Below, in pieces: positions 1 through 64,000 of a stretch of 64,000 bases of DNA. Both the position numbers and the translations under genes were made by a program. This stretch comes from Adhaeribacter aerolatus (lineage in GTDB: Bacteria > Bacteroidota > Bacteroidia > Cytophagales > Hymenobacteraceae): positions 62,001 through 126,000 of the forward strand of contig NZ_BJYS01000016.1 in NCBI RefSeq assembly GCF_007991635.1, in the 5' to 3' direction. A model generated the notes under the pieces. That model had not been told where the DNA came from. It worked only from the letters and a program-made list of their open reading frames with translations, and searched no databases. Each line of letters starts with the position of its first letter. Within the stretch, counting starts at the first letter, position 1.

Positions 1-716
1 ACCATTACTGCCAAGGCTAAAGGATAACTATCGAGAAAAAGCTTTTTTACAACTGGAAATTTTATTTTCCACCTGGTAACTAAACCATTGCTTTGCTTAT
101 ACACCAGTATAAAAAATGTAGCCGTAAATAATAATTCGAGCGAATTAGCCAGGACAAATAAAACAAGGGGGCCTTTTAAAATTAAAATAGCTATTTTAAA
201 GATAGCCGATATAATAAAAGCAGCAACCCGGGAATAAACAACAAACTTGGATTGTAGGGTTGATTGAAAATAGAAATCTATTACGTCAAAAGACTGAAAC
301 AATAGGCCTCCTGCTGTTATTAAAACCAATATAAGCGTTAATGGCTCACCCGGCCTCAAAATTAATATTGTAAGAAGAGATAATACAAAAGCTAACCCGC
401 CTCCTACTAATTTAAGAATAAATGCTGCTCCTAAAACTTCTTCCTTGGCCTGTTCTTTAACTAAGTTTTTAACGACAATACTATCCAGGCCTAACGAAGA
501 AAATATACTAAAAAGGGCTACAAAGGCAATAACATAATTCCATAATCCAAAATCCTGAGCACCTAAATACCTGGCTATTAATACGGTCAGAACAAAGTTT
601 AACCCAACTCTTAGTACTTTATCTAAAAATAACCAGCTTATATTGGATAGTACTTTCTTTAAATTTTCCTTTCCTTCTAATTTGCCTTTTAGATTATAAT
701 AAAGTTTTGAAACCAC
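1..716 (-). CDS. Wzx-type polysaccharide flippase, N-terminal part (runs off the left edge)
   Basis: Translating the minus strand from a GTG at 716 gives an uninterrupted reading frame to the window edge, about 238 residues. An in-frame stop lies three codons upstream of the GTG and no ATG follows soon after, so GTG is the likely start. The protein has a basic N-terminus followed by repeated hydrophobic helices, with segments such as FLDKVLRVGLNFVLTVLIAR and ARYLGAQDFGLWNYV. These are typical of the N-terminal helices of oligosaccharide flippases of the MVF/PST superfamily, which move lipid-linked glycan units across the inner membrane. It is divergent from the Wzz-like gene at 949, which suggests one surface-polysaccharide locus extending to the left. 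The family call is firm; the substrate is unknown. Confidence 0.85.
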   Translation of the reverse strand, partial: MVSKLYYNLKGKLEGKENLKKVLSNISWLFLDKVLRVGLNFVLTVLIARYLGAQDFGLWNYVIAFVALFSIFSSLGLDSIVVKNLVKEQAKEEVLGAAFILKLVGGGLAFVLSLLTILILRPGEPLTLILVLITAGGLLFQSFDVIDFYFQSTLQSKFVVYSRVAAFIISAIFKIAILILKGPLVLFVLANSLELLFTATFFILVYKQSNGLVTRWKIKFPVVKKLFLDSYPLALAVM

Positions 717-896
717 AGAGTATTAAATTTTGCGCAAATTAGCATAAAAACTAATTCTTTAAGGCTTGTTCGGCTTCAATCTGTTTATTTAAAAAAATTA
801 AGCTGTATTCATTCCATTACTTTTCAAAAGAGAAAAGCTTTTAATCTATATTTATCCTTACCATTAAAATAACTTTATAACAGATTAAAATTTTTA

Positions 897-928
897 TTGA
901 AAGAAAGGGTTTAAAAGTTATAAATTTG
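897..928 (+). promoter_or_regulatory. Bacteroidota-type promoter upstream of the Wzz-like gene
   Basis: TAAATTTG at 921-928 fits the Bacteroidota -7 consensus TAnnTTTG. A TTG at 897-899 lies 21 bases upstream, in the accepted spacing range for the -33 element. The start codon at 949 would then have a leader of roughly 15 bases. This is a sequence match only. Confidence 0.5.
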
Positions 929-948
929 CCTCCCAGATTTCTCTATGC

Positions 949-1977
949 ATGAATAACCCAGAAATTAACAACTCTAAAAGAAATAATTCTTCAGAAGAAG
1001 AAATTGATTTAAATAAATTATTCAATTCGGTCGGAAAAGGAATTTCCAATTTCTTCAAAGGTCTTTTTCGGGTATTTTTCTTATTCCTGGATACCGTTAC
1101 TGCTAACCTTAAAATTATTGGCTTATTAATAATAATAGGGGGAATTTTAGGTTTAGCCTATACTTTTATAGCCAGACCATATTATGAATCACGGATGACT
1201 TTAGGGTCTGTATATTACCGCGGACAGTTTATAAATAACTCAATTCTGAGTCTGGATTTACTTTGCAAAGAAAAGAATTTCAATGCGATAGCAAATATTT
1301 TACAAATTCCAAAGCCCAAAGCCGCTAACTTAAAAAGTATTCAAATAGAACCTATCGTTTCGCCGAGTACGCAATTACTGATAGACCTTTACAAAGAAAC
1401 AGAAGGCAACAAACGTCGCCTCGATTCCCTGATTCTCAGTACAGAAGATACCACTTTTCAAATTAAGGTTCAGGTTTTTGATACTACTGCCTTAAATGGG
1501 CTAGATACCTCCATTGTAAATTATATACTAAAAAATAAATTTGTTAAAAAGCGGATCGAAATTGAAAGAGTTAATCTCAAAAGTCGCAAAGCTAAACTGA
1601 TAAAAGAATCTGCGAGTCTGGATACTTTAAAACGCAGTATAGCCTTAAGTTATCGCATGCCAGCGGCCGGACGTTCGGGTACCAACAATGTTATTTTAGA
1701 TGATAAAGGTACCAATCCGATTGATATATACCGGGAGGATTTACGCTTTTATGATCAAATTATTAAGATAGACAGATTATTATATATCAATTCTGAACTA
1801 GAAATTATTGATCCTTTTATTGCTTATGGTAAGTCTGTAAATGGAAGTAAAGTTAAAAACACCTTAATTGGCTTGTTAGCTGGACTTATTTTAGCGCTTC
1901 TGTTGATAATTGCTAAAGTTATTAATACCGGCCTTACCAAAATGAAATTAATATTAAAAAGGGAAGATAATTTATAA
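949..1977 (+). CDS. Wzz-like polysaccharide chain-length determinant / co-polymerase
   Basis: A 342-residue inner-membrane protein with the topology of polysaccharide co-polymerases (Wzz/PCP family): a cytoplasmic N-terminus, a transmembrane helix at about residues 55-75, a long periplasmic region with predicted helices (about 200-270), and a second helix at about 306-325 followed by a short basic tail. There is no attached BY-kinase domain, so it resembles PCP-1/Wzz rather than Wzc. Such proteins set the chain length of O-antigen or capsule. A Wzx-type flippase lies divergently upstream. The family is assigned mainly on topology and context, because primary sequence conservation is low in this group. 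The first ATG (945) gives only three codons, so the ATG at 949 is the start. Confidence 0.75.
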   Translation: MNNPEINNSKRNNSSEEEIDLNKLFNSVGKGISNFFKGLFRVFFLFLDTVTANLKIIGLLIIIGGILGLAYTFIARPYYESRMTLGSVYYRGQFINNSILSLDLLCKEKNFNAIANILQIPKPKAANLKSIQIEPIVSPSTQLLIDLYKETEGNKRRLDSLILSTEDTTFQIKVQVFDTTALNGLDTSIVNYILKNKFVKKRIEIERVNLKSRKAKLIKESASLDTLKRSIALSYRMPAAGRSGTNNVILDDKGTNPIDIYREDLRFYDQIIKIDRLLYINSELEIIDPFIAYGKSVNGSKVKNTLIGLLAGLILALLLIIAKVINTGLTKMKLILKREDNL

Positions 1978-2254
1978 ATACTGGTTTTACCGGGTGATTA
2001 AACAATAAAAAACCAGTTGTTGTTGCTCTGAGCAGTCCGGTAAGAGATTAGTTGAATTTTAAATTAATTCTAAAAAATTCAAATTATATCTTTTTAAAAT
2101 GAGACCAGCCCTTAAAAGTTGTTTACAGGTCCTGTTAAGCTTGCCGCAGAATTTAATAAAACAGATGTCCTTATTTTATTAAATGCACCAGACTTGGATA
2201 ACTGAAGCGCGTAAACCAATTTTACAACCTTTAAAGAGGCTTGTTCCTACCTTT

Positions 2255-2908
2255 TTACCTGATTATCCCCCGGTTAATAGCGTACCGCACCAAGGCCGCC
2301 GTGTTTCTGGCCTGGGTTTTTTCGATGATGCGCTGCCGGTGCGAGTCGATGGTTCTTTTGCTGGTGAATAATTTATCGGCTATTTCGGCGTTGGTAAAGC
2401 CTTCGGTAATCAGTTTTAATACCTCCAGTTCCCTTTTAGACAGTTCTATCAATTCTGCCGGTTCGTAGTTGGCGGTGTTTTCGGTAAGTGAGGGTTTATT
2501 TTTCCGAAGCAGGTTTAAGGTAATTTCAGCTGAAATATAATTCTGGCCTTTGGCTATCGTCTGCACGGCGTGAACTAACTCTTCTTTACTAATATTCTTT
2601 AAGATATAGCCCTGAACCCCCATCTCCATCATTTTATTTATGTAATCCTCATTCTCGAACATGGTTAAGGTAAGCACTTTTACAGAGGTAAAATTCTGTA
2701 GAATGTGCTGCGCTGTTTCGAACCCATCCATCTCCGGCATTTTAATATCCATCAATACTACATCTACCGGGGTTGTTTCCAATAAATTAATCAGTTGTAC
2801 GCCATTTTCAGCCTCACCTACAATCGAAATAGAAGGTTCGTCTTTCAGCAGCGATTGCAATCCGGTACGAATTAACCTGTGATCGTCAACTATAATTACT
2901 TTAATCAT
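2255..2908 (-). CDS. NarL/LuxR-family response regulator
   Basis: A 217-residue two-domain DNA-binding response regulator. The receiver domain (about 1-120) has the acidic pair in IVDDH, the phosphoacceptor Asp54 in VLMDIKMPEMDG, the conserved Thr in LTLTMFENE and the Lys in GYILKN. The C-terminal LuxR-type helix-turn-helix (about 149-214) has the usual LSKRELEVLKLITEGFTNAE motif and a recognition helix region around SKRTIDSHRQRI. It is monocistronic, with 279 bases upstream to the next gene and no adjacent sensor kinase in the same orientation. Kinases of the block at 4.6-10.7 kb are possible partners but nothing in the sequence proves this. Target genes are unknown. Confidence 0.93.
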   Translation of the reverse strand: MIKVIIVDDHRLIRTGLQSLLKDEPSISIVGEAENGVQLINLLETTPVDVVLMDIKMPEMDGFETAQHILQNFTSVKVLTLTMFENEDYINKMMEMGVQGYILKNISKEELVHAVQTIAKGQNYISAEITLNLLRKNKPSLTENTANYEPAELIELSKRELEVLKLITEGFTNAEIADKLFTSKRTIDSHRQRIIEKTQARNTAALVRYAINRGIIR

Positions 2909-3175
2909 AAAGAATCAGGCTCTGGCAAGTTTATTAGGGCTGCAATAATAAAAAGATATTTTAATAGAAGTTAAATAATTAAGTACCCTGAAAGCTAAAA
3001 TCAATCATCTGGTTTCGGAAAGCGCTGGAAATCAAGAAATATAAAAGCGAATGGGTATAAGTACGCGAATGTTTTCAGTATTTAAACCTACAAAATATTA
3101 AGGTTTAAGATTTAACTTTAAGATATAAAATGTGATTTAGTTTATTGTATTAGCATTAGTATCTGACCGGAACCT

Positions 3176-3183
3176 TAAATTTG
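3176..3183 (+). promoter_or_regulatory. -7 element directly abutting the STAS gene start
   Basis: TAAATTTG matches the TAnnTTTG -7 consensus and ends only four bases before the ATG at 3188. If used, transcription would begin at or next to the start codon, giving a leaderless message. No good -33 TTG is seen at the usual distance (the nearest is 28 bases upstream), so the assignment is tentative. Confidence 0.35.
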
Positions 3184-3187
3184 CAAA

Positions 3188-3511
3188 ATGAAAATATTAA
3201 CCCGGAAAAACGGAGAAAGCTATATCATAAAACTTTGTGGCGAACTGGATGCCAGCACCGCTGAACCTGTAGAAAAAGTACTCGATGAAATTGTTTTGAC
3301 GGAACCCGCCCAGATACAGATTGATTGCAAAGAATTAAAATACATCTCTTCGCGGGGATTGGGAGTTTTTATTTCACGCTTCCAGGAAATAAAAGATAAG
3401 CAAATCGACTTTTATTTATTTAACATGAGCGAACCGATTCTTTATGTATTTCGGGTGCTTGGCCTGGAAGAACTAATGGACTTAAGAGCCGAAAACACCG
3501 TTAAAACCTAA
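3188..3511 (+). CDS. STAS-domain anti-sigma factor antagonist-like protein
   Basis: A 107-residue single STAS domain, the family length of SpoIIAA/RsbV-type proteins. These bind anti-sigma factors or similar switch kinases and are controlled by phosphorylation of a serine or threonine. The conserved loop is visible as YISSRGLGVF (residues 52-61), with Ser54 or Ser55 in the phosphorylation position, after the GELDASTA strand-turn near residue 18. No anti-sigma kinase (RsbW/SpoIIAB type) and no sigma factor lies next to it, so the partner is not in this window. It stands alone between the LuxR-type regulator and the methyltransferase. The family is clear; the pathway is unknown. Confidence 0.88.
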   Translation: MKILTRKNGESYIIKLCGELDASTAEPVEKVLDEIVLTEPAQIQIDCKELKYISSRGLGVFISRFQEIKDKQIDFYLFNMSEPILYVFRVLGLEELMDLRAENTVKT

Positions 3512-3713
3512 AGTCGCCATTATTCTATATTTCCATTTCAATTACCCGATTCCTACAATTTCCTTTTTCACTATTTTCCCGATAAACAGGAAATTAGTAA
3601 CTACCTAAACGGCACAAGACTTTCTTTCGCTTTACATTCTCTCTAAATTGACAGGCTAGAGCTATATGGACCGATAATATCTAAAAATCCAAAGTAACAT
3701 TAATTAAGCTGCT

Positions 3714-4433
3714 CTATGAAGTAGCCAGCGTAAGCCGCGCCAGATATTGGTCATTTTCACCTTCGGCCATAAACTCGCAGTTGTAACCGGCTTGTCCGGC
3801 ATAGTCTTTTAAAATCGGGTATTCGATATAAAGCCACTGAAATGGCTGCCCTTTTTTGTTTTTATACGCCATCTGGTACGTAACTACCCCATGATACTCT
3901 CCATTTAAATCCAGGTTCAGGGCCCCTTCTTCGTCGTAATACATGTACGTAATGTCCGAGGAGTCGAGGATTACCTGACCGCCGGGATTTAGATTGTTTT
4001 TCAGCCGCTCCAGAAAATCGACCAGGCCTTCCGGCGAGTTTACCAGTCCAATACCGTTCATCAGCATTAAAACAGTATCAAAACGTTCGGTTCCCAGGTG
4101 AAAAATATCGCTGTGTACCACCTGGTGCACGCCCCGCTTTTTCATCACCGAACAGGCCCCTTTCGAAATATCAAAAGCTGTAATGTCAAAACCTTTTTGC
4201 TGCAAATACAAACTGTGGCTGCCCGCACCGGCTCCTAAATCGGCTATTTTACCCCGGCAATTAGCCAAAGCTATTTTTTCCAGTTCGGGCATTTGCTCCG
4301 GGCTGCGGAAAAAGTAGGCCGCCAGCAGCACATCCGGTTCGGCAATATCAGAATACACCCGGATGATCGCCTCCTGCTCCCCGGCCAGGTAATCCTGCAA
4401 GGCATGGCCAATAATATCTGCTCCGGATTTCAT
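3714..4433 (-). CDS. class I SAM-dependent methyltransferase
   Basis: A 239-residue protein with a class I S-adenosylmethionine-binding fold. Motif I is IADLGAGAGSHSLYL (about residues 63-77), motif II is the acidic strand end ITAFDIS (about 83-89), and a HSDIFHL segment follows for adenine contact. The later part (FDTVLMLMNGIGLV and NLNPGGQVILDSSD) is typical of the family. The extended N-terminus of about 60 residues and a C-terminal Tyr-rich strand region may bind the substrate. Substrate cannot be read from the sequence; small-molecule methylation is a guess. It is a monocistronic gene on the minus strand between signalling genes. Confidence 0.85.
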   Translation of the reverse strand: MKSGADIIGHALQDYLAGEQEAIIRVYSDIAEPDVLLAAYFFRSPEQMPELEKIALANCRGKIADLGAGAGSHSLYLQQKGFDITAFDISKGACSVMKKRGVHQVVHSDIFHLGTERFDTVLMLMNGIGLVNSPEGLVDFLERLKNNLNPGGQVILDSSDITYMYYDEEGALNLDLNGEYHGVVTYQMAYKNKKGQPFQWLYIEYPILKDYAGQAGYNCEFMAEGENDQYLARLTLATS

Positions 4434-4606
4434 AAGTAGTTCACGTTGTTTTAATTATATAAAAGCTTTTTGGTATAAACCTGTGTTTTTGCAGATTTAA
4501 GTTCCCGCTGAATAAATTTAGTGCGGCAAATTACTATTTTAACAGTTTAATTCTTTCTAATTTTAAAGTTCAGGCTTTAAGCTACGCTAATCCAGCCCTG
4601 ATTCGT

Positions 4607-6103
4607 ATGAAAATAATTACAAAAATATATTTGAGCATCGGATTTATATTACTTGTTTTTGTATTTGTTACCGTAGCTTATTTTATACAATCGAACAAAG
4701 TAGATAACGCAATTGATGAGGTACTGCTTTCCACCGAAATAATTCAAGCCAACAGCAATTTACAGAAAGCCGTTTTAGATGCACAAGCTGGTATGAGGGG
4801 CTATTTATTATCCGGAAAAGAAAATTACGTAGAACCTTACTACGCCGGCGTAGCCGAATACCTGATAGAACTTAATATTTTAAGAAAGTTAAACCAGTCT
4901 AAACCAGCCAACATTGGCTACCTGAACCAGATAGACCAGCAATTTAACAACTGGAACGACTCTATTGCCAGCCCTTTAATAGAGGCCAAACGCAACGTAA
5001 ACGCCGGCCCAAAAGCCCAGCAAGAATACAACCGCCTTTATTATAAAACTTATACCCGCGAAGAAGGCAAAACCAGAATAGACAGAATCCGGTATTTTAC
5101 TGACTTAATTGAAAAAGTAGAAACCAGGAATAAGAAAGCCCTGGTTGGTAAGTTGAAAACTTCGCAAAATTTAACCGACCTTTTAAGTCTTGGGTTAACC
5201 GTGCTGGCAGTAATAATTGGCATTGCTACGGCTTTATTGCTGGGTAAAACCATTAAAAAAAGAATCTTAAGTATGCAAAAGCTGGCCAGCAACCTGGCCC
5301 GGGGCAATTTTGAGATGAAGCTCACCGACCATGATCACGATGAGTTAAGCAGCTTATCGGCGGATATGAATGTAATGGCTCAGAAACTGCAGAATAGTTT
5401 TGCGCACCTGAAAAAAATGAACCAGGAGCTCGACCAGTTCGCTTATGTAGTTTCGCATGACCTGAAAGCGCCATTGCGGGCTATTAATAACCTGGCCGAG
5501 TGGATAGACGAAGATATTGGCGAAACTACTCCTGAAATCCGGAAAAACCTCTCGCTGATGCGTGGCCGGGTACATCGTCTCGAAAACCTTATTAACGGTA
5601 TTCTGGCTTATTCGCGCATTGGCCGGACCAAAATAGAACAAAACACGTTCGACCTGCGCGAATTACTCCAGGAAATTACTGAATCGCTGGCGCCGCTGCC
5701 TAACCAAAAAATTATTATTCCAACGGAGCCCTTGCAAATACAAACCGAAAAAATATTGCTGCAGCAGGTGTTGGTAAATTTAATCAGCAACGGGCTTAAG
5801 TATAATAATAAACCCAATGCTGAGGTAAGCGTAAGCGCCGAACTAAACGGTAAAAATTATTTAATTCGTGTGGCCGACAACGGGCCCGGTATTCCACCGG
5901 AATACCACGAAAAAATATTCGGGGTTTTTCAAACGATTGAAGCGCGCGACACCATTGAAAGTACCGGCATTGGCCTGGCTATCGTAAAAAAAATAATTGA
6001 AGAAAAGCATGGCGCTATTCGCGTTGATTCGGAGCCGGGCCAGGGCACCACTTTTTCGTTTACCTGGCCCCTATCGCAACCGGTAGTGCTTGCTCCCATT
6101 TAA
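4607..6103 (+). CDS. CHASE3-domain membrane sensor histidine kinase
   Basis: A 498-residue sensor kinase. The order is: transmembrane helix 1 (about 7-27), an extracytoplasmic CHASE3 sensor (about 30-190) with the LLSTEIIQANSNLQKAVLDA and GMRGYLLSGKENYV pattern, transmembrane helix 2 (about 193-213), HAMP (about 214-265), dimerisation/phosphoacceptor domain with His284 in YVVSHDLKAPLRAI, and an ATPase domain with N-box NLISNGLKYN, G1 DNGPGIP and G2 STGIGLAIVKK. It heads an apparent operon with a second kinase 13 bases downstream and a receiver protein 9 bases after that. The two kinases are similar around the His box, which points to tandem duplication. The ligand is unknown. Confidence 0.93.
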   Translation: MKIITKIYLSIGFILLVFVFVTVAYFIQSNKVDNAIDEVLLSTEIIQANSNLQKAVLDAQAGMRGYLLSGKENYVEPYYAGVAEYLIELNILRKLNQSKPANIGYLNQIDQQFNNWNDSIASPLIEAKRNVNAGPKAQQEYNRLYYKTYTREEGKTRIDRIRYFTDLIEKVETRNKKALVGKLKTSQNLTDLLSLGLTVLAVIIGIATALLLGKTIKKRILSMQKLASNLARGNFEMKLTDHDHDELSSLSADMNVMAQKLQNSFAHLKKMNQELDQFAYVVSHDLKAPLRAINNLAEWIDEDIGETTPEIRKNLSLMRGRVHRLENLINGILAYSRIGRTKIEQNTFDLRELLQEITESLAPLPNQKIIIPTEPLQIQTEKILLQQVLVNLISNGLKYNNKPNAEVSVSAELNGKNYLIRVADNGPGIPPEYHEKIFGVFQTIEARDTIESTGIGLAIVKKIIEEKHGAIRVDSEPGQGTTFSFTWPLSQPVVLAPI

Positions 6104-6116
6104 ATTAGCTTAAACC

Positions 6117-6848
6117 ATGAACGAAGATGCGCTGGCACAATGCCAAAACGAGTTGTCCCAGGAAAAAAAACAATTCGAAGAATTTATTTACCTGGTTTCG
6201 CACGATTTAAACGCCCCTATCCGCGCTATTTCTAACCTCTCGGTCTGGATTGCCGAAGACCTGGGCAACGACATTCCGGCCGATGTAAAGCAGCATATAA
6301 ATTTATTACAGGCCCGTACGCAGCTACTAGAAAGAATGTTAGGCGCCATTTTAACCCTTTCGCGGGTGGCGCGCACCGATCTGGAAATTGGATACGTTGA
6401 GCTGCTGCCTTTTTTAGAGAAATTAAGTAATCCGTTCCGGAAAGAGCAGGTAAGCGTAAGCATCCAAATCCGTTCAGTTGTGCCCGGCTTAATCACTTAC
6501 TACCAAAAACTGCAAACAGTTTTATCAGAATTAATTACGAACGCCATTCTTCACACCGATAAGGAAAAAGTAAATATTGCGGTGGTGGTAACGCAAACCG
6601 GCGAGTTCTTAAAATTTGAAATAATAGATAACGGCCCGGGTTTACCAGCCGATGTAAGCGAAAGAATATTCTCGCTTTTTTACACCGCTAAAGGCAAAGA
6701 AGGAAACCAAAATATTGGAGCGGGATTAACCATAGCAAAAAAAATTGCAAATTTCGTAGGAGGTCAATTAGCCGTAGATATTCCTCCGGAAGGCCTGGGT
6801 TGCAGTTTTGTGCTGTATTGGCCTAGAAAAGAACCAGAAAAAGTATAA
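6117..6848 (+). CDS. soluble histidine kinase without sensor domain
   Basis: A 243-residue kinase core with no transmembrane segment and no sensor. A short coiled N-terminus is followed by the phosphoacceptor His29 in YLVSHDLNAPIRAIS, then an ATPase domain with an N-box (ELITNAILHT), G1 (DNGPGLPADV) and a G2-like NIGAGLTIAKK. The His region closely resembles that of the upstream membrane kinase (SHDL.API/LRAI.NL..WI.ED), so it is probably a truncated paralogue of that gene. It lies 13 bases after the first kinase and 9 bases before the receiver gene. It may take its input by pairing with the membrane kinase or another protein; that is inference. Confidence 0.88.
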   Translation: MNEDALAQCQNELSQEKKQFEEFIYLVSHDLNAPIRAISNLSVWIAEDLGNDIPADVKQHINLLQARTQLLERMLGAILTLSRVARTDLEIGYVELLPFLEKLSNPFRKEQVSVSIQIRSVVPGLITYYQKLQTVLSELITNAILHTDKEKVNIAVVVTQTGEFLKFEIIDNGPGLPADVSERIFSLFYTAKGKEGNQNIGAGLTIAKKIANFVGGQLAVDIPPEGLGCSFVLYWPRKEPEKV

Positions 6849-6857
6849 ATTTGCCAC

Positions 6858-7280
6858 ATGAACGAAGAAAAGCTGATAAATATATTGCTCGTCGAAGACG
6901 ACGAAGTAGATATCATGAATGTCCAACGGGCCTTCCGCAAAAATAATATCAACAATCCGTTGTTTATTGCCCGCAACGGTCTGGAAGCCTTAGAAATGTT
7001 ACGGGGCGACAAAATACCTAAACCCCACGTAATTATCCTGGACATTAACATGCCTAAAATGAATGGCCTGGAATTCTTGCAAGAGATGCGTTCCGACGAA
7101 AACCTGAAACGTATCAGCGTTTTTGTGATGACAACTTCTAACGAGGACAGCGACAAAATAAATGCTTATAACCTGAATGTTGCCGGTTATATTCTTAAAC
7201 CATTATCGTTCGAAAAATTTATTTCGTCTATGTCTACGCTTAACAGTTATTGGAAACTTTGCGAGAGACCCTCTTTATAA
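6858..7280 (+). CDS. single-domain response regulator (Rcp1/CheY-like)
   Basis: A 140-residue receiver domain with no output domain. The acidic residues are in LVEDDEVD (12-18), the phosphoacceptor is Asp62 in ILDINMPKMNG, the switch Thr is in VFVMTTSNED and the Lys is in GYILKP. The closing Tyr-Trp-Lys segment and the 140-residue length are typical of Rcp1-type receivers found next to kinases with the SHDL(K/N)AP His-box. As the third gene of the operon starting at 4607 it is the natural phosphate acceptor of one or both kinases. How the signal continues is not visible; it may act by protein contact or through an Hpt such as that of the next kinase. Confidence 0.92.
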   Translation: MNEEKLINILLVEDDEVDIMNVQRAFRKNNINNPLFIARNGLEALEMLRGDKIPKPHVIILDINMPKMNGLEFLQEMRSDENLKRISVFVMTTSNEDSDKINAYNLNVAGYILKPLSFEKFISSMSTLNSYWKLCERPSL

Positions 7281-7632
7281 AAGCTAAAAAAGGGGAATAG
7301 ATAAATTGCGTAAACTCAACCCATCATTTTGAACGCAGCTATAATTTAGCTAAAATAACTGCTGACTCGGTTGATGATACTATTAAACATGTTGAAAATA
7401 ATGCTTTTTGGCTTACAAATAAGTGTTTTCGTTTGAGTAAATAAGCTTTTCAGTTATAAGATAAAAGCCGGGTACATTTTTAAAATATACTCGTGCGGCG
7501 TTTCAGACCGGCTAATGGCGGTTGACAATACACTGCAACGGCAATTATCACCTGGGTAATTATACCTGGCATAAGACCTGGTTTTAATCAACAGTTAAAA
7601 CTAATTTCCCCTAACCAACTTTATTTGCTATA
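7281..7632. other. 352-base non-coding gap between receiver and hybrid kinase genes
   Basis: I see no gene, RNA or clear terminator here. A weak near-repeat of ATTAT(C)ACCTGG occurs twice at about 7545-7571. The upstream region of the hybrid kinase gene has no convincing TAnnTTTG element. Confidence 0.5.
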
Positions 7633-10600
7633 ATGCCTGATACTGTAATTAAATTACTTATTGTTGATGATGACCTGGTAGACCGATTGACTATCCAGCG
7701 GTCGCTGGCCAAAGCCAATATCTCAACGGTAATTGATATGGCCGAAAAAGGCAGTCAGGGTCTTTCTTTTCTAAAGGAAAATAAATACGATTGCATTTTT
7801 ATCGATTACCTGCTGCCCGATACCAATGGCGTGAACTTACTCCGGGAGATTAGATCGCAGGGCATAGATACTCCTATTATTATTGTTACTTCTCACGGCG
7901 ATGAGCGGGTAGCCGTAGATGCCATCCGGAGCGGGGCCTCGGAGTATATTTCCAAGAATATGCTAACGCCCGATGGTATATCGTATAGTTTACGAACTGC
8001 TATAAAACTGGCCGGGATTGAACGGGAAAGAAAAGCCGCGGAAGCTGCTTTGCTGCAAAGCGAAAACCGCCTTCGCGAAGCCCAAAAATTAGCCAAACTG
8101 GGCCATTGGGAATTTGATACCAAAACGAATAAAATAAAATGGTCCGAAGAGATATTTAGCATTTTTGAACTGGAAGATCAAACCGAACCTACTTATGAAG
8201 AATTCCTGAAATTAATTTCACCCAGCGATTTGCAAAGATGGCAAGAGGTATTTGAATACGCCACTAAAAACAAAATTGCTTACCAGTCTGATTACCGGAT
8301 AGTTACAGCCAATAAAAAATTAAAATACATAGCCACCAACGGTACGCCGGTGCTAGACCAGAATGGAGAATTAACCAGCATGGTAGGTACGCTGCAGGAT
8401 ATTTCGGACCGGATTAGCACCCAAAGAGCTTTACAGGAAAGCGAAGAACGTTACCGGATGCTCATCGAAACCATGAACGAGGGCGTGGTACACGTAGATA
8501 ACAGCCAGCGAATTTTGTTTGCCAACCAACGCTTCTGCGAATTAATGGACTACAAAAGAGAAGAAGTTGAGGGAAATCCAATTTATATCTTTACCCCGGA
8601 CGAGCAAAACAAGAAAATTTTAGAAGAAAAAAACGCTCAGCGTCAGCATAATATTTCGGATCATTACGAAATTCAGCTTACCCGCAAAGATGGCCAGTTA
8701 ATATATTTTTGGGTGGGTGCTAATCCTTTGTTAAGCCCCGATGGCACTATTATAGGCTCGCTGGGAACTTTTACGGATATTACCGAAAGAAAAAAAATAG
8801 AAGAGGCGTTAGCATTCCGTGAGAAACTGCTCAGTACCCTGTTCGAAAATGCCCAGAGTTTTATCTGCACCCACCGTTTAGATGGCACTATTCTGTCGGT
8901 TAACAAAGCCGGGGCTGAGATCCTGGGCATACCTCCGGCTAGTTTAGAAGGCCGCAACCTGGCCGAGTTTATGGAAAAACGGCAGGTTGGTCAGTTTAAC
9001 AAATATTTGCGCAGCATCCGGGAAAATAAACAGGATAGCGGCCTTTTTCCTTTTCATAACCAGCAAAATAATACCTGGCACTACCTACTCTACCGCAATG
9101 TTTTGTATCAGGAATCCGACAGAGAAGAATATGTAATTGTAACCGCTCAGGATATAACCGAGCGCATTCATTTTGAGAATGAATTAACCAATGCCAAACT
9201 GGTTGCCGAAAAGTCGGTTAAAGTGAAAGAACTCTTCCTGGCCAATATGAGCCACGAAATACGCACTCCCATGAACGGGATTATTGGCCTGACGGCCGTT
9301 TTGTTAAAAATGGTGCAGGACGAGGAGCAAAAAAATTTTCTGCAGGCTATACAATCCTCGGCCGATAAACTGCTGGTAATTATAAACGATATTTTGGATT
9401 TCTCGAAAATAGATTCGGGTAAGATAGAGTTTGAAGAAACTGATTTTAACCCCCAGGCTTTATTACGCGAAAGTGTGCAACTATTTGAAGTACAGGCCCT
9501 GACTAGAAAAAATAAAATATCTACCCATATTGGGGCTTCGGTTCCGGAATTTATAATAGGCGACTCGGGGAAATTGGCTCAGGTGCTGAATAACCTCCTT
9601 GGGAATGCTGTAAAATTCACCGAAAACGGCGAAATAAGCGTAACAGCCGATGTAGTCGCAGAAGAAGAAAATACGGTATGGCTCCAGTTTTCGGTAAAAG
9701 ATACCGGTATTGGTATTCCGGAAGATAAGCAAAGCGCTATTTTTGAAAGTTTCACGCAAGGTAGCAACGATACCAGCCGGAAATACGGCGGTACCGGCCT
9801 GGGACTGGCCATTTCAAAACAGTTTGTAGAACTACAGGGCGGCTTTATTGAAGTACAAAGCAAATTACACCAAGGCAGTACTTTTCGTTTCCGGCTACCT
9901 TTTAAGAAAACCGAGAACCATGATTTGCCTGCTGAACCGGTTAAAAACGACGGACCGGCTTTCCTTAGCGCCGAGTTGGGCTCCCTGCGGATGCTGCTGG
10001 CCGAGGATAACGAAATAAACCAGCTACTAGTTAAAAAAGTGGTAAGTGATTGGGGATTTATGCTGGATATTGCCGAAGATGGCCGGCAAGCCTTAGAATT
10101 GTTTAACCAAAATACGTACGACCTGATTCTGATGGATATGCAAATGCCCGAAATGGACGGCTTTGAGGCAATATACCATATTCGTAAAAGCGAAGCGCCG
10201 GCCAATGCTATACCAATTATTGCTTTAACTGCCCATGCCTCGCCCCACGAAATACAGAAATGCCTGCAGGCCGGGGCCGACGCTTACGTATGCAAACCTT
10301 TTAAACCCGATAATTTACTACAGGAAGTTGCCACCCTCTTACTCCGGAATCCTGATTTCAAACCGGTTTTTCCGGAAAGTAACCCCGGGAGAAACAGCCG
10401 GGAGCATATTAATCTGGCCCTCTTAACCGAAATGGCCAGCGGCGACACCAATTTTATTCAGGATATTATTACCATGTTTATTCAGCAAACGCCGGGCAAT
10501 TTAGAGCGTTTGTTTAACCTGGCAAAAGCAGAGAACTGGTCCGAAGTAAAATCTCTGGCGCATAGAATGAAATCGTCGGTTGTTTTAATTGGCAATAAAG

Positions 10601-10746
10601 AACTGGAGAATATATGCCAGGATATCCAGCAACATGCCCTTGATTCTACGCAAACTCATTTAATTCTTCCCATGATTATGCGGGCGAAAGTCATTTGTGA
10701 AAAAGCCGCCGAGGAACTGACATTAGCGCTACAGATAATTAAGTAA
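7633..10746 (+). CDS. hybrid histidine kinase with receiver-PAS-PAS-PAS-kinase-receiver-Hpt architecture
   Basis: A 1037-residue cytoplasmic multi-step phosphorelay protein. Order of domains: receiver (about 5-125, Asp58), coiled linker, PAS (about 145-265), PAS (about 275-390, starting YRMLIETMNEG), PAS (about 395-515), phosphoacceptor domain with His541 in NMSHEIRTPMNGI, ATPase domain (N-box LNNLLGNAVKFT, G1 DTGIGIP, G2 GGTGLGLAIS), second receiver (about 785-905, Asp835 in LMDMQMPEMDG), and a C-terminal Hpt domain with His977 in AHRMKSS. No transmembrane helix is present, so it senses internal cues or is fed through its N-terminal receiver. It lies 352 bases after the kinase/receiver operon. 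A DNA-binding output is absent, so a separate regulator must receive the phosphate; the NarL-type regulator at 2255 is one candidate. Confidence 0.93.
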   Translation: MPDTVIKLLIVDDDLVDRLTIQRSLAKANISTVIDMAEKGSQGLSFLKENKYDCIFIDYLLPDTNGVNLLREIRSQGIDTPIIIVTSHGDERVAVDAIRSGASEYISKNMLTPDGISYSLRTAIKLAGIERERKAAEAALLQSENRLREAQKLAKLGHWEFDTKTNKIKWSEEIFSIFELEDQTEPTYEEFLKLISPSDLQRWQEVFEYATKNKIAYQSDYRIVTANKKLKYIATNGTPVLDQNGELTSMVGTLQDISDRISTQRALQESEERYRMLIETMNEGVVHVDNSQRILFANQRFCELMDYKREEVEGNPIYIFTPDEQNKKILEEKNAQRQHNISDHYEIQLTRKDGQLIYFWVGANPLLSPDGTIIGSLGTFTDITERKKIEEALAFREKLLSTLFENAQSFICTHRLDGTILSVNKAGAEILGIPPASLEGRNLAEFMEKRQVGQFNKYLRSIRENKQDSGLFPFHNQQNNTWHYLLYRNVLYQESDREEYVIVTAQDITERIHFENELTNAKLVAEKSVKVKELFLANMSHEIRTPMNGIIGLTAVLLKMVQDEEQKNFLQAIQSSADKLLVIINDILDFSKIDSGKIEFEETDFNPQALLRESVQLFEVQALTRKNKISTHIGASVPEFIIGDSGKLAQVLNNLLGNAVKFTENGEISVTADVVAEEENTVWLQFSVKDTGIGIPEDKQSAIFESFTQGSNDTSRKYGGTGLGLAISKQFVELQGGFIEVQSKLHQGSTFRFRLPFKKTENHDLPAEPVKNDGPAFLSAELGSLRMLLAEDNEINQLLVKKVVSDWGFMLDIAEDGRQALELFNQNTYDLILMDMQMPEMDGFEAIYHIRKSEAPANAIPIIALTAHASPHEIQKCLQAGADAYVCKPFKPDNLLQEVATLLLRNPDFKPVFPESNPGRNSREHINLALLTEMASGDTNFIQDIITMFIQQTPGNLERLFNLAKAENWSEVKSLAHRMKSSVVLIGNKELENICQDIQQHALDSTQTHLILPMIMRAKVICEKAAEELTLALQIIK

Positions 10747-10966
10747 ATAGGGAAAACCTATATCACCTCATTATTTTTCTAGCTTTTGATAATCAACAAC
10801 TTATTAAATTATCATCTTTATCTAAAAAACTTTTATTTATCGGTGTATCAAAGACTGTCAGGTAAAATGTAACTGTACTAAATATTAGGTATAAGATGGT
10901 GGCTTTAATAATTTAGAACCTTTCAATAGAAATTTGGTACTGGTAGTACTAGGTTTTATTTGTGGT

Positions 10967-11443
10967 ATGGAAAATACAGAGGCGTTTATGCGGGAAGCCA
11001 TCCGGCTTTCAATTGAAAAAATGCAGGCCGGTATGGGAGGGCCTTTTGGTGCGGTAGTTGTCCGGAATGGCGAAATTATTGCGCGGGGCTATAACCAGGT
11101 TACTTCTTCTAACGATCCTACGGCGCACGCCGAAGTAGATGCTATCCGGAAGGCTTGTGCCGCCTTAGGTACTTACCAGCTAACCGATTGCGAATTGTAT
11201 ACCAGTTGCGAGCCTTGCCCCATGTGTTTAGGCGCTATTTACTGGGCGCGTCCCCGCCGGGTATATTATGCCAACACCAAATACGATGCTGCCCAATTTG
11301 GCTTCGACGATCAGTTTATTTACAACGAGATAGCTGTTCCTTTAGAACATCGTTCTATTCCGATGCAGCAAATGCTCCGCCAGGAGGCGCAAGTAGCTTT
11401 CCAGGAATGGCAAAAGAAAATGGATCGGCAGGATTTAAATTAA
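10967..11443 (+). CDS. guaD: guanine deaminase (nucleoside deaminase family)
   Basis: A 158-residue zinc deaminase of the cytidine/deoxycytidylate deaminase fold that converts guanine to xanthine. The zinc site is complete: His54 and Glu56 in AHAEVDAI, Cys84 and Cys87 in SCEPCPMC. Segments such as GGPFGAVVV, SNDPTAHAEV, SCEPCPMCLGAIYWARP and GFDDQFIYNEI closely follow the Bacillus subtilis GuaD type rather than tRNA adenosine deaminase TadA. A longer frame opens at 10934, but its first eleven codons are hydrophobic and unlike the family, so the ATG at 10967 (start MENTEAF) is preferred. It ends just before a bidirectional terminator facing ffh. Confidence 0.88.
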   Translation: MENTEAFMREAIRLSIEKMQAGMGGPFGAVVVRNGEIIARGYNQVTSSNDPTAHAEVDAIRKACAALGTYQLTDCELYTSCEPCPMCLGAIYWARPRRVYYANTKYDAAQFGFDDQFIYNEIAVPLEHRSIPMQQMLRQEAQVAFQEWQKKMDRQDLN

Positions 11444-11550
11444 CTTTAAAAGAAAATCAGATTAAATATATAAGATAGGATGCAATAACAATTTTAAACC
11501 CTATTATAAGAGAATAATTCGCAATTAGAAAAAGAATAAATTAGGAATTG

Positions 11551-11592
11551 AATTAAAAAAGCCGTGATCATATTCTGACCACGGCTTTTTTA
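11551..11592. terminator. bidirectional terminator between guaD and ffh
   Basis: An inverted repeat GCCGTG (11561-11566) / CACGGC (11580-11585), with an inner TCA/TGA pair, is flanked by A6 on the left and T6 on the right. It can terminate both convergent genes. Confidence 0.88.
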
Positions 11593-11618
11593 TTTAAGCT
11601 TTTATTTAGAAAGGTTTA

Positions 11619-12950
11619 TTACCGGCCAAATGATTTCATTTTAGATAAAGCGCCGCCTTTTCCTGTCATTTTATTCATGTTCTTCATCATTTTGCGCATG
11701 TCGTTAAACTGCTTCATCAGGTTATTTACCTGCTGAATAGTAGTACCGCTGCCTTTGGCAATCCGGTTCCGGCGGCTGCCGCTGATCATGTCGGGGTTGG
11801 CCCGTTCTTCTTTCGTCATAGATTTAATAATAGCCTCAATGGGTTTAAAGGCATTTTCATCAATCTCTACATCCTTCATGGCTTTACCAATGCCCGGTAT
11901 CATGCTCACCAGGTCTTTAATATCGCCCATTTTCTTAATTTGCTCCAGTTGCGACAAGAAGTCGTCGAAGTTAAACTGGTTTTTCCTGATTTTCTGGTTA
12001 ATCCGGCGGGCCTCTTCTTCGTCGAAGCTTTGCTGCGCCCGTTCTACCAGCGAGATAACGTCGCCCATACCCAAAATACGCTGGGCCATCCGGTCCGGAT
12101 AAAACAAGTCCAGGGCTTCCATTTTCTCACCGGTACTGATAAACTTAATTGGTTTTTCTACCACCGCCCGGATCGAAAGCGCTGCCCCACCCCGGCTGTC
12201 GCCATCGAGTTTGGTCAGCACCACCCCGTCGAAATTGATGCGCTCGTTAAAGGTTTTGGCTGTATTTACCGCATCCTGACCCGTCATTGAGTCTACCACA
12301 AACAACGTTTCGGTGGGCTTTATGGCGTTCTTGATGTCGGCAATCTCGCGCATCATAGCCTCATCCACGGCCAAACGGCCGGCGGTATCAATAATAACTA
12401 CCTTTTTATTATTTCTTTTGGCAAACTCAATAGCATTCTGGGCAATCTGAACCGGGTTTTTATTATCTGTTTCGCTGTAAACCTCCACGCCTACTTGCTC
12501 AGCCAACACTTTTACCTGGTCAATCGCCGCTGGACGGTACACATCGCAGGCCGCAATTAAAACACTGCGGTTTTGTTTTTTCAGGAAGTTGGCCAGCTTA
12601 CCGGTAAAAGTGGTTTTACCCGAACCTTGTAAACCCGCAATCAAAATTACAGCCGGATCGCCCTTTAAAACAATATCCTGCTTCTCCCCGCCCATTAATT
12701 GGGTCAGCTCTTCGTGCACAATTTTAACCATTAATTGGCCCGGCGATACGGCAATTAAAACGTCGCGGCCCATGGCCTCGTCTTTAATTTTATCCGTAAC
12801 CGTTTTGGCCACTTTGTAGTTTACGTCGGCATCTACCAACGCGCGCCGCACCTCTTTTATGGTTTGGGCAACGTTAATTTCGGTGATACTGCCCTGACCT
12901 TTCAGGGTTTTAAACGCTCTGTCTAATTTATTACTTAAATTATCAAACAT
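11619..12950 (-). CDS. ffh: signal recognition particle protein Ffh
   Basis: A 443-residue SRP54 GTPase that, with the SRP RNA, targets nascent inner-membrane proteins to the FtsY receptor. The N domain (about 1-85) is followed by the GTPase G domain with P-loop GLQGSGKTTFTGK, DTAGR, TKLDGDSRGG and the TGEKMEALDLF closing motif. The methionine-rich M domain (about 300-443) carries the RNA-binding helix-turn-helix with SGSRRNRIAKGSG and the run KQFNDMRKMMKNMNKM. It is single-copy in this window and not part of an operon. Its RNA partner, ffs, is encoded at about 27.7 kb on the same strand. Confidence 0.97.
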   Translation of the reverse strand: MFDNLSNKLDRAFKTLKGQGSITEINVAQTIKEVRRALVDADVNYKVAKTVTDKIKDEAMGRDVLIAVSPGQLMVKIVHEELTQLMGGEKQDIVLKGDPAVILIAGLQGSGKTTFTGKLANFLKKQNRSVLIAACDVYRPAAIDQVKVLAEQVGVEVYSETDNKNPVQIAQNAIEFAKRNNKKVVIIDTAGRLAVDEAMMREIADIKNAIKPTETLFVVDSMTGQDAVNTAKTFNERINFDGVVLTKLDGDSRGGAALSIRAVVEKPIKFISTGEKMEALDLFYPDRMAQRILGMGDVISLVERAQQSFDEEEARRINQKIRKNQFNFDDFLSQLEQIKKMGDIKDLVSMIPGIGKAMKDVEIDENAFKPIEAIIKSMTKEERANPDMISGSRRNRIAKGSGTTIQQVNNLMKQFNDMRKMMKNMNKMTGKGGALSKMKSFGR

Positions 12951-13079
12951 ATATTTTCAATGGCTAAAGAATTACAAAAATACGTAAATTTTGGGAAACC
13001 AAGGGATAATTTTGTTAAAAGCTACGTATATTGACCACTTGATTATTTTAGCATTTACTAACTAAATAACCTTTCTGGC

Positions 13080-14399
13080 TTGGCTGCTGTTCCCGATAAC
13101 GAAAAAATTCAGGTTCTGTTTATTACGTATTACTGGCCTCCTTCGGGTGGCGCCGGTGTGCAGCGTTGCCTTAAATTTGTAAAGAACCTGCCAGCCTATA
13201 ATATTATTCCTACGGTGGTTACCGTTTCGGAAAAAGGGGCCTCCTACCAGGTGCTGGACGAAAGCCTGGCCGCCGATATTCCAACGGGTACCAGGGTAAT
13301 CCGCACCTCTACGAACGAGCCTTTTGAATATTATAAAAAACTGACCGGTAAAAAAGAAATTCCGTACGGCGGTTTTGCCAATGAACAAAAAGGCAGCCTG
13401 GTGCAAAAGTTTTTTAAGTTTTTACGCGGAAATTTATTTATTCCGGATGCTCGGGTGGGCTGGAATAAATTTGCGCTGAAAGACTGCGCTGATTTACTCG
13501 CCAAAGAAAAATTTGCCGCCATTATTACTACCAGTCCGCCCCATTCTACCCAGTTAATTGGCCTGGAACTGCAACAGAAATTTAAAATCAAATGGATTGC
13601 CGACCTGCGTGACCCTTGGACCGATATTTATTACTACAAAGATTTACAGCATACAACAGTTGCTAAAAAAATAGACCAGAACTACGAGCGCGCTGTCATT
13701 CAAAAGGCTGATGCTTTGCTGGTGACCAGCACCGATACCAAACGGTTGTTTCTGGCTAAAGCTCCGGAAGTAGAAAGCGCTAAAATTAGTGTAATCCCGA
13801 ACGGTTACGACGAAGAAGACTTTACTTTACCCTCGGCCCCGCCCCCGGATGCTTTTGTAATTACCTACACCGGCACCTTAACGGAAATTTACAACATAGA
13901 AGCATTTTTAAAAGCGCTGGCTAAAATTACCACCGTTCACCCGGATATTCCATTTCAATTGCGTTTTGTGGGCAAAGTTTCTGCGGAAGTAAAAGCCCAA
14001 ATCGAAGATGCCGGCTTACAGCACCTCACGCACCTGATTCCGTTTGTCCCGCATTCCGAATCAGTAAAATACCTTCTCTCTTCTACTATTCTGTTAATGG
14101 GTATTCCGGATGTAGAAAATAATTACTGTATTTTGCCCGGTAAATTGTTCGAGTACCTGGCAGCCAATAAACCAATTGTCTGTATTGGTCCCATTCACAG
14201 CGATGCCGACCATATTATAGATGAATGCGGCGCCGGCCGGGTGTTTCATTATGCCGCCTTCGATTTAATTTACGATCATCTGGACCAGCTAAGCCACGCT
14301 TGGAAAATTAACCACAACCTTGATTTACCTTTTGTAAATTACCAGCGTTATTCCCGTTTTAACTTAACCGGCGAATTAGCTAAAATTATCCGGGACTAA
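13080..14399 (+). CDS. glycosyltransferase family 4-like protein
   Basis: A 439-residue GT-B-fold glycosyltransferase. The N-terminal Rossmann domain opens with QVLFITYYWPPSGGAGVQR, the glycine-rich loop common to GT4 sugar transferases. The C-terminal domain has ITYTGTLTEIYNIEAFLKAL and a donor-binding segment near KLFEYLAANKPIVCIG, in the place of the E-x7-E motif. The best start is a TTG at 13080, as there is no ATG near the start of the conserved region. Its last four bases overlap the 3' end of the opposite-strand glycosyltransferase. It adjoins the pseudaminic acid operon and probably builds the same or a related surface glycan; sugar and linkage are unknown. Confidence 0.88.
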   Translation: MAAVPDNEKIQVLFITYYWPPSGGAGVQRCLKFVKNLPAYNIIPTVVTVSEKGASYQVLDESLAADIPTGTRVIRTSTNEPFEYYKKLTGKKEIPYGGFANEQKGSLVQKFFKFLRGNLFIPDARVGWNKFALKDCADLLAKEKFAAIITTSPPHSTQLIGLELQQKFKIKWIADLRDPWTDIYYYKDLQHTTVAKKIDQNYERAVIQKADALLVTSTDTKRLFLAKAPEVESAKISVIPNGYDEEDFTLPSAPPPDAFVITYTGTLTEIYNIEAFLKALAKITTVHPDIPFQLRFVGKVSAEVKAQIEDAGLQHLTHLIPFVPHSESVKYLLSSTILLMGIPDVENNYCILPGKLFEYLAANKPIVCIGPIHSDADHIIDECGAGRVFHYAAFDLIYDHLDQLSHAWKINHNLDLPFVNYQRYSRFNLTGELAKIIRD

Positions 14400-15523
14400 A
14401 TATTGGCTAAGCCAGAATCAGTTTTTCCTAAAACCGCATTTAATAATTGATTTAAAGCTTGCGAGTCGATGCGGAAGTCCTGTTTGGTGTTGCCGGTGCT
14501 ACCCAGTAAATAATGGTATTTAAAACCTAAGGCTTTGCAAATCATAAAATAATGCGAACGCACCAGGTCGGCAGGATGCAGTTCAATAATCGTCGCCTGC
14601 TGGCTAAATAAAATATTGGTTAAACCCGCACCATGCACACCTACAATTATTTCGGCATTGTAAAAAAGCTGTACCTGCTCCCTGTAAGACAAATCTTCTG
14701 CATATATAATATTAAAATTATAGTTTTTTAATATTTTTATAATAGCTTCCTCCGAAAGTATCCGCCTTTTAGAGGCCTTGCTCCGGCTAACGTAAATCCG
14801 GTTTTTTACCGGCTGGCTTTTTACCCCATAGCCTTGCCAGATACCTTCGCGCATAAAATGGAGCACCTCCGGCGGCAAAAAACCACTGTAATGATTGCTG
14901 AGAAAAGTAGGTAAAATAAACGTTGGTAAATGCCATTTCTGACTTTTAGAAATTCTTTGCAGGGAGAGCAAAGGATTGTTTTGCAACAGAAAACTTAACG
15001 TTTCCTGCTGAAAAACCGGCAGATTGACCGGGATAATTAAAATCGTGGGTTCCACTAGGGTTTGTAAAATTGCATAGAGGCGAGGCAGGCAATCCAGAAA
15101 CCAATGGTAATTACTTTGTTCGGCCCAGGGCAAATGCATCAGCGAAGTAAAGCGGCCGCTTTTGTGGTTTGGCAACATCAAAGCCGGGCTCCGGAAAGCC
15201 GGTGATTTGGTAAGACGTAACTGGTCGAAAACCGATTCTTTGATTACCTTTTGTTCTTTAACCAATGCCCCCGAATTGCCCAGAAATGTTACATCAGCCA
15301 AAGAAATGACCGAAATTTCCTTTTGCCGGTAACCGCGAGAGTAATCCGTTTCATAACCAAAAGAAGCAGCACAAAGATTCAGGAATTCTTTTTCCGGCTG
15401 GCTAAACTCCACCCAATAGCCCGGCCGGATTATTCTTTTATGCGGGTGCTGGTACACCGAAGTAAACGAGTAATAATAGTTAAGCCAGTTACTAATATGC
15501 CGGTAAATAGTTTTTAACCACAT
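14396..15523 (-). CDS. glycosyltransferase family 61 (DUF563) protein
   Basis: About 375 residues with the family 61/DUF563 signature near the C-terminus: YAEDLSYREQVQLFYNAEII followed by GVHGAGLTNILFS and IELHPADLVRSHYF. Earlier segments (SNYHWFLDCLPRLYAIL, RIYVSRSKASKRRIL) are also typical. In bacteria these are presumed sugar transferases for capsule or LPS. An ATG at 15523 starts MWLKTIYRH; a TTG four codons upstream (15535) is the alternative. It converges on the GT4 gene with a 4-base overlap of the ends, and lies divergent from pseB with 147 bases between. The acceptor is unknown. Confidence 0.85.
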   Translation of the reverse strand: MWLKTIYRHISNWLNYYYSFTSVYQHPHKRIIRPGYWVEFSQPEKEFLNLCAASFGYETDYSRGYRQKEISVISLADVTFLGNSGALVKEQKVIKESVFDQLRLTKSPAFRSPALMLPNHKSGRFTSLMHLPWAEQSNYHWFLDCLPRLYAILQTLVEPTILIIPVNLPVFQQETLSFLLQNNPLLSLQRISKSQKWHLPTFILPTFLSNHYSGFLPPEVLHFMREGIWQGYGVKSQPVKNRIYVSRSKASKRRILSEEAIIKILKNYNFNIIYAEDLSYREQVQLFYNAEIIVGVHGAGLTNILFSQQATIIELHPADLVRSHYFMICKALGFKYHYLLGSTGNTKQDFRIDSQALNQLLNAVLGKTDSGLANI

Positions 15524-15664
15524 GCGCTTGCCCAAAGGTGCCGGTAAATATACAGGTTGCCACTGATGGCTTGCAAAAGTACTGCTAGAAAATATGTAAC
15601 TTGCCGCCCGTTAAAAGTAACAGGTTGCAACCGCTTTTAAATTTAAAGCAGCCTTTTTAAATAG

Positions 15665-16693
<1,029 letters not shown>

Positions 16694-16706
16694 AGTCAAA
16701 ATAATT

Positions 16707-17888
16707 ATGAAGCCCATTCCTTACGGCCGCCAGCACATTACCGATGCGGATATCCAAGCCGTAGTAGAAACCCTGCAATCGGATTTCCTGACCCAAGGGC
16801 CGAAAGTAGCAGAGTTTGAGAAAGCTTTTGCCGAATACATAGGGGCAGATTACGCTGTAGCGGTGGCTAACGGCACCGCAGCCCTGCATTTATGTGCCTT
16901 GGCTTTAGGCGTTACGGCCGGCACCCGGGTTATTACCACCCCTATTACCTTTGCGGCTTCGGCCAACTGCATTAAATATGCGGACGGTGAAATCTATTTT
17001 GCTGATGTAGACCCCGAAACGGCTTTGATGGATATTCAAAAAGTAAAAGCGCTGATCGAAAGTAAACCCAAAGGTTATTTTTCCGGCCTTATTCCGGTTG
17101 ATTTTGCCGGCTACCCGGTAGATTTGGAAGCATTCCGGGCATTAGCCAACCAGCATAACCTCTGGATAATAGAAGATGCCTGCCATGCGCCAGGGGGCTA
17201 TTTTGTAGATACAGCCGGTCAGGCCCAAAGATGCGGCAACGGCCAATTTGCCGATTTGGCCATATTTTCGTTTCATCCGGTAAAGCATATTGCCACCGGC
17301 GAGGGTGGAATGATAACTACTAACCGGCGAGATTTATACGAAAAACTTTTGCTCCTCCGAACCCACGGCATTACCAAAAACCCCGAACAACTGCACCAAA
17401 ACCACGGCGGCTGGTACTACGAAATGCAGGAACTGGGCTATAATTATCGTATGCCCGACATGCTGACGGCTTTAGGCATTTCGCAATTAAAACGAGCCGA
17501 TGCCGGTTTACAACGCCGAAAAGAAATAGCCCACCAGTATGACACTGCTTTTTTCACGCATCCGCAGATTAAAATTTTAAACCCGGCGGTGTACCGTAAT
17601 ACCGAACCGGGAAAAGAAATATTACACGCGTACCACCTGTATGTTATTCTGGTAGAGGACCGTAAAGGCTTGTACGATTATTTAAAAGCCAACCAGATTT
17701 ATGCGCAGGTACATTATATTCCGGTGCATACCATGCCGTATTACCAAAATTTGGGTTTCAAACAGGGCGACTATCCGGTGGCGGAAGGTTACTACGAAAA
17801 ATGTCTGAGTTTACCGATGTTCCCGGGTTTGCAGCCTACCGAACAGGATTTTGTAATCGCTAAAGTACTGGAATTTATAGGCCGATGA
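16707..17888 (+). CDS. pseC: UDP-4-amino-4,6-dideoxy-N-acetyl-beta-L-altrosamine transaminase, step 2
   Basis: A 393-residue PLP-dependent sugar aminotransferase of the DegT/DnrJ/EryC1 family. The PLP-binding lysine is Lys193 in FSFHPVKHIATGEGGMITT; the ANGTAALHLCALAL loop (54-67), EDACHAPGG and the C-terminal MPYYQNLGF and CLSLPMFPGLQ segments are typical of PseC. It aminates C4 of the PseB product using glutamate. It starts 13 bases after pseB and its stop overlaps the start of the next gene by four bases (ATGA), indicating translational coupling. Confidence 0.94.
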   Translation: MKPIPYGRQHITDADIQAVVETLQSDFLTQGPKVAEFEKAFAEYIGADYAVAVANGTAALHLCALALGVTAGTRVITTPITFAASANCIKYADGEIYFADVDPETALMDIQKVKALIESKPKGYFSGLIPVDFAGYPVDLEAFRALANQHNLWIIEDACHAPGGYFVDTAGQAQRCGNGQFADLAIFSFHPVKHIATGEGGMITTNRRDLYEKLLLLRTHGITKNPEQLHQNHGGWYYEMQELGYNYRMPDMLTALGISQLKRADAGLQRRKEIAHQYDTAFFTHPQIKILNPAVYRNTEPGKEILHAYHLYVILVEDRKGLYDYLKANQIYAQVHYIPVHTMPYYQNLGFKQGDYPVAEGYYEKCLSLPMFPGLQPTEQDFVIAKVLEFIGR

Positions 17889-18619
17889 GCAACCCGTTAA
17901 ATATTGGCATTATTTCGCAGGCCCGCGTAACGAGCACCCGTTTGCCGGGCAAAGTATTGCTCCCGATTGGCGGTAAACCGGTGTTGCAGTATCATTTGGA
18001 GCGATTACAAAAAAGTAATTTACCCGTTTTTATTGCTACCACCACCAATGCCTCCGACGAACCAATTGTTGCTTTCGCGCAGGCACAGCATATCCCAGTT
18101 TACCGGGGCGATGAACAAAATGTACTGAGCCGCTATTACGAATGCGCCCGCCAAAACAATTTAGCTATTATCATTCGGGTTACTTCTGATTGTCCGTTGA
18201 TAGATGGCGATTTAATCTCTGCGGCGGTACAAAATTATAGCCTAGCCCTGGATAAAAACTTATATTATTCTAACTGTTTGGTTCGTACCTTTCCGCGCGG
18301 CTTCGATTTCGAAATTTTTTCTTTCGCGTTGCTGGAGGAAGCGTATTATAAGGCCACGCGGCCAGCCGAATTGGAGCACGTAACACCTTATATTAATCAG
18401 AATCAATCCGGGCAGGTCCGACTGGGTCATTTTACCCAGCCTGAAGACAAAAGCCAGTACCGGATTACGTTGGATACGCCCGAAGATTTCGAACTCATCC
18501 GGATTCTGATTGAGCAGTACCAAGCGCAAAATCTATCGGCAGCCGAAATAATTAAGTTATTGGATGCACACCCGGAGCTGGTTCGCATTAATGCCCAGGT
18601 AGAGCAGAAAAAGTTATAA
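17885..18619 (+). CDS. SpsF-type cytidylyltransferase, probable CMP-pseudaminic acid synthetase
   Basis: A 244-residue nucleotidyltransferase of the cytidylyltransferase-like superfamily. The nucleotide-binding motif ARVTSTRLPGKVLLPIGGKP (about 13-32) and the RVTSDCPLIDGDLI segment match SpsF (spore coat polysaccharide) proteins rather than the classical PseF/NeuA motif. In this operon the CMP-activating step would otherwise be missing, so it probably does the work of PseF: activation of pseudaminic acid with CTP. That role is inferred from position between pseC and the PseG-PseH gene. Start ATG overlaps the pseC stop. The next gene begins 17 bases downstream. Confidence 0.82.
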   Translation: MSNPLNIGIISQARVTSTRLPGKVLLPIGGKPVLQYHLERLQKSNLPVFIATTTNASDEPIVAFAQAQHIPVYRGDEQNVLSRYYECARQNNLAIIIRVTSDCPLIDGDLISAAVQNYSLALDKNLYYSNCLVRTFPRGFDFEIFSFALLEEAYYKATRPAELEHVTPYINQNQSGQVRLGHFTQPEDKSQYRITLDTPEDFELIRILIEQYQAQNLSAAEIIKLLDAHPELVRINAQVEQKKL

Positions 18620-18636
18620 ATTTATTTTAAGCTAAT

Positions 18637-20109
18637 TTGAGACAACAGAAACGCATTATATTCCGGGCCGATGGCAATGCTCATATTGGTTTGGGGCACC
18701 TGACCCGCTCTTTAGCCTTAGCCACCATGCTAACAGAAGAGAATACGTGCGTTTTTATTACCCAGGCTCCCGCTTCCGAATTTATAACTTCACTGGAAAA
18801 AGCTGGAATAGGTATTATCCCCCTGCCTGTTACCCCGGACTACAAACAGGAAGCAAGCAGTTTGGCTAATATGCTAAAACCAACCGATGTGGTTGTGCTG
18901 GATGGCTACGTTTTTGATACGTATTACCAGCGAACACTAAGAAGTAAAGTAAATAAAATCCTTTGCCTTGATGATATTCATGCTTTTCCATTTTTGGCAG
19001 ATGCTATTATTAATCCGGCAGGCGGTATAACCCCCAATAATTACCAGGCCGAAACTTACACCCATTTTTTTCTCGGTCCTGGTTATGCCCTGCTACGGGA
19101 ACCTTTTTTAGAAGCAGCAACACAAACCCGGGACATTAAGAAAATTCAAAATATTCTTTTGAACATGGGTGGGGCAGACCCGGAAAATCAAACTTTGCAC
19201 CTGCTTCAATCAGTACTCCGAAACCAAAAAAATTTAAACGTACAAGTTGTGGTTGGAGCGGCTTACCGGTATTATAACGAATTGCAGAAATACGTCCAGC
19301 AGTATTCTAACATTTCGGTACACCAGAATTTGGATGCTGAAGCTATGTGCGCCTTAATGAAAAACTGTGAGGCGGCTATTCTACCACCCAGTTCGGTGGC
19401 ATACGAATGGTGCTCAATTTCGGGATTGCTGTTTGTGCACCAGATAGCCGATAACCAAAAAGATTTAGCGGCTTTTTTAACGCAACAGGGCTTAGCCTTA
19501 CCTTTAAACCAGTTGGAAGAAGTTCTGGCCGACCCGGATAGAACCGAAATCATTACGCAGCAGATAAACCAACAACGGCGTTTTTTTGATGGCAAAAGTA
19601 AAACCCGGTTAAAACGGATTTTTTCGGACCTGATTATTTTGGATTCACTGCAATTAAGAATAGCCGAGACTAATGATATGCAGCAATTATTCCGATGGGC
19701 CAATGACCCGACCGTTCGGCAACATTCCTTTAACCCCGCTCCTATTCCGCTCGAAATACACGAACGGTGGTTTAACGGTAAATTAAACAGTCCGGATTGT
19801 CTGCTTTTGATTGCCCTGGTGGATGAGGTACCCGCCGGAATGATTCGGTTTGATATCAAAGCAAGCGAGGCAACCATTAGTTACCTCCTGGATAAAAATT
19901 TCCGGGGTAAAGGTTTAGGCTCCTGGTTGCTGACCGCCGGAGGAGTAAAATTGCAAGCGCTAAGGCCCGAAATCAGGTATATTATTGGCCATGTGCAGGT
20001 GTCAAACCTAGCTTCCGTCGTTTCCTTCCGTAAAGCCGGCTTTACCGAAACAGAGACTATTCCGGCAGCAGAACCCAACAGCTTGATTTTTGGCAAAGAA
20101 TTAAATTAG
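18637..20109 (+). CDS. pseG: PseG-PseH fusion: UDP-sugar hydrolase plus GNAT acetyltransferase
   Basis: A 490-residue fusion. The N-terminal part (about 1-330) is PseG, a GT-B-fold hydrolase that removes UDP from UDP-2,4-diacetamido-2,4,6-trideoxy-beta-L-altropyranose; FRADGNAHIGLGHLTRSLAL contains the catalytic-type His21, and LNMGGADPENQTL and LPPSSVAYEWCSISG are further family motifs. The C-terminal part (about 335-490) is a GNAT acetyltransferase with an acetyl-CoA loop around FRGKGLGSWLL (near residue 425) and VSNLASVVSFRKAGF. It takes the place of PseH, which makes the N4-acetyl group and is not found separately here. The start is a TTG at 18637; no nearby ATG fits the conserved N-terminus. 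Pathway order predicts that the C-terminal half acts just before the N-terminal half. Confidence 0.9.
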   Translation: MRQQKRIIFRADGNAHIGLGHLTRSLALATMLTEENTCVFITQAPASEFITSLEKAGIGIIPLPVTPDYKQEASSLANMLKPTDVVVLDGYVFDTYYQRTLRSKVNKILCLDDIHAFPFLADAIINPAGGITPNNYQAETYTHFFLGPGYALLREPFLEAATQTRDIKKIQNILLNMGGADPENQTLHLLQSVLRNQKNLNVQVVVGAAYRYYNELQKYVQQYSNISVHQNLDAEAMCALMKNCEAAILPPSSVAYEWCSISGLLFVHQIADNQKDLAAFLTQQGLALPLNQLEEVLADPDRTEIITQQINQQRRFFDGKSKTRLKRIFSDLIILDSLQLRIAETNDMQQLFRWANDPTVRQHSFNPAPIPLEIHERWFNGKLNSPDCLLLIALVDEVPAGMIRFDIKASEATISYLLDKNFRGKGLGSWLLTAGGVKLQALRPEIRYIIGHVQVSNLASVVSFRKAGFTETETIPAAEPNSLIFGKELN

Positions 20110-20159
20110 CTTAATTTTGCTTCTACGGGCGGGCAACCCAAAATCCAGGAATTTTATAC

Positions 20160-21200
20160 ATGAATATCATCAATATTGGTAATTACCAGGTTGGCATAGG
20201 GCAGCAGCCTTTTATTATTGCCGAAATGTCGGGCAACCACAACCAGTCGCTGGAAAAAGCATTGGCCATAGTGGATGCAGCGGCAGAAGCGGGTGCGCAC
20301 GCCTTAAAGCTGCAAACCTACACCCCCGATACCATGACCATTGCCGGCGCCCACACCATTCAGGACGAGGGCTCGTTGTGGCAAGGCCGGGAATTATACG
20401 ATTTGTATAAAGAAGCTTATACCCCCTGGGAATGGCACCAAGCCATATTTGATCGGGCTACCCAGCAAGGCATGGTGGCCTTTAGCTCGCCTTTCGACGA
20501 AACAGCTGTTGATTTCCTGGAAAGTTTGGCGGTGCCCTGTTACAAAATTGCATCCTTTGAAAATACCGATCTGCCCTTGCTGAAAAAAGTGGCCGCCACC
20601 GGCAAACCCGTTATTATGTCTACAGGCGTAGCCACCCTGGCCGATATTGACGAAGGCGTAAGAACGTTGCAAGAACATGGGTGTAATCAGTTAATATTAT
20701 TGAAATGTACCAGCACTTATCCCGCCTCACCCGAAAACACTAATCTGCGCACCATTCCGCACCTGGCCCAATTGTTTAACCTGCCGGTTGGGTTATCGGA
20801 CCATACCATGGGCGTGGGTGCCTCGGTAGCCGCGGTGGCTTTGGGCGCTTGTGTAATCGAAAAGCATTTTACCTTAAGCCGGGCCGAAGGTGGCGTAGAT
20901 GCAGCTTTCTCGCTGGAACCCTACGAACTTAAATTGCTGGTAACGGAAGCCGAACGGGCTTTTTTGGCCTTAGGAAAAATTCAATACGGTGTTCAAAAAG
21001 CCGAACAGAAAAGTCGTTTGTTTAAAAGGTCGGTTTATGTGGCGGCGGATATTAAAGCCGGCGATAATTTTTCGAAAGAAAATTTGCGGGTTATCCGGCC
21101 AGGCAATGGCTTAGCGCCCAAATATTACGAAGAAGTACTGGGTAAAGTAGCCAAAACCGACCTGAAAGCCGGCACACCCTTAACCTGGGATTTGCTTTAA
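20160..21200 (+). CDS. pseI: pseudaminic acid synthase
   Basis: A 346-residue NeuB-family enzyme that condenses 2,4-diacetamido-2,4,6-trideoxy-L-altrose with phosphoenolpyruvate to give pseudaminic acid. The N-terminal TIM barrel (about 15-265) opens with FIIAEMSGNHNQSLEKAL, which contains the Asn-His of the family, and has KLQTYTPDTMT, YKIASFENTDLPLL, GLSDHTMGVGASVAAVALGA and VIEKHFTLSR. The C-terminal SAF/antifreeze-like domain (about 285-345) has FKRSVYVAADIKAGD and NLRVIRPGNGLAPKYYEEVLG. Motif choice favours PseI over NeuB, as does the operon. It lies 50 bases after the PseG-PseH gene and one base before the next gene. Confidence 0.94.
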   Translation: MNIINIGNYQVGIGQQPFIIAEMSGNHNQSLEKALAIVDAAAEAGAHALKLQTYTPDTMTIAGAHTIQDEGSLWQGRELYDLYKEAYTPWEWHQAIFDRATQQGMVAFSSPFDETAVDFLESLAVPCYKIASFENTDLPLLKKVAATGKPVIMSTGVATLADIDEGVRTLQEHGCNQLILLKCTSTYPASPENTNLRTIPHLAQLFNLPVGLSDHTMGVGASVAAVALGACVIEKHFTLSRAEGGVDAAFSLEPYELKLLVTEAERAFLALGKIQYGVQKAEQKSRLFKRSVYVAADIKAGDNFSKENLRVIRPGNGLAPKYYEEVLGKVAKTDLKAGTPLTWDLL

Positions 21201-21201
21201 T

Positions 21202-22482
21202 ATGTTCCGGAAGCTGGTAGGGGTTTATGCGAATATTTTGCACCTGCGTTTCACCGATGCTTTTGCCAAACTACCGCCCGCTACGCTCCAAGCTATTTCG
21301 CCGAATACCCTCCTGGGGCGGCTCACGCATATTTTGCTTTACATCGGCGGGCGCCTAGTTCTGAATATTTTTTTGCCCCTGCGCAACCCCGAAGATATTA
21401 AGGGAAAAATCTGGCTGTATGTGGTTAGTAAAAACAATTACGAATCGCTGCAATTTTTACGGGAAAAGCTGCCGGACAGCGTGTTTGTAGCCGGCCAAAA
21501 CAAAGAAATTGGTATTTACAACCCAAAAGTAAACCGCCTCTCTACCCGTTCAAAGCTATTATATTATTATAAATTTCTGCCTTTGCTATGGGGGTTGAAC
21601 CGCCTAAAAGGCAAAAGAGCGCTGCGTTTTTTTGATTTAATTTTCGTAGCTACGGGTTATTACGAGCTATCGCGCCGGTACCTACAAAAATATAAACCAA
21701 CGGCCATTATTTTCGCCAACGACCACAACACCGACCCCCGCGCCCTACTTCTTGCCGCTAATGAACTAAGTATTCCAACCATTTACATCCAGCACGCGAG
21801 TGTCAGTACCAGTTTTCCGCCGTTGCAGTTTAGCTTAAGTTTACTCGAAGGCCAGGATGCACTGGATAAATACCGGCAATGCGGCCCCATAACCGGCGAA
21901 GTTAAACTGATTGGTATGCCCAAAGCAGATAAATACCTCCATGATAAAAATTTAAGTTCTTCTATCCGCCGCGTTGGAGTTGCCGCTAATATTATTGATG
22001 AAATCGCACCCATCCGGGATTTGTTAGCAGACCTATCCCGGGAATTCCCGGATATTATTTTCACCCTCCGGCCGCACCCCGGCGATAAAAGAGATTTTAG
22101 TTTCATAAAGGACATTAAGAATAATGTACGCTTCTCAGATGGCAAAAAGGAACAAGCCTTTGATTTCCTGAAACAGCAGGACGCCCTCATCGCGGCTGAC
22201 TCCTCTATTCACCTGGAAGCTACCATGCTTAATATTCTCTGCTTCTACTACCGGTTTAACACTACCGAATTTATTCCGGATTATTACGGATATGTGAAAC
22301 AAGGCCTAGTTGAGCAAGCTAATGATGCTAACCATTTAATGAGACTGCTGCACCAATATCGAAACCATCGGCCCCTGGTTTATGAACGGGCCCGCTACTA
22401 CAACGCCGTTCTGGGTACCGAATACGAAGGCAGAAGCCATGAATTGGCTGTTAAATATATTCAAGAGCATTTAAAGGCGTAA
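21202..22482 (+). CDS. GT-B-fold transferase-like protein of the pse operon
   Basis: A 426-residue protein that I do not recognise by name. It has an N-terminal basic/hydrophobic part, a central IIFANDHNTDPRALLLAANE, IPTIYIQHASVS (about 193-204), and a C-terminal DIIFTLRPHPGDKRDF with ALIAADSSIHLEATML. The His-Pro-Gly-Asp and Ser-Ser-x-x-x-Glu-Ala patterns resemble the GT-B transferases around the CDP-glycerol glycerophosphotransferase, polysialyltransferase and UDP-GlcNAc epimerase groups. It starts one base after pseI, so it is translated with the pathway. A pseudaminyltransferase using the CMP-sugar is the most attractive idea, but this is inference from position and fold. Confidence 0.65.
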   Translation: MFRKLVGVYANILHLRFTDAFAKLPPATLQAISPNTLLGRLTHILLYIGGRLVLNIFLPLRNPEDIKGKIWLYVVSKNNYESLQFLREKLPDSVFVAGQNKEIGIYNPKVNRLSTRSKLLYYYKFLPLLWGLNRLKGKRALRFFDLIFVATGYYELSRRYLQKYKPTAIIFANDHNTDPRALLLAANELSIPTIYIQHASVSTSFPPLQFSLSLLEGQDALDKYRQCGPITGEVKLIGMPKADKYLHDKNLSSSIRRVGVAANIIDEIAPIRDLLADLSREFPDIIFTLRPHPGDKRDFSFIKDIKNNVRFSDGKKEQAFDFLKQQDALIAADSSIHLEATMLNILCFYYRFNTTEFIPDYYGYVKQGLVEQANDANHLMRLLHQYRNHRPLVYERARYYNAVLGTEYEGRSHELAVKYIQEHLKA

Positions 22483-22734
22483 ATCCAGACTAGGAGTTTA
22501 CCGGCTTTAAATCTTTTTGTAAGACCTATTATCTCCATATTTAAAATATTAAACTGCTACTAATTACTTACCTATTCAAGTATAATAATCACTTTTTAAA
22601 AACCATATTCCCTTACAAAGGAGCTACTTGAACCTTGTTTTTCCGGGCTAAAATTACCTGTTCCGATAAAAATCTAAGGAACTCTCCGGAAAATAGCGAA
22701 ATTTGCGCCGGCTAATTTTTTCACCAGCTTTTGC

Positions 22735-24210
22735 ATGGGCATTATTAAACGTCAGGGAATCCAGAATACCGTAATTTCTTACGCGGGAGTAATTATTGGG
22801 TACATTAATACTGTTTTGCTGTTACCCAGAATTCTGGATGAAGAGTTGGTAGGCCTGACGCGGCTGTTGCTGACTATTGCTGTTTTATATGCGCAATTTT
22901 CGGCTTTGGGTTTTGCCAATGCAGGTGTTAAATTTTTTCCTTATTTCCGCGACAAAGCCAACCAGCACAACAACTTTCTGGTATTTTTTCTGGGCATACC
23001 GCTTGTCGGGTTTCTCGCTATTTCTCTCCTTTTCTTTCTTTTTCGGGATGTAATTATAAATTATTACATCAAAGAATCGCCTTTAATTATAAATTACTAT
23101 TATTATATTATTCCGCTCGGTTTTTTTACCCTGCTGTTTAATTTATTTAATGCCTATCTTACTTCGCTTTATAAAACCGTAGTTCCTTCTTTTATTCAGG
23201 ACTTCTTTCTGCGGATTTCAATAACCTTAACCATTCTGGGTTACTCGTGGGGATTATACAACTTCGAGGTTTTCCTGCTACTGTTTGTGGTGGCAAACTG
23301 TTCCACGGCTTTGTGCCTGCTGGTATATATTACCTGGCTGAAACAGTTATTTATTCGCCCGGAACTAACCGCTTTAAAAGAAAAGCCGCTGAAATCAATG
23401 GTGCGCTACGGCCTGTTTGCCTTATTAGGCAATATTTCCAGCACCATTATTATCTCTATCGATACCATGATGATTGGGCACTACCTGGGCTTAGGCGAAG
23501 TGGGTATCTATACTACGGCCGCGTATATTGCCAGTGTTATCCTCATTCCGGGCCGATCATTATACAAAATTGCGCTGCCCCAGATTGCAGATTTCTGGAA
23601 AACGGAAAATACCGTGGCGCTCGCTAAGCTTTATAAGCAGGTAACCCGCATGAACCTGGTTATCGGGTGTTTACTCTTTATAGGTATTTGGGCAAATATA
23701 GAGAATATGTTTGCCTTACTGCCCCCGCAGTATAGCCAGGGGCGTTACGTCATCTTGTTTCTGGGTTTGGCCCGCCTCTTCGATTTAGCAACCGGTATCA
23801 ATGGCCACATCTTAATTACTTCTTACCGGTACCGTTCTGATTTAATCCTGAATATTCTTTTATCTGTTCTGACCATTTTCAGCAACTTGTTGTTTATTCC
23901 GGCTTACGGCATAGAAGGCGCCGCCTTGGCCACCATGCTTTCCTATGTGCTGATTAATCTGTTAAGGTTAATATTGGTTTGGTTTTGGTTCCGGATGCAG
24001 CCTTTCGATAAAACATCGCTGCAAATTATTTCCTTGGCAGCGGTGAGTTATTTAGCCGGAGTTGCGCTGCCTTATTTATTTAACACACCGGTAGATATTG
24101 CCATTCGCTCGGCCCTGATTACCCTTATTTACGGAGCGGGCATCTTATTTCTGAACCTGGCACCCGAGCTAACCAAAAAGCTCCAATCGATGTTGTTAAA
24201 TAACAAATAA
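22735..24210 (+). CDS. oligosaccharide flippase family protein (Wzx-like)
   Basis: A 491-residue integral membrane protein with about 12-14 hydrophobic helices spread over its whole length and the MVF/PST flippase pattern: a short N-terminus with IKRQGIQNTVISYAGVIIGY, an early GLTRLLLTIAVLYAQFSALG, and a mid-protein SIDTMMIGHYLGLGEVGIYT. Such proteins move undecaprenyl-linked glycan repeat units to the periplasm. It starts 252 bases after the GT-B-like gene of the pse operon, so it may have its own promoter, but the placement suggests export of the pseudaminic-acid glycan. It is distinct from the flippase at the left window edge. Confidence 0.9.
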   Translation: MGIIKRQGIQNTVISYAGVIIGYINTVLLLPRILDEELVGLTRLLLTIAVLYAQFSALGFANAGVKFFPYFRDKANQHNNFLVFFLGIPLVGFLAISLLFFLFRDVIINYYIKESPLIINYYYYIIPLGFFTLLFNLFNAYLTSLYKTVVPSFIQDFFLRISITLTILGYSWGLYNFEVFLLLFVVANCSTALCLLVYITWLKQLFIRPELTALKEKPLKSMVRYGLFALLGNISSTIIISIDTMMIGHYLGLGEVGIYTTAAYIASVILIPGRSLYKIALPQIADFWKTENTVALAKLYKQVTRMNLVIGCLLFIGIWANIENMFALLPPQYSQGRYVILFLGLARLFDLATGINGHILITSYRYRSDLILNILLSVLTIFSNLLFIPAYGIEGAALATMLSYVLINLLRLILVWFWFRMQPFDKTSLQIISLAAVSYLAGVALPYLFNTPVDIAIRSALITLIYGAGILFLNLAPELTKKLQSMLLNNK

Positions 24211-24246
24211 TATTTTAAAAAATAATTTCACCCCGGCTTATTCCTC

Positions 24247-24327
24247 TTGCGTAAAATACGCAACCGTAACCCTTGTGCACTACAACCGTTACAGGCAAGA
24301 GTCATTTTAAAAATTAGTTAAAGGAGG
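24247..24327 (+). promoter_or_regulatory. palindrome, direct repeats and strong Shine-Dalgarno before the heptad-tail gene
   Basis: TTGCGTA-AAA-TACGCAA (24247-24263) is a perfect 7-base inverted repeat. It runs into two near-identical direct repeats, CAACCGTAAC (24261-24270) and CAACCGTTAC (24283-24292), 22 bases apart. AAGGAGG at 24321-24327 is a full Shine-Dalgarno eight bases before the ATG at 24336, a rare feature in this group. An operator plus strong translation initiation is the likely reading, but no binding protein is known. Confidence 0.5.
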
Positions 24328-24335
24328 ATAAACTG

Positions 24336-24662
24336 ATGAAAAAACTAATGAAGCTGTTACCAGCCGTTCTGATGGCAGGGTTGGTAAACGTATACGCAAT
24401 TAATGCGGCTACTCTGGAAAAGGTACCTGTAAATAAAGCTAAAGATTTTACTTCTGTTCTGCAGGATACTACCACAAACAAAGCCCGGGCTAAAAAAGGA
24501 GCCAAAGAAGTTGGCAGTGGCGCCAAAGAAGTAGGTAAAGGCACCAAAGATTTAGCCGTTAGCGGAGCCAAAGCCACCGGAAAAGGTGCGAAGAAAGCTG
24601 GTAAAGCGGTTAAACATACTGCCAAAAAAGGAGCCGAAAAAGTAGATAAGGCCGTAGATTAA
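24336..24662 (+). CDS. small exported protein with Ala/Lys/Gly heptad-repeat tail
   Basis: A 108-residue protein with a clear signal peptide (about 1-24, MKKLMKLLPAVLMAGLVNVY then AINA). A short linker leads to a basic low-complexity tail (about residues 50-108) made of roughly seven-residue units of the type AKEVGSG, AKEVGKG, AKATGKG, AKKAGKA. It resembles LEA-like or histone-H1-like repeats in composition, not any enzyme. The tail ends in AEKVDKAVD, almost as in the lipoprotein at 24981 (KKVDQKLD), so the two are related by their C-termini. A full Shine-Dalgarno and a strong terminator frame the gene, suggesting high expression. Stress protection, nucleic acid binding or envelope packing are all possible; none is shown. 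Confidence 0.78.
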   Translation: MKKLMKLLPAVLMAGLVNVYAINAATLEKVPVNKAKDFTSVLQDTTTNKARAKKGAKEVGSGAKEVGKGTKDLAVSGAKATGKGAKKAGKAVKHTAKKGAEKVDKAVD

Positions 24663-24703
24663 AAAACAGCCAGTGAGCTATTTACTGGTTTTCACGTCTA
24701 AAA

Positions 24704-24739
24704 AGTCTTACCCTAAATTTACGGGTAAGACTTTTTTTT
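24704..24739 (+). terminator. intrinsic terminator after the heptad-tail gene
   Basis: AGTCTTACCC (24704-24713) pairs perfectly with GGGTAAGACT (24723-24732), followed by a run of eight T. The rest of the 318-base gap to the next gene (24740-24980) holds no feature I can support. Confidence 0.92.
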
Positions 24740-24980
24740 ACGAACCTGTTTTGAATATAAACAGAGTAATTTATACCATATATTCAAATTCAGCAGAACC
24801 GGCCATATATGAAGTAAATACAATTTTTAACTTTATAAGTTCCAGGTTCAAAAATCCTTTCATTTCGTATATAAATTACGTATTTACAGATTGTTGGCAG
24901 TTGCAACAATACCTAACCAAAAGCGTAAATATTAAGCTGCATAAAGCAGAATTGTTTAAATATAATGACGGACCGAAAAT

Positions 24981-25793
24981 ATGAAAAAGCTAATAAATAT
25001 TTACGCTTTATATTACCTGTTACTGGGGAGCCTGGTTGTTACCGGCATAAGTTGTTCCTCTACCAAAAGGCAACAAATATCTGCCGCCAGCGAAGAAGCC
25101 TTCATCGATTTTAAAAGCTATGTAGCCAGTGTAGAAAATTCAGTGAACAGCGAAGCCGATGATGCAGCCGATAAATGGCGGGAAACTACTGCGCGGGTTG
25201 AAACTACCTATAAAGAAAAAGAAAACAAGCTGGAGCAATTTGCTGATAATTGGTCTGATGAGCGGAAAGCCGAGGTTGCTTCTTTAAAAACCAGGTACAA
25301 AACTTTCCGGGAAAGACAAGAAAGTGAACGCGAAGCGCGCTTAGCCAACAAAGCCCAAATGTCTGCTACATCTGCCAACGGCGGGGTGGCCGCTGATTTT
25401 AATACGACTGATATTAGTTCTATGCCGGCCACCAGCGTTCGGGTAGCTTTCGAAAATTTTGTCAGCCGCTTGCAAGCGAACAAAGACAGCTACACCAAAG
25501 AAGACTGGCAAACAATTAATAATTTCTACGCAGCCTTAGAAGCTCGCCGGGAGGCGGTAGAAGACCAGTTAACCGATAATGACAAATACGAAATAGCCAA
25601 AGCCAAAACAAAATATGCCGCTATCAAAGGTACCAGCCTGGCTGCTCCACACGTAAAAGAAGCTGCTTCGGATATTAAAGAAGCTACTAAAAACGGAGCA
25701 AAAAAAGTAGGCAACGCGGCCGAAAAAGTTGGTTCGGAGGTGAAATCCGGCACCAAAAAAGCCGTTAAGAAAGTAGACCAAAAACTGGATTAA
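24981..25793 (+). CDS. probable lipoprotein with the same heptad-repeat tail
   Basis: A 270-residue protein beginning with a hydrophobic segment and a Cys (Cys25 in VVTGISCSS) that could be lipidated, although Gly at -3 is not ideal. The body (about 40-220) is charged and helical, with conserved-looking repeated pieces (VETTYKEKENKLEQFADNW, ENFVSRLQANKDSY). The last 50 residues are a basic tail of AAEKVGSEVKSGTKKAVKK type, matching the tail of the 108-residue protein just upstream. I do not recognise the family. The pair, separated by a terminator, looks like two members of one locally expanded envelope family. The start ATG at 24981 fits the signal sequence. Confidence 0.75.
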   Translation: MKKLINIYALYYLLLGSLVVTGISCSSTKRQQISAASEEAFIDFKSYVASVENSVNSEADDAADKWRETTARVETTYKEKENKLEQFADNWSDERKAEVASLKTRYKTFRERQESEREARLANKAQMSATSANGGVAADFNTTDISSMPATSVRVAFENFVSRLQANKDSYTKEDWQTINNFYAALEARREAVEDQLTDNDKYEIAKAKTKYAAIKGTSLAAPHVKEAASDIKEATKNGAKKVGNAAEKVGSEVKSGTKKAVKKVDQKLD

Positions 25794-25814
25794 TACGACT
25801 ATAATTACAAGCTA

Positions 25815-25852
25815 ATAAAAAAGCCTTTTCTGAAGTGAAAAGGCTTTTTTAT
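25815..25852. terminator. bidirectional terminator between the lipoprotein gene and ftsE
   Basis: AAAAGCCTTTTC (25819-25830) pairs perfectly with GAAAAGGCTTTT (25837-25848), with A-run before and T-run after, serving both convergent genes. Confidence 0.92.
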
Positions 25853-25867
25853 TAGCTAAATACAGCT

Positions 25868-26584
25868 TCAGAATCCCTGGTTATCAGTTAATGCAAAATT
25901 ATGTCTGGCAGAATCCAGTACCTGACCGTTTTCGCATTTAAGTACCCGCTTGGGATAGCGTTGAATAATATGGTGGTTGTGGGTAGCCATTAACACTGCG
26001 GTTCCGGAATTATTAATTTCCAGAAAAATCTGCATAATGCCTTCGGCCACTTCGGGGTCCAGGTTACCGGTTGGCTCATCGGCCAGTAAAATAACCGGCT
26101 CGTTTAACAAAGCACGGGCAATTACAATTCGTTGCTGTTCGCCACCCGATAATTGGTGCGGCATTTTTGCGCCGGCAGCTCCCATGCCTACCCGCATCAA
26201 CACCTCCGAAATCCGGTTCTTCATTTTCGACTTTTCTTTCCAGCCGGTAGCTTTCAGCACAAAAGTCAGGTTGTCGTTAACGTTCCGGTCGGTGAGCAGT
26301 TGAAAGTCCTGGAAAACAATACCAATTTTGCGGCGCAGGTACGGAATCTGGTCTCTGGAAATCTTGAATATTTTAAAACCGGCCACCAGGGCCAAACCGC
26401 TGCGCAATGTTAAATCGGCGTAAAGCGTTTTGAGCAAAGAGCTTTTTCCGCTGCCGGTTCTTCCAACCAGATAAACAAATTCGCCTTTTTCTATCTCAAA
26501 ATTTACCTGGTTCAGTACGGTATGCACATCCTGGTAAATAATTACATCTCGTAACGTTACTACCGGCGAAGAAGAAAATTCCAT
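25868..26584 (-). CDS. ftsE: cell division ABC transporter ATP-binding protein FtsE-like
   Basis: A 238-residue ABC ATPase with Walker A GRTGSGKSSLLKTLY, Q-loop region VFQDFQLLTDRNVNDN, signature LSGGEQQR, Walker B VILLADEPTGNLDP and the H-switch ATHNHHII. The DRNVNDNL segment and overall pattern match FtsE, which with FtsX controls septal peptidoglycan hydrolases. ATG at 26584 is preferred: the longer frame from 26617 overlaps the upstream small gene, whose stop lies four bases before this ATG. No ftsX is adjacent; the small gene before it is the only operon partner. The FtsE assignment over a LolD/MacB-type ATPase is likely but not certain. Confidence 0.82.
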   Translation of the reverse strand: MEFSSSPVVTLRDVIIYQDVHTVLNQVNFEIEKGEFVYLVGRTGSGKSSLLKTLYADLTLRSGLALVAGFKIFKISRDQIPYLRRKIGIVFQDFQLLTDRNVNDNLTFVLKATGWKEKSKMKNRISEVLMRVGMGAAGAKMPHQLSGGEQQRIVIARALLNEPVILLADEPTGNLDPEVAEGIMQIFLEINNSGTAVLMATHNHHIIQRYPKRVLKCENGQVLDSARHNFALTDNQGF

Positions 26585-26588
26585 GCTG

Positions 26589-26792
26589 TTAAATTTCCAG
26601 TTTCTGCAATTTACCAAACTCCAGATTCTGAATTACTTCGGCCAGCGCTTCTTCTTTCCCGGCCAAACCATAGCGCTCAATATTTTTTAGCGGCCGGTCG
26701 GCCCGAAAATAAGCAATGAGCACAAAATGCTCATCGCGCAACTGGATGTAATCCGGAATTTTGGCTTTGCCTTTAACTTTTATGATGTACAT
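26589..26792 (-). CDS. conserved small protein preceding ftsE, function unknown
   Basis: A 67-residue protein with no signal peptide or membrane segment: YIIKVKGKAKIPDYIQLRDE, then HFVLIAYFRADRPLKN and a helical end (EEALAEVIQNLEFGKL). It looks like a small alpha/beta domain. Its stop is four bases before the ftsE ATG, so the two are almost certainly co-translated. I cannot name the family, but the tight coupling suggests a role with FtsE. Confidence 0.72.
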   Translation of the reverse strand: MYIIKVKGKAKIPDYIQLRDEHFVLIAYFRADRPLKNIERYGLAGKEEALAEVIQNLEFGKLQKLEI

Positions 26793-26799
26793 TTATTTT

Positions 26800-26900
26800 A
26801 ATTACGAATTAAAAGTTATGAATTAGAAATTATAAATACTTCTTTAAAACAGGGAAATAGTTTTGAAGCATTTATAATTTCTAATTTTTAATTCATAATT
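26800..26900. repeat. AT-rich inverted repeat element, copy A
   Basis: The left arm (26800-26837) and right arm (26870-26900) are inverted copies: the shared core is AATTAGAAATTATAAAT and its complement, and both arms also carry AATTAYGAATTAAAA. The right arm lacks a seven- to eight-base piece present in the left. The element fills the gap between the transaldolase-family gene and the 67-residue gene. A closely related element lies at 39951-40041. Confidence 0.7.
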
Positions 26901-26903
26901 ACC

Positions 26904-27560
26904 CTAAATGTTTACTTTTTTGTGGTCGGCTAAGAATTTGGCTAAACCACTATCGGTTAAAGGGTGGTTTAATAATGAAGTAATTACGTTTAACGGACAG
27001 GTAACCACATCGGCTCCTATTTCGGCGCATTGCAGTAAATGCATCACGTGGCGCACTGAAGCTGCTAAAACTTCAGTCTGGAAGCCGTAATTATCGTAAA
27101 TCTGTACAATCTGCTGAATTAACTGTAAACCATCGGTTCCTACATCGTCTAAACGACCCACAAACGGCGATACATAAGTAGCACCTGCTTTTGCCGCTAA
27201 TAAAGCTTGTCCGGCAGAAAATATTAAAGTACAGTTGGTACGGATGCCTTTGTCGGAGAAGTATTTTATCGCCTTCACGCCATCCTTAATCATCGGCACT
27301 TTAACTACAATATTATTATGCAGTTCAGCTAAAGCTTCCCCTTCCCGGATAATGCCTTCGTAATCTACGGCAATCACTTCGGCGCTGATATCGCCATCTA
27401 CAATTTCGCAAATGGCTTTGTAGTGGGCCATTACATTATCGTGGCCGCTGATACCTTCTTTCGCCATCAGCGATGGGTTGGTGGTAACACCATCTAAAAC
27501 ACCTAAATCGTGCGCTTCCTGAATCTCTTTAAGGTTGGCAGTATCGATAAAAAATTTCAT
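26904..27560 (-). CDS. transaldolase-family protein (fructose-6-phosphate aldolase/TalC type)
   Basis: A 218-residue TIM-barrel aldolase of the small transaldolase family (MipB/TalC/FSA). The Schiff-base lysine is Lys87 in [34 protein letters not shown] and [20 protein letters not shown] are diagnostic, and the C-terminal [17 protein letters not shown] closes the protein. The length fits the 215-220-residue subfamily. Whether it acts as transaldolase or as fructose-6-phosphate aldolase cannot be settled here. It is monocistronic, with the inverted repeat element just after it. Confidence 0.93.
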
Positions 27561-27672
27561 ACAAAAAGTTTTATAGGTTCAAACCACAAAGCTAAGGTAT
27601 AACTTGGGTTTTAAAAGAATTAAACGGGAGAAATTGTCGGGAGGATTCGTTGGGGTATGGGCAAAAAAAAGT

Positions 27673-27763
27673 GGCAAACCGAGTATCGCGCCGCTCAACC
27701 ATCTACCCTTGCTTCCTTCCGGACCTGGGGGAGTTCAACAGGAGCTGGCCGTACCGATTTGCC
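27673..27763 (-). ncRNA. ffs: small signal recognition particle RNA (4.5S type)
   Basis: On the minus strand the universally conserved SRP apical segment CAGGTCCGGAAGGAAGCA is present, corresponding to GTCCGGAAGGAAGCAGCC of E. coli 4.5S RNA. The ends pair (GGCAAATCGG at the 5' end, GGTTTGCC at the 3' end), giving a hairpin of about 91 nt, and the gene is followed by a run of eight T (27663-27670 on the plus strand as A). It is the small bacterial form, without the Alu domain. A matching promoter ends five bases before the 5' end. The RNA joins Ffh, encoded about 15 kb away. The short reading frames over this region are not genes. The remainder of the 376-base gap (27561-27936) shows only the ffs promoter and the start region of the next gene. 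Confidence 0.95.
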
Positions 27764-27767
27764 GATG

Positions 27768-27799
27768 CAAAATTAGCAAATATTTTAAACCTGCCAAAA
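27768..27799 (-). promoter_or_regulatory. ffs promoter
   Basis: On the minus strand TTTTG (27799-27795), 19 bases, then TAATTTTG (27775-27768), five bases before the SRP RNA 5' end. This is an excellent match to the Bacteroidota TTG/TAnnTTTG promoter, with the same 19-base spacing as the trp and TPR-gene promoters in this window. Confidence 0.8.
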
Positions 27800-27936
27800 T
27801 TATTCTGTATAATATTTTGTTACCCTCCTGCCAGGGCTGCGCTTACTAACTCTATTAAAAATATTATTCAGCTTTAGTATCTCCGGCAAAGTGGTAAAAT
27901 AAATAATATCTTTGCCCCTCTATTTTATTAACCTAT

Positions 27937-29580
27937 ATGATTTCAGTTGACTCGGTTTCGGTAGAATTTAATGGTTCGGCCCTTTTTAAAGACATTGCCT
28001 TTAACATTAACGAAAATGACCGCATTGCCCTCATGGGTAAAAACGGAGCCGGAAAATCTACTCTATTAAAAATTATTGCGGGCGTTAGTAAACCTACCCG
28101 CGGAAAAGTATCAGCTCCTAAAGATGCGGTAATAGCTTATTTGCCTCAGCATTTACTTACCGAAGACAACAGCACGGTGTTTGAGGAAGCCTCCAAAGCC
28201 TTTTCTAAAATTCTGGACATGAAAAAGCAGATGGATGCGCTGAATGCCCAGTTAGAAACCCGTACGGATTACGAATCGGAAGAATATTACACCATTATTG
28301 AGCAGGTGTCGGAGCTGAGCGAAAAATATTATTCCATTGAAGAAATAAACTTTGATGCCGAAGTAGAGAAAACCTTGAAAGGCTTAGGCTTTTCGCGGGA
28401 TGATTTTAACCGCCCAACTACCGAATTTAGCGGCGGCTGGCGCATGCGCATTGAGCTGGCCAAAATATTACTGCAGCAACCCGATTTGATTTTACTGGAT
28501 GAGCCCACGAACCATTTGGATATTGAATCTATTCAGTGGCTGGAAGATTTTCTGGTAAATAATGCCAAGGCGGTAATTGTAATCTCGCACGATAAAACCT
28601 TTGTCGATAATATTACCAACCGCACCATTGAGGTAACCATGGGCCGGATTTACGATTATAAAGTTACCTACACCCAATATTTACAACTGCGGAGAGAACG
28701 CCGCGAGCAGCAGCAAAAACAATACGACGACCAGCAGAAAGAAATTGCCGACATCCAAGGCTTTATCGATCGCTTTAAAGGCACTTATTCTAAAACCTTG
28801 CAAGTACAATCGCGGGTAAAAATGCTGGAGAAAATGGAACTGATTGAGGTGGACGAAGTAGACACCTCCGCTCTGAACCTGAAATTCCCGCCCGCCCCGC
28901 GTTCCGGCAATTACCCGGTGATTGCCGAAGAACTTACGAAAAGATACGGCGACTATACGGTATTTAAAGATGCTTCTTTGGTAATTGAACGCGGCCAGAA
29001 AGTAGCTTTCGTGGGTAAAAACGGCGAAGGAAAATCGACGCTGGTAAAAGCCATTATGAACGAGATTGATTATGACGGCAAGCTGCAGTTAGGCCATAAC
29101 TGTATGATTGGCTACTTTGCCCAGAACCAGGCCTCTTTGCTCGACGAAGAACTCACCATTTTCCAAACCATCGACCAGATTGCTGTAGGCGAAATCCGGA
29201 CGAAGATTAAAGATATTCTGGGGGCATTCATGTTCAGCGGAGATGCCGTTGAGAAGAAAGTTAAAATGCTTTCGGGCGGTGAAAAAACCCGCTTGGCCAT
29301 GATTAAACTGTTGTTGCAACCCGTAAACCTGCTGATTCTGGATGAACCGACGAACCATTTGGATATTAAAACCAAAGATATTCTGAAAGATGCCCTAAAA
29401 GCCTTTGACGGCACTTTAATTTTAGTATCGCACGACCGGGATTTTCTAGATGGTCTAGCCGAAAAAGTTTTTGAGTTCGGCAATAAACGCATTAAAGAAC
29501 ACTTCGAAGACATTAACGGCTTTCTGCGCAACAAAAAAATGGATAACCTGCGCGAAATCGAAAGAACCGTAGCCAAGTAA
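27937..29580 (+). CDS. ABC-F family ATPase (ribosome-associated type)
   Basis: A 547-residue soluble protein with two ABC ATPase domains and no membrane part. Domain 1 has Walker A GKNGAGKSTLLK, signature FSGGWRMR and Walker B LILLDEPTNHLD; domain 2 has GKNGEGKSTLVK, LSGGEKTR and LLILDEPTNHLD. The linker (about 240-320) is rich in charged residues and Gln (REQQQKQYDDQQKEIADIQG), as in ABC-F proteins that insert into the ribosomal E site. It is closest in pattern to the YbiT/Uup/EttA group; which of these cannot be decided here. It is followed by its own terminator. A TATCTTTG at 27907-27914 may be the -7 element. Confidence 0.92.
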   Translation: MISVDSVSVEFNGSALFKDIAFNINENDRIALMGKNGAGKSTLLKIIAGVSKPTRGKVSAPKDAVIAYLPQHLLTEDNSTVFEEASKAFSKILDMKKQMDALNAQLETRTDYESEEYYTIIEQVSELSEKYYSIEEINFDAEVEKTLKGLGFSRDDFNRPTTEFSGGWRMRIELAKILLQQPDLILLDEPTNHLDIESIQWLEDFLVNNAKAVIVISHDKTFVDNITNRTIEVTMGRIYDYKVTYTQYLQLRRERREQQQKQYDDQQKEIADIQGFIDRFKGTYSKTLQVQSRVKMLEKMELIEVDEVDTSALNLKFPPAPRSGNYPVIAEELTKRYGDYTVFKDASLVIERGQKVAFVGKNGEGKSTLVKAIMNEIDYDGKLQLGHNCMIGYFAQNQASLLDEELTIFQTIDQIAVGEIRTKIKDILGAFMFSGDAVEKKVKMLSGGEKTRLAMIKLLLQPVNLLILDEPTNHLDIKTKDILKDALKAFDGTLILVSHDRDFLDGLAEKVFEFGNKRIKEHFEDINGFLRNKKMDNLREIERTVAK

Positions 29581-29610
29581 TATTTAAACCATTATTCCCT
29601 GTAATTCCGG

Positions 29611-29654
29611 AATACCACTTATATAGAGCCTGTCTCTAATGAGTGGTATTTTTC
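29611..29654 (+). terminator. terminator after the ABC-F gene
   Basis: AATACCACT (29611-29619) pairs with AGTGGTATT (29642-29650), with a further AGAG/CTCT inner stem, followed by a short T-run. Confidence 0.7.
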
Positions 29655-29738
29655 TTTCAGGCGCAGTAATAATTTTCGCCAAAAGGCAATCGTCGCAAAA
29701 GAATCGGGTAAATCCTTTAATCTGCGGAAAACTGTGTT

Positions 29739-29746
29739 TAATTTTG
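29739..29746 (+). promoter_or_regulatory. -7-like element just before guaA
   Basis: TAATTTTG fits TAnnTTTG and ends three bases before the guaA ATG at 29750. No clear -33 TTG is seen at 19 bases. If used, guaA would be transcribed without a leader, or the real promoter is elsewhere. Confidence 0.3.
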
Positions 29747-29749
29747 CGC

Positions 29750-31279
29750 ATGCCAGAGAAAATTATCATCCTCGATTTTGGCTCGCAATATACCCAGTTA
29801 ATTGCCCGCCGGGTACGCGAGCTTAATGTTTACTGCGAAATTTATCCTTATAATAAACTACCGGAACTCACCCCGGATGTAAAGGGACTTATTTTATCGG
29901 GCAGCCCCTGCTCGGTGCGCGATACCGACCATCCCAATCCGGAACTAAGCGGTTACCGGGGCCAGGTACCGGTTTTAGGGGTTTGTTACGGCGCCCAGTT
30001 ATTAGCCCACGAAAATGGCGGCGAAGTATTGCCTTCTACCATCCGGGAATATGGCCGCGCGCTTCTGGCCGAGGTACACGCCACCAACCGGCTGATGAAA
30101 GAGATCACCATCGGTTCCCAGGTTTGGATGTCGCACGGCGATACCATTAAGCACATACCAGCTAATTTCGAAATTATTGCCAGCACCGACTCCGTGGCGG
30201 TAGCGGCTTACAAAATAGCCGATGAAGAAACTTACGGCATTCAGTTTCACCCCGAAGTAACCCACTCTGTTGAGGGTAAAACCGTATTGCGGAACTTTGT
30301 GGTGCATATCTGCGGCTGCTCCCAGGACTGGACCCCGGATCAGTTTGTCGAAACTACGGTAGCCGACTTGCAAAATCAGTTGGGGAACGATAAAGTTGTG
30401 CTGGGTTTATCCGGCGGGGTAGATTCTTCGGTAGCCGCCATGCTCATTCACCAGGCTATTGGCAAAAACCTGTACTGTATTTTCGTAGATAACGGCCTGC
30501 TCCGGAAAGATGAGTTCGAAACCGTGCTTGACTCCTACCGCCACATGGGCTTAAACGTGAAAGGCGTAGATGCCCGCGATCGGTTTTACAGTGCTTTGGC
30601 CGGTATTTCCGACCCCGAGTTAAAGCGCAAAGCCATTGGCCGCGTATTTATAGAAGTATTCGACGACGAAGCCCACCAGCTTACCGATGTAAAATGGCTG
30701 GCGCAGGGTACTATTTACCCCGATGTGATTGAATCGGTATCGGTAAAAGGGCCATCCGCAACCATTAAATCGCACCACAATGTGGGTGGCTTACCCGATT
30801 TTATGAAACTAAAAGTAGTGGAGCCGCTGAAAGCTTTGTTTAAAGATGAGGTGCGTTTAGTAGGTAAAACGCTGAAAATAGATGATCTGATTCTGACCCG
30901 CCACCCATTCCCGGGCCCAGGATTAGCTATCCGGATTATCGGCGACATTACCCCGCAAAAAGTAGCCGTACTCCAGGAAGTAGATCATATATTTATTTCT
31001 AACTTACGTAAGTCAGGTTTATACGATCAGGTTTGGCAAGCCGGCGCTATTTTATTACCCATTCAGACGGTAGGCGTAATGGGCGACGAACGAACCTACG
31101 AAAACGTGGTTAGCCTGCGGGCTGTTACCAGCGTAGATGGCATGACGGCCGACTGGGCGCATTTACCGTATGAGTTTTTAGCAAATGTTTCGAACGAAAT
31201 AATTAATAAAGTAAAAGGCGTTAACCGGGTAGTTTACGATATTAGCTCTAAGCCACCCGCCACCATCGAATGGGAATAA
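29750..31279 (+). CDS. guaA: GMP synthase (glutamine-hydrolysing)
   Basis: A 509-residue enzyme that converts XMP to GMP with ATP and glutamine. The N-terminal class I glutamine amidotransferase (about 1-190) has the nucleophile Cys in [10 protein letters not shown] and the His/Glu pair in FHPEVTHS. The ATP pyrophosphatase domain (about 195-385) has the P-loop [14 protein letters not shown], and the C-terminal dimerisation domain ends in PPATIEWE, as in the family. The frame opens upstream at 29639, but the conserved start [19 protein letters not shown] begins just after the ATG at 29750, which gives the usual length. The stop overlaps the first in-frame ATG of the next gene. Confidence 0.97.
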
Positions 31280-31281
31280 AC

Positions 31282-32985
31282 ATGAACCAATGCTATTTCT
31301 TAAAAGCCAGGCTGGTGCTCTACTGGCTGGCTTTTTTGTTCTTACCCTTATCTGTTTCGGCGCAATCGGCAGCGGAACTGGACACCCGTTTGGCAAACGG
31401 CCGGTTGCTACTGGACCAGCAAAAATACGAGTTGGCTATGGCCGAATTTGTACCGGTAGTAAATGCGCCCAAGAACTACCGGAATTTACCCGAGGCACTT
31501 TACTTTTATAGTGTTGCTGCCCTAAACGCCAAGCGGGTCCGGGAAGCGGGCGGCCGCATTGATCAGCTATTGCAGCAATTTCCGTCGTGGGAAAACCTGG
31601 ATGAAGCACGTTATGTAGGTGCCGCCATTGCGTTTGAGCAAAAAGATTACGCCAAAGCTTTGGCTTTGCTCAACGACATTAAAGCGAAAGAATTTGATGA
31701 TGATAAAGCTAAAATAAAGGGTTTATACTTGCCCCGCATAATCGAAAAGGAGGCTTTTACCCGACTTTACCAGCAAAACCCCGATGATCGGGAACTGGCT
31801 ACTGCTTACGCCGATAAACTGGCTGGTGGCTGGTATACCGAAGCCGATAAAGAAACCTTAGAGAATATTGTTTCGAAATTTAAACTTGATAAAAAAAAAT
31901 ATTCGGGTAAAGCATTAGCCAGCGGCCGTAAAACCCAGTATAACGTGGCGGTACTGCTGCCTTTTGGCTTAAACGAGCCTAACAGCGCCCAGGCATTGCG
32001 CAAAAACCAATTTGTAACTGATTTATACGCCGGTATGCAAATGGCCAAAGATTCATTGGCCCGGAACAACATTAATTTAAATTTATTCTCCTACGATGCG
32101 CCCGCCGATACCAACCAGGTAAAGAAAGTGCTGAGCTTACCCGAAATGGCTAATATGGATTTGATTATTGGGCCGGTGTATAAATCGGCGAATAAAATAA
32201 TATCCCGGTTTGCCCAGCAGCACCAGATTATTGCCGTAAATCCACTTTCGGATGATATTAGCTTGATTCGGAACAACCCTTACCTGTATTTATTTCAACC
32301 TTCCATAGCTACCCAGGCCCGCAAAAGCGCCAACTTTGCTTACGATAATTTCGGGCCTAATGGCGCCGTTATCATTTACAGCAATACCGAAGACGGAATG
32401 GAATATGCGCGGGTATACCGGGCAGAATTTGAAAAAAGAGGCGGCAAAGTTCTGTTGTCCAAAGCGGTTAGCCCCTCGAGCACCGCTTCCGGTTTATACT
32501 CAGGAGTCGATTTTACCAAAGTAGGTCACCTGATGATAGCTTCTAACAGTATGCCGGTAGCGGTAAATACCATGAGTACCCTCGAACGGCTTCCGGGCAA
32601 AATTCCGGTTATCACGTTTGCCTCCTGGCTGGATATCAGCCAAATGAGTTTGGACCAACTGGATAATCAGGAAATCTATTTTTTAAATCCGAAGTTTGTA
32701 GATACCTCTTTGCCGGCGGTGCGGGAGTTTAAGAAAGATTACAAAGCCCGTTACCACATTCCGCCTTCGGTTTATGCCTATACCGGCTTCGATTTGCTTT
32801 ATTATTTCGGCAATATTCTGGCGCGGCATGGCTCCCACTTCAACAGTACCCTGGCAGCCGAAGGGCCTATTTCAGGGGCTTTTTTCCAGGGAATTGGCTA
32901 CAACGCTGAGCGCGACAACCAATATATTCCCTTTTTAAAACTGGATAACCTACAGATAAATGTTGTTAATCCGGTTTTTAAATAA
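31282..32985 (+). CDS. secreted periplasmic-binding-protein-like (LpoA/receptor family ligand-binding type) protein
   Basis: A 567-residue exported protein. The signal peptide (about 1-28) ends in PLSVSAQS. An N-terminal TPR-like helical part (about 30-210, with LLDQQKYELAMAEFVP and FEQKDYAKALALLNDIK) is followed by a type 1 periplasmic-binding fold (about 220-560): YNVAVLLPFGLNEP, MDLIIGPVYKSANKIISR, VIIYSNTEDGMEYARVYRAE and YAYTGFDLLYYFGNIL. The order helical repeats then PBP1 fold resembles LpoA-type activators and branched-chain amino acid receptors; a ligand is not evident. ATG at 31282 is chosen, since the ATG at 31270 lies inside the end of guaA. It is probably co-transcribed with guaA (and perhaps with hemL, 18 bases downstream). 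Confidence 0.8.
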   Translation: MNQCYFLKARLVLYWLAFLFLPLSVSAQSAAELDTRLANGRLLLDQQKYELAMAEFVPVVNAPKNYRNLPEALYFYSVAALNAKRVREAGGRIDQLLQQFPSWENLDEARYVGAAIAFEQKDYAKALALLNDIKAKEFDDDKAKIKGLYLPRIIEKEAFTRLYQQNPDDRELATAYADKLAGGWYTEADKETLENIVSKFKLDKKKYSGKALASGRKTQYNVAVLLPFGLNEPNSAQALRKNQFVTDLYAGMQMAKDSLARNNINLNLFSYDAPADTNQVKKVLSLPEMANMDLIIGPVYKSANKIISRFAQQHQIIAVNPLSDDISLIRNNPYLYLFQPSIATQARKSANFAYDNFGPNGAVIIYSNTEDGMEYARVYRAEFEKRGGKVLLSKAVSPSSTASGLYSGVDFTKVGHLMIASNSMPVAVNTMSTLERLPGKIPVITFASWLDISQMSLDQLDNQEIYFLNPKFVDTSLPAVREFKKDYKARYHIPPSVYAYTGFDLLYYFGNILARHGSHFNSTLAAEGPISGAFFQGIGYNAERDNQYIPFLKLDNLQINVVNPVFK

Positions 32986-33003
32986 TATTATTTTAATTAA
33001 TAA

Positions 33004-34311
33004 ATGAGCGAAAGAACAAATTCCAGTAGTCTTAAATTATTTCAGCGGGCCCAGGAACTTATTCCCGGGGGAGTTAATTCGCCGGTCCGTGCGTTTAAAG
33101 CCGTTGGCGGTAATCCGGTTTTTATGAAATCGGCCAAGGGCGCTTTTCTGTACGACGAAGATGACAACGAATATATTGATTTAATAAATTCCTGGGGCCC
33201 GATGATTCTGGGCCATGCCTGCGAAATGGTACAGGAAGCAGTTAAGGAAGTGCTACCGCATTCCTTTTCGTATGGCGCCCCCACCCGCCGCGAGGTAGAA
33301 ATGGCCGAACTGATCATCAGTATGGTGCCGTCTATTGAAAAGGTGCGGATGGTAAATTCAGGTACCGAAGCCACCATGTCGGCGATACGGGTGGCGCGAG
33401 GCTTTACCGGCCGCGACAAAATTATTAAATTCGAAGGCTGCTACCACGGCCACGGCGATTCTTTTCTGATTTCGGCAGGCAGCGGAGCCGTTACGTTGGG
33501 CGTACCCGATAGCCCCGGCGTTACCAAAGGAGTGGCGCAGGATACTATTACCATTCCTTACAATAATTTAGAAGCCGTAAAGCAGGCCGTAGAAGCGGCA
33601 CCCGGACAAATTGCTGCTATTATTATTGAGCCAGTAGTGGGCAATATGGGGCTGGTAGTACCGGTAGCCGGCTTTCTGGAAGGTTTGCGGGAAATTTGCA
33701 CCAAAGAAAATATTGTGCTCATTTTCGACGAGGTGATGACCGGCTTCCGGTTAGCAAAAGGCGGTGCCCAGGAACGATTTGGCGTTATGCCCGATATGAC
33801 TACCTTGGGTAAAATTATTGGGGGTGGTTTTCCGGTGGGTGCTTACGGCGGCCGGAAAGATATTATGGATGCAGTAGCCCCGGCCGGCCCGGTTTACCAG
33901 GCAGGCACCTTATCAGGCAACCCGGTGGCCATGGCAGCCGGTTTAACCATGCTTCGTTATTTAAACGAACACGATGAGGTTTACGCTTACCTCGAAAATA
34001 TTTCGGATAAACTGGTACATGGCATGCGCGAAAACCTGGATAAATTGGGACTGAATTATACCATTAACCAGGTTGGTTCTATGTTTAGCATCTTTTTTAC
34101 CCGCCAACCAGTCACCGATTTCGATTCGGCTAAAAAATCGGACCTGAAGCTGTTCGGGCAATATTTTAACCACATGCTACAGCGTGGCATCTACCTGGCT
34201 CCTTCTCAGTTTGAAACCCTGTTTATCTCCACGGCCATTACCGACGAATTAGCTGATAAATATTTAAAAGCAAATTTCGAATCGTTGCAGGCAATTAAAA
34301 ATTCCCGCTAA
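33004..34311 (+). CDS. hemL: glutamate-1-semialdehyde 2,1-aminomutase
   Basis: A 435-residue PLP enzyme of class III aminotransferases that makes 5-aminolevulinate from glutamate-1-semialdehyde (C5 haem pathway). Hallmarks: ELIPGGVNSPVRAFKAVGG at the N-terminus, MVNSGTEATMSAIRVARGFT, YHGHGDSFL, FDEVMTGFR and the PLP lysine in TTLGKIIGGGFPVGAYGG. It starts 18 bases after the periplasmic-binding-like gene. A strong terminator follows. Confidence 0.96.
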   Translation: MSERTNSSSLKLFQRAQELIPGGVNSPVRAFKAVGGNPVFMKSAKGAFLYDEDDNEYIDLINSWGPMILGHACEMVQEAVKEVLPHSFSYGAPTRREVEMAELIISMVPSIEKVRMVNSGTEATMSAIRVARGFTGRDKIIKFEGCYHGHGDSFLISAGSGAVTLGVPDSPGVTKGVAQDTITIPYNNLEAVKQAVEAAPGQIAAIIIEPVVGNMGLVVPVAGFLEGLREICTKENIVLIFDEVMTGFRLAKGGAQERFGVMPDMTTLGKIIGGGFPVGAYGGRKDIMDAVAPAGPVYQAGTLSGNPVAMAAGLTMLRYLNEHDEVYAYLENISDKLVHGMRENLDKLGLNYTINQVGSMFSIFFTRQPVTDFDSAKKSDLKLFGQYFNHMLQRGIYLAPSQFETLFISTAITDELADKYLKANFESLQAIKNSR

Positions 34312-34334
34312 AGCTTCTTTAACAGGAAACAGGT

Positions 34335-34367
34335 AAAAAAAAGCTCCGCGTATCCGGAGCTTTTTTA
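34335..34367 (+). terminator. terminator after hemL
   Basis: AAAAAAGCTCCG (ending 34348) pairs with CGGAGCTTTTTT (34355-34366) around a short loop, giving a strong stem followed by T6. Confidence 0.92.
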
Positions 34368-34487
34368 ATTGGTTTATCCAGCGAATGTCATTTCCTCCGG
34401 TAAAAAAATCACCGAATATTAGTAGCAACATGCTGATTTGATAATTACTATTTATTTATAATTTTACATAAGATACTAGCTGCCCCC

Positions 34488-35024
34488 ATGATTTTAACAG
34501 ATAAAGAAATATTAAACCAGATTGCCGAAGGTAATATTGTTATAGAGCCTTTTAACCGGTCTTTTCTGGGAACCAACTCTTACGATGTACATTTAGGCAA
34601 ATATTTGGCTACTTACAAAGACCCCGTAATTGATGCGCGTAAACACAACGAGATTGCTGTTTTCGAAATACCCGACGAAGGATTTGTGTTGCAGCCCGGC
34701 ACATTGTATTTGGGTGTAACCCAGGAGTACACCGAATCACACGCCCATGTGCCTTTTCTGGAAGGTAAATCCAGCGTAGGCCGGCTGGGAATAGATATTC
34801 ATGCCACCGCCGGTAAAGGCGATGTGGGTTTCTGCAACACCTGGACTTTAGAAATTTCGGTTACCCAACAGGTTCGGGTTTACTTTGGAATGCCAATTGG
34901 CCAGCTCATTTATTTTGAAGTAAAAGGCGAAATCGAAAATTTATACAATAAAAAATCATCGGCCAAATACAATGAGCGGACTATAAAGCCCGTTGAATCA
35001 ATGATGTGGAAAAACAATTGGTAA
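34488..35024 (+). CDS. dcd: dCTP deaminase
   Basis: A 178-residue enzyme of the dCTP deaminase/dUTPase fold, producing dUTP for dTMP synthesis. The core motif LEGKSSVGRLGIDIHATAGK (about 89-108) carries the catalytic-loop Ser-Arg, and GDVGFCNTWTLEIS, GMPIGQLIYFEV and KYNERTIKPVESM are conserved. Length matches the Bacteroidota form. Monocistronic; an AT-rich upstream region has TAATTTTA near 34456, only a partial match to the promoter consensus. Confidence 0.92.
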   Translation: MILTDKEILNQIAEGNIVIEPFNRSFLGTNSYDVHLGKYLATYKDPVIDARKHNEIAVFEIPDEGFVLQPGTLYLGVTQEYTESHAHVPFLEGKSSVGRLGIDIHATAGKGDVGFCNTWTLEISVTQQVRVYFGMPIGQLIYFEVKGEIENLYNKKSSAKYNERTIKPVESMMWKNNW

Positions 35025-35187
35025 GTATATTTTTAAGTATAACCTCCAAAATTTTACATTTTTACTTTTAATCTTGTAGATATTCAGCGCTTAGTTTTCG
35101 TATAATATGGGTAAGTGGCAACTTTTTTAACCGGATAGATGTTAAAAAATAACCAATAATGTACTGAACCTAAACTATGATAAAGAT

Positions 35188-35673
35188 ATGAAAAAGATAA
35201 TTGTAATGTCGTGCCTGGTTTTTGCTTCGGCGTTTAGTGCCATTGCCCAGGATAATAAAGGTACGGCTACCGAACGAGCCAACCGCCTTACCGACCGGAT
35301 GATTCAGGAACTGAAGCTGAACAACTTCCAGGCTAACCGTTTACGGGCTATTAACCAGGAGAAGGTTAATAAGATGATGGACATTGAACAGAAATTCGCC
35401 GGCAACGATGCCCTGGTAGATAAAAACTGTTTGGGTGTTTGTAAGGAGCGCGACCAGGAGCTGGAAAGCTTTTTAAGCACAGACCAGTACAGCGCTTATT
35501 ATGGTGCCAGAAGTAAATATTATAGATACGATAAAGATTTTGCCGCGCAGATTGGTGCTTTACCTACTTTAGCCGGCAAACAAAAAAAACCGGTTTTACC
35601 CGTAGGCGAAAGCAAAGTGGTTCCGGTGAACAAAACAGCCGCCGTTATTACGGCTGATGAGGGTTCCCGGTAG
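35188..35673 (+). CDS. secreted protein with a Spy/CpxP-like helical region
   Basis: A 161-residue exported protein with a signal peptide (about 1-20, ending FSAIAQ). The next 80 residues are helical and charged, with the pattern LTDRMIQELKLNNFQANRLR and NQEKVNKMMDIEQKF and a C-x4-C (CLGVCKE), like the LTxxQ proteins of the Spy/CpxP group that chaperone periplasmic proteins. The C-terminus (about 128-161) is a disordered Lys/Pro/Val tail. The family link is weak and rests on pattern. A perfect hairpin follows at 35701. Confidence 0.65.
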   Translation: MKKIIVMSCLVFASAFSAIAQDNKGTATERANRLTDRMIQELKLNNFQANRLRAINQEKVNKMMDIEQKFAGNDALVDKNCLGVCKERDQELESFLSTDQYSAYYGARSKYYRYDKDFAAQIGALPTLAGKQKKPVLPVGESKVVPVNKTAAVITADEGSR

Positions 35674-35695
35674 TCTCTAGCGCTTTACTTAGCTG

Positions 35696-35740
35696 CAAAA
35701 CAAAGGCCTCACTTTCGATAAAGTGAGGCCTTTGTTTTAC
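35696..35740. terminator. bidirectional terminator between the Spy-like gene and gldC
   Basis: CAAAGGCCTCACTTT (35701-35715) and AAAGTGAGGCCTTTG (35720-35734) form a perfect 15-base stem with a four-base loop, flanked by AAAA and TTTT, between convergent genes. Confidence 0.93.
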
Positions 35741-35767
35741 TTATACGCCGCTTATCTTTAGTGTGTA

Positions 35768-36109
35768 TTATTTTGGTTGTTGTTGCCCCTCTTCATCCAG
35801 GTGTTTGCTAATGTCCTGGCAAAGTGCCCGAATTTTGCCGGCTATCACTTCGTCGCCGGTAGCTGTTAAAAGGGTTTGAGCCATCGAGCCCAGGGTATCC
35901 AGATAAAAATGTTTCATTTCGTCTACGGGCATGTCTTTCGTCCAAAGGTCCATTTTCATGGTGCCGTCCTGGTTGCGGTCCCAAAGGGCAATATTAATGG
36001 CTTTGGCAAAATGAATTTGTTCACCGGCATCGGTAGCCCGCCAGCTGATGGCTTCTGGAATATTATTATTATCGAGGGCTACGCTGAAATATATTTCTGA
36101 TTTTTTCAT
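35768..36109 (-). CDS. gldC: gliding motility protein GldC
   Basis: A 113-residue soluble protein with the GldC pattern: KSEIYFSVALDNNNIPEAI, SWRATDAGEQIHFAKAINI, LWDRNQDGTMKMDLWTKDMP and VDEMKHFYLDTLGSMAQT. GldC is a small cytoplasmic protein that improves gliding in Flavobacterium johnsoniae, where it is not strictly essential. It is monocistronic here, next to dnaN rather than to other gld genes. The motif match is strong across the protein. Confidence 0.93.
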   Translation of the reverse strand: MKKSEIYFSVALDNNNIPEAISWRATDAGEQIHFAKAINIALWDRNQDGTMKMDLWTKDMPVDEMKHFYLDTLGSMAQTLLTATGDEVIAGKIRALCQDISKHLDEEGQQQPK

Positions 36110-36170
36110 GGCGAATTAAAATATTTCCGCAAAGGTAAAGCAATTGACGGGGAATACCAGTAGTACGATA

Positions 36171-36200
36171 ACAAAAAAGGGGAGCACCTCCCCTTTTCTG
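36171..36200 (-). terminator. terminator after dnaN
   Basis: AAAAGGGGAG (36175-36184) and CTCCCCTTTT (36188-36197) form a stem with a three-base loop; on the minus strand it is followed by a T-run (the A-run at 36173-36178 on the plus strand). Confidence 0.85.
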
Positions 36201-36220
36201 CAACTAAATTGTTTGTATGG

Positions 36221-37345
36221 TTATACGTAATTATTCAGCATTACCGGCATTACCAGCATCAGAATATTCTCGTTATCGTCGTTAGAAGTAGGCATCAGCA
36301 AGCCGGCGCGGTTAGGAGTCGAAAGTTCCAATGAAATCTCGTCCGAATCAATATTATTCAGCATCTCGATCAGGAAGCGGGCGTTAAAGCCAATCTCCAT
36401 ATCTTCCCCGTCGTACTGGCACGAAAGCCGCTCGTTCGCTTCGTTCGAGAAATCCAGATCCTCGGCCGAAACATGCAACTCGCTGCCCGCGATACGCAAA
36501 CGGACCTGGTGCGTGGTTTTGTTTGAATAAATCGAAATACGTTTAATGGAACTTAATAAATCGTAACGATCAATTACCAGCTTGTTTGGATTCTGCGCCG
36601 GAATAACATTTTCGTAATCCGGATAACGCTCGTCTATTAAACGGCAAACCATCCGGATATTTTCAAAGCTGAAGAAGGCATTGGAAGTATTAAATTCAAC
36701 CCGCACCGTGGTAGGCTCGGCCGGCAAAGTAGATTTTAATAAGGTAAAGGCTTTGCGCGGAATAATAATAGAAGCCGTATTGCCGGTAGCCACATCGAAG
36801 CGGCGATACCGCAGTAGCCGGTGACCATCGGTGGCGACAAACGTAATATTATTATCGTTTAGCTGCACAAAAATACCGGTCATGGCGGGCCGCAATTCGT
36901 CGGTACTAACAGCAAAAATGGTTTTGTTAATAGCCCGGGCCAGCATGTTGGAGGGCACCTCAATAGAATTATTGCTTTTAACCACCGGTACTCGCGGGAA
37001 ATCGGTGGCGTTTTCGCCCGATAATTTGTAGCGTCCGTTAGCTGAGCTTAATTCAATAGTATAGGTTTCTTCGTCGATGGTAAATGTAACCGGCTGATCG
37101 GGTAAATTCTTCAGCGTATCGAGCAAAATTCGGGCGGGGGCGGCTATCCGGCCATTTTCTTTCGCTTCCACGTGCATCTCGGTTATCATCGAGGTTTCCA
37201 GGTCGCTGGCCGTAATGGTTAAGGTCCCTTCGTTTATTTCGAAAAGAAAATTTTCCAGAATGGGCACTACCGGGTTAGACGAGATAACGCCATTAATGCT
37301 CTGAAGCTGTTTTAATAAGGCCGAAGACGATACAATAAATTTCAT
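36221..37345 (-). CDS. dnaN: DNA polymerase III beta subunit (sliding clamp)
   Basis: A 374-residue sliding clamp of three repeated domains that form a ring around DNA and tether the replicative polymerase. Characteristic pieces: MKFIVSSSALLKQLQSINGV, VPILENFLFEI, LDTLKNLPDQPVTFTID, FVATDGHRLLRYR and the C-terminal LMLVMPVMLNNYV that forms the partner-binding pocket. It is isolated from dnaA and recF, with gliding genes on both sides, so this is not the usual origin-type cluster. Confidence 0.96.
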   Translation of the reverse strand: MKFIVSSSALLKQLQSINGVISSNPVVPILENFLFEINEGTLTITASDLETSMITEMHVEAKENGRIAAPARILLDTLKNLPDQPVTFTIDEETYTIELSSANGRYKLSGENATDFPRVPVVKSNNSIEVPSNMLARAINKTIFAVSTDELRPAMTGIFVQLNDNNITFVATDGHRLLRYRRFDVATGNTASIIIPRKAFTLLKSTLPAEPTTVRVEFNTSNAFFSFENIRMVCRLIDERYPDYENVIPAQNPNKLVIDRYDLLSSIKRISIYSNKTTHQVRLRIAGSELHVSAEDLDFSNEANERLSCQYDGEDMEIGFNARFLIEMLNNIDSDEISLELSTPNRAGLLMPTSNDDNENILMLVMPVMLNNYV

Positions 37346-37512
37346 TCCGAACAGTCGTTTATATTTTAAATTAATCTATTACAGGGAATTATTAACTAAA
37401 CCGCAGGGGCCAGTAAGCAACCACTCTTTCGCCGCTATTTTGATGAAGCAAATTAGGTTAATTTACCTAATATTGAAAAAAAACTTTCAGAAAATCTATT
37501 TGCTTACCAAAG

Positions 37513-39219
37513 CTAATACCGGGCATATTTCCGCTTGCGCAGGTAATATCGCACCACGCCAAAGCCCACCAGCAAAACCAAAGGCAACACCAGGTTTATT
37601 AATTGCCACTTTTGTTTTTCTTCTTTAGCCTTAACCCTATCTAAAGGCCGCAGCACAATTTCTTTCGACCGCAACGATACCAAATTGGTTTCGTCGAGTA
37701 AATAAGCTACGGCATTCACGGCAAAATCTTTGTTTGCGTAAGTCGCACCGGTGTACCGGTCAAAGCCTAAGCGATACGGCTGGTTGGTTTTAGGATTGAC
37801 TTCATTCCGGATTAAATCGCCATCTGCTACTACCACGAGCCGCGTAGGCTTACCTTGCTCCTGCAGCTTAACATTTGTAATACCAGGTGGTAAAGGCCGA
37901 TTGGTAAACACCGATCGGAATGTTCCTTCCAGTAAGTAGCCTAAAACCTGCGGGCCTGCGTTAAACTCTTCGGGCTTTGGTGGTACCCGGGCTTCGTTTA
38001 AATTGATGCTGGCCGGCATTTGCACCACCCGCGAGTAAGGAGAAGTAGCAATTAACGGGGTCTTTTTAATGTTCCGAGCCCGAACCGAATCGATATTACT
38101 CACAAATTTTCCGTACAAGGCATCCAGGTTCCGTGTAATGGGGTGCTGGTTAAAACCATTAATGATGGGGAAATAACGCCAGTTCATGAGTTGGGTTTGC
38201 GGCTGATTGCCCAGCATACCCACTATCATGGGTATCTGACCCGCATTAATATCCTGCACAAGATTACCGTTTAGCCGCACGCCGTAGGTAAATAGTAAAT
38301 CCTGCAGGTTCACATCCAGCGGAAGGGCCACCGTACCTTCCGTCCGAATACTGTCGAGGGCAATATTTACCGGGTCGATGAAGAATAAAGCTTTGCCCCC
38401 GCCTACTATAAATTGATCGAGCTTAAATTTTTCGGCTTCGGAATATTTGAGTAAGGGTTTGGCAATGACAATGGCATCAAGGGCTTTTAAATCGGGCACC
38501 TTCGTTAAATCTACCCGGAAGACATCGTAATTTTTCTGAAGCGTGGTAATAATGTCGGCGGTTTCCAGCATACTTAGCTCGCCGTGGCCCTCAATAAAGC
38601 CAATGCGCTTGCGCTGGGTTTGGGTAAGCTGCCGGATTGCCGAGGCCAGTTCAAACTCCAGCCCTTCTATCGATTGGTTTAACTGTTCATCGGGCGGCGC
38701 GGCCTGGTTGCCTTTCAGAAAAGTAACCGGTACTTCTTTTCCTTTGCAGGAAACAATGCCCCCTGGAAATATTAATTTTTCTACGGTTTTATCGCCTTCG
38801 GCCGAAACCAGGTTGGTGGGCTGCAAACCTTTAGCGGCTAACTGCTGGTAATATTTACTGCGCCGCTCCGGGTCGGTATTGCTACTCGGGTCGATAAAAT
38901 TAAACTGTACCCGGTCATCAGAATAAACCCGGAATTCTTCTAAGGTTTCGCGTACGGAATTTTGCAGTCGTTTAAAGCGGGCCGGGAAATCACCATCCAG
39001 GTACACGTCTACCGTTATATCGTCTTTTAAATTAGATAGCAGTTGCTTCGTAACAGGCGCAATCGAATATCGTTTATCTTCGGTTAGGTCTAGCCGGAAA
39101 TAGGTATTCGCTAATAAAATATTCAGCAGTAAAACAATGCCGATGGCGGCAAGAAACCAGTAAATATCTTTTTTCTTCCGGGATGAAGTAGTTGTGCTGG
39201 TTGCTTTTTCCTCTACCAT
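37513..39219 (-). CDS. gldG: gliding motility-associated ABC transporter substrate-binding protein GldG
   Basis: A 568-residue membrane-anchored protein. A transmembrane helix at about 22-40 (FLAAIGIVLLLNILLANTYF) follows a basic N-terminus; the large extracytoplasmic part carries LDLTEDKRYSIAPVTKQLL, QRKRIGFIEGHGELSML and FFIDPVN; a second helix lies near 540-558 before a basic tail (RYYLRKRKYARY). This is the GldG layout, an ABC-associated protein with the ABC-type uncharacterised transport system fold. The start overlaps the end of gldF by seven bases, so they are co-translated. GldA (40042) provides the ATPase. Confidence 0.93.
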   Translation of the reverse strand: MVEEKATSTTTSSRKKKDIYWFLAAIGIVLLLNILLANTYFRLDLTEDKRYSIAPVTKQLLSNLKDDITVDVYLDGDFPARFKRLQNSVRETLEEFRVYSDDRVQFNFIDPSSNTDPERRSKYYQQLAAKGLQPTNLVSAEGDKTVEKLIFPGGIVSCKGKEVPVTFLKGNQAAPPDEQLNQSIEGLEFELASAIRQLTQTQRKRIGFIEGHGELSMLETADIITTLQKNYDVFRVDLTKVPDLKALDAIVIAKPLLKYSEAEKFKLDQFIVGGGKALFFIDPVNIALDSIRTEGTVALPLDVNLQDLLFTYGVRLNGNLVQDINAGQIPMIVGMLGNQPQTQLMNWRYFPIINGFNQHPITRNLDALYGKFVSNIDSVRARNIKKTPLIATSPYSRVVQMPASINLNEARVPPKPEEFNAGPQVLGYLLEGTFRSVFTNRPLPPGITNVKLQEQGKPTRLVVVADGDLIRNEVNPKTNQPYRLGFDRYTGATYANKDFAVNAVAYLLDETNLVSLRSKEIVLRPLDRVKAKEEKQKWQLINLVLPLVLLVGFGVVRYYLRKRKYARY

Positions 39220-39941
39220 TTCCGGCTCTCCAACACCAATTTAGTTCCTAACAGCAACAACAAAATCACGCTTAAAAAATACAAAATATCCCGCGAATCG
39301 ATTAAGCCCTTACTTAAAGCATTATAATGAAAGTCGATGCCTAAATAGCTGATTATGTATTCCGTATCGCCGCCCATCTGCACCGAGGCAATATAATCAA
39401 AACCAATATATACCAGGAAGCACAGGAACACCGCCAGAATAAAAGAAACAATCTGGTTTTCGGTGATAGCCGAAGAAAAAACGCCGATAGCAGTAAAAAT
39501 AGCAGCCAGAAAAATCAGTCCGATGTAAGAGCCCGTTACCGCTGCCGAATCAATATTGCCGACCGGATTACCCAATGAGTAAACGCTGTAATAATACAAT
39601 AGGGTTGGTACCAGGGCTAATAAAACCAGGAACAAACAGGCAAAATATTTACCCAGAATTAACTGCATATCGGTGATAGGTTTGGTTAGCAGTAACTCCA
39701 GGGTACCAGCCTTTTTTTCTTCGGAAAAGCTGCGCATGGTAACGGCCGGAATCAAAAACAGGAAAACCCAGGGCGCCATGCTGAATAGAGTTTGCATATC
39801 GGCGTAACCGTACTCCAGCACGCTGGTCTCGGGAAAAACCCACATAAATAAACCTATTGCTACCAGGAACACCCCGATAACAATATAGGCAATGATAGAA
39901 TTAAGAAAACTGTTTATCTCTTTTTGCAGAATCGCAAACAT
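39213..39941 (-). CDS. gldF: gliding motility-associated ABC transporter permease GldF
   Basis: A 242-residue integral membrane protein with six predicted helices, starting MFAILQKEINSFLNSIIAYI and containing TMRSFSEEKKAGTLELLLTK, the ABC-2 permease signature loop. It overlaps gldG by seven bases. GldA, GldF and GldG form one transporter required for gliding in Flavobacterium. The gldA gene lies 100 bases upstream on the same strand, with a repeat element between. Confidence 0.94.
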   Translation of the reverse strand: MFAILQKEINSFLNSIIAYIVIGVFLVAIGLFMWVFPETSVLEYGYADMQTLFSMAPWVFLFLIPAVTMRSFSEEKKAGTLELLLTKPITDMQLILGKYFACLFLVLLALVPTLLYYYSVYSLGNPVGNIDSAAVTGSYIGLIFLAAIFTAIGVFSSAITENQIVSFILAVFLCFLVYIGFDYIASVQMGGDTEYIISYLGIDFHYNALSKGLIDSRDILYFLSVILLLLLGTKLVLESRKW

Positions 39942-39950
39942 GGTTTGGCT

Positions 39951-40041
39951 AATTATGAATTAAAAATTATGAATTAGAAATGTACAGTTAGTATGATTTT
40001 AAAAGGTCCAAAAACCTAATTCATAATTTCTAATTTTTAAT
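39951..40041. repeat. AT-rich inverted repeat element, copy B
   Basis: Between gldA and gldF. The left arm (39951-39982 approximately) has AATTATGAATTAAAAATTAT and GAATTAGAAAT; the right arm (about 40016-40040) has AATTCATAATTTCTAATTTT. These words match copy A at 26800-26900, again filling the gap between two same-strand genes. Confidence 0.65.
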
Positions 40042-40956
40042 TTATTTACTGGTTAGTTGTTTAAATATTTGTTCTAAAGAGTTCTCTTCCTGGCGTAAGC
40101 CAACGAGGCTCCACTGCTGATTACCGGCCAGCGTAAAAATAGCCGAACGAACATCCTGGCCAGGCTGCGAATGAATCCGGTATCTGTTATTGGGTAAACT
40201 GTCGATGGCAATAATGGCGGGGATGGTCGAAAACAAAGTTGTATCAATGGGGCTTTCGAATTCCGCAATGGTTAAGACTTCATTTTTATTCAGGTTTTCC
40301 AGGGCACCTACTTCTGCATCGGCCACCACGGCACCTTTGTTTATAATTACCACCCGGTCGCAAATGGCGGTAACTTCCTGCATAATGTGGGTTGAGAAAA
40401 TAACGGTTTTCTCCCGGCCAATATTTTTAATTAAAGCCCTGATTTCGCTTAACTGATTGGGGTCCAAACCAGTAGTAGGCTCATCCAGAATCAATACTTC
40501 CGGATCATGAATCAGCGCCTGGGCCAAACCAACGCGCTGCCGGTAACCTTTCGATAAAGAACCAATTTTTTTACCCTGCTCGGCCGTTAAGCCGCACAAG
40601 CTTACCATTTCGGAAATCCGGTTCTTTAATGCACTTCCTTTGAGGCCATTCACCGAACCCGCAAATTCCAGGTATTCTTTCACGTACATGTCCAGGTAAA
40701 GCGGGTTATGTTCCGGCAAATAGCCCACCTGGCGTCTTACGTTTATCGGTTCTGCCACCACATCATAGCCATTTACCAGAATAGTGCCTTCGGAGGGCGG
40801 CAAATAACAGGTGGCTATTTTCATGGTGGTAGATTTACCTGCCCCATTAGGTCCCAAAAAACCCAGTATTTGCCCTTTGTTTACTTTAAAAGAAATATTA
40901 TCTACGGCACGCTGGCTACCAAATATTTTGGTAAGATTCTTTACTTCTACCGACAT
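40042..40956 (-). CDS. gldA: gliding motility-associated ABC transporter ATP-binding protein GldA
   Basis: A 304-residue ABC ATPase: Walker A GPNGAGKSTTMK, signature LSKGYRQRVGLAQAL, Walker B VLILDEPTTGLDP and H-switch STHIMQEV, followed by a C-terminal domain of about 90 residues as in GldA. The opening SVEVKNLTKIFGSQRAVDNI is typical. It supplies ATP hydrolysis for the GldF/GldG membrane part encoded just downstream. It could also be named a NosF/CcmA-like ATPase, but the adjacent gldF and gldG settle it. Confidence 0.93.
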   Translation of the reverse strand: MSVEVKNLTKIFGSQRAVDNISFKVNKGQILGFLGPNGAGKSTTMKIATCYLPPSEGTILVNGYDVVAEPINVRRQVGYLPEHNPLYLDMYVKEYLEFAGSVNGLKGSALKNRISEMVSLCGLTAEQGKKIGSLSKGYRQRVGLAQALIHDPEVLILDEPTTGLDPNQLSEIRALIKNIGREKTVIFSTHIMQEVTAICDRVVIINKGAVVADAEVGALENLNKNEVLTIAEFESPIDTTLFSTIPAIIAIDSLPNNRYRIHSQPGQDVRSAIFTLAGNQQWSLVGLRQEENSLEQIFKQLTSK

Positions 40957-41010
40957 TCAATATTTTTCGGGATACATTCTGTTGTAAAAACGTGCAAAGA
41001 TAAAGATAAA

Positions 41011-41721
41011 TTATTTGGATGCCTGCGGTTTTCCTTTGGGCCGTAAGGGCCGCACTTCAATATCTATGTGGTGGTAGTTGGGCGGCGACTGCAGCACGTG
41101 CAAAATAGTAGAAGCAATATCTTCGGGCTGCATCATGTTTTCGGGCGCGGTGCTATTCTGGAAATCACTAAAAAAATTGGTATTAACCGAGCCCGGATAA
41201 ATACAGGAAACTTTTACGCCAAACTCCCGCACCTCTTTGTAAAGCGACTGGGACATGCCCCGCACGGCAAACTTGGTAGCGCAATAACCAGATGCTTTCT
41301 CCACTCCGTTCAGGCCCGCCAACGAGACAATATTGATGATATGCCCTTCTTCTTGCTTTTTCATCTCGGGCAATACTACTCTGGTGCAGTAAAACAGGCC
41401 GTGCACATTGGTATCGAACATCAGGTGCCAATCTTCTACCGATTGCTCTTCAAACAAACCCTGTTTACCTAAACCGGCATTATTTACTAAAACAGAAACT
41501 GGTCTGCCGGCCCGCTCCACCGTTTCCTGGTAAGCTCTCTCCACAGCAGCCTGTTTGCGCACATCCACTTCGGCAAAAGAAAAATTAGGATGCTTTATGG
41601 GTCCGGGACGCCGGCCCCAACCTACCACAAAAGCCCCTTTTTCTAACAATACTTGGGCGGTGGCTAATCCTATGCCGGAGCTTACGCCGGTTATTACTAT
41701 TAGTTTATTTTCCAGATTCAT
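41011..41721 (-). CDS. short-chain dehydrogenase/reductase
   Basis: A 236-residue classical SDR. The NAD(P)-binding motif is TGVSSGIGLATAQVL (11-25), followed by NNAGLGKQG and the catalytic Ser/Tyr/Lys set in IINIVSLAGLNG and SGYCATKFAVRGM. The WGRR segment after strand 2 suggests NADPH. The substrate is unknown. Lies 55 bases upstream of gldA on the same strand. Confidence 0.9.
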   Translation of the reverse strand: MNLENKLIVITGVSSGIGLATAQVLLEKGAFVVGWGRRPGPIKHPNFSFAEVDVRKQAAVERAYQETVERAGRPVSVLVNNAGLGKQGLFEEQSVEDWHLMFDTNVHGLFYCTRVVLPEMKKQEEGHIINIVSLAGLNGVEKASGYCATKFAVRGMSQSLYKEVREFGVKVSCIYPGSVNTNFFSDFQNSTAPENMMQPEDIASTILHVLQSPPNYHHIDIEVRPLRPKGKPQASK

Positions 41722-41884
41722 CGTTTTAGGTTTTATTAGTACTCCTTCTTCAATCCTCCAAACAACTAAAATGCTAATGAAGGAAGGTTATTTAAAGTAC
41801 TTTTTAAATTAAATCCAATCTAATTACTTTTAATATTGCTTATTGTAAATCAATCAATTATAAACTAACACCTAGTGCGTTAAT

Positions 41885-42598
41885 TCAACTCTCAATATCC
41901 CCTAATTGGGGTCGAATCAGGATTTCTTCTACTACGGTACCGGCCGACATGCCGTAGGCGCTGCTTACTGCACAGGCCACGTCCTCGCTCTTCATAAATC
42001 GTTCCGGAGGCAAATCTACGCCTTCCCAACTGGCCGTTAAGGTAGCTCCCGGTAAAATGGCAGTTACTTTTACATCGTGTTTTTTCAACTCTTCCCGTAA
42101 TACTTTGGTCAGGCCGTATAAAGCAAATTTAGCCACACAGTAAGACCCGCCATTGGTATAAGGTGTAATGCTCGCCGTAGAACACATCATAAATATATGG
42201 CCGGATTTTCTTTTCATCATATCCTCTACCAGGCCTTTGGTTATCCGGTAAGCGCTGAGCAAATGGTTCTCCAGCATAAATGGCAAGGCAGTACTATCCT
42301 CTTCGGTAATTTTACCCGGAATAAAAACGCCGGCATTATTTACCAGAACATCAATCTTTACTTTTAAAGATTTTACATATTTAATAAAGGCTTCTACGGC
42401 CAGCGGATCTCCTATGTCGGTGGTCAGGTAAAAAACTTTAGAAAAGGTATATTTTTGCTCAATTTCGAGTTTAAGCGCTTTTAAATCCCGCTCCGTTCTG
42501 GCACAGGTAATAATATGAAAGCCATCCGCTGCAAATTTTTCGATAATTGCCCGGCCAATGCCTTTCGTGCCGCCTGTGACCAATATATATTTTTCCAT
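41885..42598 (-). CDS. short-chain dehydrogenase/reductase (3-ketoacyl-ACP reductase-like)
   Basis: A 237-residue SDR with TGGTKGIGRAIIEKFA at the cofactor site, NNAGVFIPGK and the catalytic FMMCSTASITPY ... GSYCVAKFALYGL, close to FabG-type reductases. ATG at 42598 is preferred over a frame opening at 42640, because MEKYILVTGGTKGIG is the usual start of the family. It is a second SDR in tandem with that at 41011 (163 bases apart); no operon logic beyond this is visible. The substrate is unknown. Confidence 0.9.
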   Translation of the reverse strand: MEKYILVTGGTKGIGRAIIEKFAADGFHIITCARTERDLKALKLEIEQKYTFSKVFYLTTDIGDPLAVEAFIKYVKSLKVKIDVLVNNAGVFIPGKITEEDSTALPFMLENHLLSAYRITKGLVEDMMKRKSGHIFMMCSTASITPYTNGGSYCVAKFALYGLTKVLREELKKHDVKVTAILPGATLTASWEGVDLPPERFMKSEDVACAVSSAYGMSAGTVVEEILIRPQLGDIES

Positions 42599-42685
42599 AT
42601 TAGTTAGGTTGTTTCTAGAATTTCGCCGTAATATAGTCATAACAAAATAGACACCGATATTTTAGTTATTTCGTACACCCCCTTT

Positions 42686-43414
42686 ATGAAAACCTTAGGC
42701 AGATTTTTACTTTTCCTGAATACGCTGGTACGCCGGGGCGAATCTTTCCGGATTTTATTTAACCGAACCATAGATGAGGCAATTTTAATTGGCATCAACT
42801 CAGTGGTTATTGTGGCTATTGTTTCTACGTTTATAGGGGCGGTAACCTGCGTGCAGATTTCTTATAACTTAACCAATGCTTTAATTCCGCGTTCTACCAT
42901 TGGCTTTATGGTACGGGAAATGACCATCCTGGAGTTGGCCCCAACCATCACATCTATTGTACTGGCCGGCAAAGTAGGCTCCAATATTGCCGGCGGGCTG
43001 GGTACCATGCGCATTACCGAACAGATAGATGCGCTGGAAGTAATGGGCATCAATTCGGCTTCTTACCTGGTTTTGCCCAAAATAATTGCCTCCTTATTAA
43101 TGTTTCCGTTGCTGGTTATTGTGGCCATGACCCTCTCAATTCTGGGTGGTTATGTTGCAGGTAGTTTGTCTGGTGCTTTATCGGCGCAGGAATACGTAGA
43201 AGGTTTGCGTAGTGAGTTTATTCCTTACAATATTGTTTTTGCCTTGATTAAATCTTTTGTTTTTGCCTTTTTAATATCTTCTATATCATCTTATTTGGGT
43301 TATCATACAAAAGGCGGGGCTTTGGAAGTGGGTGCAGCAAGTACCAAGGCAGTTACCAACAGTATTATTGCCGTTTTAATTGCTGATTTTGTTTGTGCGT
43401 ATGTTTTATTATAA
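42686..43414 (+). CDS. MlaE-family ABC transporter permease (DUF140)
   Basis: A 242-residue membrane protein of the MlaE/YrbE/TtgB family, with an amphipathic N-terminus, SVVIVAIVSTFIGAVTCVQ, ELAPTITSIVLAGKVGSNIA (the family signature), and four to five further helices. These permeases move phospholipids between the outer and inner membrane. The next gene, 113 bases downstream, is its ATPase. No MCE-domain (MlaD) gene follows in this window, so the substrate-binding partner is elsewhere. Confidence 0.9.
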   Translation: MKTLGRFLLFLNTLVRRGESFRILFNRTIDEAILIGINSVVIVAIVSTFIGAVTCVQISYNLTNALIPRSTIGFMVREMTILELAPTITSIVLAGKVGSNIAGGLGTMRITEQIDALEVMGINSASYLVLPKIIASLLMFPLLVIVAMTLSILGGYVAGSLSGALSAQEYVEGLRSEFIPYNIVFALIKSFVFAFLISSISSYLGYHTKGGALEVGAASTKAVTNSIIAVLIADFVCAYVLL

Positions 43415-43527
43415 ACCGCATTTTTTACTAATTATAACCAGCAGTTATTTAAGGAGTTAATATTTAAAACCGGTAAATTTACGTACCTGACTTTTTTATT
43501 TGCTAAAGCAAATTATTAAAAATTGAA

Positions 43528-44355
43528 ATGATTGAAATTCATAATATACAAAAATCCTTTAGTGGTGTAAAAGTACTCAATGGCATTTCGGGAATTTTTG
43601 AATCGGGTAAAACCAACCTGCTTTTAGGTGCCAGCGGTACCGGTAAAAGTGTGTTGCTGCAGTGCATTGTGGGCCTGATAAAGCCCGATTTGGGCAGCAT
43701 TACCTACGATGGCAAAGTTTTTACGAACAACAAGCTCGATTTGAAACAAGAGATTCGTCGTAAAATCGGGATGCTTTTCCAGGGCAGTGCGTTGTTCGAT
43801 TCGATGAACGTAGAAGAAAATGTGGAGTTTCCCTTACGCATGCTTACCCCCATGTCCAAGGAAGAACGGCGGGAGCGGGTTGAATTTTGTTTGAAGCGGG
43901 TAGGTCTGGAAAATGCCGGGAAAAAAATGCCTTCAGAAATAAGCGGCGGGATGAAAAAACGGGTGGGTATTGCCCGCGCTATTGCGCCCAACTCCCGTTA
44001 TTTATTTTGCGACGAACCTAACTCGGGCCTCGACCCATTAACCGCCATAAAAATAGACGAACTGATTTATGAGTTGACGAAAGAATACGATATTACCACC
44101 GTTATTGTCACCCACGACATGAACTCGGTAATGGAAATCGGCGATAATATTATGTTTCTGCACAAAGGCAACAAACTTTGGGAAGGCGGCCGGGAAGAAA
44201 TAATGGATACTAAAGTACCGGAGTTAAGAGAATTTATATTTGCCAGTAGTTTAATGCGGGCGGCCAAAAAAGTAGACGAGGAATTAGGTTCGCTGGACGA
44301 ATTATCTACCATCCAAAACGGCAGGGAGCCGGAAGGAGAAAAGCCGCAGGAATAA
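43528..44355 (+). CDS. MlaF-family ABC transporter ATP-binding protein
   Basis: A 275-residue ABC ATPase: Walker A GASGTGKSVLLQ, signature ISGGMKKRVGIARAI, Walker B YLFCDEPNSGLDP and the switch VTHDMNSV. The ISGGM(K/R)KR signature and the Asp-Pro pattern mark the MlaF group. The C-terminus has about 35 extra charged residues. Partner of the MlaE-like permease. A hairpin with T-run on the opposite strand follows. Confidence 0.9.
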   Translation: MIEIHNIQKSFSGVKVLNGISGIFESGKTNLLLGASGTGKSVLLQCIVGLIKPDLGSITYDGKVFTNNKLDLKQEIRRKIGMLFQGSALFDSMNVEENVEFPLRMLTPMSKEERRERVEFCLKRVGLENAGKKMPSEISGGMKKRVGIARAIAPNSRYLFCDEPNSGLDPLTAIKIDELIYELTKEYDITTVIVTHDMNSVMEIGDNIMFLHKGNKLWEGGREEIMDTKVPELREFIFASSLMRAAKKVDEELGSLDELSTIQNGREPEGEKPQE

Positions 44356-44394
44356 AAAAAGCCTGTATTTATGCTTTAGATAAAATACAGGCTT
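44354..44394 (-). terminator. terminator of the bifunctional nuclease gene (minus strand)
   Basis: AAGCCTGTATTT (44359-44370) pairs with AAATACAGGCTT (44383-44394). The T-run lies on the minus strand (A7 at 44354-44360), so it serves the leftward gene at 44491 and backs the MlaF-like gene on the other side. Confidence 0.82.
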
Positions 44395-44490
44395 CCAATA
44401 TATTATGAAATCAATTCTAAACTAATAATTACTTTATATTTATAGCAGTTATTAGTGAAAACTTATTGCATTAAACTTAATAGTTTAAGA

Positions 44491-45093
44491 TTAATTCCGT
44501 TTATTCAGTTCATCCCGGATTTTAGCCGCTCTTTCGTAATCTTCTTTTTCCAGCGCATCTTCCAGCAATTTATTCAGTTCATCAACCGAAACGTCCCGCA
44601 GGTTGCTGCGGCTTTCACCGCTCACCATCGAACTCGGCGTAGTTTCTATTTCATCGGTTTCTTCATCATCGTCCTCCTCTAAATCGCTCAAAATAATACC
44701 CGCTTCCGATAACACGCTTTCTACCGTATAGATGGGCACGCCAAACCGCAGGCCAATGGCAATTGCATCCGAGGGCCGGGCATCTAAGTCAAACTGACGC
44801 TCGCCGTCGGAGCAAACAATTTTAGAGTAAAACACCCCTTCTTTTAAATCCGATATTAGCACTTCCAACACATTCACGTGCAAGTGCTGGGCGAAAGATT
44901 TAAATAAATCGTGGGTTAACGGCCGGTTAGGACTAATTTTCTCGATTTGGATAGCAATTGACTGCGCCTCGAACATCCCAATAATAATAGGTAACCGACG
45001 GTTGCCATCTTTCTCGCCGAGCACCAGCGCAAAAGAACCGGTTTGTGATTGACTTGATGACAAGCCTAGTATTTCTAACTGAATTTTCTTCAC
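44491..45093 (-). CDS. bifunctional nuclease (DUF151) fused to a UvrB/UvrC motif
   Basis: A 200-residue protein. The N-terminal DUF151 domain (about 1-130) has GSFALVLGEKDGNRRLPIII, GMFEAQSIAI and DARPSDAIAIGLRFGVPIY. The C-terminal 50 residues contain an acidic linker and a UVR motif (LNKLLEDALEKEDYERAAKI), the helical hairpin used in UvrB-UvrC contact. In plants and some bacteria DUF151 proteins have DNase and RNase activity; the role here is not shown. The UVR fusion suggests a link to DNA damage repair. It is 10 bases after etfA. Confidence 0.88.
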   Translation of the reverse strand: MKKIQLEILGLSSSQSQTGSFALVLGEKDGNRRLPIIIGMFEAQSIAIQIEKISPNRPLTHDLFKSFAQHLHVNVLEVLISDLKEGVFYSKIVCSDGERQFDLDARPSDAIAIGLRFGVPIYTVESVLSEAGIILSDLEEDDDEETDEIETTPSSMVSGESRSNLRDVSVDELNKLLEDALEKEDYERAAKIRDELNKRN

Positions 45094-45103
45094 TGTATAA
45101 GTT

Positions 45104-46075
45104 CTATTGATTCAAAGCTTTTGCTGCTTCTGTTAATTTTGGTAAAACGTCAGCAACATCCCCTATTATGCCATAATCAGCCGCCTTAAAAAAGGGTGCT
45201 TCCGGATCTTTGTTAATAACGACAATTACTTTAGAAGAGTTAACGCCCGCCAAATGCTGAATGGCGCCGGAAATGCCAGCCGCAATATACAAATTAGGGC
45301 TAATGGTAGTGCCGGTTTGGCCTACGTGCTCGTGGTGCGGTCGCCAACCCACATCGGCTACTGGTTTAGAGCAAGCTGTAGCCGCACCTAAGGCATCGGC
45401 CAGGTTTTCTATTAAATGCCAGTTTTCCGGCCCGCGCATACCGCGTCCACCCGACACCACTACTTCAGCTTCGGTTAAAAGCACTTTTCCGGTAGTACGA
45501 ATGGTTTCCTGCGGTGCCCCCGCCAGGTCAGCTTCCGAAAAAGCTAGCGAAATAGGTTCAATTTCGGCCGTGCCCTCCTGCTCCAGCACCTCAAAAGTAT
45601 TTTTCTTAATGGCAATAATTTTCCGCTCGGCGGTCAGGTTAACATCGGCAAACGCTTTACCGGAAAAAACGCCCCGGCGTACGGTAAAGGTATTGCCGGA
45701 AATTTCGGGTAAAGAAACCACGTTGGTCGCCAGGCTGCCATTTAACCGGATAGCCAAGCGCGCACCCACCGCCGTGCCAATATTGCTGTTAGCTAAAATA
45801 ATAACCGTAGCCCCACTGGTTTCCGCAGCCTGGGCAATAACTTTAGCGTAGGCAGTGGGCACAAAGTTTTTTACCTCCGGCTGATTACTATAATACACCT
45901 TCTGAATGCCTTGCTGCCCCAGAGTGCCCAATGCATCCGGATTAATATCGCCAATAGCAACGGCTACGGCGATAGTACTTAAAGCCTGCGCTACCTGTGC
46001 TCCATAGGAAGCTACTTCCAGTGCCGATTTTTTAACCTGCCCTTCGGCACATTCTATTAAAACTAATACCGCCAT
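45104..46075 (-). CDS. etfA: electron transfer flavoprotein alpha subunit
   Basis: A 323-residue FAD-binding subunit of the heterodimer that passes electrons from acyl-CoA dehydrogenases to the quinone pool. FAD signatures are visible in the C-terminal domain: VVSGGRGMRGPENW, TGTTISPNLYIAAGISGAIQ and HLAGVNSSKVIVVINKDPEA. The N-terminal domain has the usual alpha/beta pattern (LVLIECAEGQVKKSALEVAS). It starts six bases after etfB, giving one operon etfB-etfA. Confidence 0.95.
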   Translation of the reverse strand: MAVLVLIECAEGQVKKSALEVASYGAQVAQALSTIAVAVAIGDINPDALGTLGQQGIQKVYYSNQPEVKNFVPTAYAKVIAQAAETSGATVIILANSNIGTAVGARLAIRLNGSLATNVVSLPEISGNTFTVRRGVFSGKAFADVNLTAERKIIAIKKNTFEVLEQEGTAEIEPISLAFSEADLAGAPQETIRTTGKVLLTEAEVVVSGGRGMRGPENWHLIENLADALGAATACSKPVADVGWRPHHEHVGQTGTTISPNLYIAAGISGAIQHLAGVNSSKVIVVINKDPEAPFFKAADYGIIGDVADVLPKLTEAAKALNQ

Positions 46076-46080
46076 CGTCT

Positions 46081-46818
46081 TTAAATTACTTTCGCTTCGT
46101 TTCTTAACAACCGGATTAATTCGCCCGCGTTGGCCGGATCAATCAGTTTTACGCCTGATTTTTTTTCGGGAAGGCTATAGCTTTCGTACACAGTGCCGGA
46201 TTCGGCATTTACCGGCGGAACTACTTTTAAGGGTTTGGTACGGGCGGTCATAATACCGCGCATATTGGGTATGCGGGGTTCGGCCATGGGTTGTTGGCAA
46301 CTGGCCACCAGCGGCAGGTTAACCGTAATTATTTCTTTTCCGCCTTCAATTTCCCGCTCCAGGGTAGCCGCTGTACCATTCACATCCAGTTTAATGGCCG
46401 GTACAATGGCAGGCAGGCTTAATAACTCGGCTACCATGCCGTGCACCTGAAAACCATTATAGTCCACCGACTCTTTCCCCATCAATATTAAATCGTAATT
46501 ACCTTCCTGGGCGTAGTGCGCAATTTGCCGGGCCACAAACAAGGCATCGGCCGGTTTGGCATCTACCCGAATGGCTTCATCAGCCCCGATTGCTAAGGCT
46601 TTTCTAATATTCGCATCGGAATCAGCTTCGCCTACATTTATTACCGTAACCGTTCCGCCCTGCGCTTCCTTTAGTTCAATGGCCCGGGTTAAAGCGTATT
46701 CGTCGTAAGGATTTATAACAAATTGTACCCCGGCGGTATTTAAATTTTTATTATCAGGCGTAAAAGTAATTTTGGTAGTGGTATCCGGAACGTTACTTAT
46801 GCAAACTAGTATCCTCAT
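46081..46818 (-). CDS. etfB: electron transfer flavoprotein beta subunit
   Basis: A 245-residue subunit with the AMP-binding fold: RILVCISNVPDTTTKI, INPYDEYALTRAIELKE, GADEAIRVDAKPADALFVAR and the ETF beta signature region LPAIVPAIKLDVNG and LPLVASCQQPMAEPRIPNMR. Partner of etfA, six bases before it. Divergent from the TPR-like gene with a 64-base gap. Confidence 0.94.
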   Translation of the reverse strand: MRILVCISNVPDTTTKITFTPDNKNLNTAGVQFVINPYDEYALTRAIELKEAQGGTVTVINVGEADSDANIRKALAIGADEAIRVDAKPADALFVARQIAHYAQEGNYDLILMGKESVDYNGFQVHGMVAELLSLPAIVPAIKLDVNGTAATLEREIEGGKEIITVNLPLVASCQQPMAEPRIPNMRGIMTARTKPLKVVPPVNAESGTVYESYSLPEKKSGVKLIDPANAGELIRLLRNEAKVI

Positions 46819-46820
46819 CC

Positions 46821-46850
46821 TTGAAATATTACGTTATACCTATAAATTTG
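46821..46850 (+). promoter_or_regulatory. promoter of the TPR-like gene
   Basis: TTG (46821-46823), 19 bases, then TAAATTTG (46843-46850), a perfect match to the Bacteroidota promoter. The start codon at 46883 would have a leader of about 26 bases. The TTG lies just inside the divergent gap before etfB. Confidence 0.75.
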
Positions 46851-46882
46851 GGCGAAGTTAAATAATTTTATATCAAATAGAA

Positions 46883-47215
46883 ATGACACCTACCCGTTTA
46901 GAGCAACTTTTAGAATTTTATAAAGAAGATCCTTCCGACGCTTTTACCATCTATGCTTTAGCCACCGAATACCTGAAAATAGATACCCAGAAATCAAAAG
47001 AATATTACGAGTTGCTGCTGGCCGAGCACCCGAACTACGTGGGGACTTACTACCATGCTGCCAAACTGTACGATGAATTGGGCCAAAAGGATGAGGCCGA
47101 AAAGGTTTATAAAAAAGGGATGCAAATCAGCCGGCAGGAAGGCAATATGCACGCTTTTTCGGAATTACAGCAAGCTTACAACAAATTTATGGGCCTGGAT
47201 TACGAAGATGATTAA
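46883..47215 (+). CDS. small TPR-like (tetratricopeptide) protein
   Basis: A 110-residue helical protein with about two tetratricopeptide-like units: DAFTIYALATEYLKID, SKEYYELLLAEHPNYVGTYY and AKLYDELGQKDEAEKVYKK. No signal peptide. TPRs are protein-contact scaffolds; a partner is not visible. The well-formed promoter upstream supports that it is a real gene. A gap of 80 bases leads to the convergent peptidase gene. Confidence 0.82.
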   Translation: MTPTRLEQLLEFYKEDPSDAFTIYALATEYLKIDTQKSKEYYELLLAEHPNYVGTYYHAAKLYDELGQKDEAEKVYKKGMQISRQEGNMHAFSELQQAYNKFMGLDYEDD

Positions 47216-47295
47216 TTATCTTCTACCCTGCTTTTCTCCTCCGTTAGCTTTAGAAATTCAATTTTTTAAGATTTTCACCAAGCCTCCACCAATAG

Positions 47296-48594
47296 TTATT
47301 CGGCTGAAGGCGGAATTCTGGTAGGCGTATCTGCACCCGAAATAATGCTGGTTGCCCCTTTAGCAATGGCTTTAATAATTTGCGTCATGCTGCTGATATT
47401 CAGGCTCTCGAATTCGTCGTCTACGGAGTGGTATAATTTATCGGTGTCTATTTTGTCGGAGGAGAGGCTATGCGCCGGTACCCCCAACCGGGCCAGCGTG
47501 GCATTATCGGAACGATAAAATAAATTTTGCTGGGTATACGGGTCTGGGTGGAACTGGTAAGGGCTGCCCGCCAGATTCTTTTGCATAATTGTTCCCAAAT
47601 CGGAACGCTCGAACCCCGTGATAAATCCGGCATTTTTGCCGAACTGCGATTCTTTGCCAATCATTTCGATGTTAAACATGGCCGATATTTTAAGCGGGTC
47701 TAGTTGCTTCGAAAAATATTGCGACCCAAAGCCGCCTACTTCTTCGGCGGTAAAAGCCACAAATATTAAGGTGCGCTCGTTGTTCTTCTGCTTTTTAAAA
47801 TGTCTGGCCAGGGTAATCACGGCCGTAGTGCCCGAAGCATCATCGTCGGCTCCATTCGCTATTGAATCGCCGTTTACCGCCGTTAGTATTCCTATATGGT
47901 CGTAGTGAGCCGAAATTATTACGTATTCTTCTTTTCTGGATTTTCCTGGCAGCACTCCTACCACGTTATTTAGTTTCTGTTCGGTAATCCTGTTTTTAAC
48001 CGATATGTTAAAATTATTTACTTCGGGTAATTCCGTTAATACAAATACAACCCCTGTGTTTTGCTTTTGCAGTTTAATATTCGAGCGTTGCAGGTAATTC
48101 TGGTATCTTTTAAAAATAGCGGCATGGCTGGGATGTACCAGTACCAAAAGATTTTGATCCTGGTTTAAATATTTACCGGCTTCGGCTACAAAATTGGCGG
48201 TAGCCGGAATTAGCACCTGCTTAATCGTAGCGTTAGTCGGTGTCCAGTTAAGTTCTTCCTGCGAAACACTTAGGATAACCCCTTCGTTGGGAATTTCCTG
48301 TTCGTTCAGTAATATTTTTTGACTAAGTGGCTGAATCTGGTAGGTGGTAAAGGTCTGCTCGTAGGAACTTAAACCGGGCAAAAATTCTAAACCTATTTTT
48401 TTAAACTCCTTCTGTATAAAGTTACTTGCCTTCTGAATACCAGGCGTAAATACTTGCCGCCCCTGCATATCATCAGCCGATAAAGTCCGGACAATACGGG
48501 CCACTTCTTTTTCTTTGATTTTTATTTTCTGGGCGGTTACCGGCAACCAAAAACCTAACGAAACCCCCAGAATTATATAAAATTTCTGCCTCAT
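47296..48594 (-). CDS. M28-family zinc peptidase, secreted
   Basis: A 432-residue exported aminopeptidase-type enzyme. The signal peptide (about 1-22) ends in LPVTAQ. The M28 fold has zinc ligands and catalytic residues in ISAHYDHIG, GADDDASGTTAVITLARHF, VAFTAEEVGGFGSQYFSKQL, FNIEMIG and YHSVDDEFESLN. A PA-like insert (about 110-215) precedes the catalytic part. ATG at 48594 is preferred: the longer frame from 48723 adds 43 residues of non-signal sequence. On the mRNA side a small hairpin (ACTCCG/CGGAGT at 48625-48646 on the plus strand) sits in the leader. Confidence 0.9.
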   Translation of the reverse strand: MRQKFYIILGVSLGFWLPVTAQKIKIKEKEVARIVRTLSADDMQGRQVFTPGIQKASNFIQKEFKKIGLEFLPGLSSYEQTFTTYQIQPLSQKILLNEQEIPNEGVILSVSQEELNWTPTNATIKQVLIPATANFVAEAGKYLNQDQNLLVLVHPSHAAIFKRYQNYLQRSNIKLQKQNTGVVFVLTELPEVNNFNISVKNRITEQKLNNVVGVLPGKSRKEEYVIISAHYDHIGILTAVNGDSIANGADDDASGTTAVITLARHFKKQKNNERTLIFVAFTAEEVGGFGSQYFSKQLDPLKISAMFNIEMIGKESQFGKNAGFITGFERSDLGTIMQKNLAGSPYQFHPDPYTQQNLFYRSDNATLARLGVPAHSLSSDKIDTDKLYHSVDDEFESLNISSMTQIIKAIAKGATSIISGADTPTRIPPSAE

Positions 48595-48939
48595 TATTTT
48601 AATATTATTTAAATTGAAATTCTCACTCCGCCCATCAAAACGGAGTTCATAAATATCGCATTCGTCTGTGCAATTACGTAATTTTATACAAAATATGGTT
48701 TGTAAGGGGTAAAGAAAAGGCAACCTGCAAAAGCTAGCAGCTTGAAATGGTTAAGACCCGAAACTTTGCTATAAAGAAAAACATTAAAAATAAACCGATA
48801 CATTTCTACAGAATAGCACGTTATCAAAACGGCTATTAATAAGTATATTATTTATTTCAAATGCCAAATCTTTTTTCTCTCAAAAAATAAGCTAAGGTGC
48901 ATCAAAATTGCGTATACGCTCCACTAAGTTTTAATCCTT
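48595..48939. other. 345-base divergent gap
   Basis: Divergent promoter region of the M28 peptidase and the dienelactone-hydrolase-like gene. A six-base hairpin (48625-48646) is the only structure I see; no convincing TAnnTTTG element in either direction and no RNA gene. Confidence 0.5.
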
Positions 48940-49839
48940 ATGAAAAAACTATTAAGTACTTGTTTATTCTTATGCCTGAGCCTGGCCTACACTTTTGGTC
49001 AATCGGCTCATAAACATTCGGCCGATCATAGTTGCTGTACCAACCCCTACCAGGCCCCTACGGCTTTTGCCATGCTTACGCACGATAAGCAATTCGTGAG
49101 CGGCCACGCCTCGCCGCTACCCTACGTACACGTGAGTGCGGTGGGCAAAATGATTACCTTTAGCACGCCCGATGGTAAAACCGGTCGCGCCTACGAACTT
49201 AAACCCGCTAAAAAATCGAATAAGTATTTGTTTGTATTCCAGGAATGGTGGGGCCTGAACGACCATATTAAGAAAGAAGCCGAAAGTTATTTTAATGATT
49301 TAGGCGAAGTAAATGTGCTTGCGCTGGATTTATACGACGGCAAAGTAGCCACCAACGCCGAAGAAGCCGTTAAACTGGTACAAGCAGTAGATCCGCAACG
49401 GGCCGAAGCTATTATAAATGGAGCCCGGGAATATGCGGGTAAAAAAGCCGAGATTGCCAATATAGGTTGGTGTTTCGGCGGGGGCTGGTCTTTGCAGTCG
49501 GCGATAATTAATGGCAAGCAAACGGTGGGTTGTGTTATGTTCTACGGCATGCCCGAAAAAAATGTAGCGCGCTTAAAAATGCTCAACTCCGATGTGCTGG
49601 GCTTTTTTGCGGGACGAGAGAAAAATATTAACCCCGAAGTGGTAAAGGAATTTGAAACTAATATGAAGGCGGCCGGTAAAAAAATAAGAACCCGCATTTA
49701 CGATGCCGAGCACGCTTTTGCTAACCCGAGTAACCCAAACTATCACCAGAAATTTGCCGCCGAAACCCACCGGTTAGCAGCCAGTTACTTACGCGATCGT
49801 TTCGACTTAAAAGAGCAGTTTAATCTAAAAAATAATTAA
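48940..49839 (+). CDS. secreted dienelactone hydrolase family protein
   Basis: A 299-residue alpha/beta hydrolase. The signal peptide (about 1-20, ending AYTFGQS) is followed by a His/Cys-rich stretch (AHKHSADHSCCTNPY). The catalytic fold has QEWWGLNDHIKKEAESY, the nucleophile in IGWCFGGGWSLQ (Cys, as in dienelactone hydrolase) and the His in DAEHAFANPSNP. The usual acidic residue after GFFAG is not obvious: the segment reads AGREKNINPEVV. The role could be hydrolysis of a lactone, ester or a similar bond; the substrate is unknown. Terminator follows. Confidence 0.87.
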   Translation: MKKLLSTCLFLCLSLAYTFGQSAHKHSADHSCCTNPYQAPTAFAMLTHDKQFVSGHASPLPYVHVSAVGKMITFSTPDGKTGRAYELKPAKKSNKYLFVFQEWWGLNDHIKKEAESYFNDLGEVNVLALDLYDGKVATNAEEAVKLVQAVDPQRAEAIINGAREYAGKKAEIANIGWCFGGGWSLQSAIINGKQTVGCVMFYGMPEKNVARLKMLNSDVLGFFAGREKNINPEVVKEFETNMKAAGKKIRTRIYDAEHAFANPSNPNYHQKFAAETHRLAASYLRDRFDLKEQFNLKNN

Positions 49840-49865
49840 AAGCAGGTTATATTTTATAGTAAAAT

Positions 49866-49902
49866 AAAAGAGGAGGCTAAACCAATTGGAGCCTCCTCTT
49901 CT
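49866..49902. terminator. bidirectional terminator at the end of the trp operon
   Basis: AGAGGAGGCT (49869-49878) and AGCCTCCTCT (49890-49899) form a perfect ten-base stem between the hydrolase gene and the leftward DAHP synthase gene, with an A/T-rich flank on both sides. Confidence 0.85.
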
Positions 49903-49939
49903 GTTTTATTCGGATTTCTGATTAAATCTTTACTTTTAT

Positions 49940-50953
49940 TTAACCCAGTTGCTCCCGCAACGCATAAGCAGCCCGCAGCTTCTTTACCAACCGCTCCGAT
50001 TCCGCAAAGTTTAAAGTTTGGGCACCATCCGAGGCCGCCTCTTCTGGTTTTTCGTGGGTTTCATAAATAATACCATCCGCACCCGCCATAACTGCAGCCA
50101 ATGCCATGGGTTCAATATATTCCCGAATACCTATACCATGCGACGGATCTACTATTACCGGCAGATGGGTTTTATCTTTTAAGATCGGAACAGCATTTAA
50201 ATCCAATGTATTGCGGCTGGCCGTTTCGTACGTTCGGATACCGCGTTCGCATAAAATCAGCTTTTCATTCCCGCCCGAAAAAACGTACTCTGCCGAATAC
50301 AGCAGTTCATCAATAGTACCCGATATACCCCGCTTGATCATCACCGGTTTATCTACTTTCCCCAATTCATCTAATAAATTAAAGTTTTGGGTATTGCGGG
50401 CGCCCACCTGAAAAATATCCACGTAATCCAGCATCGGGGCAATCTGTGAAACCTGCATTACTTCGGTAATAATTTTAATCCCGTTTTCGCGGCACATGCG
50501 GTAAAACAGTTTCAGGCCATCTATACCCAAACCCCGGAAAGAATACGGTGAACTCCGGGGCTTAAACACCCCACCCCGCATAATGCGAATATCATTGGCC
50601 TTTAAATGATCTATCGTTTTCTGGATCTGCGTTTCGTCTTCGATAGAGCAAGGTCCAGCCATAATGGCAAAATTGCCTTGCTTTATTTGCAGCCCGTCGC
50701 CCAAATCAACTACCGAAGGATTAACTTTCCACTTCCGCGAAACCAGTTTAAAGTCATCGGAAACCCGGTGCAAATCTTTAATGCCGGGCATGTGGCCAAC
50801 AGTCCGGATATCGAATTCGCTTTTGCCAATGCCGATCAAATAATTGCAGCACTGGGTTTTAACCTCCGTTGCCTTGTATTTAGCTGACTTTAACTTTGAA
50901 ATAATAGCCGCTTTTTCCTGCTCGGTTACGCCTTCTTTTAATTGGATAATCAT
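49940..50953 (-). CDS. aroF: 3-deoxy-7-phosphoheptulonate synthase (DAHP synthase)
   Basis: A 337-residue type I-beta DAHP synthase that opens the shikimate pathway by joining phosphoenolpyruvate and erythrose-4-phosphate. An N-terminal ferredoxin/ACT-like regulatory domain (about 1-75, MIIQLKEGVTEQEKAAIISK) is followed by a TIM barrel with MAGPCSIEDE, GGVFKPRSSPYSFRGLG, GARNTQNFNLL, MIKRGISGTIDELL, VDPSHGIGIREYI and YETHEKPEEAASDGAQTL. The architecture is that of Thermotoga-type enzymes, in which the N-terminal domain binds aromatic amino acids. It lies 149 bases after trpA on the same strand, before the operon terminator, so it may be the last gene of the trp unit. Confidence 0.94.
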   Translation of the reverse strand: MIIQLKEGVTEQEKAAIISKLKSAKYKATEVKTQCCNYLIGIGKSEFDIRTVGHMPGIKDLHRVSDDFKLVSRKWKVNPSVVDLGDGLQIKQGNFAIMAGPCSIEDETQIQKTIDHLKANDIRIMRGGVFKPRSSPYSFRGLGIDGLKLFYRMCRENGIKIITEVMQVSQIAPMLDYVDIFQVGARNTQNFNLLDELGKVDKPVMIKRGISGTIDELLYSAEYVFSGGNEKLILCERGIRTYETASRNTLDLNAVPILKDKTHLPVIVDPSHGIGIREYIEPMALAAVMAGADGIIYETHEKPEEAASDGAQTLNFAESERLVKKLRAAYALREQLG

Positions 50954-51102
50954 TTTATTAGCTATTGGCTTTTAGGAATTAGTTAACAGGGTTTAGTAAT
51001 TAGTTTTTGAGTGAAACAAAATATAAATCGTTTCAATTTAATTAGCTTAAAAACAATAATTTAAATAACAAACCCTAAACTAAATTTATACTCAAATAAT
51101 TA

Positions 51103-51897
51103 TTAAGCTGATACGGGTTCCTGGGCTTTTACTTCCTGGATAAAGTCTCGGATATTTTGTTCCAGGCTTTCTTTCTGCTGGATTACTTTAATAAAAGCGC
51201 TACCAATAATGGCCCCTTCGGCGTATTTACAAGCCAACTGAAAAGAAGACCGGTCAGAAATACCAAAGCCAATCAATTTTGGATTTTTCAGGTTCAGTTG
51301 CTGGATGCGCTGGAAATATTGCAGTTGTTTGGCATCGCCGCCCACTTTATTACCGGTGGTACTCGCCGACGAAACCAGGTAAATAAACGAATTGGTTAAG
51401 GCATCGATTTTCCGGATGCGTTCTTCGCTGGTTTGCGGCGTAACCAGGAAAATAACACTCAGGTTATATTTCCGGAACAAAGGCTCGTATTCTTCTTCGT
51501 ACTCGTGGAGCGGCATATCCGGCAAAATCAGCCCGTCTACTCCTACCCGCGCTGCTTCCTGGCAAAACTTTTCTATCCCAAACTGCAGCACCGGGTTCAG
51601 GTAGCCCATCAGAATAATAGGTAAATTTACCTGTTGCTTTACTTCCGCCAACTGACTGAATAACTTTTTGATAGACATACCATTACGCAAAGCTACTGTA
51701 TTACTTTGTTGAATAGTAGGTCCATCAGCTAACGGGTCAGAATAAGGCATGCCAATTTCCACAATATCGGCCCCGGCCGCTTCCAACGTTTTCAGCACAA
51801 CGCCGGTACTTTCCAGTTCTGGAAAACCAGCGGTAAAATATACATTCAGGAGATTCTCCCGCTTCTCCCGGAACAAGTTAACTAATCTATTCTCCAT
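51103..51897 (-). CDS. trpA: tryptophan synthase alpha chain
   Basis: A 264-residue TIM-barrel subunit that cleaves indole-3-glycerol phosphate to indole. The motifs [20 protein letters not shown] (with catalytic Glu and Asp), [44 protein letters not shown] and [12 protein letters not shown] are present. Its start overlaps the end of trpB by eleven bases, as expected for the alpha-beta complex. Confidence 0.96.
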
Positions 51898-53089
51898 GAG
51901 GTTTTTCGATGTCTTCTAAGTAATTAATAATAGTTGCCAGATCTTTATCGCCGCGGCCCGAGAGGTTTAACACCACCACATCTGTTGGTTTCAGCTCCAT
52001 TTTATTTAAGGCAGATAAAGCATGCGCTGATTCTATGGCCGGAATAATGCCTTCGAGCCGGCTAAGCAATACCACGCTCTGCATAGATTCATCGTCGGTG
52101 ATGCTGTAGAACTTGGCCCGGCCGGTTTCCCACAAATGCGCGTGCAAGGGGCCTATACCCGGGTAATCCAGGCCAGCCGATATAGAATGGGGCTCTACAA
52201 TCTGGCCGTCTTCGGTTTGCATGAGCAAGGTTTTACTGCCGTGAATAACACCCAGCGTACCCAACACCGAAGTAGCAGCCGAAAAACCGGTATCTACGCC
52301 GTGGCCAGCCGCTTCCACGGCCACTAATTTTACTTCCGGCTCGTTCAGGTAATGGTAAAAAGCACCGGCCGCATTGCTGCCGCCCCCTACGCAGGCTACC
52401 ACATAATCCGGGTTAGAACGGCCTTCTTTTTCCTGCAACTGTTGCTTTATCTCTTCACTGATAACGGCCTGAAAACGAGCTACCATATCGGGGTAAGGAT
52501 GTGGCCCTACTACCGACCCAATAATATAGTGCGTATCTTCCGGATTACTGATCCAATCCCGGATAGCTTCGTTGGTAGCATCTTTTAAAGTCTGGCTGCC
52601 GGATGTTACGGGTACGACCGTAGCACCCAGCAATTGCATCCGGGCCACGTTTGGTTTCTGGCGCTCTGTATCAATCTTGCCCATGTATACCACGCACTCC
52701 AAACCGGCCAAAGCACAAACGGTAGCCGTAGCCACGCCGTGCTGGCCGGCGCCGGTCTCGGCAATAATCCGGGTTTTTCCCAACCGCTTCGCCAGTAAAA
52801 TTTGGCCGACCGTATTATTTATTTTATGCGCGCCGGTGTGCGCCAGGTCTTCGCGCTTCAGGTAAATTTTGGCGTTATACTTTTCGGAAAGCCGCTGCGC
52901 GTAATACAATGGCGTTGGTCTGCCTACATAATCTCGCAGTAAGCTTTGCAGTTCCTCCTGAAAGGACGGCTCGTAAATAATTTCCAGGTACTTCTGCCGC
53001 AGCTCCTCTACATTTGGGTACAGCATTTCGGGAATATATGCGCCCCCGTAATTGCCGTAATAGCCGCGCTCATCAACTGAATATTTCAT
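51887..53089 (-). CDS. trpB: tryptophan synthase beta chain
   Basis: A 400-residue PLP enzyme of the TrpB1 type that joins indole and serine to tryptophan. Signature pieces: [51 protein letters not shown] (Lys of the PLP Schiff base in HKINN), [33 protein letters not shown] and [16 protein letters not shown]. It is 20 bases after trpF and overlaps trpA. Confidence 0.97.
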
Positions 53090-53109
53090 CTCTTTTGTTT
53101 TTTATTTCT

Positions 53110-53784
53110 TTACGCTTGCCTGATTTTGCCGAAAAAGGCCTGCACTTTGGCACTGTCTTTCAGGGCCGGGCTTAATTCAAATCGGCTGTTAATATCTATG
53201 CCTTTTAACAATGGTAATTCCAGTCTTTTAATCTGGTCTACATGCGCCAGGTCAATTCCCCCACTCAGGAAAAAAGGTGTTTCACCCTGGTAATTTTTCA
53301 ATATATCCCAATTGAACCGCACCCCATTTCCGCCGTAATCATTTCCTTTGGTATCAAACAAATAATAATCGCAGGTGCCTTCGTAAGCTTCTAATGTTTC
53401 AAAAGCAAAGGCATCATCCACCGAGAAAGCTTTTAAAACCAACAAGCCCGTTTCTTTTAGCTGTTGGCAAAGTTCCGGCAATTCTTCGCCGTGTAGTTGT
53501 ACCGCCTCCAGTTTATATTTTTCGGCTGTCTGCCGGATGGTTTCGTAGGTTTCGTTTACAAACACGCCTACTTTGCAGGTAGTTGCCGGCATATTTTTCA
53601 GCGAGTCTGCCGGTATTTCGTCGCCTACAAAACGAGTTGATTTCGGGTAAAAAATAAAGCCCAGGTAATCTGGTTTCAGCGCCAATATTTCCTGAATATT
53701 TTCAGGCTGCCGCATGCCGCATACCTTTAGTAGCAGCGCATTTTGGCGAAGTTTAATATTTTCGGAATTGGCAGCAGCTCCCAT
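53110..53784 (-). CDS. trpF: phosphoribosylanthranilate isomerase
   Basis: A 224-residue TIM-barrel enzyme catalysing the Amadori rearrangement of phosphoribosylanthranilate. Motifs: LLLKVCGMRQPENI (catalytic Cys), DYLGFIFYPKSTRF, KVGVFVNE, AVQLHGEELP, FDTKGNDYGGNGVRFNWDIL and FFLSGGIDLAHV. ATG at 53784 is chosen because it lies two bases after the trpC stop; the longer frame from 53832 would overlap trpC by 46 bases and adds sequence unlike the family. Confidence 0.94.
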   Translation of the reverse strand: MGAAANSENIKLRQNALLLKVCGMRQPENIQEILALKPDYLGFIFYPKSTRFVGDEIPADSLKNMPATTCKVGVFVNETYETIRQTAEKYKLEAVQLHGEELPELCQQLKETGLLVLKAFSVDDAFAFETLEAYEGTCDYYLFDTKGNDYGGNGVRFNWDILKNYQGETPFFLSGGIDLAHVDQIKRLELPLLKGIDINSRFELSPALKDSAKVQAFFGKIRQA

Positions 53785-53786
53785 CT

Positions 53787-54587
53787 TTATACCGCAGCAG
53801 TTTGTCCTAATGCATGAATAAAATCGGCACAAGCTTTTTCCGGCCGGCTGGTTTTCATAAAAGCTTCGCCCATTAAAAAGCCTTGGTATCTAAATTGGCG
53901 CAGTTCCCGGATAGTTTCGGGTTGGCCAATGCCACTCTCCGATACTTTAATAAATGAATCCGGAATAAGCGCCGCCAATTCTTTGGAGGTGTTGATGCTA
54001 ACAGTAAAATCTTTCAGGTTGCGGTTATTTACCCCAATCACGTCTACTTTGTCGCTGAGGGTACGTTCCAGTTCTTCCTGGTCATGCACTTCCAGTAATA
54101 TTTCGAGCCCCAAAGAACGGGCAAAATCGGCTAGTTGGTTTAGTTTTGGTGTTTCCAGGATGCCGGCAATTAATAAAATCACATCGGCCCCAATAGATTT
54201 AGCTTCTACAATCTGGTATTCATCCACAATAAAATCTTTGCGCAGAATCGGGCAAAAATTATACTTCCGGGCAGTGGTTAAATCCTCGCTTTTGCCGCCG
54301 AAATATTTCTGGTCGGTGAGTACCGAAAGCGCCGAGGCACCGGCCTGCATATACCCAATGGTGGTTTTCTCTACGGCAGCATGGGGGTTAATCATGCCCA
54401 AAGATGGCGATTTGCGTTTAAACTCCGCAATAATGCCACTCAGGTCCGGCCGTTGCAGGTACTTTTTTAACGATACCGGCTGGGTTTCAAAATAGATGCT
54501 CTGCTCCAGTAATTTTACCGGTACCAGGCTTTTCCGGTCGGCTACCTCGGTTTGTTTAAACGCCGCAATTTCTTCCAGAATATTCAT
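53787..54587 (-). CDS. trpC: indole-3-glycerol phosphate synthase
   Basis: A 266-residue TIM-barrel enzyme. Conserved pieces: GIIAEFKRKSPSLGMI, YMQAGASALSVLTDQKYFGG, PILRKDFIVDEYQIVEAKSI, GADVILLIAGIL, LEILLEVHDQEEL, VIGVNNRNLKDFTV and VSESGIGQPETI. It lies 123 bases after trpD and two bases before trpF. Confidence 0.96.
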   Translation of the reverse strand: MNILEEIAAFKQTEVADRKSLVPVKLLEQSIYFETQPVSLKKYLQRPDLSGIIAEFKRKSPSLGMINPHAAVEKTTIGYMQAGASALSVLTDQKYFGGKSEDLTTARKYNFCPILRKDFIVDEYQIVEAKSIGADVILLIAGILETPKLNQLADFARSLGLEILLEVHDQEELERTLSDKVDVIGVNNRNLKDFTVSINTSKELAALIPDSFIKVSESGIGQPETIRELRQFRYQGFLMGEAFMKTSRPEKACADFIHALGQTAAV

Positions 54588-54710
54588 TTTTCCTTAATAG
54601 TCTAAGATCTTAAGCTTTAGACTAAATATTTAAATAAGTATTTATAAACAATTAATTACCAACAATATTTATTTACTGATTTACTTAAAGCCTATCAGCT
54701 TTAAGCCAGG

Positions 54711-55697
54711 TTAAGCTAATAAGTTTTTGAAAGCCTGTAAGGCTTTACCCGATTCCAGCGACTCCCGTGCTTCGGCTAAGGCATCTGGTACTTTTAACTT
54801 GGGGTTGGCACAAAATATAGCCATACCGGCATTGGCAATTACCGCATTTTTCTGGGTCTCGGTGCCTTGGTTTTCGAGCACGTTTTTAAATATTGCGGCC
54901 GATTCTTCCACGGTATGTCCGCCGGCGAGCTCAGCCGGGTTTACGGTTTTAAAACCCAACGATTCCGGCGTAAGCAAATGTTCGCCTTCGGCCAATACCA
55001 TTTTAAACGGCGAGGTTAAAGAAATTTCGTCGTACCCATCCAGCGAATGCAGAATAATGTAGCGCTTGTTCGTCTGCTGGTACAAGTAATTGTAAAGGCG
55101 CAGCAACTCCAGGTTAAAAACGCCTACCATCTGGAAATTAGGCATGGCCGGGTTAACCATCGGGCCTAAAATATTGAAAAAAGTTTTCAGCCCTAACTCT
55201 TTCCGGATGGGGCCAAAATTTTTCATGGCCGGGTGGAAAACTTGGGCGTGCAAAAAGCAAATATTAGCCTCGTCGAGTTTGCGGCGCAGGAAATCCGATT
55301 CATTCGTAAACTGGTACCCAAAATGGGCCATGATGTTAGACGAACCGCAAATAGAAGACACCCCGAAGTTACCGTGCTTCGCCACTTTATAGCCAGCCCC
55401 GGCTACTACAAAAGAAGCCAGCGTAGAAATATTAAAAGTATCTTTACTATCGCCGCCGGTACCACACAGGTCTATTACATCGTGGGTACCTAAATCCGGC
55501 TTAATGCACAATTCCAGCATGGCATCGCGGAAACCTTCCAGTTCACTCACGGTAATATTCCGCATCAGGAAAACCGTAATAAAAGCCGCCATTTCGCTTT
55601 GGTTATAACGCCCCTGACTTAGGTCCATTAAAACCTGCCGGGCGGTTTCCTTCGTGAGTGCCTTTTGCTCGATTAAATGAATTAAAATTTCTTTCAT
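54711..55697 (-). CDS. trpD: anthranilate phosphoribosyltransferase
   Basis: A 328-residue enzyme transferring phosphoribose to anthranilate. The glycine-rich PRPP loop GTGGDSKDTFNISTLASFVV, KHGNFGVSSICGSSNIMAHF and RKELGLKTFFNILGPMVNPA are diagnostic, and the C-terminal LESGKALQAFKNLL is typical. It follows trpG after 143 bases, a gap that holds a short tandem TGCTGAT repeat. Confidence 0.95.
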   Translation of the reverse strand: MKEILIHLIEQKALTKETARQVLMDLSQGRYNQSEMAAFITVFLMRNITVSELEGFRDAMLELCIKPDLGTHDVIDLCGTGGDSKDTFNISTLASFVVAGAGYKVAKHGNFGVSSICGSSNIMAHFGYQFTNESDFLRRKLDEANICFLHAQVFHPAMKNFGPIRKELGLKTFFNILGPMVNPAMPNFQMVGVFNLELLRLYNYLYQQTNKRYIILHSLDGYDEISLTSPFKMVLAEGEHLLTPESLGFKTVNPAELAGGHTVEESAAIFKNVLENQGTETQKNAVIANAGMAIFCANPKLKVPDALAEARESLESGKALQAFKNLLA

Positions 55698-55705
55698 AAT
55701 AAATT

Positions 55706-55743
55706 AATGTGCTGATGTGCGAATATGCTGATTTGCTGATTTG
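55706..55743. repeat. short TGCTGAT tandem-like repeat in the trpG-trpD gap
   Basis: Three imperfect units containing TGCTGAT (TGCTGATGTG, TGCTGATTTG, CTGATTTG) lie at 55708-55743, directly upstream of trpD on the leftward operon. Such repeats occur in intergenic DNA of related bacteria; no function is proposed. Confidence 0.5.
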
Positions 55744-55840
55744 AAAAATGTAGCAATATTAGCTTGTTTTCTAAACTTTAACCGTCTGACTTTTAGCTAA
55801 AACTAAATTATAACAATCTAAATGCTAATTATTTAAAATA

Positions 55841-56440
55841 TCAAATCCAGCTTTTCTTAGGGGTGATGGAGCCTTTCAGCCAGGTGCGCATCATGGTTTC
55901 GCCGTGCTCGGTTAAGATAGATTCGGGGTGAAACTGCACACCTTTTACATTGTATTCGCGGTGACGCAGCGCCATTATTTGTCCATCGGCATCAACCGCT
56001 GTAACTTCCAGTTCGTGGGGAAAAGATTTAGGTACCACCACCCAGGAATGGTAACGGGCAGCTTTAAATTCGTGCGGTAAACCCCGGAAAATTGGTTCGT
56101 TATTTGAAGAAACCCGAATGGGCGTGGCTACCCCGTGCACCGGCTCCGGTAAATTCAGAAGCGAACCGCCAAAAGCCTCCGCAATGGCCTGGTGCCCCAG
56201 ACAAACGCCAAATATTTTCTTTGTAGGTGCATAGCGTTTAATTAAATCCGGCATTATGCCGGCTTCGGATGGTACACCCGGGCCCGGTGATAAAAGAATA
56301 TTATCGTATTCCTCTACCGCGTCCAGCGTTATTTTATCGTTCCGGTAAACATCCATTTTCGCTCCGTAACCCAGCTTTTTAACCAGTTGTACCAGGTTAT
56401 AGGTAAACGAATCGTAATTATCTAACACTAATAATTTCAT
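55841..56440 (-). CDS. trpG: anthranilate synthase component II (glutamine amidotransferase)
   Basis: A 199-residue class I glutamine amidotransferase that delivers ammonia to TrpE. LLVLDNYDSFTYNLVQL, LSPGPGVPSEAG, GVCLGHQAIAEAFGG (nucleophile Cys), RYHSWVV and VQFHPESILTEHGE are present. ATG at 56440 begins the conserved region; the longer frame from 56488 adds unrelated residues. It lies 70 bases after the broken four-helix-bundle gene. Confidence 0.95.
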   Translation of the reverse strand: MKLLVLDNYDSFTYNLVQLVKKLGYGAKMDVYRNDKITLDAVEEYDNILLSPGPGVPSEAGIMPDLIKRYAPTKKIFGVCLGHQAIAEAFGGSLLNLPEPVHGVATPIRVSSNNEPIFRGLPHEFKAARYHSWVVVPKSFPHELEVTAVDADGQIMALRHREYNVKGVQFHPESILTEHGETMMRTWLKGSITPKKSWI

Positions 56441-56495
56441 TTTCTGATAAAGTTTAAAGTTTAAGGTTAAAAGTTGAAGGGTTTCCACTAATGCC

Positions 56496-56507
56496 TTAAA
56501 CCTTTAA
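56496..56507 (+). repeat. 12-base direct repeat, right-hand copy of the flank of the inserted gene
   Basis: TTAAACCTTTAA; an identical 12-base word lies at 56918-56929. The two bracket the four-helix-bundle gene. Confidence 0.6.
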
Positions 56508-56510
56508 TAT

Positions 56511-56884
56511 TTACTTTATTTTATTCTGATAATCCTTGATGTATTTAATAAAACTTGAAAGCTGACCAGACAAGCTATTTAACTCGGAAAATTTATTATT
56601 ATAAAATTCATTTTCAATAATCTCTAGTTCCTTCAAAATGAAAAGCTGACTTCTAAGCTCTCCTGCTGACCCCTTGGCATATTTCAGAAATCGTACAAAC
56701 TCATTGTTATTATTGTATTCAAATCCTTCGGCGATATTACTTGAAATAGAGAAAGCAGCTCTTTTTATCTGGTCTTTAGGTGCAAAATCATTCTTCAATT
56801 TTTCGGTTTCACAAACTTTATAAATATCAATTGCAATCTGGCCGGCCTTTTCCAAACATCTAAATCTTCAAACCGCTTTGCCAT
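56511..56884 (-). pseudogene. four-helix-bundle protein (S23/IVP family), frameshifted, inserted in the trp operon
   Basis: A gene of the 23S rRNA-intervening-sequence protein family of four-helix-bundle proteins. The C-terminal 114 residues are open from 56855, with KRAAFSISSNIAEGFEY, EFVRFLKYAKGSAGELRSQL and LKELEIIENEFYNNKF, all typical. The expected N-terminus MAKRFEDLDVWK is encoded from an ATG at 56884 but in another frame. Adding one A in the A4 run (T4 at 56848-56851 on the plus strand) joins the two into a normal protein of about 124 residues, MAKRFEDLDVWK then KAGQIAIDIYK. Either the gene is broken, is rescued by frameshifting, or the read has a homopolymer error. It separates trpE and trpG, with 12-base direct repeats at both flanks. 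Confidence 0.85.
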
Positions 56885-56917
56885 TTGTCATTTAACCTTA
56901 GACCTGATTTTAAACTT

Positions 56918-56929
56918 TTAAACCTTTAA
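56918..56929 (+). repeat. 12-base direct repeat, left-hand copy of the flank of the inserted gene
   Basis: TTAAACCTTTAA, identical to 56496-56507. It lies between trpE and the four-helix-bundle gene. Confidence 0.6.
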
Positions 56930-56934
56930 CCTTT

Positions 56935-58347
56935 TTAAATATCCGCAGCCAAAACCAAAGCTTTGCGCAGAGCCGCCAGTTTGTGGTTAACTTCGTTCAG
57001 TTCCGATTCCAGAACCGATTTAGCTACCACACCCGCTCCGGCCTGGTAATACAAGCGGTTCTGCACGCTCATGAAAGACCGAATCATGATGGCGTGGTTG
57101 AAGTCGCCGTTGAACCCGATAAACCCAATACAGCCACCATAATAACCCCGCCCGGTTGGTTCCAGTTCATCAATAATGCTCATGGCTTTGTATTTGGGCG
57201 CCCCCGATAAGGTTCCGGCCGGAAAAGTATCGGCTACCATCAGCATAGGGGCTACTTCTTTGCTGCGGGTGCTGGTAACTTTTGAAACGAGGTGAATCAC
57301 GTGTGAATAATATTGCACTTCTTTGAATACTTCCACGTTTACATCGTCGCCGTGGCGGCCCAGGTCGTTGCGGGCTAAATCAACGAGCATCACATGTTCG
57401 GCATTTTCTTTGGGGTCTTCGTAGAGTTTGCGGGCCAATTCGGCATCTTTGGCATCGTCGCCGGTGCGCCGGAAAGTACCGGCAATCGGGAATATACTGG
57501 CTTTATTGCCTTTTAATAAAATCTGGGCTTCGGGCGAAGAACCGAATATTTTAAAGTTGCCATAATCAAAATAAAATAAATAAGGCGATGGATTGATGGA
57601 ACGCAAGGCGCGGTAAACATTAAATTCATCGCCTTTAAAGCCTTGCGAGAACCGCCGCGACAGCACAATCTGGAACACATTGCCAATATTACAATGGTGC
57701 TGCCCCTCGCCGATAACTTTTAAAAATTCTTCGTCGGTATAATTTGAGTCTTCGTCGTTGCTGACTTTAAAAGAAAAGGAAGGAATATTTTTATTGCGGA
57801 TAAGCGCTTCGAGGTTAGCCAGGCCTTTGCCATCGTTGTTCTCGTCAATGCTGTGCTCAAAAATGTAAAGGTCGTTTTTGAAATGGTCAACCACAATTAC
57901 ATAGCGGTACAGGCTATAAAAAATATCGGGCAAACCTTCGTAAGCGGTTTCTTTGGGGCGGAAGGTAAGGTCTTCGTAATAAGTTACGGCGTCGTAGGCC
58001 ATGTACCCAAATAAGCCGTTGTTTACGAAATTGAAATCGTGTTCTTTTACGTAGAAGCAGTTCACAAACTGCTGCAGGTGTTTTACGGCATCGCGCCGTT
58101 CGGTTAAAGTGAGTTGCTCTACCTTCCCATCCGGGAAAAACTGGCTGATAACGCCGTTCTTTAATTCGACCCCCCCAATTGGTTCGCAACAAATATACGA
58201 GAAGCTGTTTTCGTGTCCGTGGTAGTCGGAGCTTTCCAGCATAATGCAGTTGCGGTATTTATCGCGCAATTGTAAATAAATACCTACCGGGGTTACTGTA
58301 TCGGCTAATAAATGCTTGTGAACCGTATAAAGTTTATACTTATCCAT
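56935..58347 (-). CDS. trpE: anthranilate synthase component I
   Basis: A 470-residue chorismate-using enzyme, the first committed step to tryptophan. The N-terminal domain has the feedback motif region with MLESSDYHGHENSFSYIC (L/M-E-S near residue 36), and the catalytic domain has FQIVLSRRFSQGF, GSSPEAQILL, PIAGTFRRTGDDAKD, ENAEHVMLVDLARNDLGRHG, DTFPAGTLSGAPKYKAM and GRGYYGGCIGFIGF. It heads the trp operon; the attenuator lies just upstream. Its mRNA would be switched by Trp-tRNA levels through that attenuator. Confidence 0.97.
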   Translation of the reverse strand: MDKYKLYTVHKHLLADTVTPVGIYLQLRDKYRNCIMLESSDYHGHENSFSYICCEPIGGVELKNGVISQFFPDGKVEQLTLTERRDAVKHLQQFVNCFYVKEHDFNFVNNGLFGYMAYDAVTYYEDLTFRPKETAYEGLPDIFYSLYRYVIVVDHFKNDLYIFEHSIDENNDGKGLANLEALIRNKNIPSFSFKVSNDEDSNYTDEEFLKVIGEGQHHCNIGNVFQIVLSRRFSQGFKGDEFNVYRALRSINPSPYLFYFDYGNFKIFGSSPEAQILLKGNKASIFPIAGTFRRTGDDAKDAELARKLYEDPKENAEHVMLVDLARNDLGRHGDDVNVEVFKEVQYYSHVIHLVSKVTSTRSKEVAPMLMVADTFPAGTLSGAPKYKAMSIIDELEPTGRGYYGGCIGFIGFNGDFNHAIMIRSFMSVQNRLYYQAGAGVVAKSVLESELNEVNHKLAALRKALVLAADI

Positions 58348-58374
58348 TTAAAGAGATATGTTAAGGTCTTAAAA

Positions 58375-58446
58375 CAAAAAAGCCCAAGTGTGAACTTGGG
58401 CTTTCTTTTATGCGCTATGATAAAATTACAGGTATGCCGCGTTCAC
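58375..58446 (-). terminator. trp attenuator: intrinsic terminator with competing antiterminator
   Basis: On the minus strand AAAGCCCAAGT (58404-58394) pairs perfectly with ACTTGGGCTTT (58389-58379) around a four-base loop, followed by T6 reaching 58375, 27 bases before the trpE ATG. Upstream, GTGAAC (58446-58441) is complementary to GTTCAC (58395-58390), which lies in the terminator's 5' arm and loop, and GGC (58438-58436) can add to it by pairing with GCC at 58401-58399. This gives a candidate antiterminator. It follows the stop of the leader peptide by 46 bases. Confidence 0.85.
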
Positions 58447-58450
58447 GCTC

Positions 58451-58504
58451 TTAGTTTTCTAAAAGGTGCCACCAACCAGCAGTATGTAATGTTATGTTCT
58501 TCAT
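58451..58504 (-). CDS. trpL: trp leader peptide
   Basis: A 17-codon open frame on the minus strand: MKNITLHTAGWWHLLEN, with two adjacent Trp codons (TGG TGG, codons 11 and 12) and a TAA stop. This is the classical arrangement for ribosome-mediated attenuation: when Trp-tRNA is scarce the ribosome stalls at the Trp codons, the antiterminator forms and trpE is read. It lies just after a strong promoter and 46 bases before the terminator hairpin. The ATG is only seven bases after the -7 element, so the message would begin almost at the start codon. It is too short for ordinary gene calling, but the Trp-Trp pair in exactly this context is very unlikely to be chance. Confidence 0.88.
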   Translation of the reverse strand: MKNITLHTAGWWHLLEN

Positions 58505-58511
58505 TCTGTCG

Positions 58512-58542
58512 CAAATATAAAGGTGGTTTTGGTTTATCCAAA
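58512..58542 (-). promoter_or_regulatory. trp operon promoter
   Basis: On the minus strand TTTG (58542-58539), 19 bases, then TATATTTG (58519-58512), a full match to the Bacteroidota consensus, with the same spacing as the ffs promoter. The transcription start is expected near 58507-58505, at the doorstep of the leader peptide ATG (58504). The rest of the gap, 58543-58699, is AT-rich with no feature I can name. Confidence 0.82.
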
Positions 58543-58699
58543 ATAATTTAATTTAAATTATTTGGGGTGGTCTTATTTAAATTTAATCCTTTAGGAACCG
58601 GAAGTATCGGTAGAGTGGCAAAATATTAAACCCACATTATATTTCAGAAAAATCTATAGCAAAGTGCAAGGGCTCAAATAAATAATTTAAAATTAATAT

Positions 58700-59593
58700 T
58701 TATCTGATTTTTTGAGCCTGCAGATTGGCTACGCCGTTTGCCTGTAATATTTTAGAAAAAAATAGTACATGATAGGGTAAAGAGTTTTCCCAGTAATCCC
58801 AGGTATGGCCGCCAGGTCTTTCGGTATAATCGTGAGGCGTTTTGTTGTAAACCAGGCGGCGGTGAAGCTCACGGTTTGGCTCCAGTAAAAAGTCGTCTAC
58901 CCCGCAATCGATTATTATTTTCAGGTTATTGGCTTTCATTTTATCCGCCATATTAACCACCGAATGCGCAGCATAATGATTGGGCATAGCTCCCAATGGC
59001 CCTAGAATCCGCTCAAACCCAGGCTTTATTTGCTGGCTAAATTCCGGTGATATATTCCAGTTAGCTGGATCCAAGTCTAGGGCACCGCTCATGCTACCCG
59101 CAGCACAATAAAGCTCCGGGTGCCGGGTGGCTAAATACAGGGCCCCGTGGCCGCCCATACTCAAACCCGTAATTACGCGGCCTTTACGATCGCGGATGGT
59201 GCGGTAAGTATTGTCGATTTTGGTTAGTACCTCTTGGGTAATGTATGTTTCAAAAAGGTTATCTTTCCGGACTGGGCTATCCAGGTAACCTCCCAACCTT
59301 TCTCCTTCGGGCGAAACAATAATAACATTATATTGGTCAGCCAGCTTATGCAACAATTGCTTATCGGGCGTTAGCCGGAGCCAGTCGCTAAATCGCCCTC
59401 CCCCACCGTGTAATAAATACAAAACCGGAAAAGCCGCCTTACTTTTAGCATAAGCATTGGGTAATACTACAGCGGCCTTATACGTTTTGTTCATAGCGGC
59501 ACTTGGAATATCCAACGAATCTACTTTAGCAGCAAAAGCAGAAATACCTAAGCTACCCAAAAGCCCCAACAAGAATAAGCGACGAAATTTCAT
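58700..59593 (-). CDS. secreted esterase of the esterase D / feruloyl-esterase-like family
   Basis: A 297-residue alpha/beta hydrolase. A signal peptide (about 1-21, ending ISAFA) is followed by the fold with VLYLLHGGGGRFSDWLRL (oxyanion loop), nucleophile Ser in VITGLSMGGHGALYLA, the acidic residue near IIDCGVDDFL and the His in ERPGGHTWDYWENSLPYH. This is the group of putative tributyrin/S-formylglutathione hydrolase and antigen-85-like enzymes. In Bacteroidota such secreted enzymes often remove acyl groups from plant or microbial polysaccharides; the substrate is not known. Same strand as the carboxylesterase at 59791, 197 bases downstream of it. Confidence 0.9.
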   Translation of the reverse strand: MKFRRLFLLGLLGSLGISAFAAKVDSLDIPSAAMNKTYKAAVVLPNAYAKSKAAFPVLYLLHGGGGRFSDWLRLTPDKQLLHKLADQYNVIIVSPEGERLGGYLDSPVRKDNLFETYITQEVLTKIDNTYRTIRDRKGRVITGLSMGGHGALYLATRHPELYCAAGSMSGALDLDPANWNISPEFSQQIKPGFERILGPLGAMPNHYAAHSVVNMADKMKANNLKIIIDCGVDDFLLEPNRELHRRLVYNKTPHDYTERPGGHTWDYWENSLPYHVLFFSKILQANGVANLQAQKIR

Positions 59594-59790
59594 TTGATTT
59601 AATTTATAAGTGGTTTATAAAGGAGTCAAACCCGAAGAGGCATTTTAACCTCTCCAGGTTTTAAATTTTTATAAGAAAATTAATCCGAATCTGAAGGTTT
59701 AATAAGTGCAGCCTTTTAGTGGTTTAGGAAAACCAGGGTAGACTAAGCTTGGGTTAAGGATGCTTTATTACTATTGCGACCAGCTCTTTC

Positions 59791-61449
59791 CTATTTTTTA
59801 TGCAGTTTATCTAATAACTGGTACCGGGCACTGCTCTCCTCAGGTTTAGCGCCGCTGTTTACATCCAGGTGCATTACCTGTACGGGCTTGCCTTCGCTAA
59901 GCAATGGCCAAACTGGTAAGCCCGGCCCATTGGGGTTGCCTGTTTTAATAAAATTGGCAAAGTAGCTTTGCATGGTTTCCGATACTTTATAATCTTCGGG
60001 TGCCCAGGCGTATACTTTATTGTAAGGCAGATTACCCATGGCATATTCTATTTCGGCGGCGTGAACGGCTCCGCGGGCTTGTGGCATTTTTACGGCATTG
60101 GGATCATTCTCTTTTACCACCCCGCCGGCCAGGCCAGCCGAGGCATTACCCATAGCGGGCACCATGGCCGGACGTGGACGCGAGAACAAATACCGATAAA
60201 CTGGTTTACCACCCGTTTGGGCATGTAAGTCCAGCCATTTCCAGGTACTGTAGGCAATAAAGCGATCACCGGCCAGGTCGGTAGCAACCGGTACCACGTC
60301 GGCATCCTTATTTACTTTGTAGACGGCTAATATTTCATCGGCATCAGCGCCGTATATCTTCTCAACCGCTTTTTTAAAGTTCTCTACTGTAGGATTTTCG
60401 CGGCCCAGCATAAACATATAAGTCATTTCTTCGGAATTCCAGCCCGCAAGTAAAGGCACCTTAGCTTGTTCGCCGGCGGCGAAAATAGCAGCTGGTAACT
60501 TTGGGGAAAAGTAGCCATCTATGGTAGCCGGAAAACCTGGTATCCCCCGCTTTCCTGCCGCATCTAATAATTGTTGCGCAGGTAATGCCCGTAAAGCTGC
60601 CAGCGAATTGGCGCCCATTTCCGCCGCGAAGGCAGTTCCAATTTTCTCGGCTTCTGCTAACGGAACAGGATCCAGGCCCGAATTAACCAAGGCACCACTT
60701 TCGCCGATAGCCGCCCGGAATAAATTTTTAGAAATTGGTGAAGCCATTTGGGCACTTACCGAGATAGAACCGGCCGACTCGCCGGCAATGGTTACTTTAG
60801 CCGGGTCGCCGCCGAAAGCCGCAATATTTTGTTTTACCCAACGTAAAGCCTCGGCTTGGTCCATATAACCGTAATTGCCTGATGCTTTATGCGGCGATTC
60901 TTTGGTTAGTTCGGGGTGGGCTAAAAATCCAAACACGCCGAGCCGGTAATTAACAGTAACGGCCACAATACCGCGCTTAGCCATACTCTCGCCATCGTAG
61001 CGGGCTTCAGATCCATCGCCGGCCACAAAACCACCCCCGTAAAAATATACCAGTACTGGTAACTTTTCCTGAGAAGTTTTAGCGGGCGTCCAGACATTCA
61101 GGTACAAACAATCTTCGTTCATGCCGTTCGACCGGAAACCCATATCGCCGAACACAGCTAACTGCATGGCTCTTGGTCCGAATTGAGTCGCTTGCCGTAT
61201 GACTGGCCAATTTTTAACGGGGTGGGGTTCGCGCCAACGTAAATTTCCGACCGGAGGAGCAGCAAATGGAATACCCTTATAAGCCCGAATACCGCTTTTC
61301 TCAGTGGTACCGGTCAGCATTCCGTTAGTTGTTTTTACCTGGCTGCCTGCTTGAGCGGTGTTTCCGTTATTAGTTTGAGCCCTAACCGTTAGGGGGCTTA
61401 TATGAATACTTAGTAGCAATAAAAAACAAAACTTTTGTAGAAACCGCAT
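59791..61449 (-). CDS. secreted type B carboxylesterase
   Basis: A 552-residue carboxylesterase/lipase-type protein (para-nitrobenzyl esterase group). Signal peptide about 1-25, ending LTVRAQ. Hallmarks: GIPFAAPPVGNLRWREPHPV, EDCLYLNVWTPAK, VLVYFYGGGFVAGDGSEARY, nucleophile in TIAGESAGSISVSAQM, with Glu in GWNSEEMTYMF and His in AVHAAEIEYAMG. It hydrolyses ester bonds outside the inner membrane; the substrate is unknown. It is transcribed away from a divergent Nudix-family regulator whose gap holds an inverted repeat, suggesting control by that protein. Confidence 0.92.
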   Translation of the reverse strand: MRFLQKFCFLLLLSIHISPLTVRAQTNNGNTAQAGSQVKTTNGMLTGTTEKSGIRAYKGIPFAAPPVGNLRWREPHPVKNWPVIRQATQFGPRAMQLAVFGDMGFRSNGMNEDCLYLNVWTPAKTSQEKLPVLVYFYGGGFVAGDGSEARYDGESMAKRGIVAVTVNYRLGVFGFLAHPELTKESPHKASGNYGYMDQAEALRWVKQNIAAFGGDPAKVTIAGESAGSISVSAQMASPISKNLFRAAIGESGALVNSGLDPVPLAEAEKIGTAFAAEMGANSLAALRALPAQQLLDAAGKRGIPGFPATIDGYFSPKLPAAIFAAGEQAKVPLLAGWNSEEMTYMFMLGRENPTVENFKKAVEKIYGADADEILAVYKVNKDADVVPVATDLAGDRFIAYSTWKWLDLHAQTGGKPVYRYLFSRPRPAMVPAMGNASAGLAGGVVKENDPNAVKMPQARGAVHAAEIEYAMGNLPYNKVYAWAPEDYKVSETMQSYFANFIKTGNPNGPGLPVWPLLSEGKPVQVMHLDVNSGAKPEESSARYQLLDKLHKK

Positions 61450-61483
61450 TCTTTTGATCTAGATTAATATTTAAATATGTTAA

Positions 61484-61522
61484 TTTGACATAATAATAAT
61501 TTATTTCTTTCAATACGTCAAA
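61484..61522. promoter_or_regulatory. candidate operator in the esterase/Nudix-regulator gap
   Basis: TTTGAC (61484-61489) and GTCAAA (61517-61522) are perfect inverted copies, centres about 33 bases apart (three helical turns). Nearby ATATTTAAATAT (61467-61478) is a perfect 12-base palindrome. Such elements fit binding by the divergently encoded regulator, but no binding consensus is known to me. Confidence 0.4.
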
Positions 61523-61551
61523 ATAACACAATAATATTTTCTACTGATTAC

Positions 61552-62313
61552 ATGCCTGAAAAAGAAAATTTAACTTACCTGCCTAATCCAGAAGCAACAG
61601 AATTATTGCCGCAACTCACCCTCGACTGCACTGTATTGGGCTTTCATCAGGACCAATTACGCGTGTTGTTATTGCGCTGGAAAGGAACCCAGGAATGGAG
61701 TTTGCCCGGTGGCCCTGTTCGGCAAACTGAATCGGTAGATGAGGCGGCTTACCGGATTTTAAAAGAGCGTACCGGATTGGATCAGATTTACCTCCAGCAA
61801 TTCGAGGTTTTCGGAGAAGTTATCCGGTATAATTTATCCGAAATTAAAAATAAACTGGAACACCTCATAGACCCGGCACTTTGGTATAACCGGGCCGTAT
61901 CCATCGGATATTATGCTTTGGTAGAATATTCTAAAGTTAACCCTGCGCCCGATTTATATACCGATGAATGCCAGTGGTGGGAAATTAAAGATTTGCCTGC
62001 TCTGCTATTTGATCACAACAAAATTATTGAAGCAGCTTTGAAAGCCCTGCGCCGGCAACTTAACTGGCAACCGGTTGGTATTAATTTATTACCCGAAAAA
62101 TTTACCATGCCCGAATTACAAAGGTTGTACGAAGCCATATTAAATCGGCCATTGGATCCTCGGAATTTTCACCGGAAAATACTAAGCTTGAATATTTTAG
62201 AAAGATTAACGGAAAGAAGAAAAGGCGGGGCTTTTAAATCGCCTTACTTGTACCGATTTAACAAAGAAAAATACGAAGCCGCACTAGAGGAAGGAAATTT
62301 ATCTTTTATATAA
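61552..62313 (+). CDS. Nudix-family transcriptional regulator (NrtR/AraR-like) with winged-helix C-terminus
   Basis: A 253-residue protein. The N-terminal Nudix domain (about 20-150) has LDCTVLGFHQDQLRVLLLR and a Nudix box that is degenerate: GGPVRQTESVDEAAYRILKE, where the expected R-E-x-x-E-E is R-I-L-K-E-R. The C-terminal part (about 160-245) is a winged helix (LPEKFTMPELQRLYEAILNR, HRKILSLNILERLTERRKGG). This is the NrtR/AraR architecture, in which a catalytically dead Nudix domain senses a nucleotide or a sugar and the C-terminus binds DNA. Divergence from secreted esterases suggests control of carbohydrate or ester use. The effector is unknown. Confidence 0.87.
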   Translation: MPEKENLTYLPNPEATELLPQLTLDCTVLGFHQDQLRVLLLRWKGTQEWSLPGGPVRQTESVDEAAYRILKERTGLDQIYLQQFEVFGEVIRYNLSEIKNKLEHLIDPALWYNRAVSIGYYALVEYSKVNPAPDLYTDECQWWEIKDLPALLFDHNKIIEAALKALRRQLNWQPVGINLLPEKFTMPELQRLYEAILNRPLDPRNFHRKILSLNILERLTERRKGGAFKSPYLYRFNKEKYEAALEEGNLSFI

Positions 62314-62378
62314 GATCGCCTTCACCGGCAATTTACTTTATGGAGAGTGGGCATGAAATACCCCTACATACAATTGCT

Positions 62379-62404
62379 GGGTAACGGACCACCGGCCGTT
62401 ACCC
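62379..62404. repeat. perfect 9-base inverted repeat without T-run
   Basis: GGGTAACGG (62379-62387) and CCGTTACCC (62396-62404) with an eight-base loop, between two convergent genes. It has no T-run on either strand, so it is at best a weak, Rho-aided stop; function unknown. Confidence 0.5.
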
Positions 62405-62453
62405 TCACCTACATGGTAAATTACCCGAGTGTACCTTTGAGATCGCGCTAGGA

Positions 62454-63428
62454 TTAAATTTTCACGGCTTCCTTTTTCGCTTTTTTTACTTCGGCTTTAG
62501 CCACTTTTTTTAAATAATGGGCAAAATCGGCGGGTACTTGCTCCGGTACAAACTTTACTTTAGTAGGCGATTGGTTAAACAGGCTGGCATACCACACCAA
62601 CGAACCTAAAAATTCGCCGGCCGCATTGGCATGATTGGAATCAAAACCGAGCTTGTTGTCTTTCCAGGTATAGCCCACGTGCAAAGAATTGGACTGGTTA
62701 GGTAAATTGGGCGCAACCGGATTAGCAAAATCATACTTTTCGTCTACTTGGTAGCCCCATTTGGAGTTGGAACTTACCTGGTAAAAAGCATCGCCAACCG
62801 GCATTAACCGCACCTTTAGTTCATCGGCAATGGTGTGGTACGCGGCCCGCGATTTTTCCCACATTTCGCGCTGGGTTTGAGCGTGCTGTTCTTTCTGTAC
62901 CAGCCCAAAATTTTTAGAATCGATGCGGTAAGCCCAGGTCTGGTGCATCACTATTTCGGCTTGCGGCTGAATAGCTTTTATGTAATCGTACAGTTTGCGG
63001 GCGTAGGGCCGGTAAGTTTCTACATCGCTGGAATTCATAGAGTTTTGCTGAATGGTAACCACATCCCACTGCCCTTCGGACAAAAGCATTTTTAAAGATT
63101 TACCTTTATATTGTTTACCTGCCGGTTCGTTTGGGTCGGCTTCGTAGGCGGCGGCAATTTCCCAGTGGCGCTGCAAAGAACACCCGCCCAGCTCCGCCCG
63201 GCCAATAATTAACGCCCCGCCGTTTTCTTTCACCAGTTGGGGTAAGTACCGGGCAGCATTCTGCGAAAAACTATTGCCAATAATAAATAGCCGAAGCGGT
63301 TTATTTTTGTCCCGGAGCGTGTTACCAGGGGGTATTTTAATGGCAGAAGCGGGTAAAGCCCCGGTCTGCAGGGTAATTAATAGTAAAATAAACCACAGTA
63401 ACCTATGCGGGTAAATTTGTCTATTCAT
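62454..63428 (-). CDS. secreted DUF4886 (SGNH-hydrolase-like) protein
   Basis: A 324-residue exported protein. The signal peptide (about 1-28) ends in ALPASA. The DUF4886 fold has LRLFIIGNSFSQNAARYLPQ, with the GxS-type nucleophile of SGNH hydrolases, WDVVTIQQNSMNS and the Asp/His region FDSNHANAAGEFLGSLVW, so the catalytic set seems present. The C-terminus is a Lys/Ala tail (KKVAKAEVKKAKKEAVKI). These proteins are frequent in carbohydrate-degradation loci of Bacteroidota and may be acetylesterases. The GH65 gene starts 281 bases away and is divergent. Confidence 0.88.
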   Translation of the reverse strand: MNRQIYPHRLLWFILLLITLQTGALPASAIKIPPGNTLRDKNKPLRLFIIGNSFSQNAARYLPQLVKENGGALIIGRAELGGCSLQRHWEIAAAYEADPNEPAGKQYKGKSLKMLLSEGQWDVVTIQQNSMNSSDVETYRPYARKLYDYIKAIQPQAEIVMHQTWAYRIDSKNFGLVQKEQHAQTQREMWEKSRAAYHTIADELKVRLMPVGDAFYQVSSNSKWGYQVDEKYDFANPVAPNLPNQSNSLHVGYTWKDNKLGFDSNHANAAGEFLGSLVWYASLFNQSPTKVKFVPEQVPADFAHYLKKVAKAEVKKAKKEAVKI

Positions 63429-63709
63429 CTGGCGGAATTTTAGTATGGTACAGAGCCAACAGCATCCTGCTCGTTTGCCGGAGGTAAAGCTAAAAAATAA
63501 ATTTTTATTTTAGTAAAGTTGGTTTACCTAAGCCCTATACCCATGCATTTAAGCGATACAATTTACCACTGACTTAATTAACATCTGGGAGCACAAAGTA
63601 CTTTCAGCTACCTTTACAGGTAATTTGCGTGTATTCATCCAGAAAAAGCTTTATTTGCCTCTTTCGGAATATTCAACCTTAAACAAACCCCAATTTTTTT
63701 CTGTTCTTA

Positions 63710-64000
63710 ATGGAGCGATTTTTAACTATAAACGATTGGTCGATCATTGAAGACGGCTTTCACCCGGAGTACAATAAAATTACAGAATCGGTGTGCAGCA
63801 TTGCGAATGGGCGCATGGGCCACCGGGCTGCTTTCGAAGAAAAATATTCCGGTAATACCGATCCCAGTCATTACATAGCCGGCATTTATAATTCTGTTAA
63901 AGACCAAGCCTGCGTACAGCTAAACAACCTTCCAGAATATACAACCCAAATGGTTAAAGCCCCCAATTGGATTGGAATTGACGTGGAAGTGGATGGGGAA
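63710..64000 (+). CDS. glycoside hydrolase family 65 protein, N-terminal 97 residues (runs off the right edge)
   Basis: From an ATG at 63710 an open frame runs to the end of the window: MERFLTINDWSIIEDGFHP, then ESVCSIANGRMGHRAAFEEK and HYIAGIYNSV. This is the N-terminal domain of family 65 glycoside hydrolases and phosphorylases (maltose, kojibiose or trehalose phosphorylase type), which have this E-S-x-x-x-x-x-N-G-x-x-G and AGIY pattern. The catalytic part is outside the window, so activity and substrate cannot be read. It may form a carbohydrate-use locus with the DUF4886 gene. Confidence 0.85.
   Translation, partial: MERFLTINDWSIIEDGFHPEYNKITESVCSIANGRMGHRAAFEEKYSGNTDPSHYIAGIYNSVKDQACVQLNNLPEYTTQMVKAPNWIGIDVEVDGE

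Follow-up and report, generated by a model that had tools for sequence, protein, structure and literature searches.

The proteobacterial Trp_leader family (RF00513, Escherichia coli trpL) shares with the region upstream of trpE in Adhaeribacter aerolatus a Trp-Trp leader peptide and a competing antiterminator and terminator. The 5' UTR of the E. coli trpL transcript is longer and contains a Shine-Dalgarno site. Vitreschak 2004 reportedly mentions Bacteroidetes. The original prediction treated attenuation of trp as a proteobacterial classic; this view needs amending since a trp leader RNA family of Bacteroidota, Bacteroid-trp (RF01692), is already in Rfam and is reported in the part of Weinberg 2010 used here (PMC2864571). 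Its consensus has tandem UGG codons after the AUG and ends in an apparent terminator 5' arm, like the A. aerolatus leader. The RF01692 model begins 20 nt before the AUG, a segment that would be promoter DNA in near-leaderless members, and it did not match the A. aerolatus leader in a search up to E 10. It matches 3 of 20 tested loci above cut-off; 18 of the 20, including those three, are near-leaderless by the gap rule given below, so that this count is uninformative on the layout across the family. The top Rfam match of the leader is to RF00513, with 31.5 bits for a cut-off of 41 and E 6.7e-5 in a 231-base search; in a 41,864-base search this match did not reach E 0.01. A small SRP RNA (RF04183) was found above cut-off at 27669-27770 (minus strand) of the window, the whole 64-kb stretch of A. 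aerolatus DNA that was analysed and to which all coordinates refer.

Precedents also exist for leader peptides on leaderless RNAs. In the alphaproteobacterium Sinorhizobium meliloti the 5' end of the trpL/rnTrpL RNA is reported to be the ATG of the Trp leader peptide that attenuates trpE(G) (PMC7298713), a 0 nt UTR to be compared with the 3 nt, predicted only, of A. aerolatus. The ribosome-mediated attenuator of the Corynebacterium glutamicum ilvBNC leader is discussed as a leaderless mRNA (PMC11857589); it controls a branched-chain operon of Actinobacteria, whereas the A. aerolatus leader precedes a trp operon of Bacteroidota. Structured 5' regions of Flavobacterium psychrophilum are reported to give clues for leader-peptide attenuation at amino-acid operons, and the consulted part of that study does not describe near-leaderless leader ORFs (PMC9723704). 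A literature search, most subscription journals being outside it, turned up no account of a near-leaderless Trp leader in Bacteroidota. Considering RF01692 and the S. meliloti and C. glutamicum precedents, trp attenuation in Bacteroidota and a leaderless leader peptide were each already known singly. The novelty is the recurrence of the near-leaderless layout in a phylum with few leaderless mRNAs. According to published accounts, consulted in part, about 3.7% of 5' UTRs are shorter than 10 nt in B. thetaiotaomicron, 5.5% of F. psychrophilum mRNAs are leaderless (PMC9723704), and 87% of predicted F. johnsoniae transcripts have leaders longer than 10 nt.

The A. aerolatus sequence bears out the order of elements originally proposed, a promoter followed by a 17-codon Trp-Trp peptide, a terminator with six T's and trpE, all on the minus strand (Table 1). 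A spacer of 19 nt separates TTTG from TATATTTG, and 7 nt (cgacaga) lie between TATATTTG and the leader ATG on that strand. Since the TAnnTTTG box is reported at -12 to -5 in Flavobacterium (PMC9723704, PMC6847099, both consulted in part), the RNA is predicted from promoter geometry to start at 58507, 3 nt before the ATG. The claim of a nearly leaderless start is thus favoured by the published box position and by the 7-nt gap found in 8/8 genomes of the genus, its 5' end remaining a prediction. The distance from the leader-ORF stop to the terminator is 43-46 nt. The terminator core is an 11-bp stem, AAAGCCCAAGT / ACTTGGGCTTT, which extends to 14 bp counting flanking A-U and G-U pairs, and is followed by six T's at 58381-58376 (minus strand). 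Folding of the leader region gives z = -4.18, with 0/200 shuffles equally good. The locus therefore has the short tandem-Trp leader ORF before trp genes and the intrinsic terminator before the first gene that are expected of an attenuator.

Table 1. Features of the trpE leader and operon of A. aerolatus (positions in the window)
Feature	Position	Strand	Basis
-33 promoter element TTTG	58539..58542	-	sequence; TTG at spacer 19 in 8/8 genus genomes
-7 promoter element TATATTTG, perfect TAnnTTTG	58512..58519	-	sequence; identical in 8/8 genus genomes
Predicted 5' UTR, 3 nt; predicted transcription start 58507	58505..58507	-	inferred: 5th base after box
Trp leader peptide ORF MKNITLHTAGWWHLLEN and stop, 17 codons	58451..58504	-	sequence and comparison of trpE upstream regions
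Tandem Trp codons TGG TGG, putative stall site	58469..58474	-	sequence; invariant in 8-genome alignment
Antiterminator 5' strand, GTGAAC..GGC	58436..58446	-	register and covariation across genera
Antiterminator 3' strand, GCC..GTTCAC	58390..58401	-	overlaps terminator 5' arm and loop
Intrinsic terminator, 11-14 bp stem, loop TCAC, six T's	58376..58407	-	terminator scan and folding
Sub-threshold RF00513 Trp_leader match	58374..58480	-	covariance-model search, below cut-off
trpE, anthranilate synthase component I, first operon gene (ATG at 58347)	56935..58347	-	Pfam Chorismate_bind and Anth_synt_I_N
trpG-like, trpD-like and trpC-like genes, downstream of trpE	53787..56488	-	Pfam GATase, Glycos_transf_3, IGPS

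Two other features of the region are recorded here. An imperfect AT-rich palindrome, CCAAATAATTTAA...TTAAATTATTTTGG (58538-58565), overlaps the -33 element; by eye, it is partly kept in two other Adhaeribacter genomes (L002 and L003) and is not seen in five more (L004-L008). Within the operon, a small ORF of the 23S_rRNA_IVP type (PF05635) at 56511-56855 (minus strand) separates trpE from the trpG-like gene; the TTTAAA/TTAACC-rich stretches on its two sides resemble each other and give it the appearance of an insertion.

The proposed antiterminator pairing of GTGAAC (58446-58441) with GTTCAC (58395-58390) can form, and 3 further base pairs are offered by GGC (58438-58436) with GCC (58401-58399). 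The placement of GTTCAC inside the terminator 5' arm is correct for its GTT half, found in or next to the arm, and not for its CAC half, which is mostly loop. The antiterminator GUGAAC..GGC/GCC..GUUCAC has a predicted energy of -9.4 kcal/mol before the terminator 3' arm is made; with this arm present the predicted fold reaches -23.5 kcal/mol. Its 5' strand begins 22 nt past the Trp codons. Taken singly, the 6-bp A. aerolatus helix is weak (p 0.07 versus shuffles), p spans 0.07 to 0.58 across seven rule-scored genomes of the genus, and only 28/111 leaders reach p 0.05 individually. The antiterminator register emerges from comparison: when the stretch after the Trp codons was searched against the terminator 5' arm and loop and the best helix taken, this helix began 17-23 nt past the last Trp codon in 72/111 leaders (14.6 expected from shuffles), in 42/66 when counted by genus (9.0 expected) and in 69/105 by locus. 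A competing antiterminator in register with a Trp-stalled ribosome is therefore found by comparison, being weak in A. aerolatus alone.

The letters of the helix vary among leaders (GTGAAC/GTTCAC, GCGATAAGTC/GACTTATCGC, CGGGGTTCTG/CAGAACCCCG, GGATGA/TCATCC), and the leader stop codon is located before, inside or after the antiterminator strand, depending on the leader. Swapping partners between genera weakens the pairing, from a mean of 9.79 for own partners to a cross-family mean of 7.39 (67 genera); own pairing exceeds the cross mean in 56/67 genera and 0/20,000 permutations were equally good. The pairing is invariant in the 8-genome alignment of Adhaeribacter, so that the covariation signal stems from other genera.

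The trpE upstream regions compared were 130, made of 50 from relatives, 40 from a phylum sample (101 matches in 392 genomes; 6 were already in the set and 40 of the other 95 were taken) and 40 from an order sample (169 of 211 genomes searched; loci taken from among the matches listed). The phylum and order loci were hand-picked to spread over genera with their upstream sequence still unseen, and one region (L113) is shortened by a contig end. An ORF that begins with ATG, is 8-45 codons long and has Trp codons side by side (WW ORF) precedes trpE in 112/130 regions and is absent from 18/130. Applied to eight other residue pairs, the same rule gave 4-29 regions, and in ten dinucleotide shuffles it gave 0-7 per shuffle. 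At least three consecutive Trp codons occur at 80 trpE loci. A WW leader was also present at 72/74 further organism-named loci, which are 80 minus 6 duplicating loci already counted. The 112 loci hold 119 WW ORFs, 114 of which have an intrinsic terminator close downstream, a raw count by our own rule without shuffle expectation.

Within Adhaeribacter, 8/8 genomes preserve the terminator stem together with GTGAAC and the WW codons; in one of them (L004) the T run is broken after an intact stem and the terminator rule failed there. In a named relative, Adhaeribacter rhizoryzae, TrpE is 94% identical to that of A. aerolatus and the leader peptide is the same. Attenuation, as originally predicted, is strongly supported by these WW ORFs, the antiterminator register and the covariation. 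The original prediction would have been contradicted by relatives lacking the peptide and the hairpin; both are conserved in most of the trpE upstream regions compared, and the pairing covaries between genera.

Some trpE upstream regions hold additional ORFs. Six genomes of another genus of the family (g6, L009-L014) have two tandem Trp attenuators about 90-320 nt upstream of trpE: the first leader (..AWWH..) is predicted leaderless and the second, nearer trpE (..WWHQSEDS before the stop, and variants), combines 7-14 bp antiterminator helices with a terminator of its own. Another lineage with two WW ORFs is Flammeovirgaceae UBA1842 (L297). In four of the eight Adhaeribacter genomes (L005-L008) the WW leader and trpE are about 220-330 nt apart, and the stretch from the trp terminator to trpE holds a second, aromatic-rich ORF ending at a stop codon, e.g. 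MRLYFFFRTNYYWQG. Synonymous changes leave the core of this ORF, FRTNYYW(Q/R)G, intact, no clear second terminator was seen there, and a pattern search of 39 genomes retrieved it from these four only.

We consider it probable that the A. aerolatus leader is a ribosome-mediated trp attenuator whose leader ORF begins some 3 nt downstream of the predicted RNA 5' end. Sequence and comparison show the peptide, the terminator, the antiterminator register, the covariation and the conserved promoter-ATG spacing; the exact 5' end, the leaderless loading and the response to tryptophan are inferred. The ribosome would load on the near-terminal AUG, presumably without the help of a leader. When charged tRNA-Trp is scarce it would stall at TGG TGG with its front edge just short of GTGAAC; assuming the usual footprint, the antiterminator strand would be left just free. 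GTGAAC could then pair with GTTCAC, the terminator would be blocked and trpE transcribed. When tryptophan is plentiful, the ribosome would reach the stop codon and cover GTGAAC, the terminator would form and transcription would end.

To assess the spacing between promoter and leader, each WW ORF was assigned the nearest perfect box no more than 160 nt from its Trp codons and, as start, the first in-frame ATG lying 3 nt or more beyond that box. This rule gave a usable perfect -7 box for 86/119 WW ORFs; the 33/119 without one, among which six are the second leader of a tandem pair, were set aside. A box-ATG gap of 3-9 nt is present in 38/86 leaders, spanning 22 genera and 10 families. Twelve of these 38 have a predicted UTR of 0 nt (including a doubtful case with a 3-nt gap), 9 one of 1 nt, 4 one of 2 nt, 9 one of 3 nt, 3 one of 4 nt and a single leader one of 5 nt. 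Among further named loci, 30/67 have the 3-9 nt gap. The control consisted of ordinary genes in 800 kb of six genomes, where 113 of 638 long ORFs, called mechanically and with uncertain starts, have a box. The gap is 3-9 nt in 38/86 Trp leaders versus 10/113 of these ordinary genes (p 1e-8), and in 22/47 genera (p 2e-7). When the -33 TTG is also demanded, the near layout is found in 32/69 leaders versus 1/22 ordinary genes (p 2e-4), and in 17/34 genera (p 3e-4). Earlier controls had given 0/13 near-leaderless genes (400 kb, -33 box demanded) and 3/53 when relaxed; the figures used are those of the enlarged control, 1/22 strict and 10/113 relaxed.

The gap is 7 nt in 8/8 Adhaeribacter genomes and 4 nt in 6/6 genomes of another genus of the same family, which by the published box position makes the latter exactly leaderless. 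Hymenobacter and Pontibacter, of the same family, have 20-52 nt between box and ATG; one leadered genus in the family spans 27-41 nt, another 32-50 nt, and a third keeps to 21-22 nt. Flavobacterium species have a gap of either 4 or 16-18 nt. The longer gaps in Hymenobacter, Pontibacter and Flavobacterium indicate that the near-leaderless layout is dispensable for attenuation. On a TrpE tree of 93 proteins, built quickly and with long branches flagged, near and far states (near meaning up to 10 nt here, 3-9 nt being used for counts against ordinary genes) change 11 times, at least 7 of these changes being forced by the starred branches; shuffled labels need about 31 changes. The state is thus inherited within clades yet has repeatedly changed, gain and loss being indistinguishable. 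As a pattern, the recurrent near-leaderless design is well supported, its 5' ends being predicted.

Other amino-acid operons were inspected for the same layout. At A. aerolatus hisG, a His leader MSTSKKNISSPVSTEVFSGSPATFLHCFHHHHSSHEE (MSTSKK...HHHHSSHEE, then stop) starts 8 nt after TACCTTTG. Visual inspection shows a long-looped GAGGAATAAT/ATTATTCCTC hairpin, with a T run, that overlaps the end of this leader ORF. His-rich ORFs were found in 8/28 hisG upstream regions, seven with a perfect box within 60 nt and five of these seven with a gap of 4-10 nt; the crude rule was negative in the other 20/28. Crude residue rules also gave candidate leader ORFs in 8/20 thrA and 10/30 ilvD upstream regions. 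In these small samples (20 thrA and 30 ilvD regions) no candidate has a perfect -7 box 3-10 nt before its ATG; the ilv candidates have zero boxes within 60 nt and the thr candidates two, at 26 nt. Upstream of A. aerolatus ilvD a probable leader, MNFRHVILSQIIFSVIIDAKRLMV followed by a stop, was recognized by eye; a hairpin and T run lie downstream of it, and it lacks a perfect -7 box close by. This leader was missed by the rule, so that the residue rules overlook cases. There is some indication that the near-leaderless layout is common to some his leaders, and the few ilv and thr leaders found are without it.

The features of the trp locus could be read otherwise. That the WW ORF is a chance ORF beside an ordinary terminator is extremely improbable: short ORFs are common, but WW ORFs occur in 112/130 regions against 0-7 in shuffles and the fold has a z of -4.18. 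We regard as very improbable that tryptophan is sensed by a T-box, a TRAP-like protein or a riboswitch and that the WW ORF is incidental, since nothing was found in its favour, T-box and riboswitch families were absent from the Rfam matches of the leader, at E 1 and up to E 10, and the antiterminator keeps its register with the Trp codons. An unlikely reading, though of another order, is that the attenuator is real but its RNA comes from another promoter upstream and has an ordinary 5' UTR, the TAnnTTTG by the ATG not being the main start. The A. aerolatus start is indeed a prediction, Hymenobacter and Pontibacter have longer gaps, and published maps, as far as consulted, put leaderless mRNAs at about 4-13 percent by their own criteria. 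Against this reading, a perfect -7 box and a -33 TTG at spacer 19 are followed by the unchanged 7 nt in 8/8 genomes, this gap being kept although, by eye, the spacer and upstream sequence differ between the two halves of the genus, and 3-9 nt gaps are about five times commoner in Trp leaders than in ordinary genes.

A different matter is whether the near-leaderless spacing serves attenuation. It might result from drift, being tolerated by ribosomes that do without Shine-Dalgarno sites and having no role in attenuation, which is compatible with the attenuator itself; we give this a probability somewhat below even. Such drift would fit the coming and going of the layout, with 11 changes on the quick TrpE tree and 7 of them forced, the coexistence in the family of attenuators with 20-50 nt gaps, and the failure to find ilv or thr leaders with the layout in the regions tested. 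It accords less well with the enrichment of the layout over ordinary genes, with gaps fixed at 7 nt (8/8) and 4 nt (6/6) where two leadered genera vary (27-41 and 32-50 nt), although a third is nearly constant (21-22 nt), and with the near-leaderless spacing of 5/7 His-rich leaders having a nearby box.

Bacteroidota hardly use Shine-Dalgarno sites, which raises the question of how their ribosomes initiate, and few mRNAs of the species mapped so far are leaderless. We tentatively propose, with confidence just short of even, that trp and some his attenuators of Bacteroidota tie their timing to ribosome loading at the RNA 5' end and that selection maintains the near-zero UTR as a component of the attenuator. 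If so, a leader AUG within about 5 nt of the transcription start would let the ribosome engage the AUG as it leaves the polymerase. Because attenuators require a timely ribosome on the leader, the ratio of terminated to read-through RNA would give a quantitative measure of initiation on a nearly leaderless RNA, and related genera with predicted UTRs of 0-5 nt versus 20-50 nt would provide natural comparisons.
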